Assembly (NCBI RefSeq): GCF_038024065.1
Contig: NZ_CP150667.1
Span: 434,001-498,000 of the forward strand
Source of the DNA: Polaribacter sejongensis
GTDB taxonomy: Bacteria; Bacteroidota; Bacteroidia; Flavobacteriales; Flavobacteriaceae
Reading direction: 5' to 3'
DNA: 64,000 bases
In this document: positions 1 through 64,000 of the stretch, one piece after another
How positions within the stretch are numbered: position 1 is the first letter of the stretch
Layout: each line of letters starts with the position of its first letter
The notes under the pieces: model-generated
What the model was told of the DNA's origin: nothing
Databases searched by the model: none
What the model saw: only the letters and a program-made list of their open reading frames with translations
Program-made: the position numbers and the translations under genes

Positions 1-976
1 TATTTGTGCTGTTTTCAAAGCCTTCTACTAATATTTCTTTTTCTTCAGCTGTAAACTCTACCACATTGTATTGTGCTTTATTTTTTAATGCAGCACCTTT
101 AAACTCGACAACAATATACATTTCATCTTTCAGCAATAAATCCCTGAACACTATTGTAATCATAAGATTACTGTTTATTTTAGATTTTAAATAGCAATAC
201 CTTTTACCAGCATCACTTGACCGTCTTGGTATATTTGTATCTACATCTTCAATACTATCACCAACAATTCTTAATTCGCTAATAACATGATCTAAAACAG
301 TATCTTTAAATTCAACTATTTGATTGATTTCTTCTTTGTTTTTAAAGTAGAACTCTAAATCTTTCTTTTCCATAAAACTTTTACTTAGGTTGGTAATATT
401 TTGATATAAATCTTTTAAAAACACTAGATACTTGTCATTTGCTTCTAACAAATAATTACCTAGATTACTCATAACACTGTTAAACAGTTCTAAATGCGTA
501 ATATTTATAAAATGTTTGTGTTTTATTTCTAAAATTGGATTTAAGGAAAGTACAATTCCTATTTTCTTAGTGACTAAACCATCAATAGAGTTCCAATAAT
601 CTTTTAAATCATTATTTAGGAGGTGATATACCTTGTTTTCTATTATTATGGCTTCGTTCTCTGAAGTTAACAACAAATCTATTCTACCTCCTTTTTTTGT
701 TGTGTATTCGGTTTCTATCTCAAATCCTTCTGAAAATGAGATGTCTTTTGTTAAATCAGTATCAATAAGTTTTTTAGCAATTAGCTCTTGTAACGAAACA
801 ATAAACAAATCGTATAATTTATGTACCTCATTTACATTAAAATAAAAGGCATAAATGTTAGATAATACATTTTCGTAATGTGGTTGTTTAGCAATTCCTA
901 AAAAGGTTTTAGGCTTGCCTTTAATTTTTGGTATTTTGTTTTCTTTTATAAATTTTTGGAGTTCTTCAATTTTCAT
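1..976 (-). CDS. PD-(D/E)XK nuclease family protein, C-terminus outside window
   Basis: The reading frame is open from the ATG at 974-976 to the window edge, so the C-terminus is missing. My translation gives about 325 residues without a stop. Around residues 95-120 it shows the PD-(D/E)XK core: an Asp in the segment GGRIDLLL, then a beta strand ending IIIENKV, which supplies the E-x-K. This resembles the PD-(D/E)XK family seen in many defence and hypothetical nucleases; a metal-dependent DNA cleavage role is inferred from that core. It follows the preceding gene by about 30 bases on the same strand, so it is probably the last visible gene of the type I restriction operon transcribed from 9394 downward. 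The specific substrate is unknown, and a solitary nuclease or an anti-phage effector are both possible. Confidence 0.75.
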   Translation of the reverse strand, partial: MKIEELQKFIKENKIPKIKGKPKTFLGIAKQPHYENVLSNIYAFYFNVNEVHKLYDLFIVSLQELIAKKLIDTDLTKDISFSEGFEIETEYTTKKGGRIDLLLTSENEAIIIENKVYHLLNNDLKDYWNSIDGLVTKKIGIVLSLNPILEIKHKHFINITHLELFNSVMSNLGNYLLEANDKYLVFLKDLYQNITNLSKSFMEKKDLEFYFKNKEEINQIVEFKDTVLDHVISELRIVGDSIEDVDTNIPRRSSDAGKRYCYLKSKINSNLMITIVFRDLLLKDEMYIVVEFKGAALKNKAQYNVVEFTAEEKEILVEGFENSTN

Positions 977-1005
977 ATATTTTCCTTTTTTTCATATCAT
1001 TTTTT

Positions 1006-2319
1006 TTATTTAAACTTCCTAAAGGCTTGTATAGTTTGGTAAAAACCATAACCAACTGCTAAACGACCAAGAAAATCAAACAAATAAGCTATTCCTCCAT
1101 ACGTAGGTTTTAAACTATCTAAATAATCTAAATTCCTTGTTGGATTAAGAAAAGTAAATAAATACCGAACCCCTTTAGTAAAAGCCTGCTTGTTAAATTC
1201 ATAATCACCAAAACATATATTATTATGGAAGGCTTCAGTAAATAGCAAAGTTATACTACCAAAAATTATTGTAACTAATAATGTAAACCAAATACCATTT
1301 CTAAAATCTGATTGATAATTATTTGACCATCTATTAAGCCATAAAATGAACTGATCTCCTTTTTTATTTGAAACAAGTTTATTCAATTTAAGGAATACCT
1401 TTACAAGCCATTTATTAGCTTTGTTTAACCATCTTTTAGACCATATTATGACTCTATTATTTGAATTAATTCTATTCTCGTTTGCACGTTCTTTAGTAAG
1501 CGTTCTAAATGCTCTTTTTTCTTCACGTTGCATTATAATTGAGTCCGAATAATTACCAATATCTTCAAAAGCTTTTTTTAAAACTTGAAATGTATGCACT
1601 TTATTTACTAAAGGTATTATAGCATCTCTATCTACATAATTTTGAAAAGTCTCATCATCTTTACCAACATACTCTGCCTTAAATTCTTTGAAATTAAATT
1701 GTAAATCAAAAGGCTGTAATTTTCCAGATATTATTGATTGTGATAAATCAACACCTTTGTTAAATTTCGTTCTTGCAAAAATAACTTTAGTAGTAAACAA
1801 CGAATAAGTAAATAATACATTACCTATAAATCTCGCCATACTAAAGACTGTAGTTTTATTAAAATCTGTTTTATAAAAAATTATATCTTTATTGAATGTA
1901 GTTAACCAAAAATCTGCTAAATCGTTAAATGTGGTGTTACGAAATGAAGCATCATTGACAGTACAATTATGTATTTTAAACTTGTTACTAAATATAACAT
2001 CATCAAACTGTATTTTTTTTTCAAATTGACACACTCTAAAAGTAACACTTTCACTAAACACATTAGTTTCGACTTCATTAAACAAATCATCTCCATCGAT
2101 AATTTCGTCAACCTCTTGTACTAATTGAACACCTTTACAAAAAAGTATAGGCTCTAAAAACTCACAATCTATAAATATCAACTCTCTGTGTTCTGGTGAT
2201 ATTTCTATATAAAAATCAAATATTTTAGAACTGAATCGGATAGGACTTGAATCACCAAATCCTGCAGCCAACGTAAATTGTGATTCAAACTCTTGTTCTG
2301 TTATTAATGTTCTAGCCAT
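1006..2319 (-). CDS. pentapeptide-like repeat membrane protein with C-terminal transmembrane segments
   Basis: The open frame extends up to 2397, but I choose the ATG at 2317-2319 (MARTLITEQEF) because it overlaps the end of hsdS by only 8 bases, a usual translational coupling. Residues of roughly 60-220 contain degenerate repeats in which a Phe recurs about every ten residues within hydrophilic stretches (for example FRNTTF, FYKTDF, FARTKF), as in pentapeptide-repeat right-handed helices. The C-terminal third is basic and then carries a clear transmembrane helix near GIWFTLLVTIIFGS and a second hydrophobic segment close to the end, finishing in QTIQAFRKFK. This layout of cytosolic beta-helix plus a two-helix membrane end resembles small ion-channel-like proteins, but I see no TVGYG filter. 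Its position between hsdS and a nuclease suggests a defence accessory. The function is not known. Confidence 0.7.
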   Translation of the reverse strand: MARTLITEQEFESQFTLAAGFGDSSPIRFSSKIFDFYIEISPEHRELIFIDCEFLEPILFCKGVQLVQEVDEIIDGDDLFNEVETNVFSESVTFRVCQFEKKIQFDDVIFSNKFKIHNCTVNDASFRNTTFNDLADFWLTTFNKDIIFYKTDFNKTTVFSMARFIGNVLFTYSLFTTKVIFARTKFNKGVDLSQSIISGKLQPFDLQFNFKEFKAEYVGKDDETFQNYVDRDAIIPLVNKVHTFQVLKKAFEDIGNYSDSIIMQREEKRAFRTLTKERANENRINSNNRVIIWSKRWLNKANKWLVKVFLKLNKLVSNKKGDQFILWLNRWSNNYQSDFRNGIWFTLLVTIIFGSITLLFTEAFHNNICFGDYEFNKQAFTKGVRYLFTFLNPTRNLDYLDSLKPTYGGIAYLFDFLGRLAVGYGFYQTIQAFRKFK

Positions 2320-3643
2320 TTGATTTAGAATAATTTTCTTGTGGTTCTGCTGCTTGATTAATATGTTCTTTTGCTTCTTTAACTGTAATTTGCCCATTCA
2401 TTAACATGGGCAATAACCAATCTCGTAATTCTGAAAGTTTTTGGTTTTCAATCTTATTTTTGTTTACTTTTTCCAAAATTGGGTTAATAATAATGTCTAA
2501 TTGATTTATTATTTTTTTTGGAGGAATTACTATTCTACTCTGTTTTAAATGTTCTTGAGTTATGTGTCCCATCGTAGTTTTACGTAATTCAGCCTGCATT
2601 TTAAAATGTTGCAAGTAATTTAGTAATTCAAAATAGTAATATGATTTAGGATGTTTTTCAGAAGTAACTTTAAAAATGTGTTGATTTAAAGCTCCATTTC
2701 CTCCAGACCATTGAATAACTTCAAGTGAAGCAGACCAAGAGAATAATATATCTCCATTAAAAATTTTAATTTTATCGGGAACATCAGGTCTAACTTTTTC
2801 AGTTTTTTCTGAAAAACCTTCCTTCATATCTTTAATCTTAATGACTCTTAAAAAATCATCATTTATTGGTCTAAACTTTTGACAAGCTAAACCATTTTGA
2901 AAATTTGCAATATCTAATAATGTTCCAACCTCCCAACCAAAAGGAATCTCACGCTTCAACTCCTCATTAAAAACCATTTTTCCACCAGAAGATTTGTAGG
3001 GTTTTAAATTTTCTGAAGTTAGAGGTTCTGAATCAAGTTCGGAACTTGTTGCTAGCGCAACAGGAAAATCGAATTGTACAAACCAATAATCATACAACGT
3101 TTTGGCCATTGCTTCTAATTCTTGGTTTATTTTATTGTTGATTTCTATTTTTGCATCTAAATCTGATAAAACTTTGGCAATTTGTTTTTGGGTTTGTAGA
3201 TTTGGTAATGATATTTCAAAGTTTTTAATATCCCTAGAATTTAAGTTTTTTCTAACTCCAGAAGATAAGTTTCTTAAATTATCATATTGAGTTTTTAAAT
3301 AATAGTAAACGAACTCAAAGTCAGCTTTTTTTTCATCAATAACAATATTACAACAAGCTTGGTTTGTTGTTGTTTCGGTTTTTAAAATTGATACACTTCC
3401 TCTTGTTTTTCCTTCACCATACATTGCAATACTTAATGTGTTTTCTGGATTTAGTTTAATAGAAGTATTTTGTAAAGCGTAATTTGTTATTTTTTCATTT
3501 GAATCATGAATATATTTTTCTCCTAATTGCTCTGTTTTTACCCAAGGAATATTGCCGTCAATCCAAAATTCTTTATTTGACCTTAAAGGTGTTAATCCAC
3601 TATTAATTATTTTTGAAATTTTTTCAAGAGAAATTCTATTCAT
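2312..3643 (-). CDS. hsdS: type I restriction-modification system specificity subunit HsdS
   Basis: This 443-residue protein chooses the DNA target for the HsdM methyltransferase and HsdR nuclease. Two target-recognition domains are visible: one begins with a segment that includes GNIPWVKTEQLGEKY, and the second begins near residue 235 (FGWEVGTLLDIANFQNG). They are separated by a helical conserved region (LPNLQTQKQIAKVLSDLDAK, then NQELEAMAKTLYDYWF). A matching distal helical region ends DWLLPMLMNGQITVKEA, which is typical of HsdS. The start overlaps the last 8 bases of hsdM, and the end overlaps the next gene by 8 bases, so the proteins are probably made in coupled fashion. The two halves differ in sequence, predicting a bipartite asymmetric target. 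The length is normal and I see no frameshift. Confidence 0.95.
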   Translation of the reverse strand: MNRISLEKISKIINSGLTPLRSNKEFWIDGNIPWVKTEQLGEKYIHDSNEKITNYALQNTSIKLNPENTLSIAMYGEGKTRGSVSILKTETTTNQACCNIVIDEKKADFEFVYYYLKTQYDNLRNLSSGVRKNLNSRDIKNFEISLPNLQTQKQIAKVLSDLDAKIEINNKINQELEAMAKTLYDYWFVQFDFPVALATSSELDSEPLTSENLKPYKSSGGKMVFNEELKREIPFGWEVGTLLDIANFQNGLACQKFRPINDDFLRVIKIKDMKEGFSEKTEKVRPDVPDKIKIFNGDILFSWSASLEVIQWSGGNGALNQHIFKVTSEKHPKSYYYFELLNYLQHFKMQAELRKTTMGHITQEHLKQSRIVIPPKKIINQLDIIINPILEKVNKNKIENQKLSELRDWLLPMLMNGQITVKEAKEHINQAAEPQENYSKSNG

Positions 3644-5258
3644 ATTTCAAACTTTTTAAATTGGTTTGAATTTCCTTTTCCAATGTTTTAGAATCCGCAA
3701 ACAAGGTTTCTAAATTACTTTCAAAACGGTTCATTTTAGTAGCAAATTCATCTGAAGAAATATCTATATATTCAATTTTAACTTCAAAATATTGTCCGGC
3801 ACTTAAACTGTAGTTTTTGGCGGTTATATCATCATAAGAAACCACTACAGAGAAATCTTCTTTTATTTCTTTTGCGTTAAAAATATCAATAATTTGTTGT
3901 TCTTCAGCATTACTTAAAACCGTTTTTTGGTTTTTTCCTTCTTTAACTTTGGTTCCTAAATTAGAAGCATCAATTAAAACCACGTCTTTGGTATTTGCTT
4001 TGTCTAAAAACAAAATACTAACGTTGGTACCTGTAGTTGCAAAAATATTAGAAGGCATAGAAACCACACCTGCCAACATTTTACTTTCTACTAATTTTTG
4101 TCGAATCTTTTTATCAATACCACTTTGTGCGGTAATAAAACCCGTTGGTACTACAATTGCTGCTTTTCCTTTGGCAGATAAACTGTGCATAATGTGTTGT
4201 ATAAACAACAAATAAATTGCCATGGAGTCTTTCTTGGTTTTCGGAATATTTGGGATTCCTGCAAAAAAGCGTTCTTTATTGGCTTTAGAATCTAAAGATG
4301 CCGAATAATCAGAAAAATCTAATTTAAATGGCGGATTAGAAACAATATAATCGAAGGTTTGTAATTGTCCGTTTTCTTGTTTATGATACGGATTAGAAAT
4401 GGTATTGCCTTGTATAATGTTTTGTATGGAGTGTACTAAGTTGTTTAAAATTAGGTTTAAACGCAATAAACCAGAAGATTTCTGAGAAATGTCTTGCGAG
4501 TAAATAGTACATTTATCTTCGCCAATTTGGTGTGCAATATTCATTAACAACGTACCAGAACCAGCACTTGGGTCGTAACAAGTAGCGTTGGTTACGTTTT
4601 TGTCTGTAACCAAACAAGCCGCCATAATTTTTGCAACGGCATGAGGTGTAAAATACTCTGCATATTTACCACCACTATTGCTATTGTAATCTTTTATTAA
4701 ATATTCGAAAATAGTGGCAAAAAAATCGAACTTTTGTTCAAAAATATGCTCGAAACTAAAACCAACCAATTTGTTTACCAATGCTTTGCAAAACGCATCT
4801 TTATTGTCAGTTACATATTTGCTAATATCATCAAACAAGACCACTTTTTCTCCACCTTGTGTGAGTACAGAAAAAATATCATTATTTGCTCTTGCAACTT
4901 CTAAAAAGGTTTCGTCAAAAATTTCTGCAAATTTGTCTTTGTTTTGTTGCTCAAACAACCTAGATAGTAGGTTTTTAGGTGCAAAAACCGCCGTGTCTTG
5001 GCTAATTTGCATGGTCAACATTTCTAATTCGTCGGTGGATAAGTTTTTTAAAGCAGCGTCAAAATCTTCGGCTTCTGCTAAAGTAGGTTCTAGTTGTTTT
5101 AGTTCGTAAACGTATTTGTCGTTTAAGAATTTGTATAAAAATACTTGGGTAATTATTTTAAATTCGTTTCCGTCATTTCCTAAACCATAGTTTGCACAAA
5201 CGCTTTTTAGGTCGTCTATTAATGCTTTGGTTTTGGTTTCAAAATTTTGTGTTGTCAT
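3636..5258 (-). CDS. hsdM: type I restriction-modification system DNA methyltransferase HsdM
   Basis: This 540-residue enzyme is an adenine-specific DNA methyltransferase that acts in an HsdM2-HsdS complex. The N-terminal helical HsdM domain spans roughly residues 5-165. The catalytic domain has the AdoMet-binding motif DPSAGSGTLL at about 229-238 and the amino-methylation motif NPPF at 308-311; the preceding GKYAEYFTPHAVAK is the usual signature of type I modification subunits. It overlaps hsdS by 8 bases and lies 65 bases after the RhuM-Fic gene, with a copy of a dispersed repeat in that gap. Both motifs are intact, so the modification half of the system is probably active. Confidence 0.96.
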   Translation of the reverse strand: MTTQNFETKTKALIDDLKSVCANYGLGNDGNEFKIITQVFLYKFLNDKYVYELKQLEPTLAEAEDFDAALKNLSTDELEMLTMQISQDTAVFAPKNLLSRLFEQQNKDKFAEIFDETFLEVARANNDIFSVLTQGGEKVVLFDDISKYVTDNKDAFCKALVNKLVGFSFEHIFEQKFDFFATIFEYLIKDYNSNSGGKYAEYFTPHAVAKIMAACLVTDKNVTNATCYDPSAGSGTLLMNIAHQIGEDKCTIYSQDISQKSSGLLRLNLILNNLVHSIQNIIQGNTISNPYHKQENGQLQTFDYIVSNPPFKLDFSDYSASLDSKANKERFFAGIPNIPKTKKDSMAIYLLFIQHIMHSLSAKGKAAIVVPTGFITAQSGIDKKIRQKLVESKMLAGVVSMPSNIFATTGTNVSILFLDKANTKDVVLIDASNLGTKVKEGKNQKTVLSNAEEQQIIDIFNAKEIKEDFSVVVSYDDITAKNYSLSAGQYFEVKIEYIDISSDEFATKMNRFESNLETLFADSKTLEKEIQTNLKSLKYE

Positions 5259-5285
5259 TCTATTTTAGGTGCTATTTTATTTTTA

Positions 5286-5315
5286 AAGTTCTCGACTGCG
5301 CTCGAACTGACATTC
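5286..5315. repeat. single copy of a dispersed TCGACTGCG-type repeat
   Basis: The short gap between the RhuM-Fic gene and hsdM holds a segment running CTCGACTGCGCTCGAACTGACA. The same core (TTTCGACTGCGGTCAACCAGACA) recurs at about 39352-39375, and a related TCGACAAGCTCAG core fills the 41540-43608 array. I recall such TCGA-centred intergenic repeats from many Flavobacteriaceae genomes. It has no coding potential. Confidence 0.6.
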
Positions 5316-5323
5316 GTAATTTT

Positions 5324-6295
5324 TTAATTATTTCTATTCAATACACTTATCACTAATCGTTTTACGGTTTCCATTTCTTCTGGTTTGCTAGAAGCTATAA
5401 AAAGCGTTAAACTTGCTAAGGTATCATTACTAATTATAGGTTGATTTTGGTTATTGAATAATATTTCGTTTTGTTGTAGGAATTTTAAAAAGCAAGCTGC
5501 TGCAATCCGTTTGTTTCCATCTACAAAAGAATGATTTTTTACCACCAAATATAAAAGCATTGCAGCTTTTTCTTCAATACTTGTATAAAAATCTTTTGTT
5601 CCAAAACCTTTTTCAATTTGTGCAACTGAACTTTCAAAACTTTTATCTTTTTCTTTACCAAAAACATCAGAATCAAATTCGGTAAGCATTTGATTGATTA
5701 GTTTTTGATAGTCAGATATACTTGGATACTCTGCTTCTTTTGTGGTAAGTCCTTTTGCATCTAGTTCTTCATGATCATAATCATCTAACAAACTCAACCC
5801 TTTTGCAAAAACACTTAACCAATGGTTGTCTGCTGTTTTTTCTTCTATAACTCTGCTTAAAATGGTGATACCATCTTTTAGAATTTGTACTTCTTGTTCT
5901 TTTTGTGCTAAACGTTTTTCGTTTATTGTATATCCTTTAACTAAATGCTCTTTTAAAATACTATTGGCCCATATTCTAAATTGAGTTCCTCTTTGTGATT
6001 TAACTCTATAACCTACAGATATTATTACATCTAAATTGTAATGTTCTACATTTCTAGTAACTTCTCTATCTCCTTCTTTTTGAACTGTCGCATATTTTGC
6101 GACAGTTGCTACTTTACTTAATTCGCCTTCTTTAAAAACATTAGTTATATGTTTACCAATAGTCTTAATATCTCTATCAAATAAAGTAGCAAGTTGATTT
6201 CTATTTAACCAAACAGTTTCGTTATCAAGCTGAACAGAAACTTCAACTTGATTGTCTTTAGCTTGAAATATTTTTATTTGATTTTTTTCCTGCAT
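5324..6295 (-). CDS. RhuM family protein fused to a Fic/Doc domain
   Basis: The 323-residue protein has an N-terminal RhuM-type DNA-associated domain (roughly residues 5-115, including WLNRNQLATLFDRDIKTIGKHI, a helix-turn-helix-like stretch, and YNLDVIISVGYRVKSQRG). A C-terminal Fic/Doc-like domain carries HSFVDGNKR at 255-263, matching the HxFxxGNxR core used for AMP transfer or, in Doc, phosphorylation. Genes of this type recur inside type I restriction operons of Bacteroidota; the role there is not established, with regulation or toxin-like activity both proposed. It sits 30 bases downstream of hsdR and 65 bases upstream of hsdM on the same strand. Both domain cores look intact. Confidence 0.85.
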   Translation of the reverse strand: MQEKNQIKIFQAKDNQVEVSVQLDNETVWLNRNQLATLFDRDIKTIGKHITNVFKEGELSKVATVAKYATVQKEGDREVTRNVEHYNLDVIISVGYRVKSQRGTQFRIWANSILKEHLVKGYTINEKRLAQKEQEVQILKDGITILSRVIEEKTADNHWLSVFAKGLSLLDDYDHEELDAKGLTTKEAEYPSISDYQKLINQMLTEFDSDVFGKEKDKSFESSVAQIEKGFGTKDFYTSIEEKAAMLLYLVVKNHSFVDGNKRIAAACFLKFLQQNEILFNNQNQPIISNDTLASLTLFIASSKPEEMETVKRLVISVLNRNN

Positions 6296-6325
6296 TTAAT
6301 CCTTTACTTTTTAGTTACCATAAAT

Positions 6326-9300
6326 TTAAGCAACATTACCATTATACTCATTAATGTATTCTTTTACTAAAATGTTGTTAATGCGTTTTACATCGGTTGC
6401 ATTAATATTGATATTTTGTTTGTTTTTAAATTGATTGATGACCAAACGCATCATCATTTTTTCTACATAACGCTCGTTTTCTAATATTTTAGCGTTTTGT
6501 AAAATCTCATTATCTACTTCTGTTTTTAATCCTTTTAAGGCTTCAAATAATTTACGCTCGTTATCTGTTAGCGGATTTTTCTCTAGCAATCTTTTATGGA
6601 TTCGTGTATATTTTTCATCAAAATCATACTTTGCTCTTAATAGCTGATTTTCTCTTTCTAGTTTTTTAGCTTGATCGTAAATTTCATTTAAGGCTTTTAT
6701 ATTTGCTTCCATTTCTTCTTTAGAAACGTCACTTAGATTTTTCTTTTTAAACAAACGTTCTAACTCTTCTCTTAAAGAAACAAACACAGGGTCTTTCTGG
6801 TCGAAATTACCACCTAACATTTCTCTTGTTTTTTGTAAAGTATCTTTTAGTTCATCTGCCAACACCATTTCTTCTTCCTTTATTTTGGTAAAAGCAAAAA
6901 TGACATCTTCTAAAGCAGTGTTTAAAATGTTGTTGGTTTCTAAATTGGTTTCTAAAGCTATTTTTGTGTTGATTAACGCTAAACGATCATTCGTCATTCT
7001 AGATAAAACAACCAGTTTTCTAAAGTCTAACTGTTCTAACAATTCAAAATTACCAGATAAACGAATTAGGTTATACAATTCTTTAGAGTTGTTTAAAACC
7101 TTAGCAATTTGTCTTATTTCTGTACGATCGTTTATTTCTGATATTTGCTGACTAAACAGTTCTGCATTTACCGTATCAAATCTAAAAAGGACATCTTTTA
7201 TTTCCTCTATTTCTTGTTTTATTTCTTCTGCGGATTTAAACAAGTTAGAATAATGTTCCATTTCATCACCTAATTCAGACTGTAACTCGTTAAAATAATC
7301 TTGATTTGTTTTATCGAATTCTTTTTGAATATCAGCAAAATCGACTACAAAACCATATTTATGATTTTTATACGTTCTGTTAACTCTGGTAAGTGTTTGT
7401 AATAAATTGTGCGATTTTATTTTACGCCCAATGTATAATTTTTTTAAGCGTTTTGCATCAAAACCAGTGAGTAGCATATTATACACAAATAGAAAATCGA
7501 TATTACCTGCTTTATAATCTGCAACCCAATCGTTTCTATCTTGTTTAGAACCTACATCATGTAAAATTACTTGTGCTTTTTTTACTTTGCTATTTTCTAA
7601 TTTTTGATTTCCATAATGATCTGGATCTTCTGCTGCTTGAGAAAAATAAGAAGCTTCTTTTTCGGCATACTTTTCTTGGAAGATTTCATACATCATTTTA
7701 GCTTGTTCAGAAGAATCGCAAACGACCATTCCGCCAATAGAATTGTCATCCATAGAAATTCTTGCTTGTTCCATATCTTGTACAATATAGTTTAGCATCG
7801 GTTCTACAAATTTATGATGTGCAAAGATTTTCTTTTTATCAGCATCACCTTCTAAAACTTTAATTTTTTCTAAAGTTTCTTGTAAAGTCAGTTTAAATTT
7901 GGTTTCTATTTCTTCTCGAATTAAACGTAGTGTATAACCATCTTTAATGGATAAATTGTAATAGTATTTATGAATATAATCGCCAAATAAGGTTTTAGAA
8001 TTGTATTCTTTTCCTAAAAGCGGTGTTCCTGTCAATCCTATTTTTATAGAATGTTTGTCTGCTAATTCTAAATTGGCTAAGAAACTCCCTTTTGGATTGT
8101 AACTTCTGTGCACTTCGTCTAAAAAGAAAACACGTTGTACGCTTAAATTATAGTCGTTGTTTTTAATAACATCAGGATCGTCTTTAAACTTCTGAATATT
8201 TACCACTGTAATTTCTGCTTTACCAGAACTGTTGTGTATTACATTGGTAGATTTAATATCTCTTGTAAATTCTTCTCTACTATTAACCTTGTGAACTATT
8301 AATCCACGCGCATTAAATTCTTTTGCTGCTTGGTTTAATAAATCGATTCTATCTACAATAAAATAGAATTTTGGAATGATGTTTTTCTTTTGATAATAAT
8401 CTGTAAGGTGTTTTACATTAAAGTAGGCTAAGGCAGTTTTTCCAGAACCTTGTGTGTGCCAAATAATTCCCTTTTTTATTCCGTTTTCTAGTTTATCTTC
8501 AATTGCTTTGGTTGCAAAAATCTGCGGATAACGCATTACATGTTTCTCTAAACCATTTTCTTCTTCTACATACGCAAAGGCATATTGTAGAATAAACTTT
8601 AAGCGTTCTTTTTGAAATAGGGAAGTGGCAATAGAATTTGTTGGTTTATTTGGACTTTTATTTAGTGTAAATTCATCCGCATTTTTAATACTGATTAAAT
8701 TATTATCCTTTAAAACAATGTTTTCTATTTCATCAGAAACGGGCAACAATAATTTTTCTAAATCAAAGGTTTCTTCTTCTCTAAAATAATTGAAAATTGG
8801 TTTTCTATAATTTGTAGTGCTGTAGAAAGCACCTTCTAACATTTGAGTATCGGTATCGCTATACTTCATGTTGTTAGAAAAAACCATTAACTGTGTTAGG
8901 TTTATAAATTTTCTAAACTTCTTATTTTTAAAACGTCTTTGCATGCGATCATGCTCATCTTTAATGCCGTTTCTATTGTTTGGTTTTTTAACTTCGATAA
9001 AAACAAGTGGCATTCCGTTTATTAGAAGAATGATATCTGGTCTAAAATTGTCCTCATCTTTTTCATAAGGTAATTCTGTAACTACGTGAAAAGTATTGTT
9101 ATCAAAATTCTCAAAATCAATTAATTTTATTCCTGATTGATCTATCAGTTTCTTGTAGAAAGCTCTTCCTAAATCTTCATTTTCTAATGAAAGAGAAATT
9201 TCTGTAAAAACTTTTTCAGCTTCTTTCTGTGTAAGGTTTTTATTGATGCTTTTTAATTGACTGTAAAATATGTCAGTAAATATATTTGTTTCTAAATCCC

Positions 9301-9394
9301 AACTGTTTTCTTTCAAGGAAAGATACGTATATCCTAACTTGATTAAATGGAGTATTGAGGGGATTTTTACTCTTGAATCTTCGTTAAATTTCAT
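6326..9394 (-). CDS. hsdR: type I restriction endonuclease subunit HsdR
   Basis: The 1022-residue motor and nuclease subunit translocates DNA with ATP and cleaves unmodified DNA when bound to HsdM and HsdS. The N-terminal PD-(D/E)XK nuclease has Asp at about 120 in FRPDIILL and IEVKK with E134 and K136. The helicase core follows: Walker A HTQGSGKT at 314-321, the DEAD-type box DEVH at 426-429 and TGTP near 455. A long helical C-terminus (about 700-1022) probably docks to the methyltransferase. It is the first gene of the minus-strand operon. The upstream region carries two perfect palindromes, at 9441-9456 and 9538-9563, that could be operators. The length and all motifs are normal. Confidence 0.96.
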   Translation of the reverse strand: MKFNEDSRVKIPSILHLIKLGYTYLSLKENSWDLETNIFTDIFYSQLKSINKNLTQKEAEKVFTEISLSLENEDLGRAFYKKLIDQSGIKLIDFENFDNNTFHVVTELPYEKDEDNFRPDIILLINGMPLVFIEVKKPNNRNGIKDEHDRMQRRFKNKKFRKFINLTQLMVFSNNMKYSDTDTQMLEGAFYSTTNYRKPIFNYFREEETFDLEKLLLPVSDEIENIVLKDNNLISIKNADEFTLNKSPNKPTNSIATSLFQKERLKFILQYAFAYVEEENGLEKHVMRYPQIFATKAIEDKLENGIKKGIIWHTQGSGKTALAYFNVKHLTDYYQKKNIIPKFYFIVDRIDLLNQAAKEFNARGLIVHKVNSREEFTRDIKSTNVIHNSSGKAEITVVNIQKFKDDPDVIKNNDYNLSVQRVFFLDEVHRSYNPKGSFLANLELADKHSIKIGLTGTPLLGKEYNSKTLFGDYIHKYYYNLSIKDGYTLRLIREEIETKFKLTLQETLEKIKVLEGDADKKKIFAHHKFVEPMLNYIVQDMEQARISMDDNSIGGMVVCDSSEQAKMMYEIFQEKYAEKEASYFSQAAEDPDHYGNQKLENSKVKKAQVILHDVGSKQDRNDWVADYKAGNIDFLFVYNMLLTGFDAKRLKKLYIGRKIKSHNLLQTLTRVNRTYKNHKYGFVVDFADIQKEFDKTNQDYFNELQSELGDEMEHYSNLFKSAEEIKQEIEEIKDVLFRFDTVNAELFSQQISEINDRTEIRQIAKVLNNSKELYNLIRLSGNFELLEQLDFRKLVVLSRMTNDRLALINTKIALETNLETNNILNTALEDVIFAFTKIKEEEMVLADELKDTLQKTREMLGGNFDQKDPVFVSLREELERLFKKKNLSDVSKEEMEANIKALNEIYDQAKKLERENQLLRAKYDFDEKYTRIHKRLLEKNPLTDNERKLFEALKGLKTEVDNEILQNAKILENERYVEKMMMRLVINQFKNKQNININATDVKRINNILVKEYINEYNGNVA

Positions 9395-9440
9395 AGCATA
9401 TGAGTGGAGGACTAAAGTAGTAAAACGAACTGATATAGAA

Positions 9441-9456
9441 TTACGGATTTCCGTAA
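9441..9456. promoter_or_regulatory. 16-bp perfect palindrome upstream of hsdR (possible operator)
   Basis: TTACGGA-TT-TCCGTAA is a perfect inverted repeat with 7-base arms, 47 bases before the hsdR start codon, where a repressor could overlap the promoter. It is GC-richer than the surrounding DNA. No cognate regulator is obvious, although RhuM or an unlinked XRE-type protein could be tested. Confidence 0.5.
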
Positions 9457-9537
9457 AACTATAAAACTATATTTATAGAAATATATAATAGTTTGAACAA
9501 CAAACTTATATTCTAAGAAGATATTATTTTAAGTTGA

Positions 9538-9563
9538 ATATTCCATATTCCGATATGGAATAT
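9538..9563. promoter_or_regulatory. 26-bp palindrome further upstream of hsdR
   Basis: ATATTCCATAT-TCCG-ATATGGAATAT is a perfect inverted repeat with 11-base arms and a 4-base spacer. It lies 144 bases upstream of hsdR in non-coding DNA. No T-run follows on either strand, so a terminator is unlikely, and an operator or DNA-structure role is more plausible. Confidence 0.5.
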
Positions 9564-10076
9564 AAAATATCAGAGATTAAGAATTTCTAGGGTCATTAGC
9601 AAACTCATTTTTGTAGACTGAATTACATTGATACTAAAAGACCTAAAACGTTCTGTATTATTATAAAAATGTTTAATAGGTTAGGAGTGGAGTTAAAGGT
9701 TTTAAAGATGTTTCTAGCTTAATATAAAACTTTAGATTATTTATTAGTGTCAGTGACAATGAACACCAAGTTATAATGAACAAAAAAACAGAGTAATTTT
9801 AATATACTCAAAATCAGTTGATTATTTATTAAAAAACAAGATAAAGATATTCTGAATGGTTTATATATTCAGTCGGATTTTATAATTTTAAAATTAACTT
9901 TTAATGAGTGGTTAAAAATCTATTAATCAGTGGTTTACTTCCCAATACAATATGTAGTAATCCTATATTCTATTGGGTTTGTAGCAGTTTAGGTGTACTA
10001 AAGCTGTACACTTTTATTTTCTTTTAGCTGTTGTTTAGTGGATAAAAGTACGACAAATATAAATTTTATACATTAA

Positions 10077-11161
10077 TTATATTTTGTCGAAATTGATTTG
10101 ATAAGAAGTATTAGGTCCTTTGCCTAATAGTTTTAAAACATTCATTTCTAATAAATTTTGTAAATCACGGGTAGCAGTAGCTTTAGAAGTTTTAGTAATA
10201 CTAATAAACTTTTTATTGGTAATGCCTTCTTCAAATCCATCAATTACTCCTGCTAACATCCGTTTAATTACTTTTAATTGTCTATCATTTAATTTCGATT
10301 TATAGGTATCGAAAAGATTCGTTTTTTCAGCGTAGAATCAATAATAGATTCAGATAAATCTAGCGCATCAAGTATTAAATCAATAAAGTCAATTAGTTAT
10401 TTGATTGTTTATTTTTACTATTTCTAAAGAACCATAATATTGCTTTTTTTCTTTTTCTATACTTGTAGAAAGAATAATTAATAAAGGCTACTTATAGTTT
10501 GTAAAAGTGCTTTTTCTGCAATAGCTCTTCCAACTCTTCCATTAACATCTTCAAAAGGATGAATGCTTTCAAAATATAAATGAGTAACAGCAGCTCTAAT
10601 GGCTAAGTGTTTTATAGTTTTTTTCATTAGGAGCAGAGTCATTAAATCAATTTATAAATTGCTCCATTTCTTTAGGTAGGTCTTTTGAAGGAGGAACTTC
10701 AAAATGATTTTTTTTCCTTCCCATTGCTCCAGAAATGACTTGCATAGGTTCTTGATGAGTTCTCCATTCCCTAACTTTAATATTCTTCACGTCCTGTAAT
10801 AGTTTGCGATGCTAATCAAATAGCATTTCTTTGAATGTGTTCTGAACCATGGTAACAAGCTCTCCAATTTCTTTGGCTTTAATATCTTTTACGTTCTCGT
10901 ATGAAGTGCTTATTTTAAGGTTGTTTCTAACGGAAGACATTACATCTTTTCTACTTAAATATTCTCTTTCAATTTCTGAAGTTTTAATAGCTTCAGAGGC
11001 CAAAATATTAATTGTAGTCTGTGTGTGTGATTTTTTTGATAAGCCTTTTATTATTACTTAACTAGTCCTGTTTTTTGAACAAAAACATATAATTTGTCTT
11101 CTAACTCTTCTATATTATAAGAGAAATGAGTTCAATATTTTTGTTGCCAATTATAATTCAT
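10077..11161 (-). pseudogene. Fic family protein, degraded by stops and frameshifts
   Basis: Reading the minus strand from the ATG at 11159-11161, the product starts MNYNWQQKY and meets an in-frame TGA where a Trp is expected, followed by more stops. Recognisable Fic-family pieces then appear in shifting frames: SEAIKTSEIEREYLSRKDVMSS (near 10950-11000), VREWRTHQEPMQ (about 10740-10775), a stop in place of Trp after EQFIN, then the Fic core HPFEDVNGRVGRA around 10525-10565. The end is a winged-helix tail with TKTSKATATRDLQ at 10077-10259. The order matches a full-length Fic protein with an N-terminal DUF4172-like part. The core itself has Val where Gly is usual (HPFxxGNGR). Several independent lesions mean no functional product, so I call it a decayed gene rather than a sequencing error. 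Confidence 0.85.
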
Positions 11162-11427
11162 GAGCCGATTAAATTAATTATTAGGTTCGTTAAATTTATA
11201 ATATTCCTTAGAATTATGATTTATTAATTTGGATTAAGAGTTAATAGGCTCTTTTTTATCTAAAGAATTCAACTTTTAAATATAAAAGCCTCTTAGAAGA
11301 AAGTATTGTGCTATTCTTTTGTTTGATTTTAACACTAATGTCAACTAACTAGTTTTTATAATTGAATTCAATTATAAAATAAGGTGTCTGTTTTATCTCC
11401 TAATTTAGTATTAAAATTATAACAAAC

Positions 11428-11446
11428 ATGTTTCAATGTGAAACAT
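11428..11446. promoter_or_regulatory. 8-3-8 regulatory palindrome upstream of uxuB
   Basis: ATGTTTCA-ATG-TGAAACAT is a perfect inverted repeat. The same arms with a TCA spacer occur at 17815-17833 upstream of susC. Here the palindrome ends 70 bases before the start of the -7 box at 11516, exactly the distance seen upstream of susC. It is probably the activator site for the locus, with the hybrid two-component regulator at 13671-17747 as the leading candidate. Confidence 0.75.
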
Positions 11447-11478
11447 AAAAACAAACATGATACAATTTTAGTATAGAT

Positions 11479-11523
11479 TGAAACAATACATGAAAATCAT
11501 TAGTAACGTGAGTTATACCTTTG
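11479..11523 (+). promoter_or_regulatory. half site and -7 promoter box of the uxuB operon
   Basis: TGAAACAA at 11479-11486 repeats the right arm of the upstream palindrome 40 bases later in the same orientation. TACCTTTG at 11516-11523 matches the Bacteroidota -7 consensus TAnnTTTG. The half site begins 37 bases upstream of the box, as in the susC promoter. No good -33 TTG is visible, which fits an activator-dependent promoter. Confidence 0.65.
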
Positions 11524-11600
11524 TGAAATAATAATGGGGTGACATAATTCGATTTTTAAGTAGAGTCACTAATTAGGAATAAAAACATAAAAATATTATA

Positions 11601-12428
11601 ATGAGTAAAGTAGTAGTATTAACAGGAGCGGGAGGAGTTTTATGTAGCACATTAGCTATAGCACTTGCTAAGGAAGGGAACAGTGTAGCTGTTTTAGATT
11701 TAAGAAAAGATGCCGCAGATAAAGTTGCTAATGAAATTAATACTGCTGGAGGAAATGCAATTGGTGTTGCAGCAAATGTATTGGAAAAAGATTCTTTAGA
11801 AAAAGCAAAAGAAATAGTAAATGATACTTTTGGTAAAGTTGATATTTTAGTAAATGGAGCTGGAGGAAATCATCCTTTAGGAACAACTTCTAATCCGTTT
11901 TTAGTACTAGAAGACTTATCAAACAAAACAGAAGGTTTTAAAACTTTTTTCGATTTAGATCCAAAAGGAATAGAGTTTACATTCAACCTTAACTTCTTAG
12001 GAACATTAATTCCTACACAAGTTTTTGCAACAGATATGGTAGGTAGAAAAGGTTGTTCTGTACTGAATATTTCTTCAATGAACGCATTTACACCTCTAAC
12101 AAAAATACCAGCTTATAGTGGCGCAAAAGCGGCTGTTTCTAATTTCACACAATGGTTAGCTGTACATTTTTCTAAAGTAGGAATCCGTGTTAATGCATTA
12201 GCTCCTGGTTTTTTCTTAACAGATCAAAACAGAAGTTTATTAACAGAATCTGATGGAAGTTTAACTAAAAGAGGACAGCAAATTATAGATCAAACTCCAA
12301 TGGAGCGTTATGGTAAACCTGAAGATTTAATAAGCACAACTTTATATTTATGTGATGATGCATCTTCTTTTGTAACAGGAATTGTAATCCCTATTGATGG
12401 TGGGTTTGCAGCGTATAGTGGCGTTTAA
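11601..12428 (+). CDS. uxuB: SDR family D-fructuronate reductase (D-mannonate oxidoreductase)
   Basis: This 275-residue short-chain dehydrogenase is expected to interconvert D-fructuronate and D-mannonate with NAD(P)H in hexuronate breakdown. The Rossmann nucleotide motif TGAGGVLCS lies at residues 8-16, NGAGG near 85, and the catalytic YSGAK (Tyr-x-x-x-Lys) near 172-176; [10 protein letters not shown] and [13 protein letters not shown] complete the family pattern. The assignment as the mannonate enzyme, rather than a generic SDR, rests on the adjacent uxuA 11 bases downstream and on similarity to the SDR-type enzyme of Gram-positive bacteria. It is not related to the long-chain UxuB of E. 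coli. It heads the operon driven by the promoter at about 11516. Confidence 0.85.
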
Positions 12429-12439
12429 AAAAAAATAAA

Positions 12440-13627
12440 ATGAGACAAAATTTAGAACAAACTTGGCGTTGGTACGGACCAAATGACCCCGTTTATTTAT
12501 CAGATATAAAACAATCAGGTGCAACAGGAGTTGTTTCTGCGTTACATCACATTCCAAATGGAGAAGTTTGGACTGTAGAAGAAATTCAAAAAAGAAAAGA
12601 TATTATTGAAAGTGTTGGTTTGACTTGGTCTGTAGTAGAATCTGTACCAATTCATGAAAACATAAAAACAAAATCTGGAGATTATCAATTGTATATTGAT
12701 AATTACAAACAAACGCTTTTAAATTTAGGTGAATGTGCAATTGATATTGTTTGTTACAACTTTATGCCAGTATTAGATTGGACACGTACAAACTTAGATT
12801 ACGAAGTTTCAGATCAATCTACAGCATTACGTTTTGAAGCAGCAGCATTTGCCGCTTTTGAATTGTACTTGTTAAAAAGACCTGGAGCAGAAAACGAATA
12901 TTCGGATGCTCAAAAACAAAAAGCTGCAGCATTTTTAAAGAATTCATCAGCAGCGGAACAAAAAACCTTAATCAGAAACATTATTGCAGGTTTACCTGGA
13001 GCTGAAGAAGGATATTCTTTAGAAGAATTTAATGCTATTTTGGCAACCTATAACAATGTTGGCCCAAAGGAATTGAAAGCAAATTTATTTTCGTTTTTAT
13101 CAGAAATTATTCCTGCAGCAGAACAAGCAGGGGTTTTAATGTGTATTCACCCTGATGATCCTCCTTTTCCTATTTTAGGTTTACCAAGAGTAGTATCAAC
13201 AGAGCAAGATATTGTAGATTTATATGAAGCTGTTCCTTCTCATAATAACGGATTAACATTCTGTACTGGTTCTTTTGGAGTAAGAGCAGATAATGATTTA
13301 GCAGGAATGGTAGAACGTTTGGGTGATAGAATCCACTTTATTCATTTAAGAGCAACTAAAAGAGATGCAGAAGGGAATTTCCACGAAGCAGATCATTTAG
13401 ATGGAGATGTAGATATGTATGCTGTTATGAAGGCGTTGATTTTAGAACAACAAAAACGTATTGCTGCAGGAAGAAAAGATCTTAGAATGCCTTTTAGACC
13501 AGATCATGGTCATAAGATGTTAGACGATTTAAAAAAGAAAACAAATCCTGGTTATTCAGGAATTGGACGTTTACGTGGTTTAGCAGAATTACGTGGATTA
13601 GAAATCGGAATTAGACGTTCATTATAA
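12440..13627 (+). CDS. uxuA: mannonate dehydratase
   Basis: This 395-residue enzyme dehydrates D-mannonate to 2-keto-3-deoxy-D-gluconate, the step after fructuronate reductase. Recognisable family segments are [12 protein letters not shown] near the N-terminus, [13 protein letters not shown], the metal-site region [16 protein letters not shown] around residue 235, HFIHLR near 300 and the C-terminal [10 protein letters not shown]. It is a TIM-barrel metalloenzyme of the normal length. It starts 11 bases after uxuB and is followed by a strong hairpin terminator, so the two genes form a complete short operon. Glucuronate isomerase and KDG kinase/aldolase genes are not in the window. Confidence 0.95.
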
Positions 13628-13649
13628 TTAAAATAATGATAATAAATAG

Positions 13650-13695
13650 AAAAAGAAATACCTATAACAACTATTTGTTATAGGTATTTCTTTTT
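13650..13695. terminator. bidirectional terminator between uxuA and the regulator gene
   Basis: A perfect 21-base stem (13650-13670 with 13675-13695) closes a 4-base loop CTAT, with A-run and T-run on the two sides, so it can stop transcription from both directions. The stop codon of the convergent regulator gene falls in the loop. Confidence 0.9.
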
Positions 13696-16600
13696 AAAAA
13701 CTCACTTGGCGTCATTCCGTAATGTTTTTTAAACGAAGTTGTAAAGTAATTATGAGAATTAAAACCAACAGCAAAACCAATTTCGTTCATTCTATAACTT
13801 CCGCTCTTCATGAGTATAACGGCATGTTTTAATCTTTCATATCTAATAAACTCAGTAGCTGATTGATTTGTTAAAGATTTTAGTTTTCTATGTAAAGTAG
13901 TTCTACTCAATCCTAATTCACTTGCTAAGGTTTCAACAGTAAAACTTGCATTAGAAATATTAGATTCAATAACCTCAACAGCCTTTAAAATAAGCTTCTT
14001 ATCAATATCCATTTGATCTACTTTCTCTTCCCAAACTTCATTAATATTAACAAATGATTCTCTCAGGTTTTTTCTAGATTCTAATAAATTAATAATTTGG
14101 GTAATTAAAAGGTTATCGTCGAAAGGTTTAGAAAGATAAGCATCTGCTCCAGAGGTTAATCCCGAAATTCTATTCTTTACACTTTCTAATGCAGTTAACA
14201 AAATTATTGGAATATGACTTGTTCTTATATCTTTTTTTATGGTTTCACAAAGTTCTATTCCATCCATTTCCGGCATCATAATATCAGAAACAATAATGTC
14301 AGGAAAAAGAGAATGGACTTGCTCTAAAGCTTCAACTCCGTTTTTTGCCTTTGAAATTTTAAAATAATTACCCAACACATTACTTAAATAATTTAGTAAT
14401 TCAATGTTGTCTTCAACAATAAGAATTAATGAATCTTGATTGTAAATTTCCGACTTTTCAACCTTTTCTTCAAGTTCTATTAAATCAGCTTTCGGTACTT
14501 CATTAATATAGGTTTCTGAATTAGTGTTTGTTTCATTAATATCTAATTGTTCACAAGGAATTATAATGCTAAAAATAGTGCCTTTATTTTCAACGGAAAC
14601 GACTTTTAAACTTGCATTATGTAAGTTAATGTACTCTTTCGTTAAATCTAAACCAATCCCTGTGCCTTGGCTATCTTTGCTATCCTTATGATAAAACCGT
14701 TTAAATATATTTGAAAGATTCTCTTTAGAGATACCAACACCGGTATCCGATATAGATATTTCAACAAAGTTTTTAATATTAGGGTCTCCAATTGTAAATT
14801 CATTATAATTAATAAATTCTATATCGGTTTTTGAATTGTATTTTATTTTTATTTCTACAGTAGAATCATCTGTACAATACTTAAATGCATTTGAAAGAAT
14901 ATTAAAAATGATTTTATCCAGTTTTTCTGGATCAAAATCCATTCTAAGTGATTGTATGTCAGATTTAAAGTTATAGATAAAACTTCTATGTTTTGCGTGT
15001 TCTGTAAAACAATCAAAAATGTTTTTTGTAAAAGAAACAATGTCACTGTTAATCAGACTTAACTTTAATTTTCCTGCTTCAATTTTTCTGAAATCTAAAA
15101 TTTGATTGATCAATCTTAAAAGTCTTTCAGAATTGTTTTTTATAAGATTCAATTGACTAAAAACAGGGTCGGTTTTTTCAAAATTATTTAGTAACCTTTT
15201 AACAGGCCCTAATATTAAAGTAAGCGGTGTTCTAAACTCGTGTGTTATATTTGTGAAAAATTGTAGTTTTATTTGATGTAAACTTTCTTCACTTTCGTTT
15301 TTTATTTTCTCTATTTGAATCTGATTTTTTAGTTTTTGACGATTTTGGGCTTGTTTTCGTACAAATAGTATTAGAATCAGTGTGAATAAAAAATACACCA
15401 TAAAAGCATACCAACGTGTCCAAAAAGGTTGTGCAATTTTTATTTGTACCGTGGTTGGAATTTCATTCCAGATATCATCATTGTTTGAGGCTAAAACTTC
15501 AAAAGTATAACTTCCAGAGGGTACATTTGTGAATATTGCCGGACCATTTATATCTGTTTCTACCCAATTTTCATCAAAGTTTAAAAGACGATATTTAAAG
15601 TGATTTTTATCGGGATCTATATAATTATTTGCAGTAAGTCTAAAACTAAAAGAATTCTGATTATGATCTAATTTAATTGATTTAGAAATGTTAATATTTG
15701 ATGTTAAGATTTTATTTTCTTGTCCAGGAACCACTTCTTTATTACTAACATAGAAATTAGTAATAATGGCTTTAGGTTTAATGGTATTTCTAATTAATAT
15801 ATCATCGGGTCTAAAATAAATAAAACCATTTGAACCTCCAAAAAACATGAGTCCGTTTTTAGAGATTAGACCTGCATTTGGCGTGAATCTATTGTTATGA
15901 ATACCTTCAATATGGCCAAATGTTATTGCTTTGTTTTCATCTGGATAATACTTGCAAATACCATTATCTGTGGCTAACCATAAATTAGAATTAATATCTT
16001 CTAAAATGGTATAGATGTCATTACCGGGTAAGTTGTTTTTTGTGGAGTAGTGTTCAAACTTCTTGCTTTTTAAAGTTAACTTATCTAAACCTCCACCATT
16101 TGTTCCTATCCAAATATTACCCTTAACATCTTCAAATACCGAATAAATATAATCTGTAGATAAACTATTTGGATCAGTTTCAGAGTGTAAGAACCTTATA
16201 AATTCATCAGAATTTTTCTTTAATAAATTTAATCCTTTTTCAGTAGCAAACCACAAATTTCCTTTTCTATCTTTTATCATTTTTCTAATATGATTATTAG
16301 AGATAGAAGTTTTAACTAAAGGGTTGTGTTTGTATTGTTTAAACGTTTTATCCACGAAAGAATAATAAAAAACACCTTGTTGGTAATCACTAATCCATAT
16401 ACCTTTCTCAACAGGTAACATACTAAGGGTTTGAAGACCTACCTTAAAGGGAGTTATTAATTTCGTGAATTTTTCATCGTTTTTTGCTCTATATAAAATA
16501 CCATCATCACGGGTTCCTACCCATAATCTATTATAGATATCAAATACGATTGATTTAATGTTTTTCACTTTTTTGTTATCGTATAAAACGTCAAGTTCTT

Positions 16601-17747
16601 CTGTTTTATTTTCTTTTTGATTATATTTAAAGAGACTACCAAATTCAGTACCAATCCATGTATGTTCATTATCTGGGTCTGGTGAAAAGGAGGTTATAAT
16701 ATTGTTACTTTTAGACTTGTTTTTATTTGATTGGGTAAAATGAGTAACAGAATTCTTAAACTCACTGTGATAACTTAAACCTCCCAACCAGGTGCCAATC
16801 CAAATAATATTGTTGGAGTCTTTGTATAGAGACCAAATTGATTGATGCGGTAAATTAGGATGGTTTTCTGAGTTAATCACTTTAATAACATCAAGATCAT
16901 TCATGATAGCGACACCATCATAGGTTCCTACCCATAATTTACCATCCTTAGATTTAATGATGCTTCTTACACGATTACTTAAAAAGTTTGTTTGCTTGTT
17001 ATAATGATTTAAAAGGCTTCCGTTTATGTCAAAACACATCAAACCTTTTTTATCATAACCTATCCAAATATGTTCATCGTCTGAATAAAATGTTCTTGGA
17101 TAGCCAGATATACTTTGCGTAAAAAATTGAAATTTAGTAGCATTCTTAGTTTTGAAATATACTTTTCCGTCTTGAAATACAACCCAGATATTATTTGAGT
17201 CATCTTTATATAATAATCGTGGGCGAGATTTATTGTTATGAATATTTATGTATTCAGCTGTATCGAGATTCCCATTTAGTTGAGCAATACCTTTTTGATC
17301 CAAAAACCAATAATCACCATCTGTAGTTTCAATTATGGCATCAATATTATCTCCTATTAATTTATTCTGACTATTCTTTATTGACAACCTAGAAAAAGAA
17401 TCAAAAACGGGATCATATTTACAGATACCTTTCTCCGTAGCTATTAGTAAATCTCCATCTTTGTTGCTTAAAATTTGGTTTATCCTATTTGTAGATAAGG
17501 TTTTGGGGTTCGATTGAGAATAGCTGTATCGTTTTATTTCGTTAGAATTATATTTAAACAAACCATTATTGGTTCCAAACCAAATAAAGCCTAAATGATC
17601 TTCGCTTATACACATTACAGAAGTAATAGAAACACCTCCTTCTGGACTAACTTCTGTTAAAGAAATAATAGGAGCATTTTGAGAATAGAAAGAAGTTGGT
17701 AAAAGAAAAAGTATATATATAAATAGAAGTATCCTCATTTTAATCAT
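13671..17747 (-). CDS. hybrid two-component system regulator (HTCS) of the polysaccharide locus
   Basis: The 1358-residue protein fuses sensor and response regulator. A signal peptide (about 1-22) exports a large periplasmic sensor built of repeated beta-propeller blades (WFGTNNGLF, WVGTYDGV, WIGTNGGGL and similar, about 30-640) and a Y_Y_Y domain (near 690-770). A transmembrane helix near 785-805 leads to a histidine kinase with the phosphoacceptor in HEFRTPLTLI (about H835) and an ATPase with DTGVGIS. A receiver follows with phospho-Asp in VSDIMMPEMDG (about D1155), then an AraC-type helix-turn-helix at about 1265-1355. Such proteins bind an oligosaccharide of the target glycan and activate the neighbouring sus genes. 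It is the likely user of the shared palindromes upstream of uxuB and susC. ATG 17745-17747 is used; Met4 is an alternative. Confidence 0.95.
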   Translation of the reverse strand: MIKMRILLFIYILFLLPTSFYSQNAPIISLTEVSPEGGVSITSVMCISEDHLGFIWFGTNNGLFKYNSNEIKRYSYSQSNPKTLSTNRINQILSNKDGDLLIATEKGICKYDPVFDSFSRLSIKNSQNKLIGDNIDAIIETTDGDYWFLDQKGIAQLNGNLDTAEYINIHNNKSRPRLLYKDDSNNIWVVFQDGKVYFKTKNATKFQFFTQSISGYPRTFYSDDEHIWIGYDKKGLMCFDINGSLLNHYNKQTNFLSNRVRSIIKSKDGKLWVGTYDGVAIMNDLDVIKVINSENHPNLPHQSIWSLYKDSNNIIWIGTWLGGLSYHSEFKNSVTHFTQSNKNKSKSNNIITSFSPDPDNEHTWIGTEFGSLFKYNQKENKTEELDVLYDNKKVKNIKSIVFDIYNRLWVGTRDDGILYRAKNDEKFTKLITPFKVGLQTLSMLPVEKGIWISDYQQGVFYYSFVDKTFKQYKHNPLVKTSISNNHIRKMIKDRKGNLWFATEKGLNLLKKNSDEFIRFLHSETDPNSLSTDYIYSVFEDVKGNIWIGTNGGGLDKLTLKSKKFEHYSTKNNLPGNDIYTILEDINSNLWLATDNGICKYYPDENKAITFGHIEGIHNNRFTPNAGLISKNGLMFFGGSNGFIYFRPDDILIRNTIKPKAIITNFYVSNKEVVPGQENKILTSNINISKSIKLDHNQNSFSFRLTANNYIDPDKNHFKYRLLNFDENWVETDINGPAIFTNVPSGSYTFEVLASNNDDIWNEIPTTVQIKIAQPFWTRWYAFMVYFLFTLILILFVRKQAQNRQKLKNQIQIEKIKNESEESLHQIKLQFFTNITHEFRTPLTLILGPVKRLLNNFEKTDPVFSQLNLIKNNSERLLRLINQILDFRKIEAGKLKLSLINSDIVSFTKNIFDCFTEHAKHRSFIYNFKSDIQSLRMDFDPEKLDKIIFNILSNAFKYCTDDSTVEIKIKYNSKTDIEFINYNEFTIGDPNIKNFVEISISDTGVGISKENLSNIFKRFYHKDSKDSQGTGIGLDLTKEYINLHNASLKVVSVENKGTIFSIIIPCEQLDINETNTNSETYINEVPKADLIELEEKVEKSEIYNQDSLILIVEDNIELLNYLSNVLGNYFKISKAKNGVEALEQVHSLFPDIIVSDIMMPEMDGIELCETIKKDIRTSHIPIILLTALESVKNRISGLTSGADAYLSKPFDDNLLITQIINLLESRKNLRESFVNINEVWEEKVDQMDIDKKLILKAVEVIESNISNASFTVETLASELGLSRTTLHRKLKSLTNQSATEFIRYERLKHAVILMKSGSYRMNEIGFAVGFNSHNYFTTSFKKHYGMTPSEFLKRNTYNK

Positions 17748-17814
17748 GTGTATATTGCTAATATAAAAATAATAGATACATTTTTTTTAAAATTTTATAA
17801 TTATTGTATTACAA

Positions 17815-17833
17815 ATGTTTCATCATGAAACAT
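17815..17833. promoter_or_regulatory. 8-3-8 regulatory palindrome upstream of susC
   Basis: ATGTTTCA-TCA-TGAAACAT, with the same arms as 11428-11446, lies between the divergent regulator and susC genes. It ends 70 bases before the start of the -7 box at 17903. Finding the arms and spacing at both operons marks it as a shared activator or repressor site of the locus. Confidence 0.75.
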
Positions 17834-17865
17834 GTCTGTAATTATGAGCTATAATTGAAAGAATA

Positions 17866-17910
17866 TGAAACATATAGAGGAAAAAAGTATGTATAGTCCA
17901 TTTACATTTG
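17866..17910 (+). promoter_or_regulatory. half site and -7 promoter box of susC
   Basis: TGAAACAT at 17866-17873 repeats the palindrome arm exactly 40 bases downstream. TACATTTG at 17903-17910 fits the TAnnTTTG -7 consensus. The 5' untranslated leader would be about 100 bases. The geometry is the same as at the uxuB promoter. Confidence 0.65.
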
Positions 17911-18017
17911 TTGGGATAAACAGTCTTATTGAAAATTGATATCAAAATATTATTAATTCGAAAATAAGAATTACAGAAAAATTAATTTTATATAAAAACT
18001 AAATTAACTAAACAATA

Positions 18018-20963
18018 ATGAAGCTCTATTCAATTTTATCAAAATCAAATTACCTTTTATTGTTCTTGTTCTATTCGCTGGTATGTAGTTCTCAAAACCC
18101 AACGGTTAGTGGAGTCATAAAAGCAAGATCAGGAGAACCGTTGCCAGGTGTTAGTGTTGTGGTTAAGGGAACAACTGTAGGAGTTGCCTCTGACTTTGAC
18201 GGGAATTATTCAATTTCTGTACCAGAAGTATCAACATTAGTCTTTCGTTTTATAGGTTATAAAACTTTAGAAGTAGATGTGTCACTTAAAAAATCTATAA
18301 ATGTTATAATGGAAGAGGATATTAATTCTCTTGATGAAATTGTTATTGTAGGTTATGGTACGCAAAAGAAAAGTGACATTACGGGTACAGTAGCATCTTT
18401 AGATCAAGAAAGATTAGAGTCGGTTCCAAACGTAGATATTTCACAAGCCATTCAAGGTGCAATTCCTGGTATTTCAATAACAACGCTATCATCTGGTGCA
18501 GCTCCGAGTAATGATGATACTTCAATTGTAATTAGGGGTAAAAATTCTATTTTAGCAAGTAATGGACCATTGGTTGTTGTTGATGGTGTGCCATATCAAG
18601 GTCAACTTAGAGATATAAATCCAAATGACGTAAAATCTTTAGAAATTCTTAAAGATGCATCTTCTGCAGCAATCTATGGATCTCGTGGAGCTAATGGAGT
18701 TATTTTAATTACAACAAAAGGAGGTGTAGAAGGTAAAACGGTTATTAAATATGACGGGTATTCTTCTATTCAACAATTGTCAAATTTACCTAACTTAATG
18801 GATGGTGAAGAGTTTTATAACTTTAAAAAAGATAGAGATCCTGATGCAATTACGGTTTCAGAGCAAGAGATATACGATAATAAATCTTGGGTTTCTTGGC
18901 CTGATATAGCTTTGCGTACTGGTTTTAGTCAAAATCATAACTTATCTGTTTCTGGGGGTTCAAAGAATACAAAATTTTATACTGCTTTTAATTTATTAGA
19001 TGTAAAAGGAATAGCAAAGAATGATAATTATCAAAGAATTTCTACTAGGGTTAACTTAGATACTAAAATAAACAGCTGGTTAACTTTGGGAACACGCAGT
19101 ACTTTAACTTTTGGAGATCAAAGTGGTAATTCTGCTAATTTTTCAGATGTTTTTTGGATGAATCCTTTAACAAAGCCATATAATGATGATGGTAGTTTGA
19201 ATATTTATCCATGGGAAGAAGATACATTTTGGAGTAATCCTTTAGAAGGGGTTTATATGGAAAACACAAATACTTCCACTCAAATTGTTACTAATAACTT
19301 TTTAAATATAGAAATACCTTCTATTGAAGGTCTGCAATTTAGATTAAATACAGGGTATAGATATAGAACAACTGATTCAGGAACATATCGTGGAAGAAAT
19401 ACAACGGAAGGTTTTGAGAAGCAAGGTTCTTCAGATGTTAGTCGTCAATATATTAAAAGTTCAACCATAGAAAACATACTTTCTTATAACAAAGATTTAG
19501 GAAAACATAGAATAGGTTTAACAGCTGTATATAGTACAGAAGAAAATGAAAGAAGTACCAATAGTTTAAGCGCAGAAGGTTATCCAAATGATATATTAGG
19601 TTGGTATGGCTCATCTCAAGCTTCTTTAATAGAACCTTCATATGAGTATAGAAAAACAAACCTTATTTCTCAAATGTTTAGAGCAAATTATGCTTTTAAT
19701 GATAAGTATTTATTTACGTTTACAGTAAGACGTGATGGTTTTTCTGGATTTGGAGAAGGAAAAAAATGGGGTACTTTCCCATCAGTAGCTCTAGGTTGGA
19801 ATATTACCAATGAAGATTTCTTTAAAAGTGATATTATCAATAATTTAAAGTTAAGAGGTTCTTGGGGGAGAAATGGAAACCAAGCTGTAGGTGCTTATCA
19901 AAGTATAGCAAAGTTTAGAGTTTTCGATAATGTTGTTGGTAATACAACTGCTCCGGGTTATATACCTTCTACTTTAGGTAATCCTAATTTAAGTTGGGAA
20001 ACAAGTGAGTCTTTTAATATCGGTCTAGATTTTGGTTTACTAAAAAATGGAATTACTGGAGATATAAATTATTATAATACTAATACATCAGATTTATTAT
20101 TGAACAGATCTATATCACCTGTTCATGGGTTATTTGAAATTACGCAAAACATTGGTGAAACAAATAATAGCGGTATAGAAGTATCCGTTAGTTCAACCAA
20201 CATTAGAACTGATAATTTTACCTGGTCTACTAGAGGGAATATAGCCTTTGTTAAAAATAAAATTGTATCGTTATATGGTAATCTTGATGAAAACGGAAAT
20301 GAAATCGATGATCTTGATAATAATTGGTTTATAGGAAAGCCTATTTCAACAAATTATGGTTTTCAATATGATGGCGTTTGGCAAACTGATGAAGCTGATT
20401 TAGCTGCTGTATATGGCACTCAACCAGGTTATGTGAAAATTAAAGATGTAAATGGAGATTTTGTTATTAATGGAGATGATAGAGTTGTACAAGGTCAAAG
20501 AGATCCTAAAGTAGTATGGGGTTTAACAAATACATTAAATTATAAAAACATAGGATTAAACTTCTTTATTACTGGGGTAAGTGGAAATACGAAATCAAAT
20601 GATCTTTGGAATACAGATGTATATCAAGGAGTGAGACGAAATACAGTGAATCGTGATTGGTGGACACCAACGAACCCTACAAACACAATTTTTGCTAATG
20701 ATGAGTTAGCGAGCTCTCAAGGAGGTTTTCAAGCAACACGTTATGAAGACGCCAGCTTCGTTAGACTTAGAGATATCACTTTGTCATATGATTTATCAGA
20801 CGAGATATTAAAAAAATTGAAGTTAAGTAAATTGAAATTGTACGTTACAGGAAGAAATTTAGTAACAATTACAGATTGGACAGGTACAGATCCTGAACTT
20901 GGGAGTCAAAGATCTACACCTCAAGTTAAAGAATATGTTTTAGGATTAAATATTGGATTATAA
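18018..20963 (+). CDS. SusC family TonB-dependent outer-membrane glycan transporter
   Basis: This 981-residue outer-membrane barrel imports oligosaccharides with energy from TonB. A signal peptide (about 1-25) precedes a carboxypeptidase-D-like domain (VSGVIKARSGEPLPGVSVVV, about 30-110). The SusC-type plug follows (DEIVIVGYGTQKK, then PLVVVDGVPYQG and SAAIYGSRGANGVILITTK, about 115-240). The rest is beta barrel ending in aromatic-rich strands. It pairs with the SusD lipoprotein encoded 18 bases downstream and is driven by the palindrome-linked promoter upstream. The length is normal for the family. The substrate cannot be read from the sequence; the locus suggests a uronate-containing glycan. 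Confidence 0.97.
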   Translation: MKLYSILSKSNYLLLFLFYSLVCSSQNPTVSGVIKARSGEPLPGVSVVVKGTTVGVASDFDGNYSISVPEVSTLVFRFIGYKTLEVDVSLKKSINVIMEEDINSLDEIVIVGYGTQKKSDITGTVASLDQERLESVPNVDISQAIQGAIPGISITTLSSGAAPSNDDTSIVIRGKNSILASNGPLVVVDGVPYQGQLRDINPNDVKSLEILKDASSAAIYGSRGANGVILITTKGGVEGKTVIKYDGYSSIQQLSNLPNLMDGEEFYNFKKDRDPDAITVSEQEIYDNKSWVSWPDIALRTGFSQNHNLSVSGGSKNTKFYTAFNLLDVKGIAKNDNYQRISTRVNLDTKINSWLTLGTRSTLTFGDQSGNSANFSDVFWMNPLTKPYNDDGSLNIYPWEEDTFWSNPLEGVYMENTNTSTQIVTNNFLNIEIPSIEGLQFRLNTGYRYRTTDSGTYRGRNTTEGFEKQGSSDVSRQYIKSSTIENILSYNKDLGKHRIGLTAVYSTEENERSTNSLSAEGYPNDILGWYGSSQASLIEPSYEYRKTNLISQMFRANYAFNDKYLFTFTVRRDGFSGFGEGKKWGTFPSVALGWNITNEDFFKSDIINNLKLRGSWGRNGNQAVGAYQSIAKFRVFDNVVGNTTAPGYIPSTLGNPNLSWETSESFNIGLDFGLLKNGITGDINYYNTNTSDLLLNRSISPVHGLFEITQNIGETNNSGIEVSVSSTNIRTDNFTWSTRGNIAFVKNKIVSLYGNLDENGNEIDDLDNNWFIGKPISTNYGFQYDGVWQTDEADLAAVYGTQPGYVKIKDVNGDFVINGDDRVVQGQRDPKVVWGLTNTLNYKNIGLNFFITGVSGNTKSNDLWNTDVYQGVRRNTVNRDWWTPTNPTNTIFANDELASSQGGFQATRYEDASFVRLRDITLSYDLSDEILKKLKLSKLKLYVTGRNLVTITDWTGTDPELGSQRSTPQVKEYVLGLNIGL

Positions 20964-20981
20964 TAAAAACAACTGAATAAA

Positions 20982-22652
20982 ATGAAAACTTTAAATTATA
21001 AAATAACATTCATAGCATTATTAATATTAATAACTACAAGTTGTTCAGAAGATATTCTTAATGAAAAAACACCTTCTATAGTAACAGCTAATTCATTATT
21101 CTTAGATATTGCAGGGTTTGAGGCTGCATTAAATGGTTTGTATGCTAGAGTAAGAATGGAGAGAGAAGGAAGAGCAACTAATGATAGTGATAGAAGTGCG
21201 GATAAAATGCGTGCAGAAATGTTTGTAAGTGGTACAGACAATATGTGTACAAATCATCGTGATGGATGGGGTAGAGTTGCTGAACCTTGGGGTGAAACAA
21301 ACAATGCCTTTAATGCAGAAATTAAAGGAAATTTTGAATGGCTTTATAGTGTTATTAATTCTTCAAACACAATTATTGGAAGAGCTGAAAATGGGGATGT
21401 AAATTGGGGGAGTGATACCAATAATAAAAATCGTGTTATAGGCGAATCTAGAGCAATAAGAGCTTGGGCTTATAGGCATTTAACTTATACTTGGGGAGAT
21501 GTTCCTTTAACTTTAGAAGAATCTAATGGGTCAGCAATTAAAACAGATTGGGTAAGAACTCCTGTATCAGAAATAAGATTACAAATGGAAGAAGATTTAC
21601 TTTTTGCTGAAAAGTATGTGCCAGTTTCTCCAGTAGCAGGTAGAATTAGTAAAGGTGCTGTACAACACTATATTTCAGAGCTGTATATACTTTTAAATAA
21701 TCCTGATGAGGCAATTATATTTGCTGATAAAGTTATTAATACACAGGGTTATTCACTTATTAATCAAAGGTATGGAGTTAAGTCTGGTGAGCCAGGAGTT
21801 GCTTTTATGGATATGTTTCATGATGGAAATAGTAATAGGGAGCAAGGAAATACGGAAGCATTATGGGTTTGGCAATGGGAGTTTGCTACAATTGGCGGTG
21901 AAGGAAGTAACATGAGACGTTGGCACACTAGTAGATATAATGATATAAAAATTGGAGGTGTTACACCTTTAGAACTTACTGTTGAAAGAGGAGGTAGACC
22001 AAGAGCTAGAATGTCTTTGACTAAGTTTGCAATGGATCTTTATGAAGCTGGAGACGATAGATTTACGAACTATGTTATAAGAAAACAATTTACTTTAAAA
22101 GATGCTTCACAAAATGTACCAGCTGTAGCTGATAAACTACCAGCAGGATATAATTATGGTGACATCATATATTTAGACTGGAGTAATCCAATTACTAATG
22201 CAACAAGAAATAGATTGGATTGGCCTTTTAGTAGAAAATACGAATCTGGAAATGAATCAGATATTACTGCGGGTTATCAATATAATGATCAGGTATATTT
22301 AAGATTAGCAGATACTTATCTTATAAAAGCTGAAGCTCAATTTATGAATGATGATTTTGAAGGAGCAAAAAATACTTTAAATATAATTAGAGAAAGATCT
22401 AATGCAACACCTATTACTGCAGCTGATGTAACTATAGATTTTATTTTAGACGAGCGTTCTCGCGAATTAGTTCTTGAGGAGCATAGAAGGTACACACTAT
22501 TAAGAACAGGTAAGTGGTTAGAAAGAACAAAGTTGCATAATTTTAACGGAGGGGAAAATATTCAAGAAAGAGATAAATTATTACCAATTCCTCAAAGTGT
22601 TATTGATGCAAATTTAACAGGTGAGTTTCCTCAAAATCCAGGGTATAACTAG
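20982..22652 (+). CDS. SusD/RagB family surface glycan-binding lipoprotein
   Basis: The 556-residue protein is a lipoprotein (signal LILITTSCSED, Cys at about 21) that caps the SusC channel and binds glycan outside the cell. The helical SusD fold is recognisable from NTPSIVTANSLF-like N-terminal helices, AIRAWAYRHLTYTWGDVPL (tetratricopeptide-like region, about 155-180) and the C-terminal block DTYLIKAEAQF followed by NIIRERSNA and ILDERSRELVLEEHRR. It ends LTGEFPQNPGYN, typical for the family. It follows susC with 18 bases between them. Two hairpins in the following gap may reduce expression of the downstream enzymes relative to SusCD. Confidence 0.97.
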   Translation: MKTLNYKITFIALLILITTSCSEDILNEKTPSIVTANSLFLDIAGFEAALNGLYARVRMEREGRATNDSDRSADKMRAEMFVSGTDNMCTNHRDGWGRVAEPWGETNNAFNAEIKGNFEWLYSVINSSNTIIGRAENGDVNWGSDTNNKNRVIGESRAIRAWAYRHLTYTWGDVPLTLEESNGSAIKTDWVRTPVSEIRLQMEEDLLFAEKYVPVSPVAGRISKGAVQHYISELYILLNNPDEAIIFADKVINTQGYSLINQRYGVKSGEPGVAFMDMFHDGNSNREQGNTEALWVWQWEFATIGGEGSNMRRWHTSRYNDIKIGGVTPLELTVERGGRPRARMSLTKFAMDLYEAGDDRFTNYVIRKQFTLKDASQNVPAVADKLPAGYNYGDIIYLDWSNPITNATRNRLDWPFSRKYESGNESDITAGYQYNDQVYLRLADTYLIKAEAQFMNDDFEGAKNTLNIIRERSNATPITAADVTIDFILDERSRELVLEEHRRYTLLRTGKWLERTKLHNFNGGENIQERDKLLPIPQSVIDANLTGEFPQNPGYN

Positions 22653-22658
22653 AATTAA

Positions 22659-22722
22659 AACTTACTTCTAAAGTAGGTTAAATCAACATATTTTTTAAAA
22701 TTTTTCTGAATTTTTAATTCAG
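22659..22722 (+). other. two small hairpins after susD
   Basis: A stem of about 9 pairs with loop CTA (22659-22679, one G-U pair) is followed by CTGAATT-TTT-AATTCAG (22706-22722). Neither has a proper T-run. They may stabilise the susCD message or partly attenuate transcription into the GH2 gene. Confidence 0.45.
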
Positions 22723-22785
22723 TAGGAGAACTCAACTCAAAAAATAGCTAAACACAAGAACGAAATTAAATTAATAAAACATAAA

Positions 22786-22833
22786 ATGATTAAAAATATA
22801 AAACATAAAATGATTAAAAATATAAAACATAAG
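22786..22833 (+). repeat. 24-bp tandem duplication spanning the GH2 start codon
   Basis: Two copies of a 24-base unit differ at a single base and each begins with an ATG, at 22786 and 22810. They encode MIKNIKHK twice in a row. The 11 bases before the first copy match the unit's end, suggesting a slipped third copy. Either ATG could serve as the start. Confidence 0.85.
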
Positions 22834-25827
22834 TGGTTGATTAAAATGTGTTTATGTATTGTGGTTACATTGATTTTTTCTAGACAAGGATATAGTCAAG
22901 AAAATAATATAGCACAATATCGTATTGTTACACATTCTTCTTCAATTGATGCAAATCAAACTGGGCATCTTGTTGTAGATGGTAATTCAAAAACCTATTG
23001 GGAAGCACATTATAAGGATAAAAACCAATTTCTTTTAATTGATTTAAATTCGAAACAAAAGGCGAATACTCTTACTATTGAATGGGGTGTGAATTTTGCA
23101 ACAGAATATACGATTTCTATAATTTCTGATCATAAATCAGAAGAGGTTTTTAGTACAGATAATGGTACAGGTGGAAATCAGGTTTTAGATCTTCAAGGAA
23201 AGGAAGTTCAGTTTGTAAGAATTGATATTTCTGATGTAAATGATACTGTACGTGGTTGTTCTATAAATGAGGTTGTGGTTCTTGGGCAAAATAACAACAG
23301 ATTTAAGCCTTCAGAAGTTAATCAAATTTCAGCGAATAATTTATCATTAAACAATTCTAAATGGCGTGTACAATCTACCGCTATGGTGAATGAGAGTGTA
23401 GCCGAAATTTCTAATACTGGATATAACGATACAAAATGGATTCCTGCAAAAGTGCCAGGAACTATATTAGGAGATTATTACAATTTTGGTGCATTACCAG
23501 ATCCATTATATGGAGACAATATGCATCAAATTTCTGATGAATTCTTTTCTGGTAACGATTTTTGGTATCGTACTGAAGTACAATTTTCATCAGAATTAGC
23601 AAACAAAAAAATATATTTAAACTTCTCTGGTATTAACTATAAATCAGATATTTATATCAATGGTAAACAATTAGGCCGCATTGAAGGTGGGTTCCTTAGA
23701 GGAGAATATGAAGTGTCGGATTTTGTTAATTTAGACAAACCTAATACAATTGCTGTTTTAGTGCATCATAATGATAATTGGGTTTCTGGTACATTTAAAA
23801 TCTTAAAAAAGAAATTAGGATCTAGAATTTCAAATGGGGATATGTTAGGTCTTGATGGTCCAACTTCATTGGCTTCTGCTGGTTGGAATTGGTTGCCAAT
23901 TATAAAAGGTAGAAATAATGGTATTTGGAATAATGTAAACTTTAGAGTAGGTGGTAGTATTTCTATAAAAGATCCATGGGTTTCTACAAAGTTTCAATCA
24001 AAAGATTTAAAGAAAGCAGATTTAACAATAAGTACAGAGCTTAAAAATTCTTCTTCAAAAGCGATTAATGGAAAATTAATTGCAAGGTTAAATGGTAAAA
24101 TAAGATTAGAAGTAGCTGTAACGGTTGCTGCTAATGAAACAAAGACAGTTATTCTAGACAAATCTAAGTTCTCTAAATTGTCTATAAAAAAGCCAAAACT
24201 TTGGTGGCCAAATGGGTATGGAGAACAAATACTTCAAGATCTTGATTTAGAATTTATTGTTGATGGTAAGATTTCTGATCAGAAAAACATCAAGTATGGT
24301 ATTCGTGAATTAGAGTATAAAATACAAGAGGGTGTTTTATTTATCTACTGTAATAATACGAGAATTTTACTGAAAGGTGGAAACTGGGGATTACCAGAAG
24401 CAATGATGCGTATGGATTACGCTGGGTATGATTTACGTGTTAAATTACATAAAGATGCTAATTTTAATATGATTCGTAACTGGATTGGTATGACAAATCA
24501 CGAAGAATTTTACCAAGCTTGTGATAAATATGGAGTTTTAATATTTGATGATTTTTGGTTAGCAAATCCTAAAAATGGTCCAAATCCAAATAATTTAGAC
24601 TTGTTTATGGAAAACGCTAAGGATAAAATTAAATGGGTACGTAAACACCCATCATTAGCTTTTTACTGTGGTCGTAATGAAGGGATTCCTTTATTAGAAT
24701 ATGATCAAGCTATGAAAAAGCAAACAGAATTATTAGATGGTACGCGTCATTATGTTCAAAATTCTGCAGCAGGAACTTTAAGTGGTTATGGTCCTTATGA
24801 AGTAAAAACGCCAGAGTGGTATTTTAAAAGAAGAGGAGCAACATTACATAGTGAGATCGGAATTATTGCGATCCCTGAGATTGAGAGTTTACGTAAAATG
24901 ATGCCTAAAAAAGATTTATGGCCAATTAGCGATATGTGGTCTGTTCATAATTATCAAGATTCTAGATCACACAAGTATACAGATGATTTAGAGGAAAGAT
25001 ACGGAAAAGCTACAAGTGCAGTAGATTATAGTAACAAAGCGCAGTTGTTAAATTATGAAACGGGTAAGGCAATGTTTGAAACGCTTCAATCAAAGCAAGG
25101 AAGTGGAATGATTTTATGGATGAGTCAATCTGCGTGGCCTTCTTTAATTTGTCAATTATATGATCATTATTTAGAATATACAGCTTCTTATTTTGCAGTT
25201 AAGAAAGGATCTTCAAACATTCATGCTTTTTGGGATATTGACAGAAATGAAATTCGTGTAGCAAATAACACGAGAGAAGATATTAAGAAAGCGACGATAA
25301 AAGCAACCATTTTTGATGCTCAAGGAAACGTGGTTTGGAGCCAAGAAGAGCCAATTAGTATAACTTCTACTTCCGTGAAAACATCATTTCCATTAGTACA
25401 TACTCCGGCTGATAAAGTACTGTATTTAAAATTGGAGTTAACAAGAAAAGGAAAGGTATTAAGCGATAACTTTTATTGGTTAGAGAACAAGAATAAAAAT
25501 TGTTTAGATCTAAATGATTTACCGAAAGCTGATATTAAATTAAATATAGTTGAGTCTTCTGAAAATAACTTTTATACAGCTAAAATTAAATTAACAAATA
25601 CCTCTGGTAACATTTCTTTATTGAATAAAATCAAATTGAAAGATAAAGTTACTGGAGAAAGTATTCTTCCGGTTCATTTTGACGATGACTATGTTTCTCT
25701 ACTTCCTAACGAAGTAAAAACAATCAATATTAAGGTTGATAAAAAGTATTTAAAGAACAAAAATGTAGAAATGCATTTGGAAGGATGGAATACAAAAGGA
25801 TTAAAATTAGATATCAATAAAAAGTAG
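22786..25827 (+). CDS. glycoside hydrolase family 2 enzyme with N-terminal discoidin-like domain
   Basis: The 1013-residue secreted enzyme has a late signal peptide (hydrophobic stretch about 20-37, cleaved near GYSQ), preceded by the duplicated MIKNIKHK. Residues about 40-150 resemble an F5/8-type carbohydrate-binding domain. The GH2 sugar-binding, sandwich and TIM-barrel domains follow. The segment VPGTILGDYYNFGALPDPLY and HQISDEFFSGNDFWYR are characteristic of the exo-beta-glucosaminidase / endo-beta-mannosidase branch. The acid/base lies in FYCGRNEG and the nucleophile is probably the Glu of LHSEIGI. It would remove beta-linked terminal sugars in the periplasm. The exact sugar is uncertain: glucosamine, mannose and a uronic acid are all possible. 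It lies downstream of susD in the same operon. Confidence 0.85.
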   Translation: MIKNIKHKMIKNIKHKWLIKMCLCIVVTLIFSRQGYSQENNIAQYRIVTHSSSIDANQTGHLVVDGNSKTYWEAHYKDKNQFLLIDLNSKQKANTLTIEWGVNFATEYTISIISDHKSEEVFSTDNGTGGNQVLDLQGKEVQFVRIDISDVNDTVRGCSINEVVVLGQNNNRFKPSEVNQISANNLSLNNSKWRVQSTAMVNESVAEISNTGYNDTKWIPAKVPGTILGDYYNFGALPDPLYGDNMHQISDEFFSGNDFWYRTEVQFSSELANKKIYLNFSGINYKSDIYINGKQLGRIEGGFLRGEYEVSDFVNLDKPNTIAVLVHHNDNWVSGTFKILKKKLGSRISNGDMLGLDGPTSLASAGWNWLPIIKGRNNGIWNNVNFRVGGSISIKDPWVSTKFQSKDLKKADLTISTELKNSSSKAINGKLIARLNGKIRLEVAVTVAANETKTVILDKSKFSKLSIKKPKLWWPNGYGEQILQDLDLEFIVDGKISDQKNIKYGIRELEYKIQEGVLFIYCNNTRILLKGGNWGLPEAMMRMDYAGYDLRVKLHKDANFNMIRNWIGMTNHEEFYQACDKYGVLIFDDFWLANPKNGPNPNNLDLFMENAKDKIKWVRKHPSLAFYCGRNEGIPLLEYDQAMKKQTELLDGTRHYVQNSAAGTLSGYGPYEVKTPEWYFKRRGATLHSEIGIIAIPEIESLRKMMPKKDLWPISDMWSVHNYQDSRSHKYTDDLEERYGKATSAVDYSNKAQLLNYETGKAMFETLQSKQGSGMILWMSQSAWPSLICQLYDHYLEYTASYFAVKKGSSNIHAFWDIDRNEIRVANNTREDIKKATIKATIFDAQGNVVWSQEEPISITSTSVKTSFPLVHTPADKVLYLKLELTRKGKVLSDNFYWLENKNKNCLDLNDLPKADIKLNIVESSENNFYTAKIKLTNTSGNISLLNKIKLKDKVTGESILPVHFDDDYVSLLPNEVKTINIKVDKKYLKNKNVEMHLEGWNTKGLKLDINKK

Positions 25828-25856
25828 CGGTAACACCTACAAAATAAATAAAAATT

Positions 25857-27110
25857 ATGAAACAAACCAATAAAAGCAAGTTTGCAAAATGGTTGGCTTT
25901 ATTTCTTCCGGGTATCTTTTTACTTGGTTTAAATATCGGAACAGGTAGTGTGACTACCATGGCAAAAGCAGGAGCTGAATACGGAATGTCACTACTTTGG
26001 ACAGTCATTGCTTCTTGTTTAACAACCTATTTTATGATAAACTTATACGGTAAGTTTACATTAGTAACAGGAGAAACAGCTTTGCAAGCTTTTAGAAAAC
26101 ACATTCACCCAGGTGTTGGTATCTTTTTTATAGTTGCCTTAACCATAGGTGTCTGTGGAAGTGTAATGGGCGTAATGGGTATCGTATCAGATATTTGTTT
26201 CGAATGGTCTAAAGGTGCTGTTGAAGGAGGTATTTCTCCAATCTATTTTGCATCTGCTTTTATAGCGATGGTGTATTTTATTTTTTGGAATGGAAAAACG
26301 CAATTTTTTGAAAGAGCATTAGCTGTAATTGTGGCAATTATGTCAGCAAGTTTCTTGCTTAACTTTTTTATCATGATGCCACCTCCAATGGATATTATTA
26401 GAGGATTAATTCCAAATATACCTGAAAGTTTAGATGCAGATAAAAGTCCGTTTTTAATAATAGCTTCTTTGGTAGGAACCACTGTTTTTTCTGGTTTATT
26501 TATCATTAGAACAACTTTAGTAAAAGAAGCTGGTTGGAAAATAACGGATTTAAAAAAGCAAAGTAATGATGCTATTGTGTCTGTAGTATTAATGTTTATT
26601 ATTAGTGCTTCTATTATGGCAGCTGCTGCAGGTACACTTTTTATTGAAGGTATTGGTTTATCAACTGCATCTCAAATGATTAGCATATTAGAGCCGTTAG
26701 CAGGAACTTTCGCTACATCTTTGTTTGCAATCGGTATTATTTCTGCAGGTGTTTCTTCTCAATTTCCAAACATTTTAATGTTGCCTTGGTTAATCTGTGA
26801 CTATAACAATTCAGATAGAAACATGACTTTACCTAAGTACAGAATAATGGTTCTTTTAATTTCATTATTAGGTTTAGTAGTACCCGTTTTTAATGCACAA
26901 CCCATATTTGTAATGGTTGTTTCACAAGTTTTTAACGCTGTTATTTTACCTGTTACAGTTTTAGGAATTATGTACTTGAGTAATAGGGCGGATTTAATGG
27001 GAGTTCACAAAAACAAACCATTAGAGAATGCTTTTTTAGGACTAATATTATTGTTTTCATTATACACTTCGTTTATAGGAATTACAGGAGTTATTCAAAT
27101 TTTTAGTTAA
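25857..27110 (+). CDS. NRAMP-fold transporter lacking the metal-binding motifs
   Basis: This 417-residue inner-membrane protein has about eleven hydrophobic helices and aligns to NRAMP by eye: the first helix LPGIFLLGLNIGTGSVTTMAKAG and the block SLVGTTVFSGLFIIRTTLVKEAG correspond to NRAMP helices 1 and 6. The metal ligands are gone. DPGN reads GTGS at about residues 28-31, and MPHN reads FSGL near 207-210. A divalent-metal role is therefore unlikely, and the APC-superfamily fold may carry an organic substrate. It sits between the GH2 gene and a ManA-family gene in the glycan operon, 4 bases before the latter, so uptake of the released sugar or uronate from the periplasm is my inference. Confidence 0.8.
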   Translation: MKQTNKSKFAKWLALFLPGIFLLGLNIGTGSVTTMAKAGAEYGMSLLWTVIASCLTTYFMINLYGKFTLVTGETALQAFRKHIHPGVGIFFIVALTIGVCGSVMGVMGIVSDICFEWSKGAVEGGISPIYFASAFIAMVYFIFWNGKTQFFERALAVIVAIMSASFLLNFFIMMPPPMDIIRGLIPNIPESLDADKSPFLIIASLVGTTVFSGLFIIRTTLVKEAGWKITDLKKQSNDAIVSVVLMFIISASIMAAAAGTLFIEGIGLSTASQMISILEPLAGTFATSLFAIGIISAGVSSQFPNILMLPWLICDYNNSDRNMTLPKYRIMVLLISLLGLVVPVFNAQPIFVMVVSQVFNAVILPVTVLGIMYLSNRADLMGVHKNKPLENAFLGLILLFSLYTSFIGITGVIQIFS

Positions 27111-27114
27111 GATT

Positions 27115-28206
27115 ATGGAAGATTTACAAAAATTCGCACACGTACCTTTAAAACAAGTCAATAATAGAGTTTGGCGCACCTATGGTGGTGGAGCTTTAAT
27201 TGATAAATGGAAAAGAGATACTCCTGAAAAAGATGGTAGTATGCCAGAAGAATGGATTATGTCTACTATTACTGCAAGAGGAAAAGGGCGCCCAGAAGAG
27301 GAAGGACTCTCATTATTAAATACGCCAAATGGTTTAAAATCATTGAAAGAATTAGTGGAGTCTAATAAAGAACTTTACTTAGGGAAAAAGTTAGCTGATA
27401 AATTTGGAACTACGGGTGTTTTAATCAAAATGTTAGATTCAAATGAACGATTAACGATTCAAGTACATCCAGATAAAGAATACGCAAAAACGAAGTTGAA
27501 TTCTAATTTCGGAAAAACGGAATCTTGGTATGTATTAAACAACAGAGAAATAGATGGTGAAAAGAGTGTTGTTTATATGGGCTTTAAAGAAGGCGTTACA
27601 AAGGCAATTTGGAAGGAACACTTTTTAAATCAAAATATTGAAGGGATGCTAAATTGCCTTCATAAAATTGAAGTAAAACCTGGTGATGCATTTATGATTT
27701 ATGGTGGTGTACCACATGCTATTGGAAGTGGTTGTTTCTTGATGGAAGTTCAAGAACCTACAGATTATACAATGAGAGTTGAAAAAATAACTCCAAAAGG
27801 TTTAACTATTTCTGATGAATTAATTCATCAAGGTGTAGGAGAAGAAATGATGCTAGAATGTTTTCACTATGATTTTTATTCATATGAAGAAGCGATGAAG
27901 CTTTGGAAAGTAACACCTAAAGTTATTGATAAATCAGATAATCATAATTTAAATTCAATTTTTAACGAAACGCATACAGATTGCTTTGGTTTGAAAGAAC
28001 TTGATTTAGATGGTGAGTATACTTTAAAAGGAAATGATAGTTTTTATGTAGCAGTTATTTATTATGGAGAAGGAACTATTTTATGCAATGGAGAAGAATA
28101 TGAATTTAAGCAAGGTGATGAGATTTTTCTATCAGCAGCAATAAATGAAGTTACCTATAAATCAAAAATAGCATCAAAAATTTTACTCTGTTATCCACCA
28201 AGTTAA
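27115..28206 (+). CDS. manA: class I mannose-6-phosphate isomerase family protein
   Basis: The 363-residue cupin-type zinc isomerase has the expected metal-site motifs: IQVHPDKEYA (Gln and His, about 119-128), KTESWYV (Glu, about 136-142), and GGVPHAIGSG near 199. The C-terminal EYEFKQGDEIFLSA completes the second cupin. The family interconverts mannose-6-phosphate and fructose-6-phosphate. Here the gene is embedded in a glycan operon beside uxuA and uxuB. It may serve released mannose, or it may act on the structurally parallel pair mannuronate and fructuronate; the latter is only a hypothesis. The length is that of the short bacterial type. It is translationally close to both neighbours (4-base and 1-base gaps). 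Confidence 0.85.
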   Translation: MEDLQKFAHVPLKQVNNRVWRTYGGGALIDKWKRDTPEKDGSMPEEWIMSTITARGKGRPEEEGLSLLNTPNGLKSLKELVESNKELYLGKKLADKFGTTGVLIKMLDSNERLTIQVHPDKEYAKTKLNSNFGKTESWYVLNNREIDGEKSVVYMGFKEGVTKAIWKEHFLNQNIEGMLNCLHKIEVKPGDAFMIYGGVPHAIGSGCFLMEVQEPTDYTMRVEKITPKGLTISDELIHQGVGEEMMLECFHYDFYSYEEAMKLWKVTPKVIDKSDNHNLNSIFNETHTDCFGLKELDLDGEYTLKGNDSFYVAVIYYGEGTILCNGEEYEFKQGDEIFLSAAINEVTYKSKIASKILLCYPPS

Positions 28207-28207
28207 A

Positions 28208-29431
28208 ATGAAGAAAGTAATTTTCATATCATTCTTATTAACACTAACGCATTTTGTAAATGCGCAAGATTTTGTGTCAAATAATTTATCCGATGAACAA
28301 ATATTAGGATTGATTGAAAAGCACAGACCATCTAAAGGAGGTAAAATTCCATCCAATTTAAAATATAGATTAGGAGCAACTCATGTAAACGGACAATATC
28401 ATTTAACAGATGAACCTTTTATTATTGAAGGTGCTAAAAAAGTACAAGAGTTAGGATATGGTATTTTAAAGTTATGGTTTTATAAAGCAAATGGTCAAGC
28501 ACATGGTTATAAATACAACTCAGATTGGAATTTAACCCAAACTATGACCTTAAAAGAATTGGCTAATCATAAATATTATGATGAAGTTTTTAAGATGCCC
28601 TTTAAAGTTTTTGCTCTAAATATTAAAGATGGATACGGAAAAGCATCTACAGAAGATCAAACAGAAAACTTAAATCGTGTAGAAAAAGAATTTTATGATT
28701 TAACAACTCATTTTCTTACTAAATATAAAGACAGAGAAGTCTCATTTATACTTTCAAATTGGGAAGGTGATTGGATGCTACGAGGGGGTACAAGTGCAAA
28801 AAGCAAATGGCGAAAAGATTCAGTTTCACCAAATGCACCAGTAAGAGTAAAAAATATGATTGATTGGGTTAAGGCACGCCAAAAAGGAGTTAGTCGAGCT
28901 CGAAATAATTTTCAGGATTCAAAATGTAAAGTTTACAATGCAGTTGAGGTAAATAAAGTTTATGATGGTATTCTTCATAGTATGCCTTCAATTACAACTA
29001 GTGTTTTACCTCATGTAAAAGTAGATATGGTAGCATGGTCTGCTTATGATGGAAAATCTGAAGATGGCATAAAAATGTATAAAGGGGTTGATTATTTAAG
29101 ACATTATATGAATCCTACAGCTTATATGAAAGGTGAAAAATTTGTATTTATTGGTGAAATAAATGAGCATGAAAACAGAAATAATAGAACTAAAGAATAT
29201 GTTCAGAATTTTACAGATGTGATAATGGGCGTTTATTTGGCGCAAAAAATACCTTATATATTTTATTGGGAGTTATATTCAAATGACACAAAAAAAGGAT
29301 CTAAAAAACAAGATAGAGTTCTTAAATATGAGGAGTTAGCAGGTAATTGGTTAATTCGTCCAGATGGGTCATTTGGTTGGGCACAAGAGTATTTTAATGT
29401 TCTTTTAGAAAGATCAAAAAGCCAAAATTAA
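28208..29431 (+). CDS. secreted clan GH-A-like glycoside hydrolase, family not recognised
   Basis: The 407-residue protein has a signal peptide (1-20, ending VNAQ). The remainder reads as a single TIM-barrel domain: LRLG-type start (YRLGATHV), alternating strands, and two acidic clusters placed like a retaining glycosidase. These are SNWEGDW with E186 as candidate acid/base and FIGEINE with E317 as candidate nucleophile, 131 residues apart. The final segment GWAQEYFNVLLERS is helical. I do not recognise an established GH family. It follows manA by one base and precedes another probable glycosidase, so it most likely acts on the same glycan. The enzymatic role is inferred. Confidence 0.6.
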   Translation: MKKVIFISFLLTLTHFVNAQDFVSNNLSDEQILGLIEKHRPSKGGKIPSNLKYRLGATHVNGQYHLTDEPFIIEGAKKVQELGYGILKLWFYKANGQAHGYKYNSDWNLTQTMTLKELANHKYYDEVFKMPFKVFALNIKDGYGKASTEDQTENLNRVEKEFYDLTTHFLTKYKDREVSFILSNWEGDWMLRGGTSAKSKWRKDSVSPNAPVRVKNMIDWVKARQKGVSRARNNFQDSKCKVYNAVEVNKVYDGILHSMPSITTSVLPHVKVDMVAWSAYDGKSEDGIKMYKGVDYLRHYMNPTAYMKGEKFVFIGEINEHENRNNRTKEYVQNFTDVIMGVYLAQKIPYIFYWELYSNDTKKGSKKQDRVLKYEELAGNWLIRPDGSFGWAQEYFNVLLERSKSQN

Positions 29432-29454
29432 ACTTATAAAAATAAATACATAGA

Positions 29455-31266
29455 ATGAAGAAATATTTAGTTTTAATTATAATACTACTATCCTTTGGGA
29501 ATATGTTTTCCCAATCCTTTAATTGGACTGTAGATGCAAATGGAATGTACAGAAATGGTACTCCTTTCTTTTTAAACGGACAATCTTGGGCAAAAGCTAC
29601 ACCTTTTACTGATGGTCAACAAACTAATAGTGAAGCTTTAGTAAAAGAAAAACTTTCGGAATTAAGTGCTATTGGTGTTAATACCTTACGTATTTATGGA
29701 AGTCCAGATGACAGTAAATGGGGTAATTCTTATTTTGAAAATTATGCTAATTTAATAAAATGGATAGAAGAATGGAATGTAGCAAACCCAGATGGAGGGA
29801 ATCCTAATAAAGCGATGCATTATATGGTGCAAATCAATCCAGAAGATAATATATCAGACCTTTCTGATGACTTACCAACAAATGATGCCGCATCATTTGC
29901 ACGAGCTATAAGTGACACTTCTCATAAAGGAAGTGTGGCAAGTTTAATTAATACAATTAATACTGCTGCAGGTACAGATGGAAGTAAGTATTTAATGGGA
30001 TATTTAATGTATCACGAATTAAATGTTTCATCAAAATATGCCTCTTGGTATAATGAAATAGGAGCTCAAGGAATAGAAGATTTTATGAATGCTGCCGCAG
30101 ATGCAATTCATAATACATATGCACCAGGTAAACTTGTTTCTCATACAGGAGATGCTAAAGATTCTGGAAATGGAATATCTGTAAATTTATACCAGGAACT
30201 TGAGAATTTAGATTCAGAAGATGGTAATGTATTTGAGAATTTTGATTTATTAGGATTCAATCTCTATATATCTACAGATGCAATCTTAAAAAAGAATTCT
30301 TATTATAAAAGGATTGTTCATCGTCGTGGCATTAGTGTAAATAGCAATCGTGGTTGGTATGTAGGAGAAACAGGAGCGTCTTATGATAGAGATGCAAACT
30401 CAAGTAGTGTAGCTGCAGCAAACTATGAAAATCATGAAGGAGCAGCCAATTTAGAGATTATGTTTCATAAAACTAAAGAGTTAGGAAACCTCATAGGATT
30501 TATGCTTTTTACGGTACAAGATAATGATACGGATTTGGCAATAAGTAGTGTCATAAAACAAAGAGGGCATTATGATTTCTACGGAGATAAGAAGTTTTTA
30601 TACTATATCTATAAAGATATTCTAATTGATCAGGTTTCAACAAACAACCGTTTTCATTCTACAGATGATCATGAAGTTGGTGTAACTATTGAAGAAAGTA
30701 CAAGTAATTATTCTATCACTTTTCAATTTAAAAACAAAACAACTTCAGATAAAGAGTTTTTCTGGTCTATACATGGGGATCAAGGTTCTGGGAGTCAGCG
30801 TTTTTCTAAGTTAGAAGAAGAAAGTTATTTAATGTTAAATGCAGGAGAGCAAACAAGTTTTACAAAAACAATAGTAAAGCCTAGTAGTAATGTTCTTTTT
30901 GCAGTTTCAGCTTCAGTAATAAAAGAGAAAACCCCGGATAATCAATATTTCTACGGGAGAGAGCATGTGTTTAGCGATGCTATTAGTACTGTAGCAGGCT
31001 TAAACTTAAATGTAAATAATTTTCCATTATCTATTAAAGATTTTAGTATAAATCATAATCAAAATTTAAAATCTGGGTTGATAATAGTTACTGAGAATAA
31101 TGGTTTTAGAACACCAGAAGGTTCTTGGGAAATCATTCTTTATTCATTGAAAGGATCCGAAATGTTCAGAAAAAAATTACATAAATCACAAATATTAAAT
31201 TGGAGTGAATTGCTTCCAGGTATTAGTATACATACTTTATTAGCCTATAAATTAAAACGAAATTAA
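29455..31266 (+). CDS. secreted clan GH-A glycoside hydrolase (GH2/GH5-like barrel)
   Basis: The 603-residue protein has a signal peptide (about 1-20, ending NMFSQ). Its TIM barrel spans about 25-385: FFLNGQSWAKATPF and AIGVNTLRIYG open it, YLMYHELNV carries a candidate acid/base E188, and WYVGETGASYD carries candidate nucleophile E305. Clan GH-A usually has Asn before the acid/base Glu; here it is His. A C-terminal beta-sandwich-like part (about 400-600) follows. I cannot assign a precise family. The gene is 24 bases after the previous one, and the two look like a paired depolymerising set. Confidence 0.65.
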   Translation: MKKYLVLIIILLSFGNMFSQSFNWTVDANGMYRNGTPFFLNGQSWAKATPFTDGQQTNSEALVKEKLSELSAIGVNTLRIYGSPDDSKWGNSYFENYANLIKWIEEWNVANPDGGNPNKAMHYMVQINPEDNISDLSDDLPTNDAASFARAISDTSHKGSVASLINTINTAAGTDGSKYLMGYLMYHELNVSSKYASWYNEIGAQGIEDFMNAAADAIHNTYAPGKLVSHTGDAKDSGNGISVNLYQELENLDSEDGNVFENFDLLGFNLYISTDAILKKNSYYKRIVHRRGISVNSNRGWYVGETGASYDRDANSSSVAAANYENHEGAANLEIMFHKTKELGNLIGFMLFTVQDNDTDLAISSVIKQRGHYDFYGDKKFLYYIYKDILIDQVSTNNRFHSTDDHEVGVTIEESTSNYSITFQFKNKTTSDKEFFWSIHGDQGSGSQRFSKLEEESYLMLNAGEQTSFTKTIVKPSSNVLFAVSASVIKEKTPDNQYFYGREHVFSDAISTVAGLNLNVNNFPLSIKDFSINHNQNLKSGLIIVTENNGFRTPEGSWEIILYSLKGSEMFRKKLHKSQILNWSELLPGISIHTLLAYKLKRN

Positions 31267-31299
31267 ACTAGCGAAATATTAAACCTAAATTATTAAATA

Positions 31300-32433
31300 A
31301 TGAAAAACTATATTAAAATAAAAAAAGTAAGATTATTCTTTTCAAGAAACTTGATGTTCTTTTTTCTAATGATAAGTCTCTTATTAGTAAGTTCTTGTGA
31401 AGATGATAGTGAAGCTGCACCAGAAGCGTCTTTTACTTTTATAACGGATGATGACAGAGTTGTTACTATTACAAATACATCAATAAATGCAGAGCAATAT
31501 TATTGGAATTTTGGAGAAGTAGGTTCAGCTATTTCAGAAGAAGAAAGTCCAACTTTTACATACGCATCAGATGGTACTTTTAAAATTGCTTTGAGTGCAG
31601 TTGGATTAGGTGGTGTGCATCAAATAGTACAGGATGTTACCGTTGAAGAAATTATTCCTCCTGGAATTCCTGTTCCAAAGTATAAGCTAATTACTGATAA
31701 TCTAAGTTCAAACTTTGAAAACTTAACAAACCTAAATGATGCGGATACATTTACTTGGGATTTTGGTGATGGTAATCAATCAAGTGATGCTAGTCCAACT
31801 CATAGTTATGCAGACGCTGGTAGGTACGAAGTTACATTTACGGCTGCAGGTCCATTAGGTTCTTCCGTATTAGTAGATAGTGTATTTGTTTCAAAAGAAC
31901 TTAAAATAAACAATGGTACTTGGGATGATGAGCCTGTGAAAAATGATAATAGAATAGCTTGGAGAAATACCGCTTTGGAGAAATTAGCAGATGGTGTTTT
32001 TGGAGACTCAGACTATTATGCCAAAGCGACTAGTAGCAATAATCATACAGTTGGGGGAAGTTATGCTGCAAATTTAACAACAAATAATTCATCTTCTAAG
32101 CCAAGACGTTGGTTATATCAAGACATTATCGTTTCTCCAAATGCAAGTTATACAATAACTTTTTGGATGAAACAGAAACCTGATGCAGGTTGTGCTACGT
32201 ATGCCAATATTTATGAAGATCATTTTGATGCACCAGAATTTATAGATGTATCAGAGAAAATAATCGCATCACAAACGTATGATGATGCTACAGGAAGTTC
32301 TACTGCAGAATGGATAGAGCAACAAATAACATTTGAAACAGGTTCAAGTAGTGAAATTGTCTTTTTTATGACAAACGATTTTACGGCTTCAGAACAAGCT
32401 TATTATGACGACTTTACAATTGTGAAGAACTAG
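31300..32433 (+). CDS. PKD-domain lipoprotein with C-terminal carbohydrate-binding-like module
   Basis: The 377-residue protein has a lipoprotein signal (LLVSSCED, Cys about 33). Two PKD domains follow: one containing YYWNFGEVG and another with FTWDFGDGNQSSDASPTHSY. The final 170 residues form a jelly-roll-like module (WLYQDIIVSPNASYTITFWM, then a Phe/Asp-rich end YYDDFTIV) that resembles carbohydrate-binding modules of the CBM4/9/22 type. No catalytic motif is evident. It is probably a surface glycan-binding protein that assists the SusCD pair. It lies in the operon after the glycosidases. Confidence 0.8.
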   Translation: MKNYIKIKKVRLFFSRNLMFFFLMISLLLVSSCEDDSEAAPEASFTFITDDDRVVTITNTSINAEQYYWNFGEVGSAISEEESPTFTYASDGTFKIALSAVGLGGVHQIVQDVTVEEIIPPGIPVPKYKLITDNLSSNFENLTNLNDADTFTWDFGDGNQSSDASPTHSYADAGRYEVTFTAAGPLGSSVLVDSVFVSKELKINNGTWDDEPVKNDNRIAWRNTALEKLADGVFGDSDYYAKATSSNNHTVGGSYAANLTTNNSSSKPRRWLYQDIIVSPNASYTITFWMKQKPDAGCATYANIYEDHFDAPEFIDVSEKIIASQTYDDATGSSTAEWIEQQITFETGSSSEIVFFMTNDFTASEQAYYDDFTIVKN

Positions 32434-32444
32434 AAAATAATAAA

Positions 32445-32473
32445 ATCCACTTTTTATATTATAAAAAGTGGAT
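32445..32473 (+). other. intergenic hairpin, 13-bp perfect stem
   Basis: ATCCACTTTTTAT-ATT-ATAAAAAGTGGAT lies between the PKD lipoprotein and the next gene. No T-run follows, so it may be a processing or stability hairpin or a weak attenuator. Confidence 0.5.
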
Positions 32474-32511
32474 ATATATAAATTAATTATTAATACTTAA
32501 ATCTCATAATT

Positions 32512-33564
32512 ATGAGAATAAAATTATTTTTAACAGTACTATTTACCACATTACTATCTTTTGGGCAAGATTTGTCTAAGTTACCTGTATATGAGGGTTT
32601 TGATTACACAGAGGGAACTACTTTATTAGATTCAGATGCAAAGACTGGGCAAGGGGCTTGGACTGAAAATGATTATGGAAGTACAAAGAATCCTTCTGTA
32701 ATTGCTTCACCATTTACTAGTTATGCTGGTTTACCTGCATTTACAGGAAATGCAATTCAAATTAAAGGAGGAACTAATGATCCTTTATTATATTTTGAAC
32801 CAGTAACTGAAGATGATGGCGTAAATTTATATGCTTCTTGTATCATTAAAGTTACAGATATGACTTCTTTATCAGGAACGGCAAAAGATTATTTCTTTAC
32901 GTTGTCAGGGTCTGGTACTGGAGGGTATGGTGCTGCACTTTATTTTTCACAAATTGATGCGACTACCTTTAATCTTGGTATAAATGAGAGCAATACTTCT
33001 GGTGAAGCTACAATTTATACGGGTGCTACTTTTACTGAAAATGTAGATGAAATATTTGTTGTTATAAAATATGAATTTAACAAGGACGGAAATTCAGTTG
33101 CTCATTTATTTGTGAATCCAACGATTAATGGTACTACTGAACCATCTGCTACTTCGGATACGAGTTCTATAACCTTAGAAAATGAATCTAATAAATCATC
33201 TTTTACGGCTTTAAAAATAAATGCCAATTCTAATTCTAAAACTCCTGCAATGGCTATTGATGAAATTAGAATAGGAACTTCTTGGGCAGATGTTACGACT
33301 TCAAGTACTTTAAATATACCTCAAAAAGAGTTGGTTAATTTTAATGTGTACCCTAACCCAGCAAATAATTATATCAATATAGATTCAAAAAAAGAAAAAA
33401 TTGCCTCTGTTGATATAATTAATGTTTTAGGTAAACGAGTTTTATCTCAAAAAAGTATAATTAATAATCGTTTAGATATTTCTTCTCTAAAAAAAGGGAT
33501 TTATATTATGAAAGTAAAAAGTATTGAAAACAACACTATTACGAAACGATTAATTATCAATTAG
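32512..33564 (+). CDS. type IX secretion cargo protein with C-terminal sorting domain
   Basis: The 350-residue protein has a signal peptide (1-19) and a C-terminal sorting domain of the type A kind (about 275-350: NFNVYPNPANNYINI, then SSLKKGIYIMKV and KRLIIN). It should be exported by the type IX system and attached to the surface or released. The middle part (20-265) is a beta-rich concanavalin/LamG-like module (LPVYEGFDYTEGTTL at its start, AIDEIRIGTSW at its end). This suggests carbohydrate binding rather than catalysis. It closes the operon and is followed by a strong terminator. Confidence 0.85.
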   Translation: MRIKLFLTVLFTTLLSFGQDLSKLPVYEGFDYTEGTTLLDSDAKTGQGAWTENDYGSTKNPSVIASPFTSYAGLPAFTGNAIQIKGGTNDPLLYFEPVTEDDGVNLYASCIIKVTDMTSLSGTAKDYFFTLSGSGTGGYGAALYFSQIDATTFNLGINESNTSGEATIYTGATFTENVDEIFVVIKYEFNKDGNSVAHLFVNPTINGTTEPSATSDTSSITLENESNKSSFTALKINANSNSKTPAMAIDEIRIGTSWADVTTSSTLNIPQKELVNFNVYPNPANNYINIDSKKEKIASVDIINVLGKRVLSQKSIINNRLDISSLKKGIYIMKVKSIENNTITKRLIIN

Positions 33565-33595
33565 TAAGTTATTTTATAAAACTAACTTTCATTTT

Positions 33596-33631
33596 AACTA
33601 ACTTCTAGATATCTAGGAGTTAGTTTTTTTT
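33596..33631 (+). terminator. terminator at the end of the polysaccharide locus
   Basis: A 15-base stem with one G-U pair and no extra loop bases beyond the turn (33596-33625) is followed by a T-run to 33631. It separates the locus from the convergent mnmE. Confidence 0.9.
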
Positions 33632-33646
33632 AATAAGAAAACAAAT

Positions 33647-35041
33647 CTATTTGCCAATACAAAAATTCCCAAATATATGCCCCAAAATATCCTTATCCAC
33701 ATCATATTCCCCAGTTATATTCCCTAAATGACGCAAACACTCTCTAATATCAATAGAAAATAAGTCTGTAGAAATTTCTAAATCAATTCCCTCTTGCACA
33801 GAAGAAATAGCGATTAAAGCATTGTTTAAAGCCTCAAAATGACGCGAATTAGTAACAATAGTTTCGTTGTTACTTAAAGCACCAATATTAACCAAAGAAG
33901 TCAATTCGTTTTTAAGCTCTTCAATACCTGTTTTGTTTTTAGCAGAAAGTAAAATTAGATTCTCAATATCAGACTGTAAAACAGCGGAATCATGGCAAGA
34001 TAAGGTATCAACTTTGTTGGCAATCACTAATAAGCGTTTGTTAGGGAAGCGTGTTTTTATAGTTTCTATTTCTTCTAAAAATTCATCACTAGCGTAGGAG
34101 TACTTATTAGAGTCGATTAAGAAAATAATCAACTGGGCATTTTCTGCTTTTTCGTACGCTTTTTTAATCCCGATACTCTCTACAACATCTTCCGTTTCTC
34201 TAATTCCGGCAGTATCAATAAAACGAAAAGCAACACCATCAATAATCATTTCATCTTCAATAGCATCTCTGGTTGTACCAGCAATATCAGAAACAATGGC
34301 TTTTTCTTCGTTTAAAAGTGTATTTAAAAGTGTAGATTTTCCAACATTTGGTTCGCCAATAATAGCAACCGGAATTCCGTTTTTCATAGCATTTCCAAAA
34401 GAAAAACTATCAATTAAACGCTTTAAGACAAAAGTAATTTTAGCCACCAATTCTTTAAACTTCGTTCTGTCTGCAAATTCCACATCTTCACCAGAAAAAT
34501 CGAGTTCTAACTCAATTAAAGCTGCAAAATCTAACAACTGAACACGCAGGTCTTTCAATTCATTGGTAATTCCGCCACGCATTTGCTGAATTGCCATTTG
34601 GTGACTTGCCGCAGAATTAGAAGCAATTACATCGGCAACCGCTTCTGCTTGACTTAAATCCATCTTACCGTTTAAAAAAGCACGCATGGTAAACTCACCA
34701 TTATCAGCCATTCTACAACCATTTTGTAAGAATAATTGAATAATTTCTTGCTGAATAAAACTAGAACCATGACAAGAGATTTCAACTACATTTTCTCCTG
34801 TATAAGAATTAGGGTTTTTAAAAACAGAAACTAAAACTTCATCAACAAGAATATTATTTTGTATAATATGTCCTAAATGAATGGTGTGCGTTTTCTGATT
34901 CTTTAAAGTCTTTCCTTTTTTTATCGATTTAAAAAAAGCATCAACAATAGTGATAGCATTTTCTCCAGAAAGTCTAATTACAGAAATAGCGCCAACACCA
35001 GCAGGAGTTGCCAAAGCAATAATAGTATCGTTTTTAATCAT
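33647..35041 (-). CDS. mnmE: tRNA modification GTPase MnmE
   Basis: The ATG at 35039-35041 (MIKNDTIIALATP) is chosen over the upstream extension because family members start at this motif. The 464-residue protein works with MnmG to install the carboxymethylaminomethyl group on U34 of tRNAs. The N-terminal tetrahydrofolate-binding domain (1-120), the helical domain, and an inserted G domain are all visible. The G motifs are GEPNVGKST, DIAGTTRD, DTAGIRE and NKVD. The C-terminus is FCIGK, with the catalytic Cys. The gene is intact. Confidence 0.98.
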   Translation of the reverse strand: MIKNDTIIALATPAGVGAISVIRLSGENAITIVDAFFKSIKKGKTLKNQKTHTIHLGHIIQNNILVDEVLVSVFKNPNSYTGENVVEISCHGSSFIQQEIIQLFLQNGCRMADNGEFTMRAFLNGKMDLSQAEAVADVIASNSAASHQMAIQQMRGGITNELKDLRVQLLDFAALIELELDFSGEDVEFADRTKFKELVAKITFVLKRLIDSFSFGNAMKNGIPVAIIGEPNVGKSTLLNTLLNEEKAIVSDIAGTTRDAIEDEMIIDGVAFRFIDTAGIRETEDVVESIGIKKAYEKAENAQLIIFLIDSNKYSYASDEFLEEIETIKTRFPNKRLLVIANKVDTLSCHDSAVLQSDIENLILLSAKNKTGIEELKNELTSLVNIGALSNNETIVTNSRHFEALNNALIAISSVQEGIDLEISTDLFSIDIRECLRHLGNITGEYDVDKDILGHIFGNFCIGK

Positions 35042-35076
35042 GTTGCAAAAATACATAAAGATTTTATCAGAAAAGA

Positions 35077-35109
35077 AAAAAGCTGAACACAAAATGTGTT
35101 CAGCTTTTT
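35077..35109 (-). terminator. terminator after mscS
   Basis: A 15-base perfect stem (35077-35091 with 35095-35109) has a 3-base AAA loop and a T-run on the minus strand. It lies between mscS and mnmE, both on the minus strand. Confidence 0.85.
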
Positions 35110-35138
35110 AGGTAATTGGGGGAATAAAGTTTATAAGT

Positions 35139-36014
35139 TTAAGATTGCTCTTTATCAACAATATTCTTGATGTCTAACTGTTGGTTGGGTAATATCTCTA
35201 ATGTTCTCATTGGGAACGGGATACTGATGTTTTCTTTGTCAAACGCTTGTTTAATTTTTATTATCGCGAGACTTTTAGCCTTTAATTTTCCCATTGCATT
35301 GGTAGAATCTACCCAAAATCTGCATAAAAAATTAATAGAGCTATCACCAAACTCGGTGTAAAAGAATTCTACTTCCTTATTAGCTTCATTTTGTGTAAAA
35401 TTGTTAGAAATTACTTCTCTAGTTAGCGCTTCTACCTTATCTAGATCTGCACCATATTCTACACCACATTCTATAGAAATTCTCATTTTCTTGGTGAGAG
35501 AATAATTTTTAAAAGGACTTTCTAAAATGGTTTTATTGGGTATAACTACCATATTATTATCTGCCTCTTTTATAACAAAGTAATTTAAATTAATATCTAT
35601 TACTTCACCAGAATAACCATTGGTTTCTACCCAATTACCAATGTTTAAATTTTGTCTAAAGGATAAAACAACACCAGAAATAGTGTTAGAAAGTGTACCT
35701 TGTAGCGCCAAACCAATCACAATACCAGACACGCCAGCAGCAGAAATAATGGCTTTTAGGGTATCATCAAACTTTAATACAGTCATGGCTAAATACAAGC
35801 CAAGTAATATAGTTAGGGCAGAGGCAAATCTAGAAACTAAATCTCTAACAGATTTTTGTCTTATTTTTTTTCCTATCGTTTTGTTTACAATAGAGTTCAT
35901 TCCTCTTGAAGCAAAATAGGCTATAAATAGTACTACTATTGCAATAGCAATGTTGGGAATGTTTTTGATAAAGACATCTTTCCAGATCTCTAGTTTTTCA
36001 GTTATTTTATCCAT
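35139..36014 (-). CDS. mscS: MscS family small-conductance mechanosensitive channel
   Basis: The 291-residue inner-membrane channel releases solutes on hypo-osmotic shock. Three helices are visible (about 20-45, 65-85, 90-115), the third Gly/Ala-rich (IISAAGVSGIVIGLALQGT), as in MscS pore helices. The beta domain follows with NLNIGNWVETNGYSGEVIDI, and a C-terminal alpha-beta part ends with IPFPMRTLEI. The length matches E. coli MscS. It is a single gene ending in the hairpin at 35077-35109. Confidence 0.95.
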   Translation of the reverse strand: MDKITEKLEIWKDVFIKNIPNIAIAIVVLFIAYFASRGMNSIVNKTIGKKIRQKSVRDLVSRFASALTILLGLYLAMTVLKFDDTLKAIISAAGVSGIVIGLALQGTLSNTISGVVLSFRQNLNIGNWVETNGYSGEVIDINLNYFVIKEADNNMVVIPNKTILESPFKNYSLTKKMRISIECGVEYGADLDKVEALTREVISNNFTQNEANKEVEFFYTEFGDSSINFLCRFWVDSTNAMGKLKAKSLAIIKIKQAFDKENISIPFPMRTLEILPNQQLDIKNIVDKEQS

Positions 36015-36063
36015 TTTTTAATTAAGTGATGAAATTATTTTGAAGTAATGTAAGCTAATTTTA

Positions 36064-36564
36064 TTATTCTACAAAACTACTGTCCAATACGTCACTCGTG
36101 TTTTTAGACCATGCATTCAACATCCAAGAAGATTTTTCTAGCTCTCTAATGTATGCTCCAATTAAATCTGCCGTACCTTCATCTTCGACTTCATTGGCTT
36201 TCTTTATTACTTTAGAAAGTTGTGTTAAAATTATATTCTGATCGTTTTTTAGAATGTCTACCATTTCAACATCGGTTAATAATGGACTAGATTCTTTAAC
36301 GTTAGAAACTTCTATGTAATCAGACAATTTACTAATTGGGTGGTATTTTAAGGTGACAATTCTTTCTGCAATATCATCAATTTTAAGTTTTGTATCATTA
36401 TACATGTCCTCAAATTGATTGTGTAATTCAAAAAAGTTTTTGCCTAAAACATTCCAATGAAAATTTCTTAATTTCTGATAATACACTTGGTAATCTGCCA
36501 ACAGTACATTTAATTCTGATACCACTGGTAATGCTTTGTCTTTGTCAATATTTAAGTAATTCAT
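36064..36564 (-). CDS. dps: Dps family ferritin-like DNA-binding protein
   Basis: I start at the ATG at 36562-36564 (MNYLNIDKDKALP), not at the upstream extension, since it gives a normal 166-residue Dps. The protein forms a dodecamer that oxidises and stores iron using peroxide. The ferroxidase ligands are present in RNFHWNVLG, FELHNQFEDMY and KIDDIAERI. The C-terminal four-helix segment is intact. The gap upstream (36625-36737) has no gene. Confidence 0.95.
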   Translation of the reverse strand: MNYLNIDKDKALPVVSELNVLLADYQVYYQKLRNFHWNVLGKNFFELHNQFEDMYNDTKLKIDDIAERIVTLKYHPISKLSDYIEVSNVKESSPLLTDVEMVDILKNDQNIILTQLSKVIKKANEVEDEGTADLIGAYIRELEKSSWMLNAWSKNTSDVLDSSFVE

Positions 36565-36737
36565 AATATATGTTTTTAAGTTCCATACAAAATTACAATC
36601 AATGCATAGTTTGTCTTTGCTCAAATAGAATACATATTAACTCAAATACTTTTTTATAAAAATAACAACTCAAAATATGTAACAAAACAAACTTTTTTAA
36701 GTCTAATAAGTACACAACTAAAACTTTATATATAAAA

Positions 36738-37076
36738 ATGAAAGAAGATAAACAGCTATTAGTACTTACTCATTTAAGTCAATTATTAGATTTTGTAACC
36801 GGCATTGGTGGCTTTATAGTTCCCTTAATTTTATGGATCACAAAAAAGGATGAAATCTTTGGAATGGATGCACACGGAAAAGCAATTCTTAATTTTAGAA
36901 TCTCTATGTTTATCTATATCTTAATTTGTATCCCGTTAATTTTTCTTTTCGGATTAGGAATTTTAGGGTTCATTGTAATCGGAATTTTCTATTTAATTTT
37001 CCCAATTATAAACGCCATAAAAGTTAGTAATAATGAAGCACCAAATTATCCTTTTAGCATTGCATTTATAAAATAG
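36738..37076 (+). CDS. DUF4870 domain-containing membrane protein
   Basis: The 112-residue protein has three hydrophobic segments and the family signature LTHLSQLLDFVTGIGGFIVPLILWITKK near the start, with GKAILNFRIS and the final NNEAPNYPFSIAFIK. DUF4870 proteins are small membrane proteins of unknown function. It stands alone and is followed by a terminator. Confidence 0.9.
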   Translation: MKEDKQLLVLTHLSQLLDFVTGIGGFIVPLILWITKKDEIFGMDAHGKAILNFRISMFIYILICIPLIFLFGLGILGFIVIGIFYLIFPIINAIKVSNNEAPNYPFSIAFIK

Positions 37077-37100
37077 AAAAAGAAGAAAGTAGCTTATTAG

Positions 37101-37130
37101 AATCGTCCATTTTTAGGGCGATTTTTTTTT
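37101..37130 (+). terminator. terminator after the DUF4870 gene
   Basis: AATCGTCC and GGGCGATT form an 8-pair stem with one G-U pair and a 7-base loop, followed directly by a long T-run. Confidence 0.85.
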
Positions 37131-37480
37131 TGCTATAATTACGCTTCGTAAGTTGGGCGTTCCCTAAAAAGGTCAGGCTTTACACTATATCTTTTTGTAA
37201 AAACAAAAAGGATGCCGTTCCAATCCTTAACGCAAACAAAATATAGACTATAAGAAAAATTGATAGCTTTGTTTTTAGTGGTGTTGTTTTGTTTTAAAAG
37301 ATTTAAAATCAAAACATTAGGTACTTGTTGCTGAATCTTTGGTTTAGGTGTTTTTTTGAATTTATAGAGGTGTTAAATGACGTGGTTTCATCTTTAGAGA
37401 TAATAAAATTCATAAAAAAAAGCTCTAAATCATATAAAAAAAGAAGTAAACATTTGATTTAAAATCACAAAAAATGAAGA
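37131..37480. other. non-coding gap with a possible dispersed element
   Basis: The gap carries a segment at 37153-37233 (listed separately) and then plain AT-rich sequence. I see no gene in it. Confidence 0.5.
37153..37233. repeat. probable Flavobacteriaceae dispersed structured repeat
   Basis: TTGGGCGTTCCCT, then ATATCTTTTTGT, ACAAAAAGGATGCC and CAATCCTTAACGC occur in this order. The central TTTTTGT/ACAAAAA arms form a hairpin, and GCGTT near the start can pair with AACGC at the end. I recall near-identical intergenic copies in other Flavobacteriaceae, but only one copy lies in this window. Confidence 0.45.
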
Positions 37481-37912
37481 TTAAATGTTCTTTATAATAT
37501 CTTCATATTCGTAAAAAAAGAGCTCAAATTTAGGCATGGTTTCCATGTAAAATTCAAAACAATCTCTCCAAGAATTTTTATTATAAACGCTAAATTTTCC
37601 TTCGAAAGGAACATAAATTCTATGAATTATTTTACCACTTTCTAGCTCAAATTCATCGTTAAAAATCACCTCTGGTAACTCTGTTTCTAACAGCGTTTTT
37701 AAAGATAACATTTGGTCGTAATAAAGCAAATTTACCAATTCATCTGGGTTCTCAATGTCTAAACAAACCATGGCTTGTTTTCTTTCGGCAACAAATTTAA
37801 AAGAGAAACCTTTAATTTTAGTGTTGTACAATAACCATTTTCTAGGGAAAGATTTCCCAAAACTAGTCCAAAAATCTTTTCGTAAAAGTGCTGATTCTTC
37901 TTTAGAGAACAT
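37481..37912 (-). CDS. DUF4268 domain-containing protein
   Basis: The 143-residue protein contains LRKDFWTSFGKSFPRKWLLYNTKIKG, typical of DUF4268, an alpha-beta domain of unknown function sometimes linked to nuclease-like folds. It begins 4 bases after the preceding minus-strand gene and is probably co-transcribed with it and the miaE gene. No signal or membrane segment is seen. Confidence 0.85.
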   Translation of the reverse strand: MFSKEESALLRKDFWTSFGKSFPRKWLLYNTKIKGFSFKFVAERKQAMVCLDIENPDELVNLLYYDQMLSLKTLLETELPEVIFNDEFELESGKIIHRIYVPFEGKFSVYNKNSWRDCFEFYMETMPKFELFFYEYEDIIKNI

Positions 37913-37915
37913 TTG

Positions 37916-38329
37916 TTATTTTTTATTCGGTGTAAATATGTGAACCTTTTCTGTGCTAAAACCATTGGAAAACCAGGTTCTATAATGTAAAAGATCTGTA
38001 TTAAAATTGGTAGCAATAACGTTGGCTATTGCTTCTAATTTGGTGTTGTTAAAATCGGTATTTGCTTTATCAATATTTAATACAATACCAAAATTATGCT
38101 CTTTTGGTACATTATCATCCCATTCATTTAAGGTTCCAATTTTATAAGGTTTGCTTATGTTATAATCGATTCCGTTAAAATTAACTTCTGCGCTTTCTGT
38201 TTCATCTTCAGTTATAAAAGTCATTTGAGGTAATGATAACAACAAACTAAATTGCTCACAAAATTCTTTTAAACTCAAATCTACAAAAGCAGAAAAATGT
38301 TCAATTTTAGAAATATTATCTATATCCAT
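37916..38329 (-). CDS. conserved hypothetical protein
   Basis: The 137-residue soluble protein is not recognised. It has alternating hydrophobic strands and helices (FVDLSLKEFCEQFSLLL; HNFGIVLNIDKANTDF) and no catalytic motif. It lies 9 bases after miaE and 3 bases before the DUF4268 gene, so all three are probably one transcript. The coding potential is supported by tight packing and codon use like its neighbours. Confidence 0.7.
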   Translation of the reverse strand: MDIDNISKIEHFSAFVDLSLKEFCEQFSLLLSLPQMTFITEDETESAEVNFNGIDYNISKPYKIGTLNEWDDNVPKEHNFGIVLNIDKANTDFNNTKLEAIANVIATNFNTDLLHYRTWFSNGFSTEKVHIFTPNKK

Positions 38330-38338
38330 ATCTAGTGT

Positions 38339-38920
38339 TTATCCGTGTATTTTAGCCGTATTACCACGTTCTTTCATCAATTCTGCTTCAAAAGCTAGTA
38401 AAGCATTCCACTTTTCGTTAACAATCTCTTTGTCTTGATATTGGCGTGCAAATTGTAAAAAAGTAGTATAATGTCCTGCTTCAGAAATCATTAAGTTATT
38501 GTAGAATTTAGACAATTCCTCGTCTTCCATGTTTTCAGAAAACACTTTAAAACGCTCGCAACTTCTTGCTTCAATTAAGGCAGCAACTAACAAACGCTGA
38601 ATTAAAGCATCGGTTCTGTCTCCAGTCTTTTTAAAGAATTTTTGCAATCGGATAGCATAATCATTTTTTTGCTCACGCCCTAAAACCATTCCACGTTTCA
38701 CCATTAACAAATGCACCATTTTAAAGTGTTGCATTTCCTCAATAGCAATATTGCTCATTTCCTTTACCAACTCTGTCTCTTCAGAATAATTAATAATAAT
38801 AGAAACTGCATTAGAAGCTGCTTTTTGCTCTAAAAATGCATGGTCTGTAAGTATTTGCTGTAAATTATCTTTGGCTATTTCTGCCCAAGAAGTTTCAGTT
38901 TCAAATTGTAATCCTAACAT
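38339..38920 (-). CDS. miaE: tRNA-(ms2io6A)-hydroxylase-like MiaE
   Basis: The 193-residue ferritin-like diiron protein resembles MiaE, which hydroxylates the isopentenyl group on A37 of tRNA. Metal-ligand motifs are NIAIEEMQHFKM (E-x-x-H), EARSCERF and ISEAGHYTTF, in the expected order on a four-helix bundle. Its substrate is made by MiaA, whose gene is present at 54351-55274. It heads a three-gene minus-strand cluster. Confidence 0.88.
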   Translation of the reverse strand: MLGLQFETETSWAEIAKDNLQQILTDHAFLEQKAASNAVSIIINYSEETELVKEMSNIAIEEMQHFKMVHLLMVKRGMVLGREQKNDYAIRLQKFFKKTGDRTDALIQRLLVAALIEARSCERFKVFSENMEDEELSKFYNNLMISEAGHYTTFLQFARQYQDKEIVNEKWNALLAFEAELMKERGNTAKIHG

Positions 38921-39712
38921 ACTTTTATATTTTTTTGTAATCTAAAGCTCAAATAAGCTATAGATTTAATTCTTTAGCATTTACAAAGGTTTTCTATCTA
39001 CTTTAAAAATAGGGGAAGCATTCGTATTACAATTAGGTAATACGACAGCTATAATAACCTGTTTTACAAAATAGTGTACCTTCAAAAAAAATTGAACGTC
39101 AAAAATAGTGCAATTTTCATTAAAAAGTACCTTACATTTTTTATTTACTTGTGGTGTGCTATGTTTAAAAGCAATCGTTTTGTAAGTGTATTTCGTTAGA
39201 AATCAATAAAAGTTGCGGCTAAAACAAAAGAATTATAGGGGGCAGTAGATAAATACTTGCTTTTTGTTCAACTTAAATTGTTCTATTTCTTTTTGGTTAT
39301 TAAACTTACTATTGTTAAGTCTAACGCAGTCGAGAAGTATTAGATTATTAAATAGGTTTCGACTGCGGTCAACCAGACATTTACTTGTTTTTAAACTAAA
39401 TGCTATCCAATTAACTACTTAGCTCTAATCATTTAATTTCAAGATTATTATTACACCTATTTTTCAAGGTTTTTTGATTTTACACATTCGTTTTTAAAAC
39501 CATCAGTTCTTAGAGTTCTATTCTGAATAATAAATTTTAATTTTTGAGAAAACGTAGCGTTATTTGTAATTTTATAAACTTTATGTAAAAAAGAGATCTA
39601 TAGTTTCATTTATCTGTAGAATAATGCAGATTTTAGAAAAAATAAAAACTGCTATTTTATTTTTATGATAGGCAAACATTCTTATTTTTACATTTAATAG
39701 AACGATTGATAT
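38921..39712. other. 790-bp non-coding gap
   Basis: No convincing gene is present. The gap carries a TCGACTGC-type inverted repeat at 39315-39383 and presumably the promoters of miaE and the antiporter. The rest is AT-rich. Confidence 0.5.
39315..39383. repeat. dispersed TCGACTGC inverted repeat pair
   Basis: CTAACGCAGTCGAGAAG and GGTTTCGACTGCGGTCAACC face each other about 25 bases apart and share the core GCAGTCGA/TCGACTGC. The right arm continues into CAGACA, as do the units of the 41540-43608 array and the copy at 5286. Confidence 0.65.
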
Positions 39713-41533
39713 ATGATAGAATTAGCAGGTATAATTATTTTAGGAATATTAGCACAATGGGTAGCATGGAAATTTAAAATCCCAGCAATATTACCTTTAA
39801 TTTTAATTGGTTTACTAGTAGGACCAATTGCTGCAGAGTTTTTAAGTGAAGACGGAACAAAGTGGATAGAGCCAGTCTGGAATGGAAAAAAAGGTCTTTT
39901 TCCTGGAGATAGTTTGTACTACTTTGTGTCTTTAGCCATTAGTATTATCCTTTTTGAAGGTGGCTTAACTTTAAAAAGAAGTGAGATTAAAAATGTAGGA
40001 CCCGTAATTACAAAACTAATAACAATAGGTTCTACCATTACTTTTTTTGGAGCAGGAATGGTGGCGCATTATGTTTTTGATTTAAGCTGGGAACTTTCTT
40101 TTCTGTTTTCGGGTTTAATTATTGTTACAGGACCTACTGTAATCACGCCAATTTTAAGAAACATTCCTCTAAAAAAAGATATTTCTACAGTTTTAAAGTG
40201 GGAGGGAATTTTAATAGATCCAATAGGTGCTTTAGTGGCAGTATTGGTTTTTGAGTTTATTAGTGTAGGTGGTGGAAGTGGTTTTACTAAAACAGCCTTA
40301 TTGGAATTTGGTAAAATATTACTTTTCGGAACCACTTTTGGATTTACGTTTGCACATGCTTTAGCGTATGCCATCAATAAAAAAATGATTCCACATTATT
40401 TATTAAATGTAGTCTCTTTATCTACCGTTTTATTGGTGTTTGTAGAGTCGGAAGTTTTTGCACATGAATCAGGTTTATTGGCAGTTGTGGTGATGGGAAT
40501 GGTTTTAGGAAACGGTAAATTAAGCAACTTAAAAGAATTGCTTTATTTTAAAGAATCTTTAAGTGTTTTGTTAATTTCCATCCTATTTATTTTATTGGCT
40601 GCAAACATTAATATGGAAGATTTACTCTTGTTGTATACCTGGAAAACAGTAACACTTTTTGCTGCTGTTGTCTTTGTAATAAGACCTTTAGCAGTTTTTG
40701 TAAGTACCAGAAATTCTAAATTAAAATTCAATGAAAAACTATTTATCAGTTGGGTAGGACCTCGTGGAATTGTAGCGGCAGGAATTGCGTCTTTATTTGG
40801 GAGTAAGTTATTAAAACAAGGTGTAGAAGGAGCAGAGTATATTACACCTCTGGTTTTTATGATTGTTCTAGGTACGGTTTTATTTAATGCCACCACAGCA
40901 AGGTTATTTGCAAAAATGGTGGGTGTTTTTCTAAAAAGATCCGATGCTATTTTAATTATTGGAGCCTCTAGTCCGGCGAGGTTAATTGCAAAATATTTAA
41001 AAGACAATGATAAAAGGGTTATTTTGATAGACTCTAATAAAAACTTTATTCAAAAATCATTAAAAGCAGGTTTAGAAGCCATTGAAATAGATATTTATAA
41101 CCAAGATTTAACGGATAATATCGAGTTAAATGATGTTGGTTATTTAATTGCAATGACGGGTAGTGAAGCGGTAAATAAATATGCTATAGAAAGTTTTTCT
41201 AATAATTTTGGAGAACAAGGTTCATATCGATTGGCAACTTCCGAAGAAATAAAAAATCCAAACTTAAGTATAGAGCAACAACAAATATTATTCAACCCAA
41301 AAGGTGATTATATTAATTTAAGTGAAGCTTTTAGAGAGAATCCTAAAATTTATGAAGTAGAAATTAATACAGAAGATGAATACAAGACAATGGTTTCTAG
41401 GTTGTTTAATGAATTTAAATCGGTGCTTTTATTTATCAGAAAAGATGATAAATTATACCTAATTCCTGAATTTGAAAAAACAGAATTAACCAAAGAGGAT
41501 TGTACTTTAATTTACTTAGGTAAAAATGTGTAA
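39713..41533 (+). CDS. CPA-type cation:proton antiporter with C-terminal RCK/TrkA-N domain
   Basis: The 606-residue inner-membrane transporter has about twelve helices (1-400) with the CPA core near LSFLFSGLIIVTGPTVITPIL and ILIDPIGALVAVLVFEF, where acidic residues of the transport site sit. A cytosolic nucleotide-binding RCK-like domain (about 415-530, LIIGASSPARLIAKYL) and a C-terminal segment follow. It exchanges Na+ or K+ for H+, and the RCK part suggests ligand gating. It is a single-gene unit, and the repeat array follows directly. Confidence 0.92.
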   Translation: MIELAGIIILGILAQWVAWKFKIPAILPLILIGLLVGPIAAEFLSEDGTKWIEPVWNGKKGLFPGDSLYYFVSLAISIILFEGGLTLKRSEIKNVGPVITKLITIGSTITFFGAGMVAHYVFDLSWELSFLFSGLIIVTGPTVITPILRNIPLKKDISTVLKWEGILIDPIGALVAVLVFEFISVGGGSGFTKTALLEFGKILLFGTTFGFTFAHALAYAINKKMIPHYLLNVVSLSTVLLVFVESEVFAHESGLLAVVVMGMVLGNGKLSNLKELLYFKESLSVLLISILFILLAANINMEDLLLLYTWKTVTLFAAVVFVIRPLAVFVSTRNSKLKFNEKLFISWVGPRGIVAAGIASLFGSKLLKQGVEGAEYITPLVFMIVLGTVLFNATTARLFAKMVGVFLKRSDAILIIGASSPARLIAKYLKDNDKRVILIDSNKNFIQKSLKAGLEAIEIDIYNQDLTDNIELNDVGYLIAMTGSEAVNKYAIESFSNNFGEQGSYRLATSEEIKNPNLSIEQQQILFNPKGDYINLSEAFRENPKIYEVEINTEDEYKTMVSRLFNEFKSVLLFIRKDDKLYLIPEFEKTELTKEDCTLIYLGKNV

Positions 41534-41539
41534 TATTTA

Positions 41540-43608
41540 GTGAAAGAACTTTACTTAGCTAAAACGCTAAACCAATGAAAACTCACAATGTCTTCCTGAG
41601 CCTGTCGAAGGATCGCAGTTGAGTTTTCAATCCTATTTATAGTCAAAGTAATTGGTTAAAAAAGACTTAAACAATTCAGACAGACAAATCGTTGGTGTAA
41701 TTGTGTCCTGGTTATAATTTAATGAAGCCAATTTATTTACTTAAATACGCTAAACCAATGAATACTCACAATGTCCTCCTGAGCCTGTCGAAGGATCACG
41801 TTTGAGTTTTCGGTCCTATGTACATCAAAGTAATTGACTCAAAAAGTCTTCGACAAGCTCAGTCAGACAGACGTTATTGTAATTGTGTTCTGGTTATAAT
41901 TTAACAAAACCAATTTACTTAACTAAAAACGCTAAACCAATGAATACTCACAATGTCCTCCTGAGCCTGTCGAAGGATTACGCTTGAGTTTTCAATCCTA
42001 TGTACATCAAAGCAATTGATTTAAAAAGTCTTCGACAAGCTTAGCCAGACAAATCGTTTGTGTAGTTGTGTTCTGGTTATAATTTAACGAAAGCAATTTA
42101 TTTACTTAAAAACGCTAAACCAATGAATACTCACAATGTCCTCCTGAGCCTGTCGAAGGATTCAGCTTGAGTTTTCAGTTCTATTTAACTCAAAGTAATT
42201 GGTTAAAAAAGACTTCGACAAACTCAGCCAGACAAATCGTTGTTGTAATTGTGTTATGGTTATAATTTAACGAAAGCAATTTACTTAAAAACGCTAAACC
42301 AATGAATACTCACAATGTTATCCTGAGCTTGTCGAAGGATCACAGTTTAGTTTTCAATCTTATTTATATCAAAGTAATTGGTTAAAAAAAGTCTTCGACA
42401 AGCTCAGCCTGACAAATCGTTATTATAATTGTGTTTTAACTTAATGAAACCAATTTACTTAACTAAAAAGGCTAAACCAATAAAAACTCACCATGTCCTC
42501 CTGAGCCTGTCGAAGGATTGCGCTTGAGTTCTCAATTCTATGTACATCAAAGTAATTGACTCAAAAAGTCTTCGACAAGCTCAGTCAGACAGACGTTATT
42601 GTAATTGTGTTCTGGTTATAATTTAACAAAACCAATTTACTTAACTAAAAACGCTAAACCAATGAATACTCACAATGTCCTCCTGAGCCTGTCGAAGGAT
42701 TACGCTTGAGTTTTCAATCCTATGTACATCAAAGCAATTGATTTAAAAAGTCTTCGACAAGCTTAGACTGACAAATCGTTAGTGTAATTGTGTTTTGGTT
42801 TTAACTTAATGAAATCAATTTACTTAACTAAATACGCTAAACCAATGAATACTCACAAAGTCTTCCTGAGCCTGTCGAAGAATCAGAGTTGAGTTTTCAG
42901 TCCTATTTATATAAAAGTAATTGGTTATAAAAGTCTTCAATAAGCTTAGACAGACAAATTGTTGTTGTAATTGTGTTCTGGTTATAATTTAATGAAATCA
43001 ATTTACTTAAGTAAAAACGCTAAACCAATAAAAACTCAAAATGTCCTCCTGAGCCTGTCGAAGGATCATGTTTGAGTTTTCAGACCTATGTATATCAAAG
43101 TAATTGGTTAAAAAAGACTTCGACAAGCTCAGCCAGACAGACGTTAGTGTAATTGTGCTTCGGAAATATTTTAACGACAGTAATTTACTTAACTAAAGAT
43201 GCTGCTCAATGAATACTCACAATGTCATCCTAAGAATGTCGAAGGATTTAGCTTGAGTTTTGAATTCTATGCATATCAAAGTAATTGGTTAAAAAGTCTT
43301 CGACAAGCTCAGCCAGACAAATCGTTATTATAATTGTGTTTTGGTATTAACTTAATGAAATCAATTTACTTAACTAAATACGCTAAACCAATGAATACTC
43401 ACAATGTCTTCCTGAGCCTGTCGAAGGATATTGTTTTAATTCTTTGCCTTAAAAGTGTTAAAGTTGTTGTTGAGATAATTGTGTTTAAATACTACAATAA
43501 TAGTGTTTTAGAGAAATATTTTTTAATTTAATAAAGCAATATACTTAACTAAAAACGCTAATCCAATGAATACTCACAATGTCCTCCTGAGCTTGTCGAA
43601 GGATATAG
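41540..43608. repeat. array of twelve ~182-bp tandem units
   Basis: Units start at the conserved CGCTAAACCAATGAATACTC at about 41565, 41749, 41930, 42113, 42292, 42470, 42652, 42835, 43018, 43200, 43381 and 43556, so the period is 175-184 bases. Each unit has CTGAGCCTGTCGAAGGAT, then about 55 bases later TCTTCGACAAGCTCAG, which is nearly its inverse complement, then CAGACA and a stretch ending TTACTTAACTAAAAA. The last two units lack or alter the right arm. Copies differ by substitutions and small indels. No gene is predicted in it. Confidence 0.95.
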
Positions 43609-43680
43609 TTTAAGACACTTAAAATCGCTCAACTTTCCCTTATTAGACTGCTCTTACAATCAGCAATAATAAAACTGTTG

Positions 43681-45375
43681 TTACATATCTAACTCAAAAG
43701 TCTGACGTAGTTTATCTATAAGAGGGTTTATTTCTTTCATCTTATTATATTTCTCTTGTGGAGTGTAGGCAAACTTTTTTTCTATGGTTTCGTTTAAATT
43801 AACTTCAAGACTGATACCATAATTATTAAGTCGTTTTCTTAAAAAGTTGATCAATTCAGATCTTCCTTTTCTAAATTGCTCTTCCATTAACTTATTAGGT
43901 ACCGAAAAAGTTATTTTATAGTTTTTCCCTAATTGTGGTACGTCTGTTCCTACAATAGAAGCCATACTACGCTCTCCTTTTTGAATTAACAGCGCAACAT
44001 ATTCTTTCCATAGGATCTGTAAAGCTTCTTCAGTAAAAAAGTCTTTCGGATGGTTGTCAAAATTTTCTTCTACAACCGCTTTCTTTTCTACCTTTTTTTC
44101 GTGAATACTTTTTAAAGATAACGAAGATGCACGCCTACCAACAGATTTTAATATTGGTTTTATTCTAGGTTTAGGCGGTTCTACTTTTGGAGCTTGTGCA
44201 ATTACAGGTTTTTCAATTTTTTTCTCAACCAGTTTTGCAGCCTCTTTTACAGCAGGAGAAAGTGCTTGAAAAAATGTAGCAGGAATTATGTAGTTAGCTG
44301 GTTTTTTTTTTTCTCCATCAAAAGTGATAGAGGCAATTTGCATAATGGTTAATTCTACCAGCAGTCGCTGATTTTTACTAGCTCTATAATTCAAATCACA
44401 CTGATTTGCTTTTTCTATAGATTGCATTAAAAACGGAATGCTTGCCTTGGTAGCTTGCTCTAAATATTTCTTTTTAGCAGCATCACCAACTTCTAACAAC
44501 TCTAAAGTAGCTTTGTCTTTGGCAACCAGTAAATCTCTAAAATGACTCGCCAGTCCATTAATAAAATGATGTCCTTCAAAACCCTTAGCTAAAATAGTAT
44601 TAAAAGCATTTAATACTTGTGGTATTTTGTTGGTCAGCATTAAATCTGTCATATTAAAATACGTTTCGTAGTCTAATACATTCAGGTTTTCGGTAACAGC
44701 TTCACGTGTTAAATTGTTTCCAGAAAAACTAACAACTCTATCAAAAATAGACAAAGCATCACGCATTGCACCATCCGCTTTTTGAGCGATAATATGCAAA
44801 GCATCATCTTCTGCCGTAATATTTTCTTTTTCACAAATTACTTTTAGGTAATTTTTAGCGTCTAAAACACCAATTCTCTTAAAATCGAAAATCTGACAAC
44901 GAGATAAAATCGTCGGAATAATTTTATGTTTTTCTGTAGTTGCTAAAATAAAAATAGCATGTGCAGGTGGTTCTTCTAAGGTCTTTAAAAAAGCATTAAA
45001 AGCTGCCTGAGATAACATGTGTACCTCATCTATAATATATACTTTATACTTACCGGTTTGTGGCGGAATACGAACTTGATCTGTTAAACTTCTAATATCA
45101 TCAACAGAATTGTTAGAAGCAGCATCCAGTTCAAAAATATTGAAAGCAAAATCTTCATCTGCAGAAACTTCCGCATCTTGTTGATTAATGTTTTTAGCCA
45201 ATATTCTAGCACAAGAAGTTTTACCAACTCCACGTGGACCTGTAAACAACAAGGCTTGCGCCAAATGGTTGTTTTTTATAGCCTTTTCTAACGTGTTTGT
45301 AATGGCTTGTTGCCCAACAACATCCGCAAAAACTTGTGGACGATATTTACGCGCAGAAACTATAAAATGCTCCAT
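43681..45375 (-). CDS. dnaX: DNA polymerase III subunit gamma/tau
   Basis: The ATG at 45373-45375 (MEHFIVSARKYRPQVF) is chosen because the family starts there. The 564-residue clamp-loader motor has Walker A GPRGVGKTSCARI, the DEVHMLS box, the sensor SRCQIF and a C-terminal tau-type region (about 370-560) ending with LRQTFELDM. The usual four-cysteine zinc module between Walker A and the next helix is replaced by an acidic stretch (DAEVSADEDFAFNIFELDAA), as I recall for Flavobacteriaceae. It binds SSB, beta clamp and polymerase in replication. Confidence 0.97.
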   Translation of the reverse strand: MEHFIVSARKYRPQVFADVVGQQAITNTLEKAIKNNHLAQALLFTGPRGVGKTSCARILAKNINQQDAEVSADEDFAFNIFELDAASNNSVDDIRSLTDQVRIPPQTGKYKVYIIDEVHMLSQAAFNAFLKTLEEPPAHAIFILATTEKHKIIPTILSRCQIFDFKRIGVLDAKNYLKVICEKENITAEDDALHIIAQKADGAMRDALSIFDRVVSFSGNNLTREAVTENLNVLDYETYFNMTDLMLTNKIPQVLNAFNTILAKGFEGHHFINGLASHFRDLLVAKDKATLELLEVGDAAKKKYLEQATKASIPFLMQSIEKANQCDLNYRASKNQRLLVELTIMQIASITFDGEKKKPANYIIPATFFQALSPAVKEAAKLVEKKIEKPVIAQAPKVEPPKPRIKPILKSVGRRASSLSLKSIHEKKVEKKAVVEENFDNHPKDFFTEEALQILWKEYVALLIQKGERSMASIVGTDVPQLGKNYKITFSVPNKLMEEQFRKGRSELINFLRKRLNNYGISLEVNLNETIEKKFAYTPQEKYNKMKEINPLIDKLRQTFELDM

Positions 45376-45786
45376 GTATAATAGATTGTATATGGTTAAC
45401 GTCTTTTTAAAGAGTACTAAAATCAAAATAGATTTTGATTAAAAGTAGCTATTGAAATTTAAGGTAAAAACCTTAAACCTGCTTTAAACCTTAAAGAGAC
45501 TGGTTTATTTTGATTTAATATTGAACAAAAATAGGGGTATCAGGTATTTTTTACAAGACATTTTCTTAATAAAATCCTAAAGTTGTAAACAACGTGTAAA
45601 TTGTTTCTATTTGTAACGACTATATAAGTAATTTAAAAATAATTTCGATTCCCTTAAAAAGGAATTGAATGTTTCCAAGAATATAACTCCTTGGATTCTT
45701 TTAAATTAAAAGTTCGGAAAATTGTACTGAAAATAGACCAACTGTTTTTTGTGCAATTTTCTTTTTAACCCTAATCCGTAAGTAAA
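45376..45786. other. non-coding gap between dnaX and msrA
   Basis: About 410 bases hold no gene that I can support and no clear hairpin. The promoters of the divergent dnaX and msrA genes must lie here. Confidence 0.5.
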
Positions 45787-46446
45787 ATGAATATTTTAAA
45801 GTCTGTTACCTTTCTAAGTTTATCAATATTATTAATTTCTTGTTTCGGTTTTACTGATAAAAAAGAAACTCAAACTGAAACCAAAGCTACTTATATTGCT
45901 AAAGAAAAGACCAAAGTAGCCTATTTTGCAAGTGGATGTTTTTGGTGTGTAGAAGCTATTTTTGAAAGTGTAAGTGGAGTAGAAGAAGCTGTTTCTGGTT
46001 ATGCTGGCGGACATACGTTAAACCCAACGTATAAAAGTATTGGAACCGGAAAAACAGGACATTCTGAAACTGTGGCAGTGTATTACAATCCAGAAAAAGT
46101 GTCTTTTGAAACGTTAGTGACCGTGTTTTTTGGTTCTCAAGATCCAACAACCAAAAACGGACAACATCCAGATTACGGAACTCAATACAGATCTATTGCT
46201 TTTTATGAAACGGATGCTGAAAAGGCAATTATAGAAAAAATGATTGCTAAATTAAATGCTGAAGTGTACCATGGTAAAATAGCAACCGAAGTTACCAAAC
46301 TTAAAAAATTCTACAAAGCAGAAGACTATCACCAAGATTTTGAACGTAGAAACCCAAATCAAGGATATATTAAGGCGGTTTCTATACCAAGATTAAACAA
46401 GTTTAAAAAGAGGTTTCCGCAGTTATTAAAGACTGATAAGCATTAA
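45787..46446 (+). CDS. msrA: peptide-methionine (S)-S-oxide reductase, lipoprotein type
   Basis: The 219-residue enzyme repairs oxidised methionine. The catalytic GCFWCVEAIF motif (nucleophile Cys at about 57) is intact, with GYAGGHTLNPTY and HPDYGTQYRSIAF following. The N-terminus (MNILKSVTFLSLSILLISCFG) is a lipoprotein signal with Cys at 19, so it probably acts in the cell envelope. It is a single gene with a terminator just downstream. Confidence 0.97.
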   Translation: MNILKSVTFLSLSILLISCFGFTDKKETQTETKATYIAKEKTKVAYFASGCFWCVEAIFESVSGVEEAVSGYAGGHTLNPTYKSIGTGKTGHSETVAVYYNPEKVSFETLVTVFFGSQDPTTKNGQHPDYGTQYRSIAFYETDAEKAIIEKMIAKLNAEVYHGKIATEVTKLKKFYKAEDYHQDFERRNPNQGYIKAVSIPRLNKFKKRFPQLLKTDKH

Positions 46447-46468
46447 CAAATGCATTTTATATATATTG

Positions 46469-46497
46469 AAAAAGCAACTCATTGAGTTGCTTTTTTT
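46469..46497 (+). terminator. terminator after msrA
   Basis: AAAAAGCAACTC and GAGTTGCTTTTT form a 12-base perfect stem with the 3-base loop ATT, followed by a T-run. Confidence 0.9.
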
Positions 46498-46712
46498 GTT
46501 TTTAACTTAGAATTGACTAATATATTTATGGGTTTCAGGGTTTTGAAGTTTAGAAACAATAAAAGAGTTGCATTGTGATAATACTGTCTTTGATAATTCT
46601 GAAGGTCTCTGACTAGTAACAAGTCATAATATTATGAGCCTAGAATAATAATGTATAAATTTAATGAAGAAAAGAGTTGTTTTTTAGCTCAGTTCTTTGT
46701 TTCAGGTAGTTT

Positions 46713-47141
46713 TTATATTTCAGTCATTTTAATAGTTTTACTGGATGTTCTTCTTTCTCCATCTTTTGTTGTATAACTTGTAATGAATTTTAATTCTGAA
46801 AATTCTTTATAATTCAGAATATTCTTTTTAATTAAATTAGAAGTTAGCTCAATCTTATTTTTCTTTTCTTCAGATGAAACAGGTTTAAATTCCGAAATCA
46901 TTAGAGTAATGTCATTCGATATTTTTCCATTAAAATTAGTCTCACTTTTCGAAATGAATGGGAATTCACAATTCCAGATTTTTTTTAAACCCTCAATAGT
47001 TTTTTCTCTTGAGTCAGAATATATAATTTCAATTGAATTTATTTCCGAGTTTATTACTAATTCCGTTTTTTTTTGAGAGTCAGTTTTATTTACACAACTT
47101 AACACTAAAATTCCGATTAAAAAGCACAATATTTTTTTCAT
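46713..47141 (-). CDS. hypothetical lipoprotein
   Basis: I start at the ATG at 47139-47141 (MKKILCFLIGILVLSC); an upstream TTG start is possible. The 142-residue protein has a lipoprotein signal with Cys about 16, then a hydrophilic alpha-beta region (KIWNCEFPFISK; ISNDITLMISEF) and a short basic tail. No family is recognised. On the minus strand it follows the attC-like site at 47165-47295 and could be a cassette gene, but I could not find a second attC-like site downstream of it. Confidence 0.7.
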   Translation of the reverse strand: MKKILCFLIGILVLSCVNKTDSQKKTELVINSEINSIEIIYSDSREKTIEGLKKIWNCEFPFISKSETNFNGKISNDITLMISEFKPVSSEEKKNKIELTSNLIKKNILNYKEFSELKFITSYTTKDGERRTSSKTIKMTEI

Positions 47142-47164
47142 TAGTTCCGTTTTTCTCAAATTAT

Positions 47165-47295
47165 TTACGTTTATGTATAAGAATAGTTGCGGGTTTGTAT
47201 GCGAGGATTTTCCGAAGGGAAATCAGACGTTACATACGCGCAACGACTTTTGATTAAGCACTAAGCCGCAATTATTTTTATACGGTGTTATGTGC
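47165..47295. other. attC-like site A (integron-type recombination site)
   Basis: Outer arms GTATAAGAATAGTTGCGG (plus strand, about 47175) and GCAATTATTTTTATAC (about 47268) form a long imperfect inverted repeat, as in attC. The right-hand edge GTTATGTG (47287-47294) is the exact inverse complement of CACATAAC at 48622-48629. The core differs at one position from the GTTRRRY consensus. The 441-residue ORF ends in TAA inside this site. The left-hand core is degenerate (ATTTACG instead of RYYYAAC). Confidence 0.65.
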
Positions 47296-48603
47296 AGATT
47301 TTCTATCTCGATTGTAATAATAGAACATTTTTATAAACTGATTAAGTCTCAAAACACTTTCAAAAATATTCAAACTTTTCAATAAAAATTCACTGTAGCT
47401 AATTTGATATTCTTCATTAGGTCTTTTTGTAATTGGATAATAAGATATGATTTGTGACTCGCTATCAAGTTTTGCTTTAAAATGATTAATTCCATTTCTT
47501 AATTTCGAATCAAACCTATTCTCGAATATTTCGAATATTTCTCCAGTAGAATATTTGTTAAATATTTCCATTTTACTTCCATTGCTAAGATTTTCAAAAT
47601 CGTCTGGGTTATTAACATTTCTGGGTGTTCCTGCGGGCATTGCTGTTATATCTCCTCTTTCTACATAGTTCATAAATTTTATTGGAATTATACTATACCT
47701 CCCTAAAAACTCAAAGCAATCTGTGTAGAACGATTTCAATTTAGTGAAGTTAATTGTAGAAATGTTTTTTTCTTTAAAATCAACATCTTGGAATGTATAT
47801 ACAAAATCAAACCTCAAATCAATAAACTCATTAATTAGGGATGAGCATTCGTGATTGAAGTTTTGTAAAAAAGAATCATTGGTGTAATAATCCGCTACAT
47901 CATTTAATTGTGGATTTTTAAAGGCACTTTCCTTAAATAATGTATCAAATAAATATTGTATAAAATCTGAATGTTTCTCGTAATCAATCCAAGGAAATAC
48001 AAAATGGTTTAAAATAAAGAAATACGCATTAACAAAACCCAAATCAGTTTGGAATTCAAATTCCTTTTCTTGAAGTAGAACGCATTCTTTTTTTAATCGA
48101 TTACTTATTGTTTCAATGTTTTTTTTATTAGAGATTTGGTATGCAGTAACTAAGTCTTTAAGTTCATTCCATTTATTATTATCATATAAAGTTCGTATAT
48201 TATCTCTTTGCCCTGATTCTATAACATTTTTGGGGTCACGAACTGTGGCCATAAATTTATTATGAGGTTCTGTACTGGCTTTTTTAACAGGTAACTTATC
48301 GGAATATTCTAAGAAGAAATCTCCAGATTCAAAATCTCCTTCAGTTTTTTCTCCACGTAAAATTTTGAAGTCTAATGATTCTAAAAAGTTTCGATGAAAT
48401 CCTTGAAAACTTGCATCGGGAATGTCCATTGTATAGCTCTGAAATTTCTCATAGTCAATATCCAATTGAGCTTCAAGAACTGTTCGACAATCAGAATTAG
48501 GGCAATTAAATTTTACATCTTGTTTTTCTCTTGACAGCAGATGTAATCTAAGATTAGTTACTTTTTTACAATTATGACATTTTATATGATATCTAATCCA
48601 CAT
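47278..48603 (-). CDS. cassette-borne hypothetical protein with N-terminal zinc-ribbon
   Basis: The 441-residue protein starts with a zinc-ribbon-like pair of Cys motifs (CHNCKK and CPNSDC, about residues 9-38). The rest is a helical, soluble region without recognisable domains (FEILRGEK, RLNQFIKMFYYYNRDRKSAHNTV end). The start lies about 26 bases after the GTTATGTG edge of the cassette, and the stop codon is within attC-like site A. That is the usual placement of a cassette ORF. Function unknown. Confidence 0.75.
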   Translation of the reverse strand: MWIRYHIKCHNCKKVTNLRLHLLSREKQDVKFNCPNSDCRTVLEAQLDIDYEKFQSYTMDIPDASFQGFHRNFLESLDFKILRGEKTEGDFESGDFFLEYSDKLPVKKASTEPHNKFMATVRDPKNVIESGQRDNIRTLYDNNKWNELKDLVTAYQISNKKNIETISNRLKKECVLLQEKEFEFQTDLGFVNAYFFILNHFVFPWIDYEKHSDFIQYLFDTLFKESAFKNPQLNDVADYYTNDSFLQNFNHECSSLINEFIDLRFDFVYTFQDVDFKEKNISTINFTKLKSFYTDCFEFLGRYSIIPIKFMNYVERGDITAMPAGTPRNVNNPDDFENLSNGSKMEIFNKYSTGEIFEIFENRFDSKLRNGINHFKAKLDSESQIISYYPITKRPNEEYQISYSEFLLKSLNIFESVLRLNQFIKMFYYYNRDRKSAHNTV

Positions 48604-48732
48604 AGTTTTTTTTTCAATTTACACATAACGGTTTTGTATAAGATTAGTTGCGTGTTTAAGCACCTAATTTAGCAAATACAAACCGAATAGAAAATAGACT
48701 GCACCCAAAAGCTTAGACAAATTTATAATTAA

Positions 48733-49512
48733 TTATTGATAATAAAGAGCTCTATATTCTACTGGGCTCATTCCATTTAAATTTAGTTTAATTCTTTCTG
48801 TATTATAATATTTTATATACTCTTTAATTTCTTTTTTCAATTGAATAATCGATATGTATTTGTTTAAATAAAATAATTCAGATTTTAAGATACCAAAGAA
48901 ATTTTCAATTATTGCATTGTCTAGACAGTTTCCTTTTCTAGACATACTTTGTGTAATTCCTTTTTCTTTTAATAACCGTTGATATTGTTTCATTTGATAT
49001 TGCCAACCTTGATCTGAATGTAATATAATGTTTGCTTGGTTAGGAACCTTCTTAAAAGACTTTTTTAGCATCTTAACCACTTGTTCGAAGTTAGGTCTTT
49101 CAGATAATTCATAACTAACTATTTCGCCATTGTATAAATCAATTATTGGTGATAAATATAATTTATTTCCAAAGACTTTAAATTCGGTAATATCAGTTGC
49201 CCATTTTGTATTAGGTTTGGTTGTTTTAAAATTACGTTGAAATATATTGGGTGCTATTTCACCTATCTGTCCTTTGTAAGATTTATATTTTTTAATTCTT
49301 ATCAAACTTTTTAAACCTAATTTTCGCATTAATCTTAAAATTGTTTTATGATTTATAACAAGTCCTCTTTTGTTTATTTCTAAGGTGATTCTTCTATAAC
49401 CATATCTTCCTTTATGATAATGATATATCTCTTTAATTAAGATTTTTACCTCTTCATATTTATCTGTTAATTGACTTCTTTTTTTGTGATAATAATAACT
49501 GCTTCTTGCCAT
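48733..49512 (-). CDS. IS3-family transposase OrfB
   Basis: The 259-residue DDE transposase has a helix-turn-helix-like N-terminal part (YGYRRITLEIN, HKTILRLMRKLGLKS), then a catalytic core with Asp in WATDITEFKVF, Asp in LHSDQGWQY and Glu in NAIIENFFGILKSE. The frame stays open upstream of the listed start as far as the OrfA stop, so the functional protein is probably an OrfAB fusion made by -1 frameshifting in the AGCAAAAAGCG stretch near 49570-49580. Confidence 0.93.
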   Translation of the reverse strand: MARSSYYYHKKRSQLTDKYEEVKILIKEIYHYHKGRYGYRRITLEINKRGLVINHKTILRLMRKLGLKSLIRIKKYKSYKGQIGEIAPNIFQRNFKTTKPNTKWATDITEFKVFGNKLYLSPIIDLYNGEIVSYELSERPNFEQVVKMLKKSFKKVPNQANIILHSDQGWQYQMKQYQRLLKEKGITQSMSRKGNCLDNAIIENFFGILKSELFYLNKYISIIQLKKEIKEYIKYYNTERIKLNLNGMSPVEYRALYYQ

Positions 49513-49568
49513 ATTGGTATGATTTAGTAATAATTCTAAACTATACTTATGCCTTAATTCTGTTATGG

Positions 49569-50084
49569 CTAGCGCTTTTTGCTTTGCGCTGCTAGAACTA
49601 AGGCTTGTAACTTTTTTAGCAAATCCAGCTCAGCTCTTAACGATTCATTTTCCAATAGAAGTTCATCTTCCCTTGTTAAAGGTTTATTAGACTTCTTTTT
49701 TGCTCTCTTAAATTCCATAGATCTAGGTCTTCCTCTTGGTTTATTATTTAAGCCTGTAATTCCTAGTTTTTTATAATTCCTTTGCCAATTCATTATTGCA
49801 GATTTGGTTGGAATATTAAACTTTAAACAAGCTTGACTTAAAGATAATGAATCATCTACAATAGATTCTAAAACTTTCAATTTAAATTTTAAGCTATATT
49901 CTTGATTTTCTCTAGGTAATAAACCTTTTTTACCATGCTTTTCATAAAAACTAACCCAGCTATGAAGAGATGTGTGATGAATACCGTTCAATAACGAAAC
50001 AGTGGAAACTGCTTGATTTTTTTTTAATACTTGTTCTACACAACGTAGTTTAAAATCGTAACTATACTTGACTTTTCTTCCCAT
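49569..50084 (-). CDS. IS3-family OrfA DNA-binding protein
   Basis: The 171-residue protein has two tandem helix-turn-helix regions (YDFKLRCVEQVLKKNQ; LKFKLKVLESIVDDS), a basic linker KPRGRPRSMEFKRAKKK and a leucine-zipper-like end (LLLENESLRAELDLLKKLQAL). This is the usual OrfA of the IS150 group. It ends in TAG just after the A-rich slip site into OrfB. Confidence 0.93.
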   Translation of the reverse strand: MGRKVKYSYDFKLRCVEQVLKKNQAVSTVSLLNGIHHTSLHSWVSFYEKHGKKGLLPRENQEYSLKFKLKVLESIVDDSLSLSQACLKFNIPTKSAIMNWQRNYKKLGITGLNNKPRGRPRSMEFKRAKKKSNKPLTREDELLLENESLRAELDLLKKLQALVLAAQSKKR

Positions 50085-50174
50085 AAAAATACCCTCAAAT
50101 AGTGTCTAACTTTTTGGGGGCAGTGTAAAATCCGCGAGGATTTTCGTAAGTAGGCTCGTACCAAGCAATTAATT

Positions 50175-50906
50175 TTATACGTTGTTGGGTGCAGTATTTA
50201 TTAGTTTTTGTATTGCATAAGCTGCGTGATGAATTGCTTCTTCGGCTTCTCCTCTTTTCAATTCTTGACCGTGAACTGCTCTGTTACTGACGTGAATTGG
50301 ATATCGTAAATTATTTGCAATATCAGAATCTATTATTTTATTTCGAGTAAGAATATCTAATAATTTGGTAACAGAATAAACTTTTTTTATTTCCAGTCCA
50401 TTTTCCTCTCCTATATTCTTTAATAAAATTTCTATATATCTTCTTAATCGAGCAAGAGCATTCCAAGGTTCTCCCATATATAGTTCGTTTATAATCTTGT
50501 CAAATTCCTCACTTACTTTTTCGGTAAATGGAAATTCTTTTATTAGTTCACTCGCTGGATGCTCACTTTCAAATTTTTCTTGTGCTTCTTTTTCTGACTT
50601 TATCTCCTCTTCAGTACCAACGAAACGAGTCAATCGGCTAATCAAATAATCCACTTTTTTGGTCAACTTTTTATTATCAACATAATCCGAAATTGATAAT
50701 TTACCAATGTCATTATCTAAATACTCTCCAAGAGCAAGAATATCTGATGAATCAAGGATTGTTTCTAATTCTTTTTTCTTTAGTTCTTTTAGTAATCTTC
50801 TTTGCTTGATTGAATTTGAAACTCCTGATATACTTGCAACAATCAATGAAATTAGTCCAAGTACTGTGGCAAGAAGAGAAATATAATTTTCTAAATTTTC
50901 GTCCAT
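50175..50906 (-). CDS. hypothetical membrane-anchored protein with DUF4145-like C-terminus
   Basis: The 243-residue protein has one N-terminal transmembrane segment (about 9-25), a charged coiled-coil-like middle, and a C-terminal helical region with WNALARLRRYIEILLK and NRAVHGQELKRGEAEEA, which resembles DUF4145 or HEPN-like proteins. The stop codon falls inside attC-like site B. It follows the next gene by two bases and both share one cassette. Function unknown; HEPN-type RNase activity is only a possibility. Confidence 0.7.
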   Translation of the reverse strand: MDENLENYISLLATVLGLISLIVASISGVSNSIKQRRLLKELKKKELETILDSSDILALGEYLDNDIGKLSISDYVDNKKLTKKVDYLISRLTRFVGTEEEIKSEKEAQEKFESEHPASELIKEFPFTEKVSEEFDKIINELYMGEPWNALARLRRYIEILLKNIGEENGLEIKKVYSVTKLLDILTRNKIIDSDIANNLRYPIHVSNRAVHGQELKRGEAEEAIHHAAYAIQKLINTAPNNV

Positions 50907-50908
50907 AA

Positions 50909-51283
50909 TTATTCGTTATTTAATGCTGAACGATACAATGCCAAAAATGGTGTTATCTGTTTAAATCTATTTAATAAAGTAATTGATGCTATATATTTTC
51001 TACCCAATTTGCTAACTCGGTAAAGTTCGTAGAAACCGTAGGACATTGTTAGAAGTGAAAAACCCAATGGATATAACATTGTAGTATTATCAATCTTTAA
51101 CTCACTCTTAAAAAATGCTATTGCAAGTGCAACAATCAATGATATTGCGATACTTATCGTACCCTTTATAATCATTAATTTTCTTTCGTGATGCCATTCA
51201 TATACTTTTTTTAATTCGGCTTCAGGGTCAGTTACTTCCTGTGTAGCTAAATTAATTAAATCTCTTATGTTAATGTCTTTCAT
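50909..51283 (-). CDS. hypothetical two-helix membrane protein
   Basis: I start at ATG 51281-51283 (MKDINIRDLINLATQ); an upstream GTG at 51301 is inside the cassette edge. The 124-residue protein has two hydrophobic segments (about 40-60 and 68-90) and is otherwise helical. No family is recognised. It is paired with the DUF4145-like gene two bases downstream, so both may act together at the membrane. Confidence 0.6.
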   Translation of the reverse strand: MKDINIRDLINLATQEVTDPEAELKKVYEWHHERKLMIIKGTISIAISLIVALAIAFFKSELKIDNTTMLYPLGFSLLTMSYGFYELYRVSKLGRKYIASITLLNRFKQITPFLALYRSALNNE

Positions 51284-51296
51284 AGTTTTCTCATAT

Positions 51297-51306
51297 TGCA
51301 CCCAAC
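51297..51306. other. cassette edge, partner of attC-like site B
   Basis: TGCACCCAAC is a perfect inverse complement of GTTGGGTGCA at 50184-50193, and ACCCAAC fits RYYYAAC. Beyond it the sequence is AT-rich without the second arm, so this is the truncated outer limit of the array. Confidence 0.55.
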
Positions 51307-51660
51307 TTGTTTATATATTTACATTAATTCATCATATCATCCTTCATTAGGAAAATATGCTCAATTATTTAAGTTTTTTTGTTTGAAATTCTTTCATAGC
51401 AAATGAGGGAAGAATTTTTCATGATAAAAGTACAATTTATATGGTGTTTATATAGATTAACTTATTAACAGTAATTTGTTAATTATCAATCTTAAAAAGA
51501 CCTCAGTTTTGTCATTTCGACCTTTTAGAGAAATCATTTATAGGAACATCATTTATGAAATTTAACTAGTGATCCATAATGTTATCAACTAAGTTTTGTA
51601 CTGAGGCAGATAATACTATTTTATAAACAAAAAAAAGTTGTCTAAAAAATCACCACTTTA
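51307..51660. other. non-coding gap
   Basis: AT-rich DNA without a gene or hairpin I can support. Confidence 0.4.
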
Positions 51661-52038
51661 TCACATCACTTTATTAGCTAAATATTTTTGAACTTCATAA
51701 ACATCAATGCTCTTATTAAATTTTTTACTCACAGAAGGAATGTTTTCACTAGATATCCAAATTTTTAATTCAGCGTCTAAATCAAAAGTTCCTGAGGTTT
51801 CTAGAGAGAATCTAGAGATACTTTTATATGGCATAGATTTGTACTCAACTTTACTTCCTGTTATTCCTTGAACATCAATTAAGATTAAACGCCTGTTTGT
51901 AAACATAAATGTATCACGGAAAAGCTTAAAACCTAATTCAATTTCTTCATTTTCAGTAAGTAATCTGCCATATTTTTGATTCAATTTTTCAGATGAAACC
52001 TCACTTGCATTCCCTAACAATTTATTAAATAATCCCAT
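51661..52038 (-). CDS. PH domain-containing protein
   Basis: The 125-residue protein is a single bacterial PH-like domain, with GFKLFRDTFMFTNRRLILID and YKSMPYKSISRFSLETSG as typical strands and a C-terminal helix. Family members (YvbH/bPH type) have no established enzymatic role. It stands alone in a poorly organised intergenic neighbourhood. Confidence 0.85.
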   Translation of the reverse strand: MGLFNKLLGNASEVSSEKLNQKYGRLLTENEEIELGFKLFRDTFMFTNRRLILIDVQGITGSKVEYKSMPYKSISRFSLETSGTFDLDAELKIWISSENIPSVSKKFNKSIDVYEVQKYLANKVM

Positions 52039-52166
52039 AGTAATTTTTAAATTATATTTATTATTTCTTTTTCTACCCCATAAATTTCGGTAAAAAGATT
52101 TAATAAAGTTTACGGTTTCCCATAATCTTATTAATGAGTTGTTTTTAATTATTTTACATTATCACT

Positions 52167-53546
52167 TTAATACACAATAACAGCAACAGATTTACTTGGA
52201 ATAGTTGCAGTAGCAACCGTTTTTCCTGCTTCGATACATTCGTAATTTTTTTCGGTATCAGGATTGTTTTGAACGAATAAATATACTTTACTCTCTTTTT
52301 TAATAGAAATTAATGTTTCTTTAGAAAAGGAAGCAATTCTTTTACTACCAGGTTGCATGTATTTACTTAATAAGGCAATTACGGCATAATCCGGATTGTA
52401 AGTAACGGTTTGGTTTTTTCTATCAATATTAATTAAACTATTTTGTTTCCAGTTCCAACCACTTTTTCCTGTTTCGTCTAAAATCATGTTCCAATAACAA
52501 TAATTAGGAACGCCAAAATTGATATAAGATGCTATTTCACCAAGTCTATTATAAGCTTGTTCCATATTGTTTTTACCATTGTAGCAAACACCTTCTGTAT
52601 GCATGGTTGGAGTATCTTTAGCTAAAAAAGACAGATCCTTTAAATAGTTTGTATTGGTATATTGTAATCCAATTCCGTCAACAGCGTTTAGGTAGCCTTC
52701 TGTATTTGCAAACTCTAAAGCATCTAAAGCACCGTAAGTTCTAAATGTACCTGCCCAAATTTCTGTTTTCATATTGTTTTTATTAAAATTAGGTCTTAAA
52801 TACTGCTGTATAAATTGATACATCTGCGCTGGTTGCATAACATTAGAAGGATAATTTGTGTTAGCATCAGTTTCGTTTTGAACAAGTATTCTGTCTATTT
52901 TAATACCTTCATTTGCATAAGAATTTACATATTTAGAAAAATAAAGTGCGTAAGCCTCGTAAACTTTTGGATCGTCTTTTAGTTTATTTTGATCTCGATT
53001 ATTTTTACCTTGATCCATAATTCCAGAAGACTTCATCCAACCTGGTGGACTCCAGGGAGAAGCAAATAATTTCATTTTAGGATTGTATTTGAAGGCCATT
53101 TTTATATAAGGTAATACACTCTTTTTTTCTCTTTCGATAGAAAAGTGTTCCATAGTATAATCTTCGGCAACTTCGGAGTAGCTATATGCATCTGCGCCAA
53201 AATCACTAGCGCCAATGGCAGTTCTAGAAAATGAAAATTGAGCGCCATCTTCACTAAATAAATTACGCATTACGTTTTCTCTGCTTTCTTGGGGTAAAGA
53301 CATTAAAGCAAGTCCGCCTATTTCATTAAAAGCACCTCCAACGCCTTCAATTTCTTGAAATTCTATAGAAGGATACACAACTATTTTTTGAGCTTTTTCA
53401 TTGTTGCTATTTTGTGTATATTCTAAAATTGGTTGTGCAGGGATTTCTTTTCCTTCTTTTAAATCAACATAAAATACTTTTGATTGGGCGTTTATAGAAA
53501 TTATAAATAGGAAATAACATAAAGCAGTTATAATAAGTTTTCTCAT
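52167..53546 (-). CDS. glycoside hydrolase family 30 enzyme
   Basis: The 459-residue secreted enzyme has a signal peptide (1-20) and a TIM barrel with a beta-sandwich end, as in glucosylceramidase-type GH30. EIEGVGGAFNEIGGLAL opens the barrel, ASPWSPPGWMKSSG is highly typical, the acid/base is E225 in VQNETDANTNYPS and the nucleophile is E318 in MHTEGVCYNG. The substrate is probably a beta-glucosidic or related linkage. It is encoded alone, away from the polysaccharide locus, though it could act on the same or another glycan. Confidence 0.92.
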   Translation of the reverse strand: MRKLIITALCYFLFIISINAQSKVFYVDLKEGKEIPAQPILEYTQNSNNEKAQKIVVYPSIEFQEIEGVGGAFNEIGGLALMSLPQESRENVMRNLFSEDGAQFSFSRTAIGASDFGADAYSYSEVAEDYTMEHFSIEREKKSVLPYIKMAFKYNPKMKLFASPWSPPGWMKSSGIMDQGKNNRDQNKLKDDPKVYEAYALYFSKYVNSYANEGIKIDRILVQNETDANTNYPSNVMQPAQMYQFIQQYLRPNFNKNNMKTEIWAGTFRTYGALDALEFANTEGYLNAVDGIGLQYTNTNYLKDLSFLAKDTPTMHTEGVCYNGKNNMEQAYNRLGEIASYINFGVPNYCYWNMILDETGKSGWNWKQNSLINIDRKNQTVTYNPDYAVIALLSKYMQPGSKRIASFSKETLISIKKESKVYLFVQNNPDTEKNYECIEAGKTVATATIPSKSVAVIVY

Positions 53547-53715
53547 TGGTGTTGTTGGTAATAAGTTAAAAGATTAAGTTGATTTTTTTTGAATAAAAGC
53601 AGGTTAGCTAAGATAGTGATTTTAGCAAAAATTTAAAAGTAAAAAATTGAACGATTACTGAAAATGATAGTTGTCATGGTTATATGTATATAAGGTTAAC
53701 CTGTGTTTTTTAAAC

Positions 53716-53747
53716 AAAAAAAAAGCCTCACATTTCTGAGAGGCTTT
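53716..53747 (-). terminator. terminator after ompH
   Basis: AAAGCCTC and GAGGCTTT form an 8-base stem with a 10-base loop. On the minus strand it is followed by a T-run. Confidence 0.8.
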
Positions 53748-53772
53748 ATAGTAAATGTTTTGAGAGAAAAAT

Positions 53773-54294
53773 TTATTTTCCTTCTGCAACAGGAATTGCA
53801 ATTCCTAAGTTTTTTAAGACTAATTCTGTAATATCAAATTTGTTGTCTATGTATGCAAATTCGTTACCAGTTATGGTTAAAATCTGTGTGTATTTTTCTG
53901 CTTTGGCAACAGTAGCAATGGCATTACTTAATTTAGCATATAAAGGACGCATTAATTCGTCTTGCTTTAATTGCATTAGTTGGTTTCCGTTTTGCTGGTA
54001 TTTTTTAATATCAGATTCCATTTCTGCCAATTCTTTGTATTCAGCTTGCTTTGCTAATTCCCCAAGCGTTTTTTCATTCTTTTTAAAAGCCTCTATTTTG
54101 GCTTTATACGTTTCTACTTTTATGGTAAAAGAAGAATCTAATTTTGCTCCGTAATTTTGAGATCTTTCTGATACAACTTTTGTTTCAGGCATTAGATTAA
54201 TAATATACTCACTATCTACCGTACCAACTTTAGATTGTGCAATAGAAATAGAACTAATTAAAGCAAAGGCAATACATATAATTTTTGATTTCAT
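53773..54294 (-). CDS. OmpH/Skp family periplasmic chaperone
   Basis: The 173-residue protein has a signal peptide (about 1-19) and a long charged coiled-coil (KAKIEAFKKNEKTLGELAKQ, MESDIKKYQQNGNQLMQL), the tentacle region of Skp-like trimers. The conserved start SKVGTVDSEYIINLMPE is typical of the family. It helps deliver outer-membrane proteins across the periplasm. It is 57 bases downstream of miaA's stop and is followed by a terminator. Confidence 0.9.
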   Translation of the reverse strand: MKSKIICIAFALISSISIAQSKVGTVDSEYIINLMPETKVVSERSQNYGAKLDSSFTIKVETYKAKIEAFKKNEKTLGELAKQAEYKELAEMESDIKKYQQNGNQLMQLKQDELMRPLYAKLSNAIATVAKAEKYTQILTITGNEFAYIDNKFDITELVLKNLGIAIPVAEGK

Positions 54295-54350
54295 GTTATT
54301 TTGATTTTTTGTGCAACAAAGATATAAAAGCGAATGAATTACAAAAGTTT

Positions 54351-55274
54351 TTACGGTTTTGATATGTTAATTTTATCAGAAATTTTAGCAATAATAGTGT
54401 TTATGTCCGTTTGATAATCAAACCATAAGGTTGTTTCATCTCTTTTAAACCAAGTACCTTGGCGTTTTGCAAACCTTCGGGTATTTTTCTTAATTTCTGA
54501 AATGGCAAATTCTTTGGTAAAATCACCATCAAAATAAGAGAACAATTCTCTATAACCAACCGTTTGTAGTGCATTTAGACTTTTATGAGGATATAAGTTT
54601 TTAGCTTCTTCTAGCAAGCCGTTTTCCATCATAATATCTACGCGCATATTTATACGATTATAAATAATTTGTCGGTCTGCGTCTAAACCTATTTTAATGG
54701 AAGTAAAATTTCTAGGTGCTTTTGGCTTGTTTTTAAAAGTGGAGTAGGGAATGCCTGAACCAATACACACCTCTAAGGCTCTCATCACCCGTTTAGGGTT
54801 TTGTAATTCAATTACATTGTAAGTTTCTGGGTCTAGTTCTTTTAATTGTTCTTGCAATACTTCAACTCCTTCTTTTTCTAATTTAAGGGTTAAATCTTCT
54901 CTTATTTTAGGATCTACTTCTGGGAAATAATCCAATCCTTTTAAAACGGCATCTACATACAAACCAGAACCACCAACCATTATCTGAATTGGGTTTTCTT
55001 TAAAAAGATCGTTTAATTTTGCAAGGGCATCTCGTTCAAAAGAACCTACATTATAATCTTCAAAAATACTTCTATTCTGAATAAAATGATGTGCTGCTGC
55101 CGCTAATTCCTCTTTATCTGGTACCGCAGTTCCAATAGTCATTTCTTTATAAAACTGTCTAGAATCGCAAGAAATTATAGCACTTTTAAAATGATTTGCT
55201 AATTGAATGCTTAAGGCTGTTTTACCAATTGCAGTAGGACCAACAATGGTAATTAAATAATTATTAGAAGTCAT
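54351..55274 (-). CDS. miaA: tRNA dimethylallyltransferase
   Basis: The 307-residue enzyme transfers a dimethylallyl group to N6 of A37 in tRNAs reading U-starting codons. Walker A GPTAIGKTALSI is near the N-terminus, ISCDSRQFYKEMTIGTA and VGGSGLYVDAVLKG follow, and the C-terminal RQGTWFKRDETTLWF completes the family pattern. Its start codon immediately follows the stop of the potassium channel gene. Its product is a substrate for the MiaE homologue at 38339-38920. Confidence 0.97.
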   Translation of the reverse strand: MTSNNYLITIVGPTAIGKTALSIQLANHFKSAIISCDSRQFYKEMTIGTAVPDKEELAAAAHHFIQNRSIFEDYNVGSFERDALAKLNDLFKENPIQIMVGGSGLYVDAVLKGLDYFPEVDPKIREDLTLKLEKEGVEVLQEQLKELDPETYNVIELQNPKRVMRALEVCIGSGIPYSTFKNKPKAPRNFTSIKIGLDADRQIIYNRINMRVDIMMENGLLEEAKNLYPHKSLNALQTVGYRELFSYFDGDFTKEFAISEIKKNTRRFAKRQGTWFKRDETTLWFDYQTDINTIIAKISDKINISKP

Positions 55275-56102
55275 TTAGTTTAATTTACTACCACAGTTAT
55301 AACAAAATTGAGCACCATCTTTATGGTTTTCTTTTGAGCAACTTGGGCAAGCTTGTGTATTTGTATCTACGCTATTATTTGCACTTTTTGTCATTTCTGC
55401 TGTAACAATTCCTGTAGGAATGGCTATAATTCCGTATCCTAAAATCATGATAATACTTGCAAGAAACTGACCAAAAGGTGTGTGTGGAGCAATGTCTCCA
55501 TAACCTACAGTTGTTAAGGTAACAATTGCCCAATAAACACTTGTGGGTATGCTTGTAAATCCGTTTTCTGGACCTTCTATCATGTACATAATGGTACCTA
55601 AAATAACACATAGTATCACTACAAAATATAAGAAGACCGAAATTTTGGTTCTACTCATTTTTAAAGCTACTAATAATCTATTAGAAGCACCAACATATCT
55701 AGCTAGTTTTAATATTCTAAAAACCCTTAACAGTCGTAAAGCTCTTAAAGCCGCTAAATGATGAGAGCCCACTAAAAATAATGAAAGGTATTTTGGAATT
55801 GTAGAAAGTAGGTCTATAATTCCATAGAAACTAAAGATATATTTAAATGGTTTTTTTATGGAAATAATTCTTAATATATATTCAATGGAAAAAAGGATGG
55901 TAATAACCCACTCAGCTATGTTTAAAAAAGTGTGATACCTTGTGTCAAAGCTTTCAATACTTTCTAGCATCACTAATAAAATACTAGCAAGAATAGCTAT
56001 TAATAAGATAACATCAAATAATTTACCAGCTTTAGTGTCCGCTTCATAAATAATTTCATGAATACGGTATTTCCAAGAAGTGTTTTTATCGTTATTCTTC
56101 AA
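55275..56102 (-). CDS. voltage-gated potassium channel family ion transporter with C-terminal zinc ribbon
   Basis: The 275-residue protein has six membrane segments. The fourth is basic (LRALRLLRVFRILKLARYVG), like a voltage sensor, and the selectivity filter TTVGYGDI marks the pore (about 197-203). The C-terminus carries a zinc ribbon with two CxxC pairs (CPSC and CYNC), unusual for a small Kv-like channel. The gene abuts miaA with no gap. Confidence 0.92.
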   Translation of the reverse strand: MKNNDKNTSWKYRIHEIIYEADTKAGKLFDVILLIAILASILLVMLESIESFDTRYHTFLNIAEWVITILFSIEYILRIISIKKPFKYIFSFYGIIDLLSTIPKYLSLFLVGSHHLAALRALRLLRVFRILKLARYVGASNRLLVALKMSRTKISVFLYFVVILCVILGTIMYMIEGPENGFTSIPTSVYWAIVTLTTVGYGDIAPHTPFGQFLASIIMILGYGIIAIPTGIVTAEMTKSANNSVDTNTQACPSCSKENHKDGAQFCYNCGSKLN

Positions 56103-56520
56103 ATTTTATATAAATTTCTTTTACAATACTATACTTATTTTAATGATATAGTATTTTTTAAACTGTTTTCTCTTTGTTTATAAAGGATTTCAAAAATAAT
56201 TAAAATAAAACATCTTTTGTTAAAAGCGTGACAATCTTTTCGTCCTATATATTTAGAAACTTTTTTCGAGATTTCAAAATTTACAAACAACCTCTATTTA
56301 ATGCAACGAATTACACCATTTAGATTATTATGGATATACAGGTACGTCGTATTAGAGATCTTAAAATACGTATTTAATATCACTTGTTTTAGATAAAAGT
56401 GAATAAAGGAATTGAAGAAACTAAAGTTTTAAAAACCCAATTACTAAGTGTTATATATCAGTTAGGTTCTTTAACATAAATTAACATAAAAAATATATAA
56501 ATTCGAGAAAATTTTAAAAT
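56103..56520. other. non-coding gap upstream of the TonB receptor
   Basis: About 420 bases without a gene. I see no clear operator; a promoter for the receptor must lie within the right-hand part. Confidence 0.45.
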
Positions 56521-58752
56521 ATGAAGAACAAATTACTACTATTTTTTGCGATAACACTCTGTTTGCATTCTTATGGTCAGCAGTTAAAAGGGATTGTTTT
56601 AAATCCGCTAAATGAACCTTTAGAAAACGTTTATATTATCAATCAAAACTCTAATTTACATACACATACAAATGAAGCTGGAAGTTTTATTCTTGAAAAA
56701 ACAGCTGTAAATAATACATTACAGATAAGTATTTTAGGTTTTGGAACAAAGACGTTAAAAGTAACTGAACAAGATTTAAAAAACGGAATTACCATACACC
56801 TAGAAACGAAAATTTTTCAATTAGAAGAATTGGTATTGCGTAAAGAAATAAATGCGTTACAAACCTTAACAAATATAGATGTACAGGTAAATCCTGTAAA
56901 TAATTCTCAAGAAATTTTAAGAAAAGTTCCTGGTTTGTTTATCGGTCAGCATGCTGGAGGAGGAAAAGCAGAACAAATTTTTTTAAGAGGTTTTGATATT
57001 GATCACGGAACAGATATTGCACTTTCTGTAGATGGAATGCCAATAAACATGGTTTCTCATGCACACGGACAAGGATATTCTGATTTACATTTTGTAATAC
57101 CAGAAACCATACAAAAAATAGATTTTGGAAAAGGACCTTATTACGCAAATCAAGGTGATTTTAATACTGCTGGTTATGTGAATTTTGATACAAAAACAGC
57201 CATTGATAAAAGTATGATATCTGTTGGTTATGGAGACTTTAACTCTTTAAGAACCGTTGGGATGTTTAATTTATTAGAAAATTCTAAAAACAACGATGCG
57301 TATGTTGCTGTAGAATATATAGAGTTTGATGGCGCTTACGAATCTCCACAAAACTTTAATAGATTGAATCTTTTTGCAAAATACAATACGTTTTTAAATG
57401 GAAGAGATAAGTTAACATTAACAGCTTCTCATTTTACAAGTTCTTGGGATGCTTCTGGTCAAGTGCCAGTTAGAGCCGTAGAAAGTGGATTGATTAATCG
57501 TTTTGGTTCTATTGATGATACAGAAGGAGGTAATACATCTAGATCTAACTTAAATGCGCAATTGCAAAAAACATTAGATAATGGTTCTATTTTAGAGGCA
57601 AATACATTTTACTCTAAATATGATTTTGAATTGTATTCTAATTTTACCTTCTTTTTAGAAGATATTGTAAATGGAGATCAAATTAAACAATTTGAGGATA
57701 GAAGTATCTACGGAATGAATGCGAAAATCATCAGCACAAAAGAGTATGGTAATGTAGAAGCGAAGTTTACAAAAGGGATGGGTTTACGTTACGATTTAAT
57801 TTTTGATAACGAATTATCGCACACAAAAAATAGAAGTGAATTGTTAAATAACATTCAATTAGGAGATGTAAAACAAAGCAATTTATACGCGTTTTTTAAC
57901 TCAGAATTTGAGATTGGAAAATTTAAAATAGCACCATCTATTCGTTTAGATTATTTTAAGTTTTTATACAACGATGCTTTAAGTACAACGTATGAAACAT
58001 TGAGTAAAACAAAGGCAATTGTAAATCCTAAATTGAACTTTTTATATGCGCAAAACGATAATTTACAATGGTTTTTAAAATCAGGAATTGGGTTTCATTC
58101 TAATGATGCAAGAGTTGTTTTACAAGAAAATGCAGATAAAGTTCTACCAAGAGCCTACGGAGCAGACTTAGGAAATATTTGGAAACCTACTAAGAATTTA
58201 GTAGTAAACACGGCAGCTTGGTATTTGTTTTCAGAAGAAGAGTTTGTGTATGTTGGTGATGCTGGTATTGTAGAGCCATCTGGAGAATCGGAACGTTTTG
58301 GATTGGATTTAGGCATTCGTTACCAATTAACAGATCATGTGTATTTTGATACAGATGCAACAGTTACACATGCAAGAAGTTTAGAAGCTGAAGACGGAGA
58401 AGATTACATTCCGTTAGCGCCTAGTTTTACAATGGCAGGGGGAATTTCTTTTAGTGATTTAGGGAAGTTTTCTGGTGGATTGCGTTACCGTTATTTAGCG
58501 GATAGAGCAGCAAATGAAGATAATTCTATTACTGCAGAAGGATATGTAGTAAGTGATTTTAATATCAATTATAAAGTGAATCAAGATGTTACTTTTGGTG
58601 TTGCCTTAGAAAATATTTTTGATGTAGAATGGAATGAAACGCAGTTTGCAACGGAAAGTAGGTTGCAAAATGAAACGGATGCTGTAGAAGAAATTCATTT
58701 TACACCAGGAACACCGTTTTTTGCCAAAGCAACCATAACGTACACGTTTTAA
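56521..58752 (+). CDS. TonB-dependent outer-membrane receptor
   Basis: The 743-residue receptor has a signal peptide (1-19), a carboxypeptidase-D-like domain (about 22-100, LKGIVLNPLNEPLENVYI), a plug (about 118-230) and a barrel ending in FFAKATITYTF. The plug contains GFDIDHGTDIALSVDGMP and a His-rich MVSHAHGQGYSDLHF, a motif I recall in one receptor subfamily. It does not have the SusC signatures. The substrate is not known; metals or siderophores are possible. A convergent esterase gene lies downstream. Confidence 0.88.
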   Translation: MKNKLLLFFAITLCLHSYGQQLKGIVLNPLNEPLENVYIINQNSNLHTHTNEAGSFILEKTAVNNTLQISILGFGTKTLKVTEQDLKNGITIHLETKIFQLEELVLRKEINALQTLTNIDVQVNPVNNSQEILRKVPGLFIGQHAGGGKAEQIFLRGFDIDHGTDIALSVDGMPINMVSHAHGQGYSDLHFVIPETIQKIDFGKGPYYANQGDFNTAGYVNFDTKTAIDKSMISVGYGDFNSLRTVGMFNLLENSKNNDAYVAVEYIEFDGAYESPQNFNRLNLFAKYNTFLNGRDKLTLTASHFTSSWDASGQVPVRAVESGLINRFGSIDDTEGGNTSRSNLNAQLQKTLDNGSILEANTFYSKYDFELYSNFTFFLEDIVNGDQIKQFEDRSIYGMNAKIISTKEYGNVEAKFTKGMGLRYDLIFDNELSHTKNRSELLNNIQLGDVKQSNLYAFFNSEFEIGKFKIAPSIRLDYFKFLYNDALSTTYETLSKTKAIVNPKLNFLYAQNDNLQWFLKSGIGFHSNDARVVLQENADKVLPRAYGADLGNIWKPTKNLVVNTAAWYLFSEEEFVYVGDAGIVEPSGESERFGLDLGIRYQLTDHVYFDTDATVTHARSLEAEDGEDYIPLAPSFTMAGGISFSDLGKFSGGLRYRYLADRAANEDNSITAEGYVVSDFNINYKVNQDVTFGVALENIFDVEWNETQFATESRLQNETDAVEEIHFTPGTPFFAKATITYTF

Positions 58753-58838
58753 TTGAAAAGAATTGATGTAGGTTTTTTATAGTATTCATAAAAGAAACCG
58801 AATTCCCGAAAAAGCGGAAACCTAAATTTTAGTTTGAT

Positions 58839-58872
58839 GAAATGTCTATTGCAGCAATGCAATAGGCATTTC
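58839..58872 (+). terminator. terminator after the TonB receptor
   Basis: A 15-base stem with one G-U pair (58839-58853 with 58858-58872) closes a GCAA loop and is followed by TATTTTTG. Confidence 0.8.
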
Positions 58873-58897
58873 TATTTTTGTAATAATGCTCTTGCAA

Positions 58898-59704
58898 TTA
58901 GTTATTTAATGCCCAAATTAATGCTTTTTCTTTGGTAGCTCTAAAAATGGTATTGTGTTGTTCGTTTGGTTCGTCAGTATATTTCCAAATTAAGTTCTTA
59001 TCAGATTCTTCTAATTTGTTATTTAACGTTTTAGTATGTTTAGAAATATCAATAGCATCAGAACTAGCAAACCAAAGCTTCTTTTTATTGTTATAATTGT
59101 CCTCAGATAAGTTCTCAAAATTGTTCACCAAGTAGTTTTCATTAAACCATAAAGAAGGATCTATTGCTATAAAAACATCAAACATATTGTTGTCTAAAAG
59201 AAAGGTTTCTACCACAAATAATCCTGCTAAAGATTCTCCAATAATTGCTTTTTTAGTAGCTGTTCTGTATTTTTTATCAATTGCTGTAAATAATTCATTT
59301 TTAATAAAATCTCTAAAGTTATTTGCGCCACCAGCATTTGGTATATAACCTAAATCATATTCAATTTTTGTAGGTCCACATAAATCTCTGTCACGTTTGG
59401 TGTTTTCTATTCCTACTAAGATATAAGGAGGTATTTTGTTTGCTGTAATTAAGCTCGCTAAGGTACTGGCTACATGCGGAAAATCTTCTTTAATTCCGCC
59501 ATCTGGCATATACAAAACAGGTAAGCTATCTAAAGTTTCGTTGTAATTTGGTGGCGTCCAAATATTAATGATTCGGTCCTCATTCACAAATTTAGAAGCA
59601 ATTGTTAAACTATCATGTTTAGGAATTGGATCATTGTAAACGACACTTTTTTTACATCCAATAGTAATCATTACAAGCAATAAGCAAAAGATTATATTTC
59701 TCAT
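58898..59704 (-). CDS. esterase-D-like alpha/beta hydrolase, lipoprotein
   Basis: The 268-residue protein has a lipoprotein signal (MITIGCKKS, Cys about 17). The nucleophile elbow is GESLAG (Ser in AIIGESLAGLFV), with a conserved DPSLWFNE and a late His in EPNEQHNTIFR. It resembles the enterochelin-esterase-like/esterase D family, which includes siderophore and acyl esterases. Its substrate is not evident. It converges on the receptor gene at 56521-58752. Confidence 0.85.
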   Translation of the reverse strand: MRNIIFCLLLVMITIGCKKSVVYNDPIPKHDSLTIASKFVNEDRIINIWTPPNYNETLDSLPVLYMPDGGIKEDFPHVASTLASLITANKIPPYILVGIENTKRDRDLCGPTKIEYDLGYIPNAGGANNFRDFIKNELFTAIDKKYRTATKKAIIGESLAGLFVVETFLLDNNMFDVFIAIDPSLWFNENYLVNNFENLSEDNYNNKKKLWFASSDAIDISKHTKTLNNKLEESDKNLIWKYTDEPNEQHNTIFRATKEKALIWALNN

Positions 59705-60035
59705 TTATATGATTTTTTTTAGGTTGAAAGTATTTTAGATACAAAACGATTCTTTAGCTAATATAGTTTTTTTTATAACAAATTCTGTAATAGCTATTTA
59801 TCAGTGTGTTATGATTTTAAAAAGTGCCATCTTTTAAAGAGCAATTACTTCTTAAAATAAATTGAGAATTATACAAGTTTAATTATTTAGAAAAAAACTT
59901 AAATATTGCTAAACTCGTTTATTTTATAGGATAATTTTTAATTATTCAATAATAAAGATTTCTTATTTTATTGATATTGTAATTTTATGGGTTTTCATTA
60001 TTTTTGATTTATTACTAATATTAATTTTTTTTCTT
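59705..60035. other. non-coding gap
   Basis: About 330 bases of AT-rich DNA with no gene or clear hairpin. Both flanking genes read away from it, so their promoters lie here. Confidence 0.45.
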
Positions 60036-60395
60036 ATGAAGTATAACCTATTATTCAGTTTTTTATTCGTTTTTTTATCAAGTATTATGTATTCTCAAAA
60101 CTCTAATTCAGACATCAAAGTAGGCGATGTTTTTGTAGTTGGAGAGGTGAGTAATAATAATTATAAACATATAGCTTTTCCTAGAGCGAACTTTATTATA
60201 AAAAAAGGAGGGCTTGCAAATTACAAAAATGTAAAAGGAGAAAAAGTTCAAATTAAATCAATCAAAGAGAAAAATAACGGAGATGTGGTAGCAACTATTG
60301 AGTTAGCTTCTAAAAAGAAATTTTTTAATAGCCATAAATACGTTAAAGTAAATATTAATGAAGCAATTTTACAAAAAGAGCTATTAAGAAATTAA
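60036..60395 (+). CDS. small secreted hypothetical protein
   Basis: The 119-residue protein has a signal peptide (1-20, ending MYSQ) and a basic, beta-rich mature part (VGDVFVVGEVSNNNYKHIAF; KGEKVQIKSIKEKNNGDVV). No domain is recognised. It is followed by a terminator, so it is a single-gene unit. Confidence 0.75.
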   Translation: MKYNLLFSFLFVFLSSIMYSQNSNSDIKVGDVFVVGEVSNNNYKHIAFPRANFIIKKGGLANYKNVKGEKVQIKSIKEKNNGDVVATIELASKKKFFNSHKYVKVNINEAILQKELLRN

Positions 60396-60419
60396 TAGTA
60401 TTTTTTTTTCTTTAGTTTG

Positions 60420-60447
60420 GGCTTTCTATTTTAGGAAGCCTTTTTTT
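60420..60447 (+). terminator. terminator after the small secreted protein
   Basis: GGCTTTC and GGAAGCC form a 7-pair stem with one G-U pair and a 7-base loop, followed by seven T residues. Confidence 0.8.
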
Positions 60448-60518
60448 GTTTAATATTTTATAAAAGAAGTATCTTCTAAAGAATTCATTTAATAGGAGGG
60501 ACGCTATAGTTTTAAGTG

Positions 60519-61262
60519 TTATTGGACTTTCTTTTTTTGATAGTATTTTCGCCTCGTTTTTATAACTTTATATCTAAAATCATCAAAGAATAAGCTTGCT
60601 AATAAAAACAATGCAGCTAAAATTAAAGTATTTAACTTTAAATCTAATTTAGAATAGAAAAAACCACCTATTAATCCTCCTGCAAAAAAGAATAGAATAA
60701 TATAAACTCGGAGTTTGATATTAGATTTCAGTAATTCTTTCTGTGGTGCCAATTTAGGAAAACATAATAAAGAAAGATCAATTCCTAAATCTGTAAATAA
60801 TCCGGTTAAGTGTGTCGTTCTTACAACTGCATTAGAAATTTTTGTTACAAAGGAGTTTTGTAATCCCATAGCAAAAAGTAATAAACAGATAATAAGGTTT
60901 GCGTATTCTAATTCCATAAAATTACTAATAAGCCCTATAGAAATTAAAACAAGGCACTCAATAACCGTTGGCAATACAAAGACATTCAGTTTTTTGTTTT
61001 CACTATATTTTTCTATCAGAAAGCTAGATAAAAAAGAACCTAAAAGAAATGAGAAAATATAAAGGAAATAAATTGTTCCTTTCCAAAAATCAAAATTAGC
61101 AACGTCATAAATAAACAAGGCAAAATGCCCTGTAACATTTGTAGTTAATTGTTTAAATGCCAAAAAACCGCTAACATTTACAATTCCAGCTACAAAAGAA
61201 AGTATGGTTGCAATTCTTAAATTATGTTTTAAAGTTCTGCTTTTACCTTGATGTCTAAACAT
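60519..61262 (-). CDS. DUF1275 (YoaK-type) membrane protein
   Basis: The 247-residue protein has about six membrane helices. VAGIVNVSGFLAFKQLTTNVTGH at the start and the block GLQNSFVTKISNAVVRTTHLTG in the middle are characteristic of the YoaK/DUF1275 family. Its function is unknown. It is a single gene. Confidence 0.9.
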   Translation of the reverse strand: MFRHQGKSRTLKHNLRIATILSFVAGIVNVSGFLAFKQLTTNVTGHFALFIYDVANFDFWKGTIYFLYIFSFLLGSFLSSFLIEKYSENKKLNVFVLPTVIECLVLISIGLISNFMELEYANLIICLLLFAMGLQNSFVTKISNAVVRTTHLTGLFTDLGIDLSLLCFPKLAPQKELLKSNIKLRVYIILFFFAGGLIGGFFYSKLDLKLNTLILAALFLLASLFFDDFRYKVIKTRRKYYQKKKVQ

Positions 61263-61569
61263 TTGTTTTCGTTTATTCTTAACTTTTTTAAGACGCGTAA
61301 AATTAACCTATTTTCGAGTGTATTAAAAGTGAATAAAGTATGAATTATAAAGTAGTTTGTAAAGATTTCTTTTTTAGATGATTATACTTTTAAATGCCCT
61401 TTAATTTATTGGATAAGGTTCTTTAAAAGTAGTAAACTTTATCAAGCCGTATTTCATTCAGATTGATAAAGTTGTTGACTTTCAATAGGTGAGATGCTAA
61501 ATAAAATTCAGTATGACAATATTATTTTTTAATCAAGAAAACTATAGAAAAATGACAATTATAATAAGT
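61263..61569. other. non-coding gap with a long-spaced inverted repeat
   Basis: About 300 bases without a gene, containing the inverted repeat at 61435-61473 and the promoter of the DUF1275 gene. Confidence 0.45.
61435..61473. other. 11-bp perfect inverted repeat, 17-base spacer
   Basis: AACTTTATCAA and TTGATAAAGTT lie downstream of the anti-sigma gene's end. No T-run follows, so it may be a stability hairpin or a weak terminator for the minus-strand operon. Confidence 0.45.
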
Positions 61570-62352
61570 CTAAGACGCTACGGCACCTAAAGTATACAAT
61601 TGCTCTAGATTAGGAGATTCACTACCACCTGCAGGCTCTAAAGTAATTCCAAATGCTTCAGATTCGTTGGCATTTTCTATGGTAAATATTTTGTTTGTAT
61701 CTGCCATAAAAGTGTCTATTGTACCTAAACTTGTTGGAGTTAAAGGACTTAGTTTTAAAGACCAAACTTGGTATACCTTTCCTTTTGGAGGTGCTGGTAA
61801 TCCTTTAGCATCTAAATAAATACTTTTTGTTTTTTTATCCCAATATACCTTTGCATAAGAGGTTGGAGACACTTTTTGACCCGCTAGAGGCACAGAAACA
61901 ATGTCTTTATCTCTAAAGATATCAATTAGTTTTTCTGCTTCTGCTAAGCTGTTAGAAGCTTTGTCTATTTGTTCTTCTAATTGTTGTTTTTCTGTAGCAA
62001 CCTGATCTTTAAGTTGCTTGTTTTGTGTAAGTGTCCAGATAAGTACACTTCCTATTAATAAAGAAGCAGCCCAACCACTATATTGTAACCAATTAGTTTT
62101 CGGTTTAGTAATAGAGATTACTTTGGTTTCTTCAATTTTTAATTGATTTTTTATGTCTGAAAATGAATATGGAGCATCTTTTTTAGCAGCAGCAGTTAGT
62201 TTTGCAATTGCTTTTTCTATGGATACAACTTCGGCCAATACTTCTGGGTATTCTTTAATTTTAGCATGCACTTCCTCATTTTCCTTTTCAGAAAGCGAGC
62301 CTGCAACATACAGTTCTAAAATTCCAGATGTTATGTATTCTTTTATATTCAT
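61570..62352 (-). CDS. anti-sigma factor, RskA type
   Basis: The 260-residue protein has an N-terminal cytosolic part (LELYVAGSLSEKENEEVHA), a transmembrane helix (about 88-108, WAASLLIGSVLIWTL), a coiled-coil and a periplasmic RskA-like domain (VYQVWSLKLSPLTPTSLG; SEAFGITLEPAGGSESPN). It follows the sigma gene by 3 bases, so it is the likely membrane-bound inhibitor of that sigma factor. Confidence 0.92.
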   Translation of the reverse strand: MNIKEYITSGILELYVAGSLSEKENEEVHAKIKEYPEVLAEVVSIEKAIAKLTAAAKKDAPYSFSDIKNQLKIEETKVISITKPKTNWLQYSGWAASLLIGSVLIWTLTQNKQLKDQVATEKQQLEEQIDKASNSLAEAEKLIDIFRDKDIVSVPLAGQKVSPTSYAKVYWDKKTKSIYLDAKGLPAPPKGKVYQVWSLKLSPLTPTSLGTIDTFMADTNKIFTIENANESEAFGITLEPAGGSESPNLEQLYTLGAVAS

Positions 62353-62355
62353 TAT

Positions 62356-62886
62356 TTAAACTCCAAGCATGGTGCGTAATTCGCCTATGCAATTTCTATT
62401 TCTTGTTTTTATGGTGCCAATTGGCATTTCTAATTCTTCAGAGGCTTCTTTTTGTGTAAACCCTTTAAAATATAATAATTCAATTACTGCTTTACATTTG
62501 TCTCCTAATTTGGTAACAAACTCTTTTAAGCCAATTGTATCAGTAGCAGTATCTAAACTATCACTGGTTTCTAATATATCTACGAAAAAATCTGAGTTAT
62601 GGTTTTGTTTAGACTGTTTAAATTTCTTAGAACGTGTATAATCGATAGCTGCATTTCTTGCTATGTTTAGTATCCATGTAAAAAAACGTCCTTTTTTTGC
62701 AGAATAAGAATCTGCTTTATTCCAGGCTTTTATAAAGACATCTTGCGTAATTTCTTGTGCAACATCATCATTCTTAACAATGTTATTTACAACACCAGAA
62801 ATACTATCACAATACATATTGTATAGTTTTTCATAGGCTTTAACGTCCTTTTTTTGAAATTGTAAAATTAATTGCTCTAAATCCAT
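62356..62886 (-). CDS. ECF RNA polymerase sigma factor
   Basis: The 176-residue protein has region 2 (EITQDVFIKAWNKADSY, FFTWILNIARNAAIDYTR) and region 4 (ELLYFKGFTQKEASEELEM, GTIKTRNRNCIGELR) of extracytoplasmic-function sigma factors. It is translated just ahead of its anti-sigma partner. The targets are not known. Confidence 0.95.
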   Translation of the reverse strand: MDLEQLILQFQKKDVKAYEKLYNMYCDSISGVVNNIVKNDDVAQEITQDVFIKAWNKADSYSAKKGRFFTWILNIARNAAIDYTRSKKFKQSKQNHNSDFFVDILETSDSLDTATDTIGLKEFVTKLGDKCKAVIELLYFKGFTQKEASEELEMPIGTIKTRNRNCIGELRTMLGV

Positions 62887-63029
62887 AAAATGTATCTGCC
62901 GCTAATCTATTAAATAAAATTGATATGCAGTCATTTTATATTCGCAATCATAAAAATAATATGATTGTCTCGATTACTGGTTTTAGATTATAGGTATTTT
63001 GAATGTTAATGATAGCTAGAAAAATGTAT

Positions 63030-64000
63030 TTATTTCTTTTCTAAAATTATGTAACCACTCTCAGAAATAATAATTTGTTTGTAAAACTCTTTTAAAGCAT
63101 AATATTCTGCTACAGAAAATATTTTTTTTGAGATTTGCATTCTTGTTAAAACAGTAATCGTATTTCCTTTTTTTACTGTTTTAAGTATAAATCTACCACC
63201 TTTATTAGGTAAGGATATTGCTTTGTCTTTAGGTAAATTTACAATCGTGTAATTTTCTGGAATTGTTAAGCTTAAGTAAAAATTATTCAGTCTAGCATAA
63301 CCAAAATCTACAGGATAATTTCTTTCTTTTAATTTAAAAGGATTTTGTTTTGTTCTATTAAAAAGAAAAGGGTTTATTCTTATTTTGTCACCTAAAACTT
63401 CATCCATTTCTAATCGGATCTTAAATTTTTCTTGTAATTTTTTATCTAGGTTTTCTAAATTGTCTCTTTCATATTCATCAACTTCTAGATTTGGGTTTTC
63501 AGTTTCAAAATTTTCTAAATAACCATCTTCATTGGTTAACGACATCTTTTTTCTTTGCTCTGTTGCTAAAAGACCATCTCTTATCATCATTACTGATCCA
63601 GTAAATACGCCTTCTTCATCTAACGTAAGGCTAGAGTTTATGTTTAAAGATGATCTGTATTTTGGCTTTAAAGTTACCCAAGAGCTTTCTTCTTTAAAGT
63701 TGATTATTCTAGCTTCTCCATTTAAGACTCTATACGGAACTTCTCCAAAAGGAATAAATTTGTCTGTTGCGTCTAAGAAATAAGGTTTACCATCTATAAC
63801 TGCTTGTACAATCACATAATTATAGTCATAAATAACTGGGAATATTTTTGTAGGAATTCCGTTTTCTCTTGTAGATAAAACGACTAAATTGGCATCTATG
63901 TCCGCAGCTTTTAAGCTGTTGTATAACGAAATATTTATTTCACCAACATCACCAGATTTTTGCTGAAATGCTTCTTTTACTTTTGCATCTTCATTGGTCC
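63030..64000 (-). CDS. DUF3857/transglutaminase-like protein, N-terminus outside window
   Basis: The frame is open from the window edge to the stop at 63030-63032. The visible part of about 320 residues includes the end of a transglutaminase-like domain (KSGDVGEINISLYNSLKAA, then VVLSTRENG and YNYVIVQAVIDG, DATD) and a beta-rich C-terminal domain. The usual Cys after GD is replaced by Val, so classical transglutaminase or peptidase activity is doubtful, as in related Bacteroidota proteins. The internal Met/GTG starts inside the frame are not the true start. Confidence 0.8.
   Translation of the reverse strand, partial: TNEDAKVKEAFQQKSGDVGEINISLYNSLKAADIDANLVVLSTRENGIPTKIFPVIYDYNYVIVQAVIDGKPYFLDATDKFIPFGEVPYRVLNGEARIINFKEESSWVTLKPKYRSSLNINSSLTLDEEGVFTGSVMMIRDGLLATEQRKKMSLTNEDGYLENFETENPNLEVDEYERDNLENLDKKLQEKFKIRLEMDEVLGDKIRINPFLFNRTKQNPFKLKERNYPVDFGYARLNNFYLSLTIPENYTIVNLPKDKAISLPNKGGRFILKTVKKGNTITVLTRMQISKKIFSVAEYYALKEFYKQIIISESGYIILEKK

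Follow-up and report, generated by a model that had tools for sequence, protein, structure and literature searches.

A Polaribacter sejongensis cassette locus on which an integron-like system with a non-IntI recombinase very probably acts in trans

The window analyzed here, a stretch of 64,000 nucleotides from Polaribacter sejongensis, very probably contains an outlying cassette locus behind an attI-like site, on which an integron-like system acts in trans through a recombinase other than IntI; this system would be chromosomal and common to most of the Flavobacteriaceae examined. In other bacteria, integrons gather resistance genes. The sequence shows cassette boundaries, conserved attI and attC sites, folding that favors one strand, an enzyme linked to an array, and cassette differences between sister species. 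From these we infer that this recombinase is the catalyst, that it reaches the window locus in trans, and how it would read the attC hairpin.

Results

On the minus strand, positions 47163-51306 of the window read as two cassettes of the integron type. Each begins with GTT and carries the reverse complement of its start before a foldable attC-like site. The features are as follows.

51307..51330, minus strand: attI-like insertion site ("orphan attI" or attG-like), ...TATATAAACAA^G, with entry between G (51306) and TT
about 48629..51306, minus strand: cassette 1, two genes and an IS-split attC; start GTTGGGTGCAAT at 51306-51295, R'' ACTGCACCCAAC at 50195-50184
50909..51301, minus strand: cassette-1 ORF of 130 aa, no convincing family
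50175..50906, minus strand: cassette-1 ORF of 243 aa, weakly DUF4145/HepT-like; its stop is the TAA of GTATAA in the attC
50128..50190, minus strand: 5' half of the cassette-1 attC (R'', L'' and part of the hairpin)
about 48695..50127, minus strand: IS3-family element, which interrupts the terminal hairpin of the cassette-1 attC
49569-50084: HTH ORF of the IS3-family element (HTH_Tnp_1 domain)
48733-49512: transposase ORF of the IS3-family element (rve domain)
48627..48694, minus strand: 3' half of the cassette-1 attC (L', R')
47168..48628, minus strand: cassette 2, one gene and an attC; start GTTATGTG at 48629, end CTGCACATAAC at 47297-47287
47278..48603, minus strand: cassette-2 ORF of 441 aa, no Pfam or PADLOC family
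47163..47294, minus strand: attC of cassette 2, intact, with a degenerate 3' core (ACG/TAAAT)

An earlier note on this DNA had proposed cassette anatomy with attC-like sites and ORFs that stop at the TAA of GTATAA. Both proposals hold, as the complementarity of the boundary cores exceeds that in shuffles, the cassettes differ between species, and the last ORFs of the two cassettes end in ...TAPNNV and ...SAHNTV before the stop. The two palindromes that it described are indeed two attC-like sites, but one of them is a single attC that the IS cuts in two, which is why its arms lie 1.4 kb apart. The GTTRRRY/RYYYAAC cores were likewise found at the boundaries, but the last site ends in ACG/TAAAT and not in GTTRRRY; because of this degenerate core, the attC of cassette 2 may be inactive. 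An attC covariance model, suggested as a check, matched both sites, with E 1.4e-18 at 47161-47294, a value that is not independent because 47163-47294 is among the 28 sites used to build the model, and E 0.0014 at the IS-split site. Neither Pfam nor NCBIfam nor PADLOC yielded a convincing function for the cassette genes.

The inserted element has inverted ends and two ORFs, one with an HTH_Tnp_1 domain and the other with an rve domain; the IS3 assignment comes from these domains and not from an IS database. All nine (9/9) long IS copies among those listed in the genome lie within attC hairpins and face the same way. According to PMC11187229, IS1111-attC elements target the attC sites of gene cassettes. 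The window element resembles them as an IS targeting attC but differs in being an IS3-family element with an rve transposase, located in the attC terminal hairpin.

The same genome carries an array of ~83 kb with ~78 attC-like sites and 78 readable 5' ends, all on one strand (E 1e-4). This main array lies directly downstream of a tyrosine recombinase of ~385 aa and an attI-like site.

C1:4257113-4258270: tyrosine recombinase of ~385 aa, with the gene pointing toward the array

The recombinase platform is 3.77 Mb from the window in contig coordinates, or ~0.73 Mb if the contig is circular. In the main array, the cassette ends matched exactly over 9 nt in 63 of 71 neighboring full-site pairs, against a shuffled mean of 3.4 and maximum of 10 (2000 shuffles). 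Across the fetched arrays, the first 7 nt were the reverse complement of the last 7 in 598/686 cassettes (shuffled mean 55.8, maximum 76; 500 shuffles). IS-split sites were left out of the main-array pair test and of the cross-genome pair counts. A 12-nt boundary test found 52/78 starts of the main array, since beyond about nine bases one cassette end differs systematically from the other; the 9-nt test took its place. Could the sites be mere dispersed palindromic repeats of the REP or MITE kind? Sites of attC type do occur at several chromosomal places, but the boundary complementarity between neighboring sites far above shuffles, the single orientation throughout the array, and exchange of exactly cassette-sized segments leave this explanation with practically no probability. 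The two outcomes that the earlier note had named as fatal to its reading, a dispersed repeat without boundaries and a fixed gene order in relatives, were looked for and not found.

Cassettes differ between relatives and are common to different genomes as units, with one exception that lacks a common attC. In cassette 2, positions 48630-47278 match a sequence of another genus with 92% identity over 1353 nt, and the match stops at G^TT on one side and next to the R'' box on the other; the 441-aa ORF of this cassette occurs in 2/299 genomes of the family, the source included, with the second copy, in another genus, at 93% identity. At E 1e-30 the 243-aa ORF of cassette 1 was found in 1/299 family genomes, which is the source genome only. 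Among 95 end-to-end cross-genome pairs, whose independence is limited by repeated cassettes that enter the count many times over, the median attC identity was 98.3% at a gene identity of 95% or more (11 pairs), 87.0% at 90-95% (38 pairs), 82.5% at 85-90% (24 pairs), 90.0% at 80-85% (16 pairs), and 65.7% at 70-80% (6 pairs). The background median was 68.9% (5-95%: 61.3-85.6). The attC thus mostly follows the gene, with outliers, and we rejected a general exchange of attC sites between cassettes. In some cross-genus pairs the attC was not inherited together with the gene body. A separate list of 516 pairs, in which many rows shown look like integrase-containing stretches, was excluded from these counts.

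At the window locus, the TATATAAACAAG^TT flank is identical in two sister species, each with a different cassette after it, which indicates that cassettes turn over here. The comparison of relatives proposed earlier thus gave a clear outcome: three species have three different first cassettes behind the common flank, with the break exactly at G^TT, and the content between the common chromosomal flanks (4.8, 9.9, and 4.8 kb) is largely different. Given this turnover, it is unlikely that the locus is debris through which cassettes no longer move, whether brought here from the main array by rearrangement or left behind by a second platform that has been lost. Such a history would be in line with the IS in one attC, the degenerate last core, and a window that holds no integrase. 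Moreover, the 11-nt core of the window attI-like site also precedes the array behind a second-subfamily integrase in genome G473, and this identity would fit a platform that lost its gene; genome G470 also has an IS-split attC at the same locus, 81% alike over 1.6 kb.

The statement that there is no integrase is correct for the window, where the best tblastn match of the recombinase family (E 0.04, 60843-61214) is a DUF1275 membrane protein, but the genome does hold the platform recombinase, which is not IntI by the tests made. An integrase relic at the locus was considered and rejected, as neither L119 nor L120 gave a match and the window gave only the DUF1275 protein.

Similar entry points were surveyed. 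Among source-genome starts that lie behind neither an attC nor an integrase, 4/6 have TATAA at most 13 nt upstream, against 2.7% of 44,146 GTTs; TATAA is absent from the other 2/6 ectopic starts. It preceded only 11 of the 56 starts labeled "elsewhere," which are not a count of ectopic sites, as many of them resemble attC ends that escaped the profile; 102 starts that were not located were left out of the survey. Judged from the nucleotides only, an attI adjoins the integrase gene: ATATAAC followed by 1-2 nt and GTT stands after the integrase in 31/37 loci examined, with TATATTTG exact in only 15/37.

The attC sites have RYYYAAC...GTTRRRY-type cores and a foldable stem with an unpaired central spacer. 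The stem is 98.7% paired, with compensated changes in 13/19 pairs; the bottom strand folds better in 77/81 sites (mean -3.9 kcal/mol) and carries a near-invariant G·T wobble. According to PMC2727003, a canonical attC stem has two or three extrahelical bases. Here, in an alignment fitted to the model and made from the best 150 of 233 matches, no extrahelical base was present on the L'' arm in 147/150 sites (of the remaining 3, 2 carry an inserted base there and in 1 the partner base is missing from the opposite arm), and the stem was free of insertions and deletions in 129/150.

By the following tests the recombinase is not an IntI. It scores 205.6 bits against the curated TIGR02249 cut-off of 265 bits, it lacks the IntI insert of ~41 residues (the alignment skips 2a3v 180-248), and it has an extra N-terminal domain. 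The search for an IntI-type integrase urged in the earlier note came back empty, with none over the cut-off in the source genome. R223, K248, H312, R315, H338, and Y347 are invariant in an alignment of 29 rows (A5) and in the same columns of one of 20 rows (A2), and we take them to have the catalytic roles of a tyrosine recombinase. The N-terminal domain shows a weak likeness to HARP: Pfam PF07443 gave weak matches in 7/29 members (best E 7.8e-4) and in 5/22 N-terminal pieces (best 0.0043; one piece scored 14.3 bits, below the cut-off of 25), and SMARCAL1 HARP 4o66 ranked third as a weak match (E 0.12). A whole-model VIA-align search, which barely probes the N terminus, returned no HARP row.

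Possibly, the enzyme is simply a divergent IntI that lost the insert, in an ordinary integron whose attC differences are functionally meaningless. The architecture is the same, IntI 2a3v ranks third among solved structures by both sequence and structure, and a published YR classification (PMC8138268) describes an insert that is not fully conserved in the integron-like subgroup. In PMC9892861, IntI1 recombined an attC of Polaribacter phage P12002L (P12002L_attC2), using only its bottom strand. We nevertheless regard this explanation as rather doubtful. Archaeal Xer and XerA outrank IntI; the K-to-H spacing is 64-67 in 20/20 recombinases versus 105-106 in the 11 IntI measured of 13; and the 13 IntI in the tree, sampled as one Shewanella IntI and its close matches, form one clade (100/100) that excludes the recombinases, with long branches flagged.

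Relatives of the recombinase and attC-type sites are widespread in the Flavobacteriaceae genomes examined. Matches to the attC model were found in 127/149 Flavobacteriaceae genomes and integrase relatives in 100/149; of these 100, 94 have attC and 6 have none, while attC was still found in 33 of the 49 genomes with no detected integrase. IntI exceeded the cut-off in 0/149. The genus g128 was mostly without the system (3/17 among the genomes listed), and 9/18 hand-picked genomes of the same genus as the source have at least 50 sites each. Of the 45 integrase loci followed by 1.5 kb or more of sequence, nhmmer found attC downstream of 40 and the covariance model added a 41st (L100); by both methods attC was absent from 4/45. 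Downstream matches had the orientation of the integrase in 215 cases and the opposite one in 3, and upstream there were 9 in 679 kb. It appears very improbable that the cassettes are moved by another recombinase, such as XerC/XerD or a phage enzyme, and that the neighboring enzyme is a bystander. The genome does contain XerC/D-like genes, and Polaribacter and Cellulophaga phages have related integrases, but the linkage of enzyme and array, the orientation, and the attI conservation are consistent, and around the two XerC/D-like genes (L011-L014, ~3.2-3.6 kb each) there is no model attC.

Discussion

The system resembles the sedentary chromosomal integrons (IntI/attI/attC) in its linked tyrosine recombinase, attI-like site, and long one-strand array, as well as in its G^TT cores, foldable attC sites with a bottom-strand bias, and ORF-less and single-gene cassettes. 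It differs from them in the recombinase, in a stem that in nearly all sites is without the L''-arm extrahelical base, and in an integrase gene directed at the array. This last feature is shared with the chromosomal integrons of Treponema, in which, according to PMC3607928, the integrase is transcribed toward attI in the cassette direction; there the enzyme is named intI, and here it is not IntI by the tests made. With two attC sites, one of them IS-split, and no integrase found in the window, the window locus qualifies as a CALIN and, as a secondary site, is similar to attG insertion sites (PMC12901181); it differs in resembling the attI of its own system. Phage P12002L has R1 matches at E 5.6e-13 and weaker, and its short site at 38031-38094 has the same G·T pattern and no bulge. 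These sites are phage-borne and presumably include the published P12002L_attC2. A survey paper (PMC9024848) names one complete integron in the Bacteroidetes beyond Chlorobi and Ignavibacteriae, that of Salinibacter ruber M1. In a search of open PMC papers we recognized no paper on the Flavobacteriaceae system and found no experiment on its recombinase.

The recombinase would circularize cassettes by joining the cores of neighboring attC sites, and the circles would be inserted at the G^TT of attI, ~33 nt past the recombinase stop codon, and also at attI-like sites in other places, of which TATATAAACAAG^TT at position 51306 of the window would be one. The real substrate is probably a hairpin folded from the attC bottom strand, as in integrons. 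The enzyme, without the IntI insert and with its extra N-terminal domain, may recognize the strand by its conserved G·T wobble together with the asymmetry of the spacer, and not by extrahelical bases.

We put forward, as a tentative idea that falls somewhat short of an even chance, that this is a separate integron lineage of the Flavobacteriaceae, with an Xer/XerA-like recombinase, a HARP-like N-terminal domain, bottom-strand attC sites, neither insert nor extrahelical bases, a strand read from the fixed G·T wobble, and dispersed attI-like sites. If so, single-strand cassette capture arose twice or predates IntI. The system seems to dispense with the IntI insert as well as with extrahelical bases, and so it may be a natural test of their roles. 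If the enzyme works as proposed, a large gene-exchange system has been overlooked in this family, perhaps because searches seek IntI and canonical attC sites.

RESULTS

Cassettes at the window locus

Two cassettes lie at the window locus, each opening with GTT, closing with its reverse complement and carrying a last ORF whose stop is the GTATAA inside an attC, the foldable site that ends a cassette. The earlier note had described this structure, which was borne out, and its reading as integron-type cassettes holds. Read on the minus strand, an attI-like flank (attI being the insertion site near an integrase) comes first, then the two-ORF cassette 1, whose attC is interrupted by an IS3-family element, then cassette 2 and an intact attC, and finally sequence leading to msrA. 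The genome is a single contig (C1) of 4,504,946 bases, the window covering C1:434001-498000, with the following features (bare coordinates are window positions).

51317-51306, minus: attI-like flank TATATAAACAAG
48695-50127: IS3-family element; further copies in the C1 array and the 0.73 Mb and 3.82 Mb clusters
Cassette 2, minus: 441-aa ORF
46713-47159, minus: 148-aa ORF
C1:4172991-4256482, single strand at E 1e-4: main attC array
C1:4256490-4257076 (L022): first array cassette after attI
C1:4257113-4258270, minus: recombinase frame of 386 codons, adjoining the array's first cassette and pointing toward the array
C1, near 0.73, 1.39, 2.55 (weak), 2.78, 3.82 and 3.86 Mb: smaller attC clusters

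In both sister-species genomes (G470 and G473) msrA and the right flank are kept, and the 9.9 and 4.8 kb between them differ largely in content but also contain attC sites; G470 too has an IS-split attC here. The first cassettes after the common TATATAAACAAG read GTTGGGTGCAAT in the window, GTTGTATGCAAT in G470 and GTTACCTGCAAG in G473. In another compared genome (G486), just ~260 bases separate the aligned end of msrA from that of the gene at window 53706. The 441-aa gene is present in 2 of 299 family genomes, the present one and one from a different genus (93% protein identity), and the 92% DNA identity around it (47278-48630 versus locus L137) ends at the cassette cores, the following attC being unrelated. 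For some cassettes that different genera share at ~92%, the attC bodies are unrelated, with the switch at the R'' box; mostly, though, the attC follows the gene.

The 148-aa ORF, lipoprotein-like by eye, directly follows the last, degenerate attC core and may be a terminal cassette that has lost its attC or else chromosomal; the variable region of the sister species extends to window ~46507. Elsewhere, a ~183-nt unit is repeated imperfectly in tandem about ten times over 41535-43655, the counterpart in G470 being one ~260-nt stretch.

The main array and its attC sites

A DNA search with the window region and an iterated profile search of the genome found the main array, which holds 72 of the 81 full attC sites listed. 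With split sites included, the 5' end is readable for 78 sites of the array. Neighbouring full sites had exactly matching 9-nt cassette ends in 63 of 71 pairs (shuffled mean 3.4, maximum 10 in 2000), and an IS-split site lies between five of the eight mismatched pairs. By a simple ORF scan of 72 array stretches, the longest ORF has the array's orientation in 47 and the opposite one in 5; the other 20 lack any ORF of at least 50 aa. A 300-aa ORF on the opposite strand, transposase-like by eye and present in two copies, lies in the stretch ending near C1:4197881. The first array cassette has no long ORF listed and contains several ~100-nt imperfect repeats. The IS3-family element is an attC-hairpin-specific IS: in a DNA search of the genome, all nine long copies listed interrupt an attC within its terminal hairpin, in identical orientation.

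Bottom-strand stem pairing (the bottom strand being that presumed to fold) holds in 95.7% of cells, with 9/19 pairs compensated, across 28 sites of this genome. The values are 98.7% and 13/19 for the best 150 of 233 matches from 76 integrase loci of named genomes and one phage, an alignment that was fitted to the model. One stem pair is G·T in 28/28 and 147/150 of these sites, respectively. In 77 of 81 sites folding favours the bottom strand, and in one more the two strands tie. In canonical attC sites, according to PMC2727003, the R''-L'' arm carries two or three extrahelical bases, of which the first is described as essential for strand selectivity. In contrast, 147 of the same best 150 have none on that arm; of the other three, two have an inserted base and one lacks a partner.

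The recombinase

For the recombinase, the integron integrase model gives 205.6 bits (cut-off, 265) and NF040815 gives 219.8 (cut-off, 220). Its alignment with the IntI 2a3v skips chain residues 180-248, and 64-67 residues separate its catalytic K region from the H box in 20/20 family members, versus 105-106 in IntI (11/13, those showing the pattern). In a tree of 46 proteins with flagged long branches, 13 IntI (one Shewanella IntI and its close matches) form one clade (100/100), with the recombinase family outside and XerC/D separate. An AlphaFold model of P0001, a relative 97% identical (pLDDT 81, pTM 0.50), best matches an archaeal Xer, XerA and then IntI. Most named near relatives are from Polaribacter.

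Modelling based on relatives folds the N-terminal ~75 residues into a beta-beta-alpha-beta-beta-alpha domain with weak sequence likeness to HARP (7/29 members, best E 7.8e-4). A structure search with it gave no match at E 0.001; 4o66 came third at E 0.12, among XPB matches. PMC4035279 describes HARP protein as binding to forks and to single-strand/double-strand junctions; our guess is therefore that this domain might help to grip the folded attC.

attI and a possible orphan site

After the integrase stop codon, ATATAAC, 1-2 nt and GTT are present in 31 of 37 loci, the first cassette starting at G^TT; exact TATATTTG is also present in 15 and a looser TAnnTTWR nearby in 34. TATAA lies within 13 nt of 36/39 cassette starts behind an integrase, versus 2.7% of 44,146 GTTs. 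We take TATATTTG to fit the Bacteroidetes -7 box, and therefore this stretch may also contain a cassette promoter.

Six cassette starts of the genome have neither a detected attC nor an integrase in front of them; TATAA occurs within 13 nt of four but not of those near 2.78 and 3.86 Mb. In G482 and G473, similar sites follow integrases of a second subfamily (38-46% identity). Since the G473 core TATATAAACAA behind such an integrase is identical to that of the window locus, the latter may, judging by sequence, be an orphan attI left by a second-subfamily platform, or else an attI-like chance site. Members of this subfamily (~380 aa, 35-46% identity) occur in G482 (L174), G473 (L147) and part of loci L109-L118; stops are listed in several matches, and some members precede attI-like sites and arrays. 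In Tenacibaculum pelagium (L034, L043, L044), three contigs of a single assembly match the integrase, two of the matches being truncated by the contig end; these are possibly duplicated platforms.

Distribution

With an attC model built solely from sites of this genome (short calibration, so E-values are rough), matches were found in 127/149 Flavobacteriaceae genomes (E 1e-3), 17/18 hand-chosen same-genus genomes (E 1e-6) and 45/296 drawn from the phylum (E 1e-4), the last including just 3/17 listed for the family genus g128. At E up to 1 it matched nothing in two E. coli stretches or in a Shewanella phage from which a canonical integron has been reported. Integrase relatives occur in 100/149 Flavobacteriaceae genomes (E 1e-40), and attC in 94 of these 100 and in 33 of the other 49; the IntI cut-off is exceeded in none of the 149. 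Among the 76 integrase loci from named genomes, 45 had at least 1.5 kb available downstream; nhmmer found attC there in 40 of these, and the covariance model added one. Downstream matches run in the integrase's direction in 215 cases and against it in 3; 9 are upstream. A contig end lies within 500 nt of the integrase in 18 loci, as expected if repeats break assemblies.

DISCUSSION

The Polaribacter phage P12002L also has sites matched by the attC model. In an earlier study (PMC9892861), IntI1 recombined the bottom strand of one P12002L site, perhaps among those matched here, with no significant difference from a standard site, and its top strand and the other P12002L site assayed gave no recombinants.

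In architecture the Flavobacteriaceae system behaves as integrons do, but judged by IntI and by extrahelical bases it falls outside the standard kind. The larger finding is that an integron-like system, with a predicted non-IntI recombinase and atypical attC sites, is widespread in Flavobacteriaceae.
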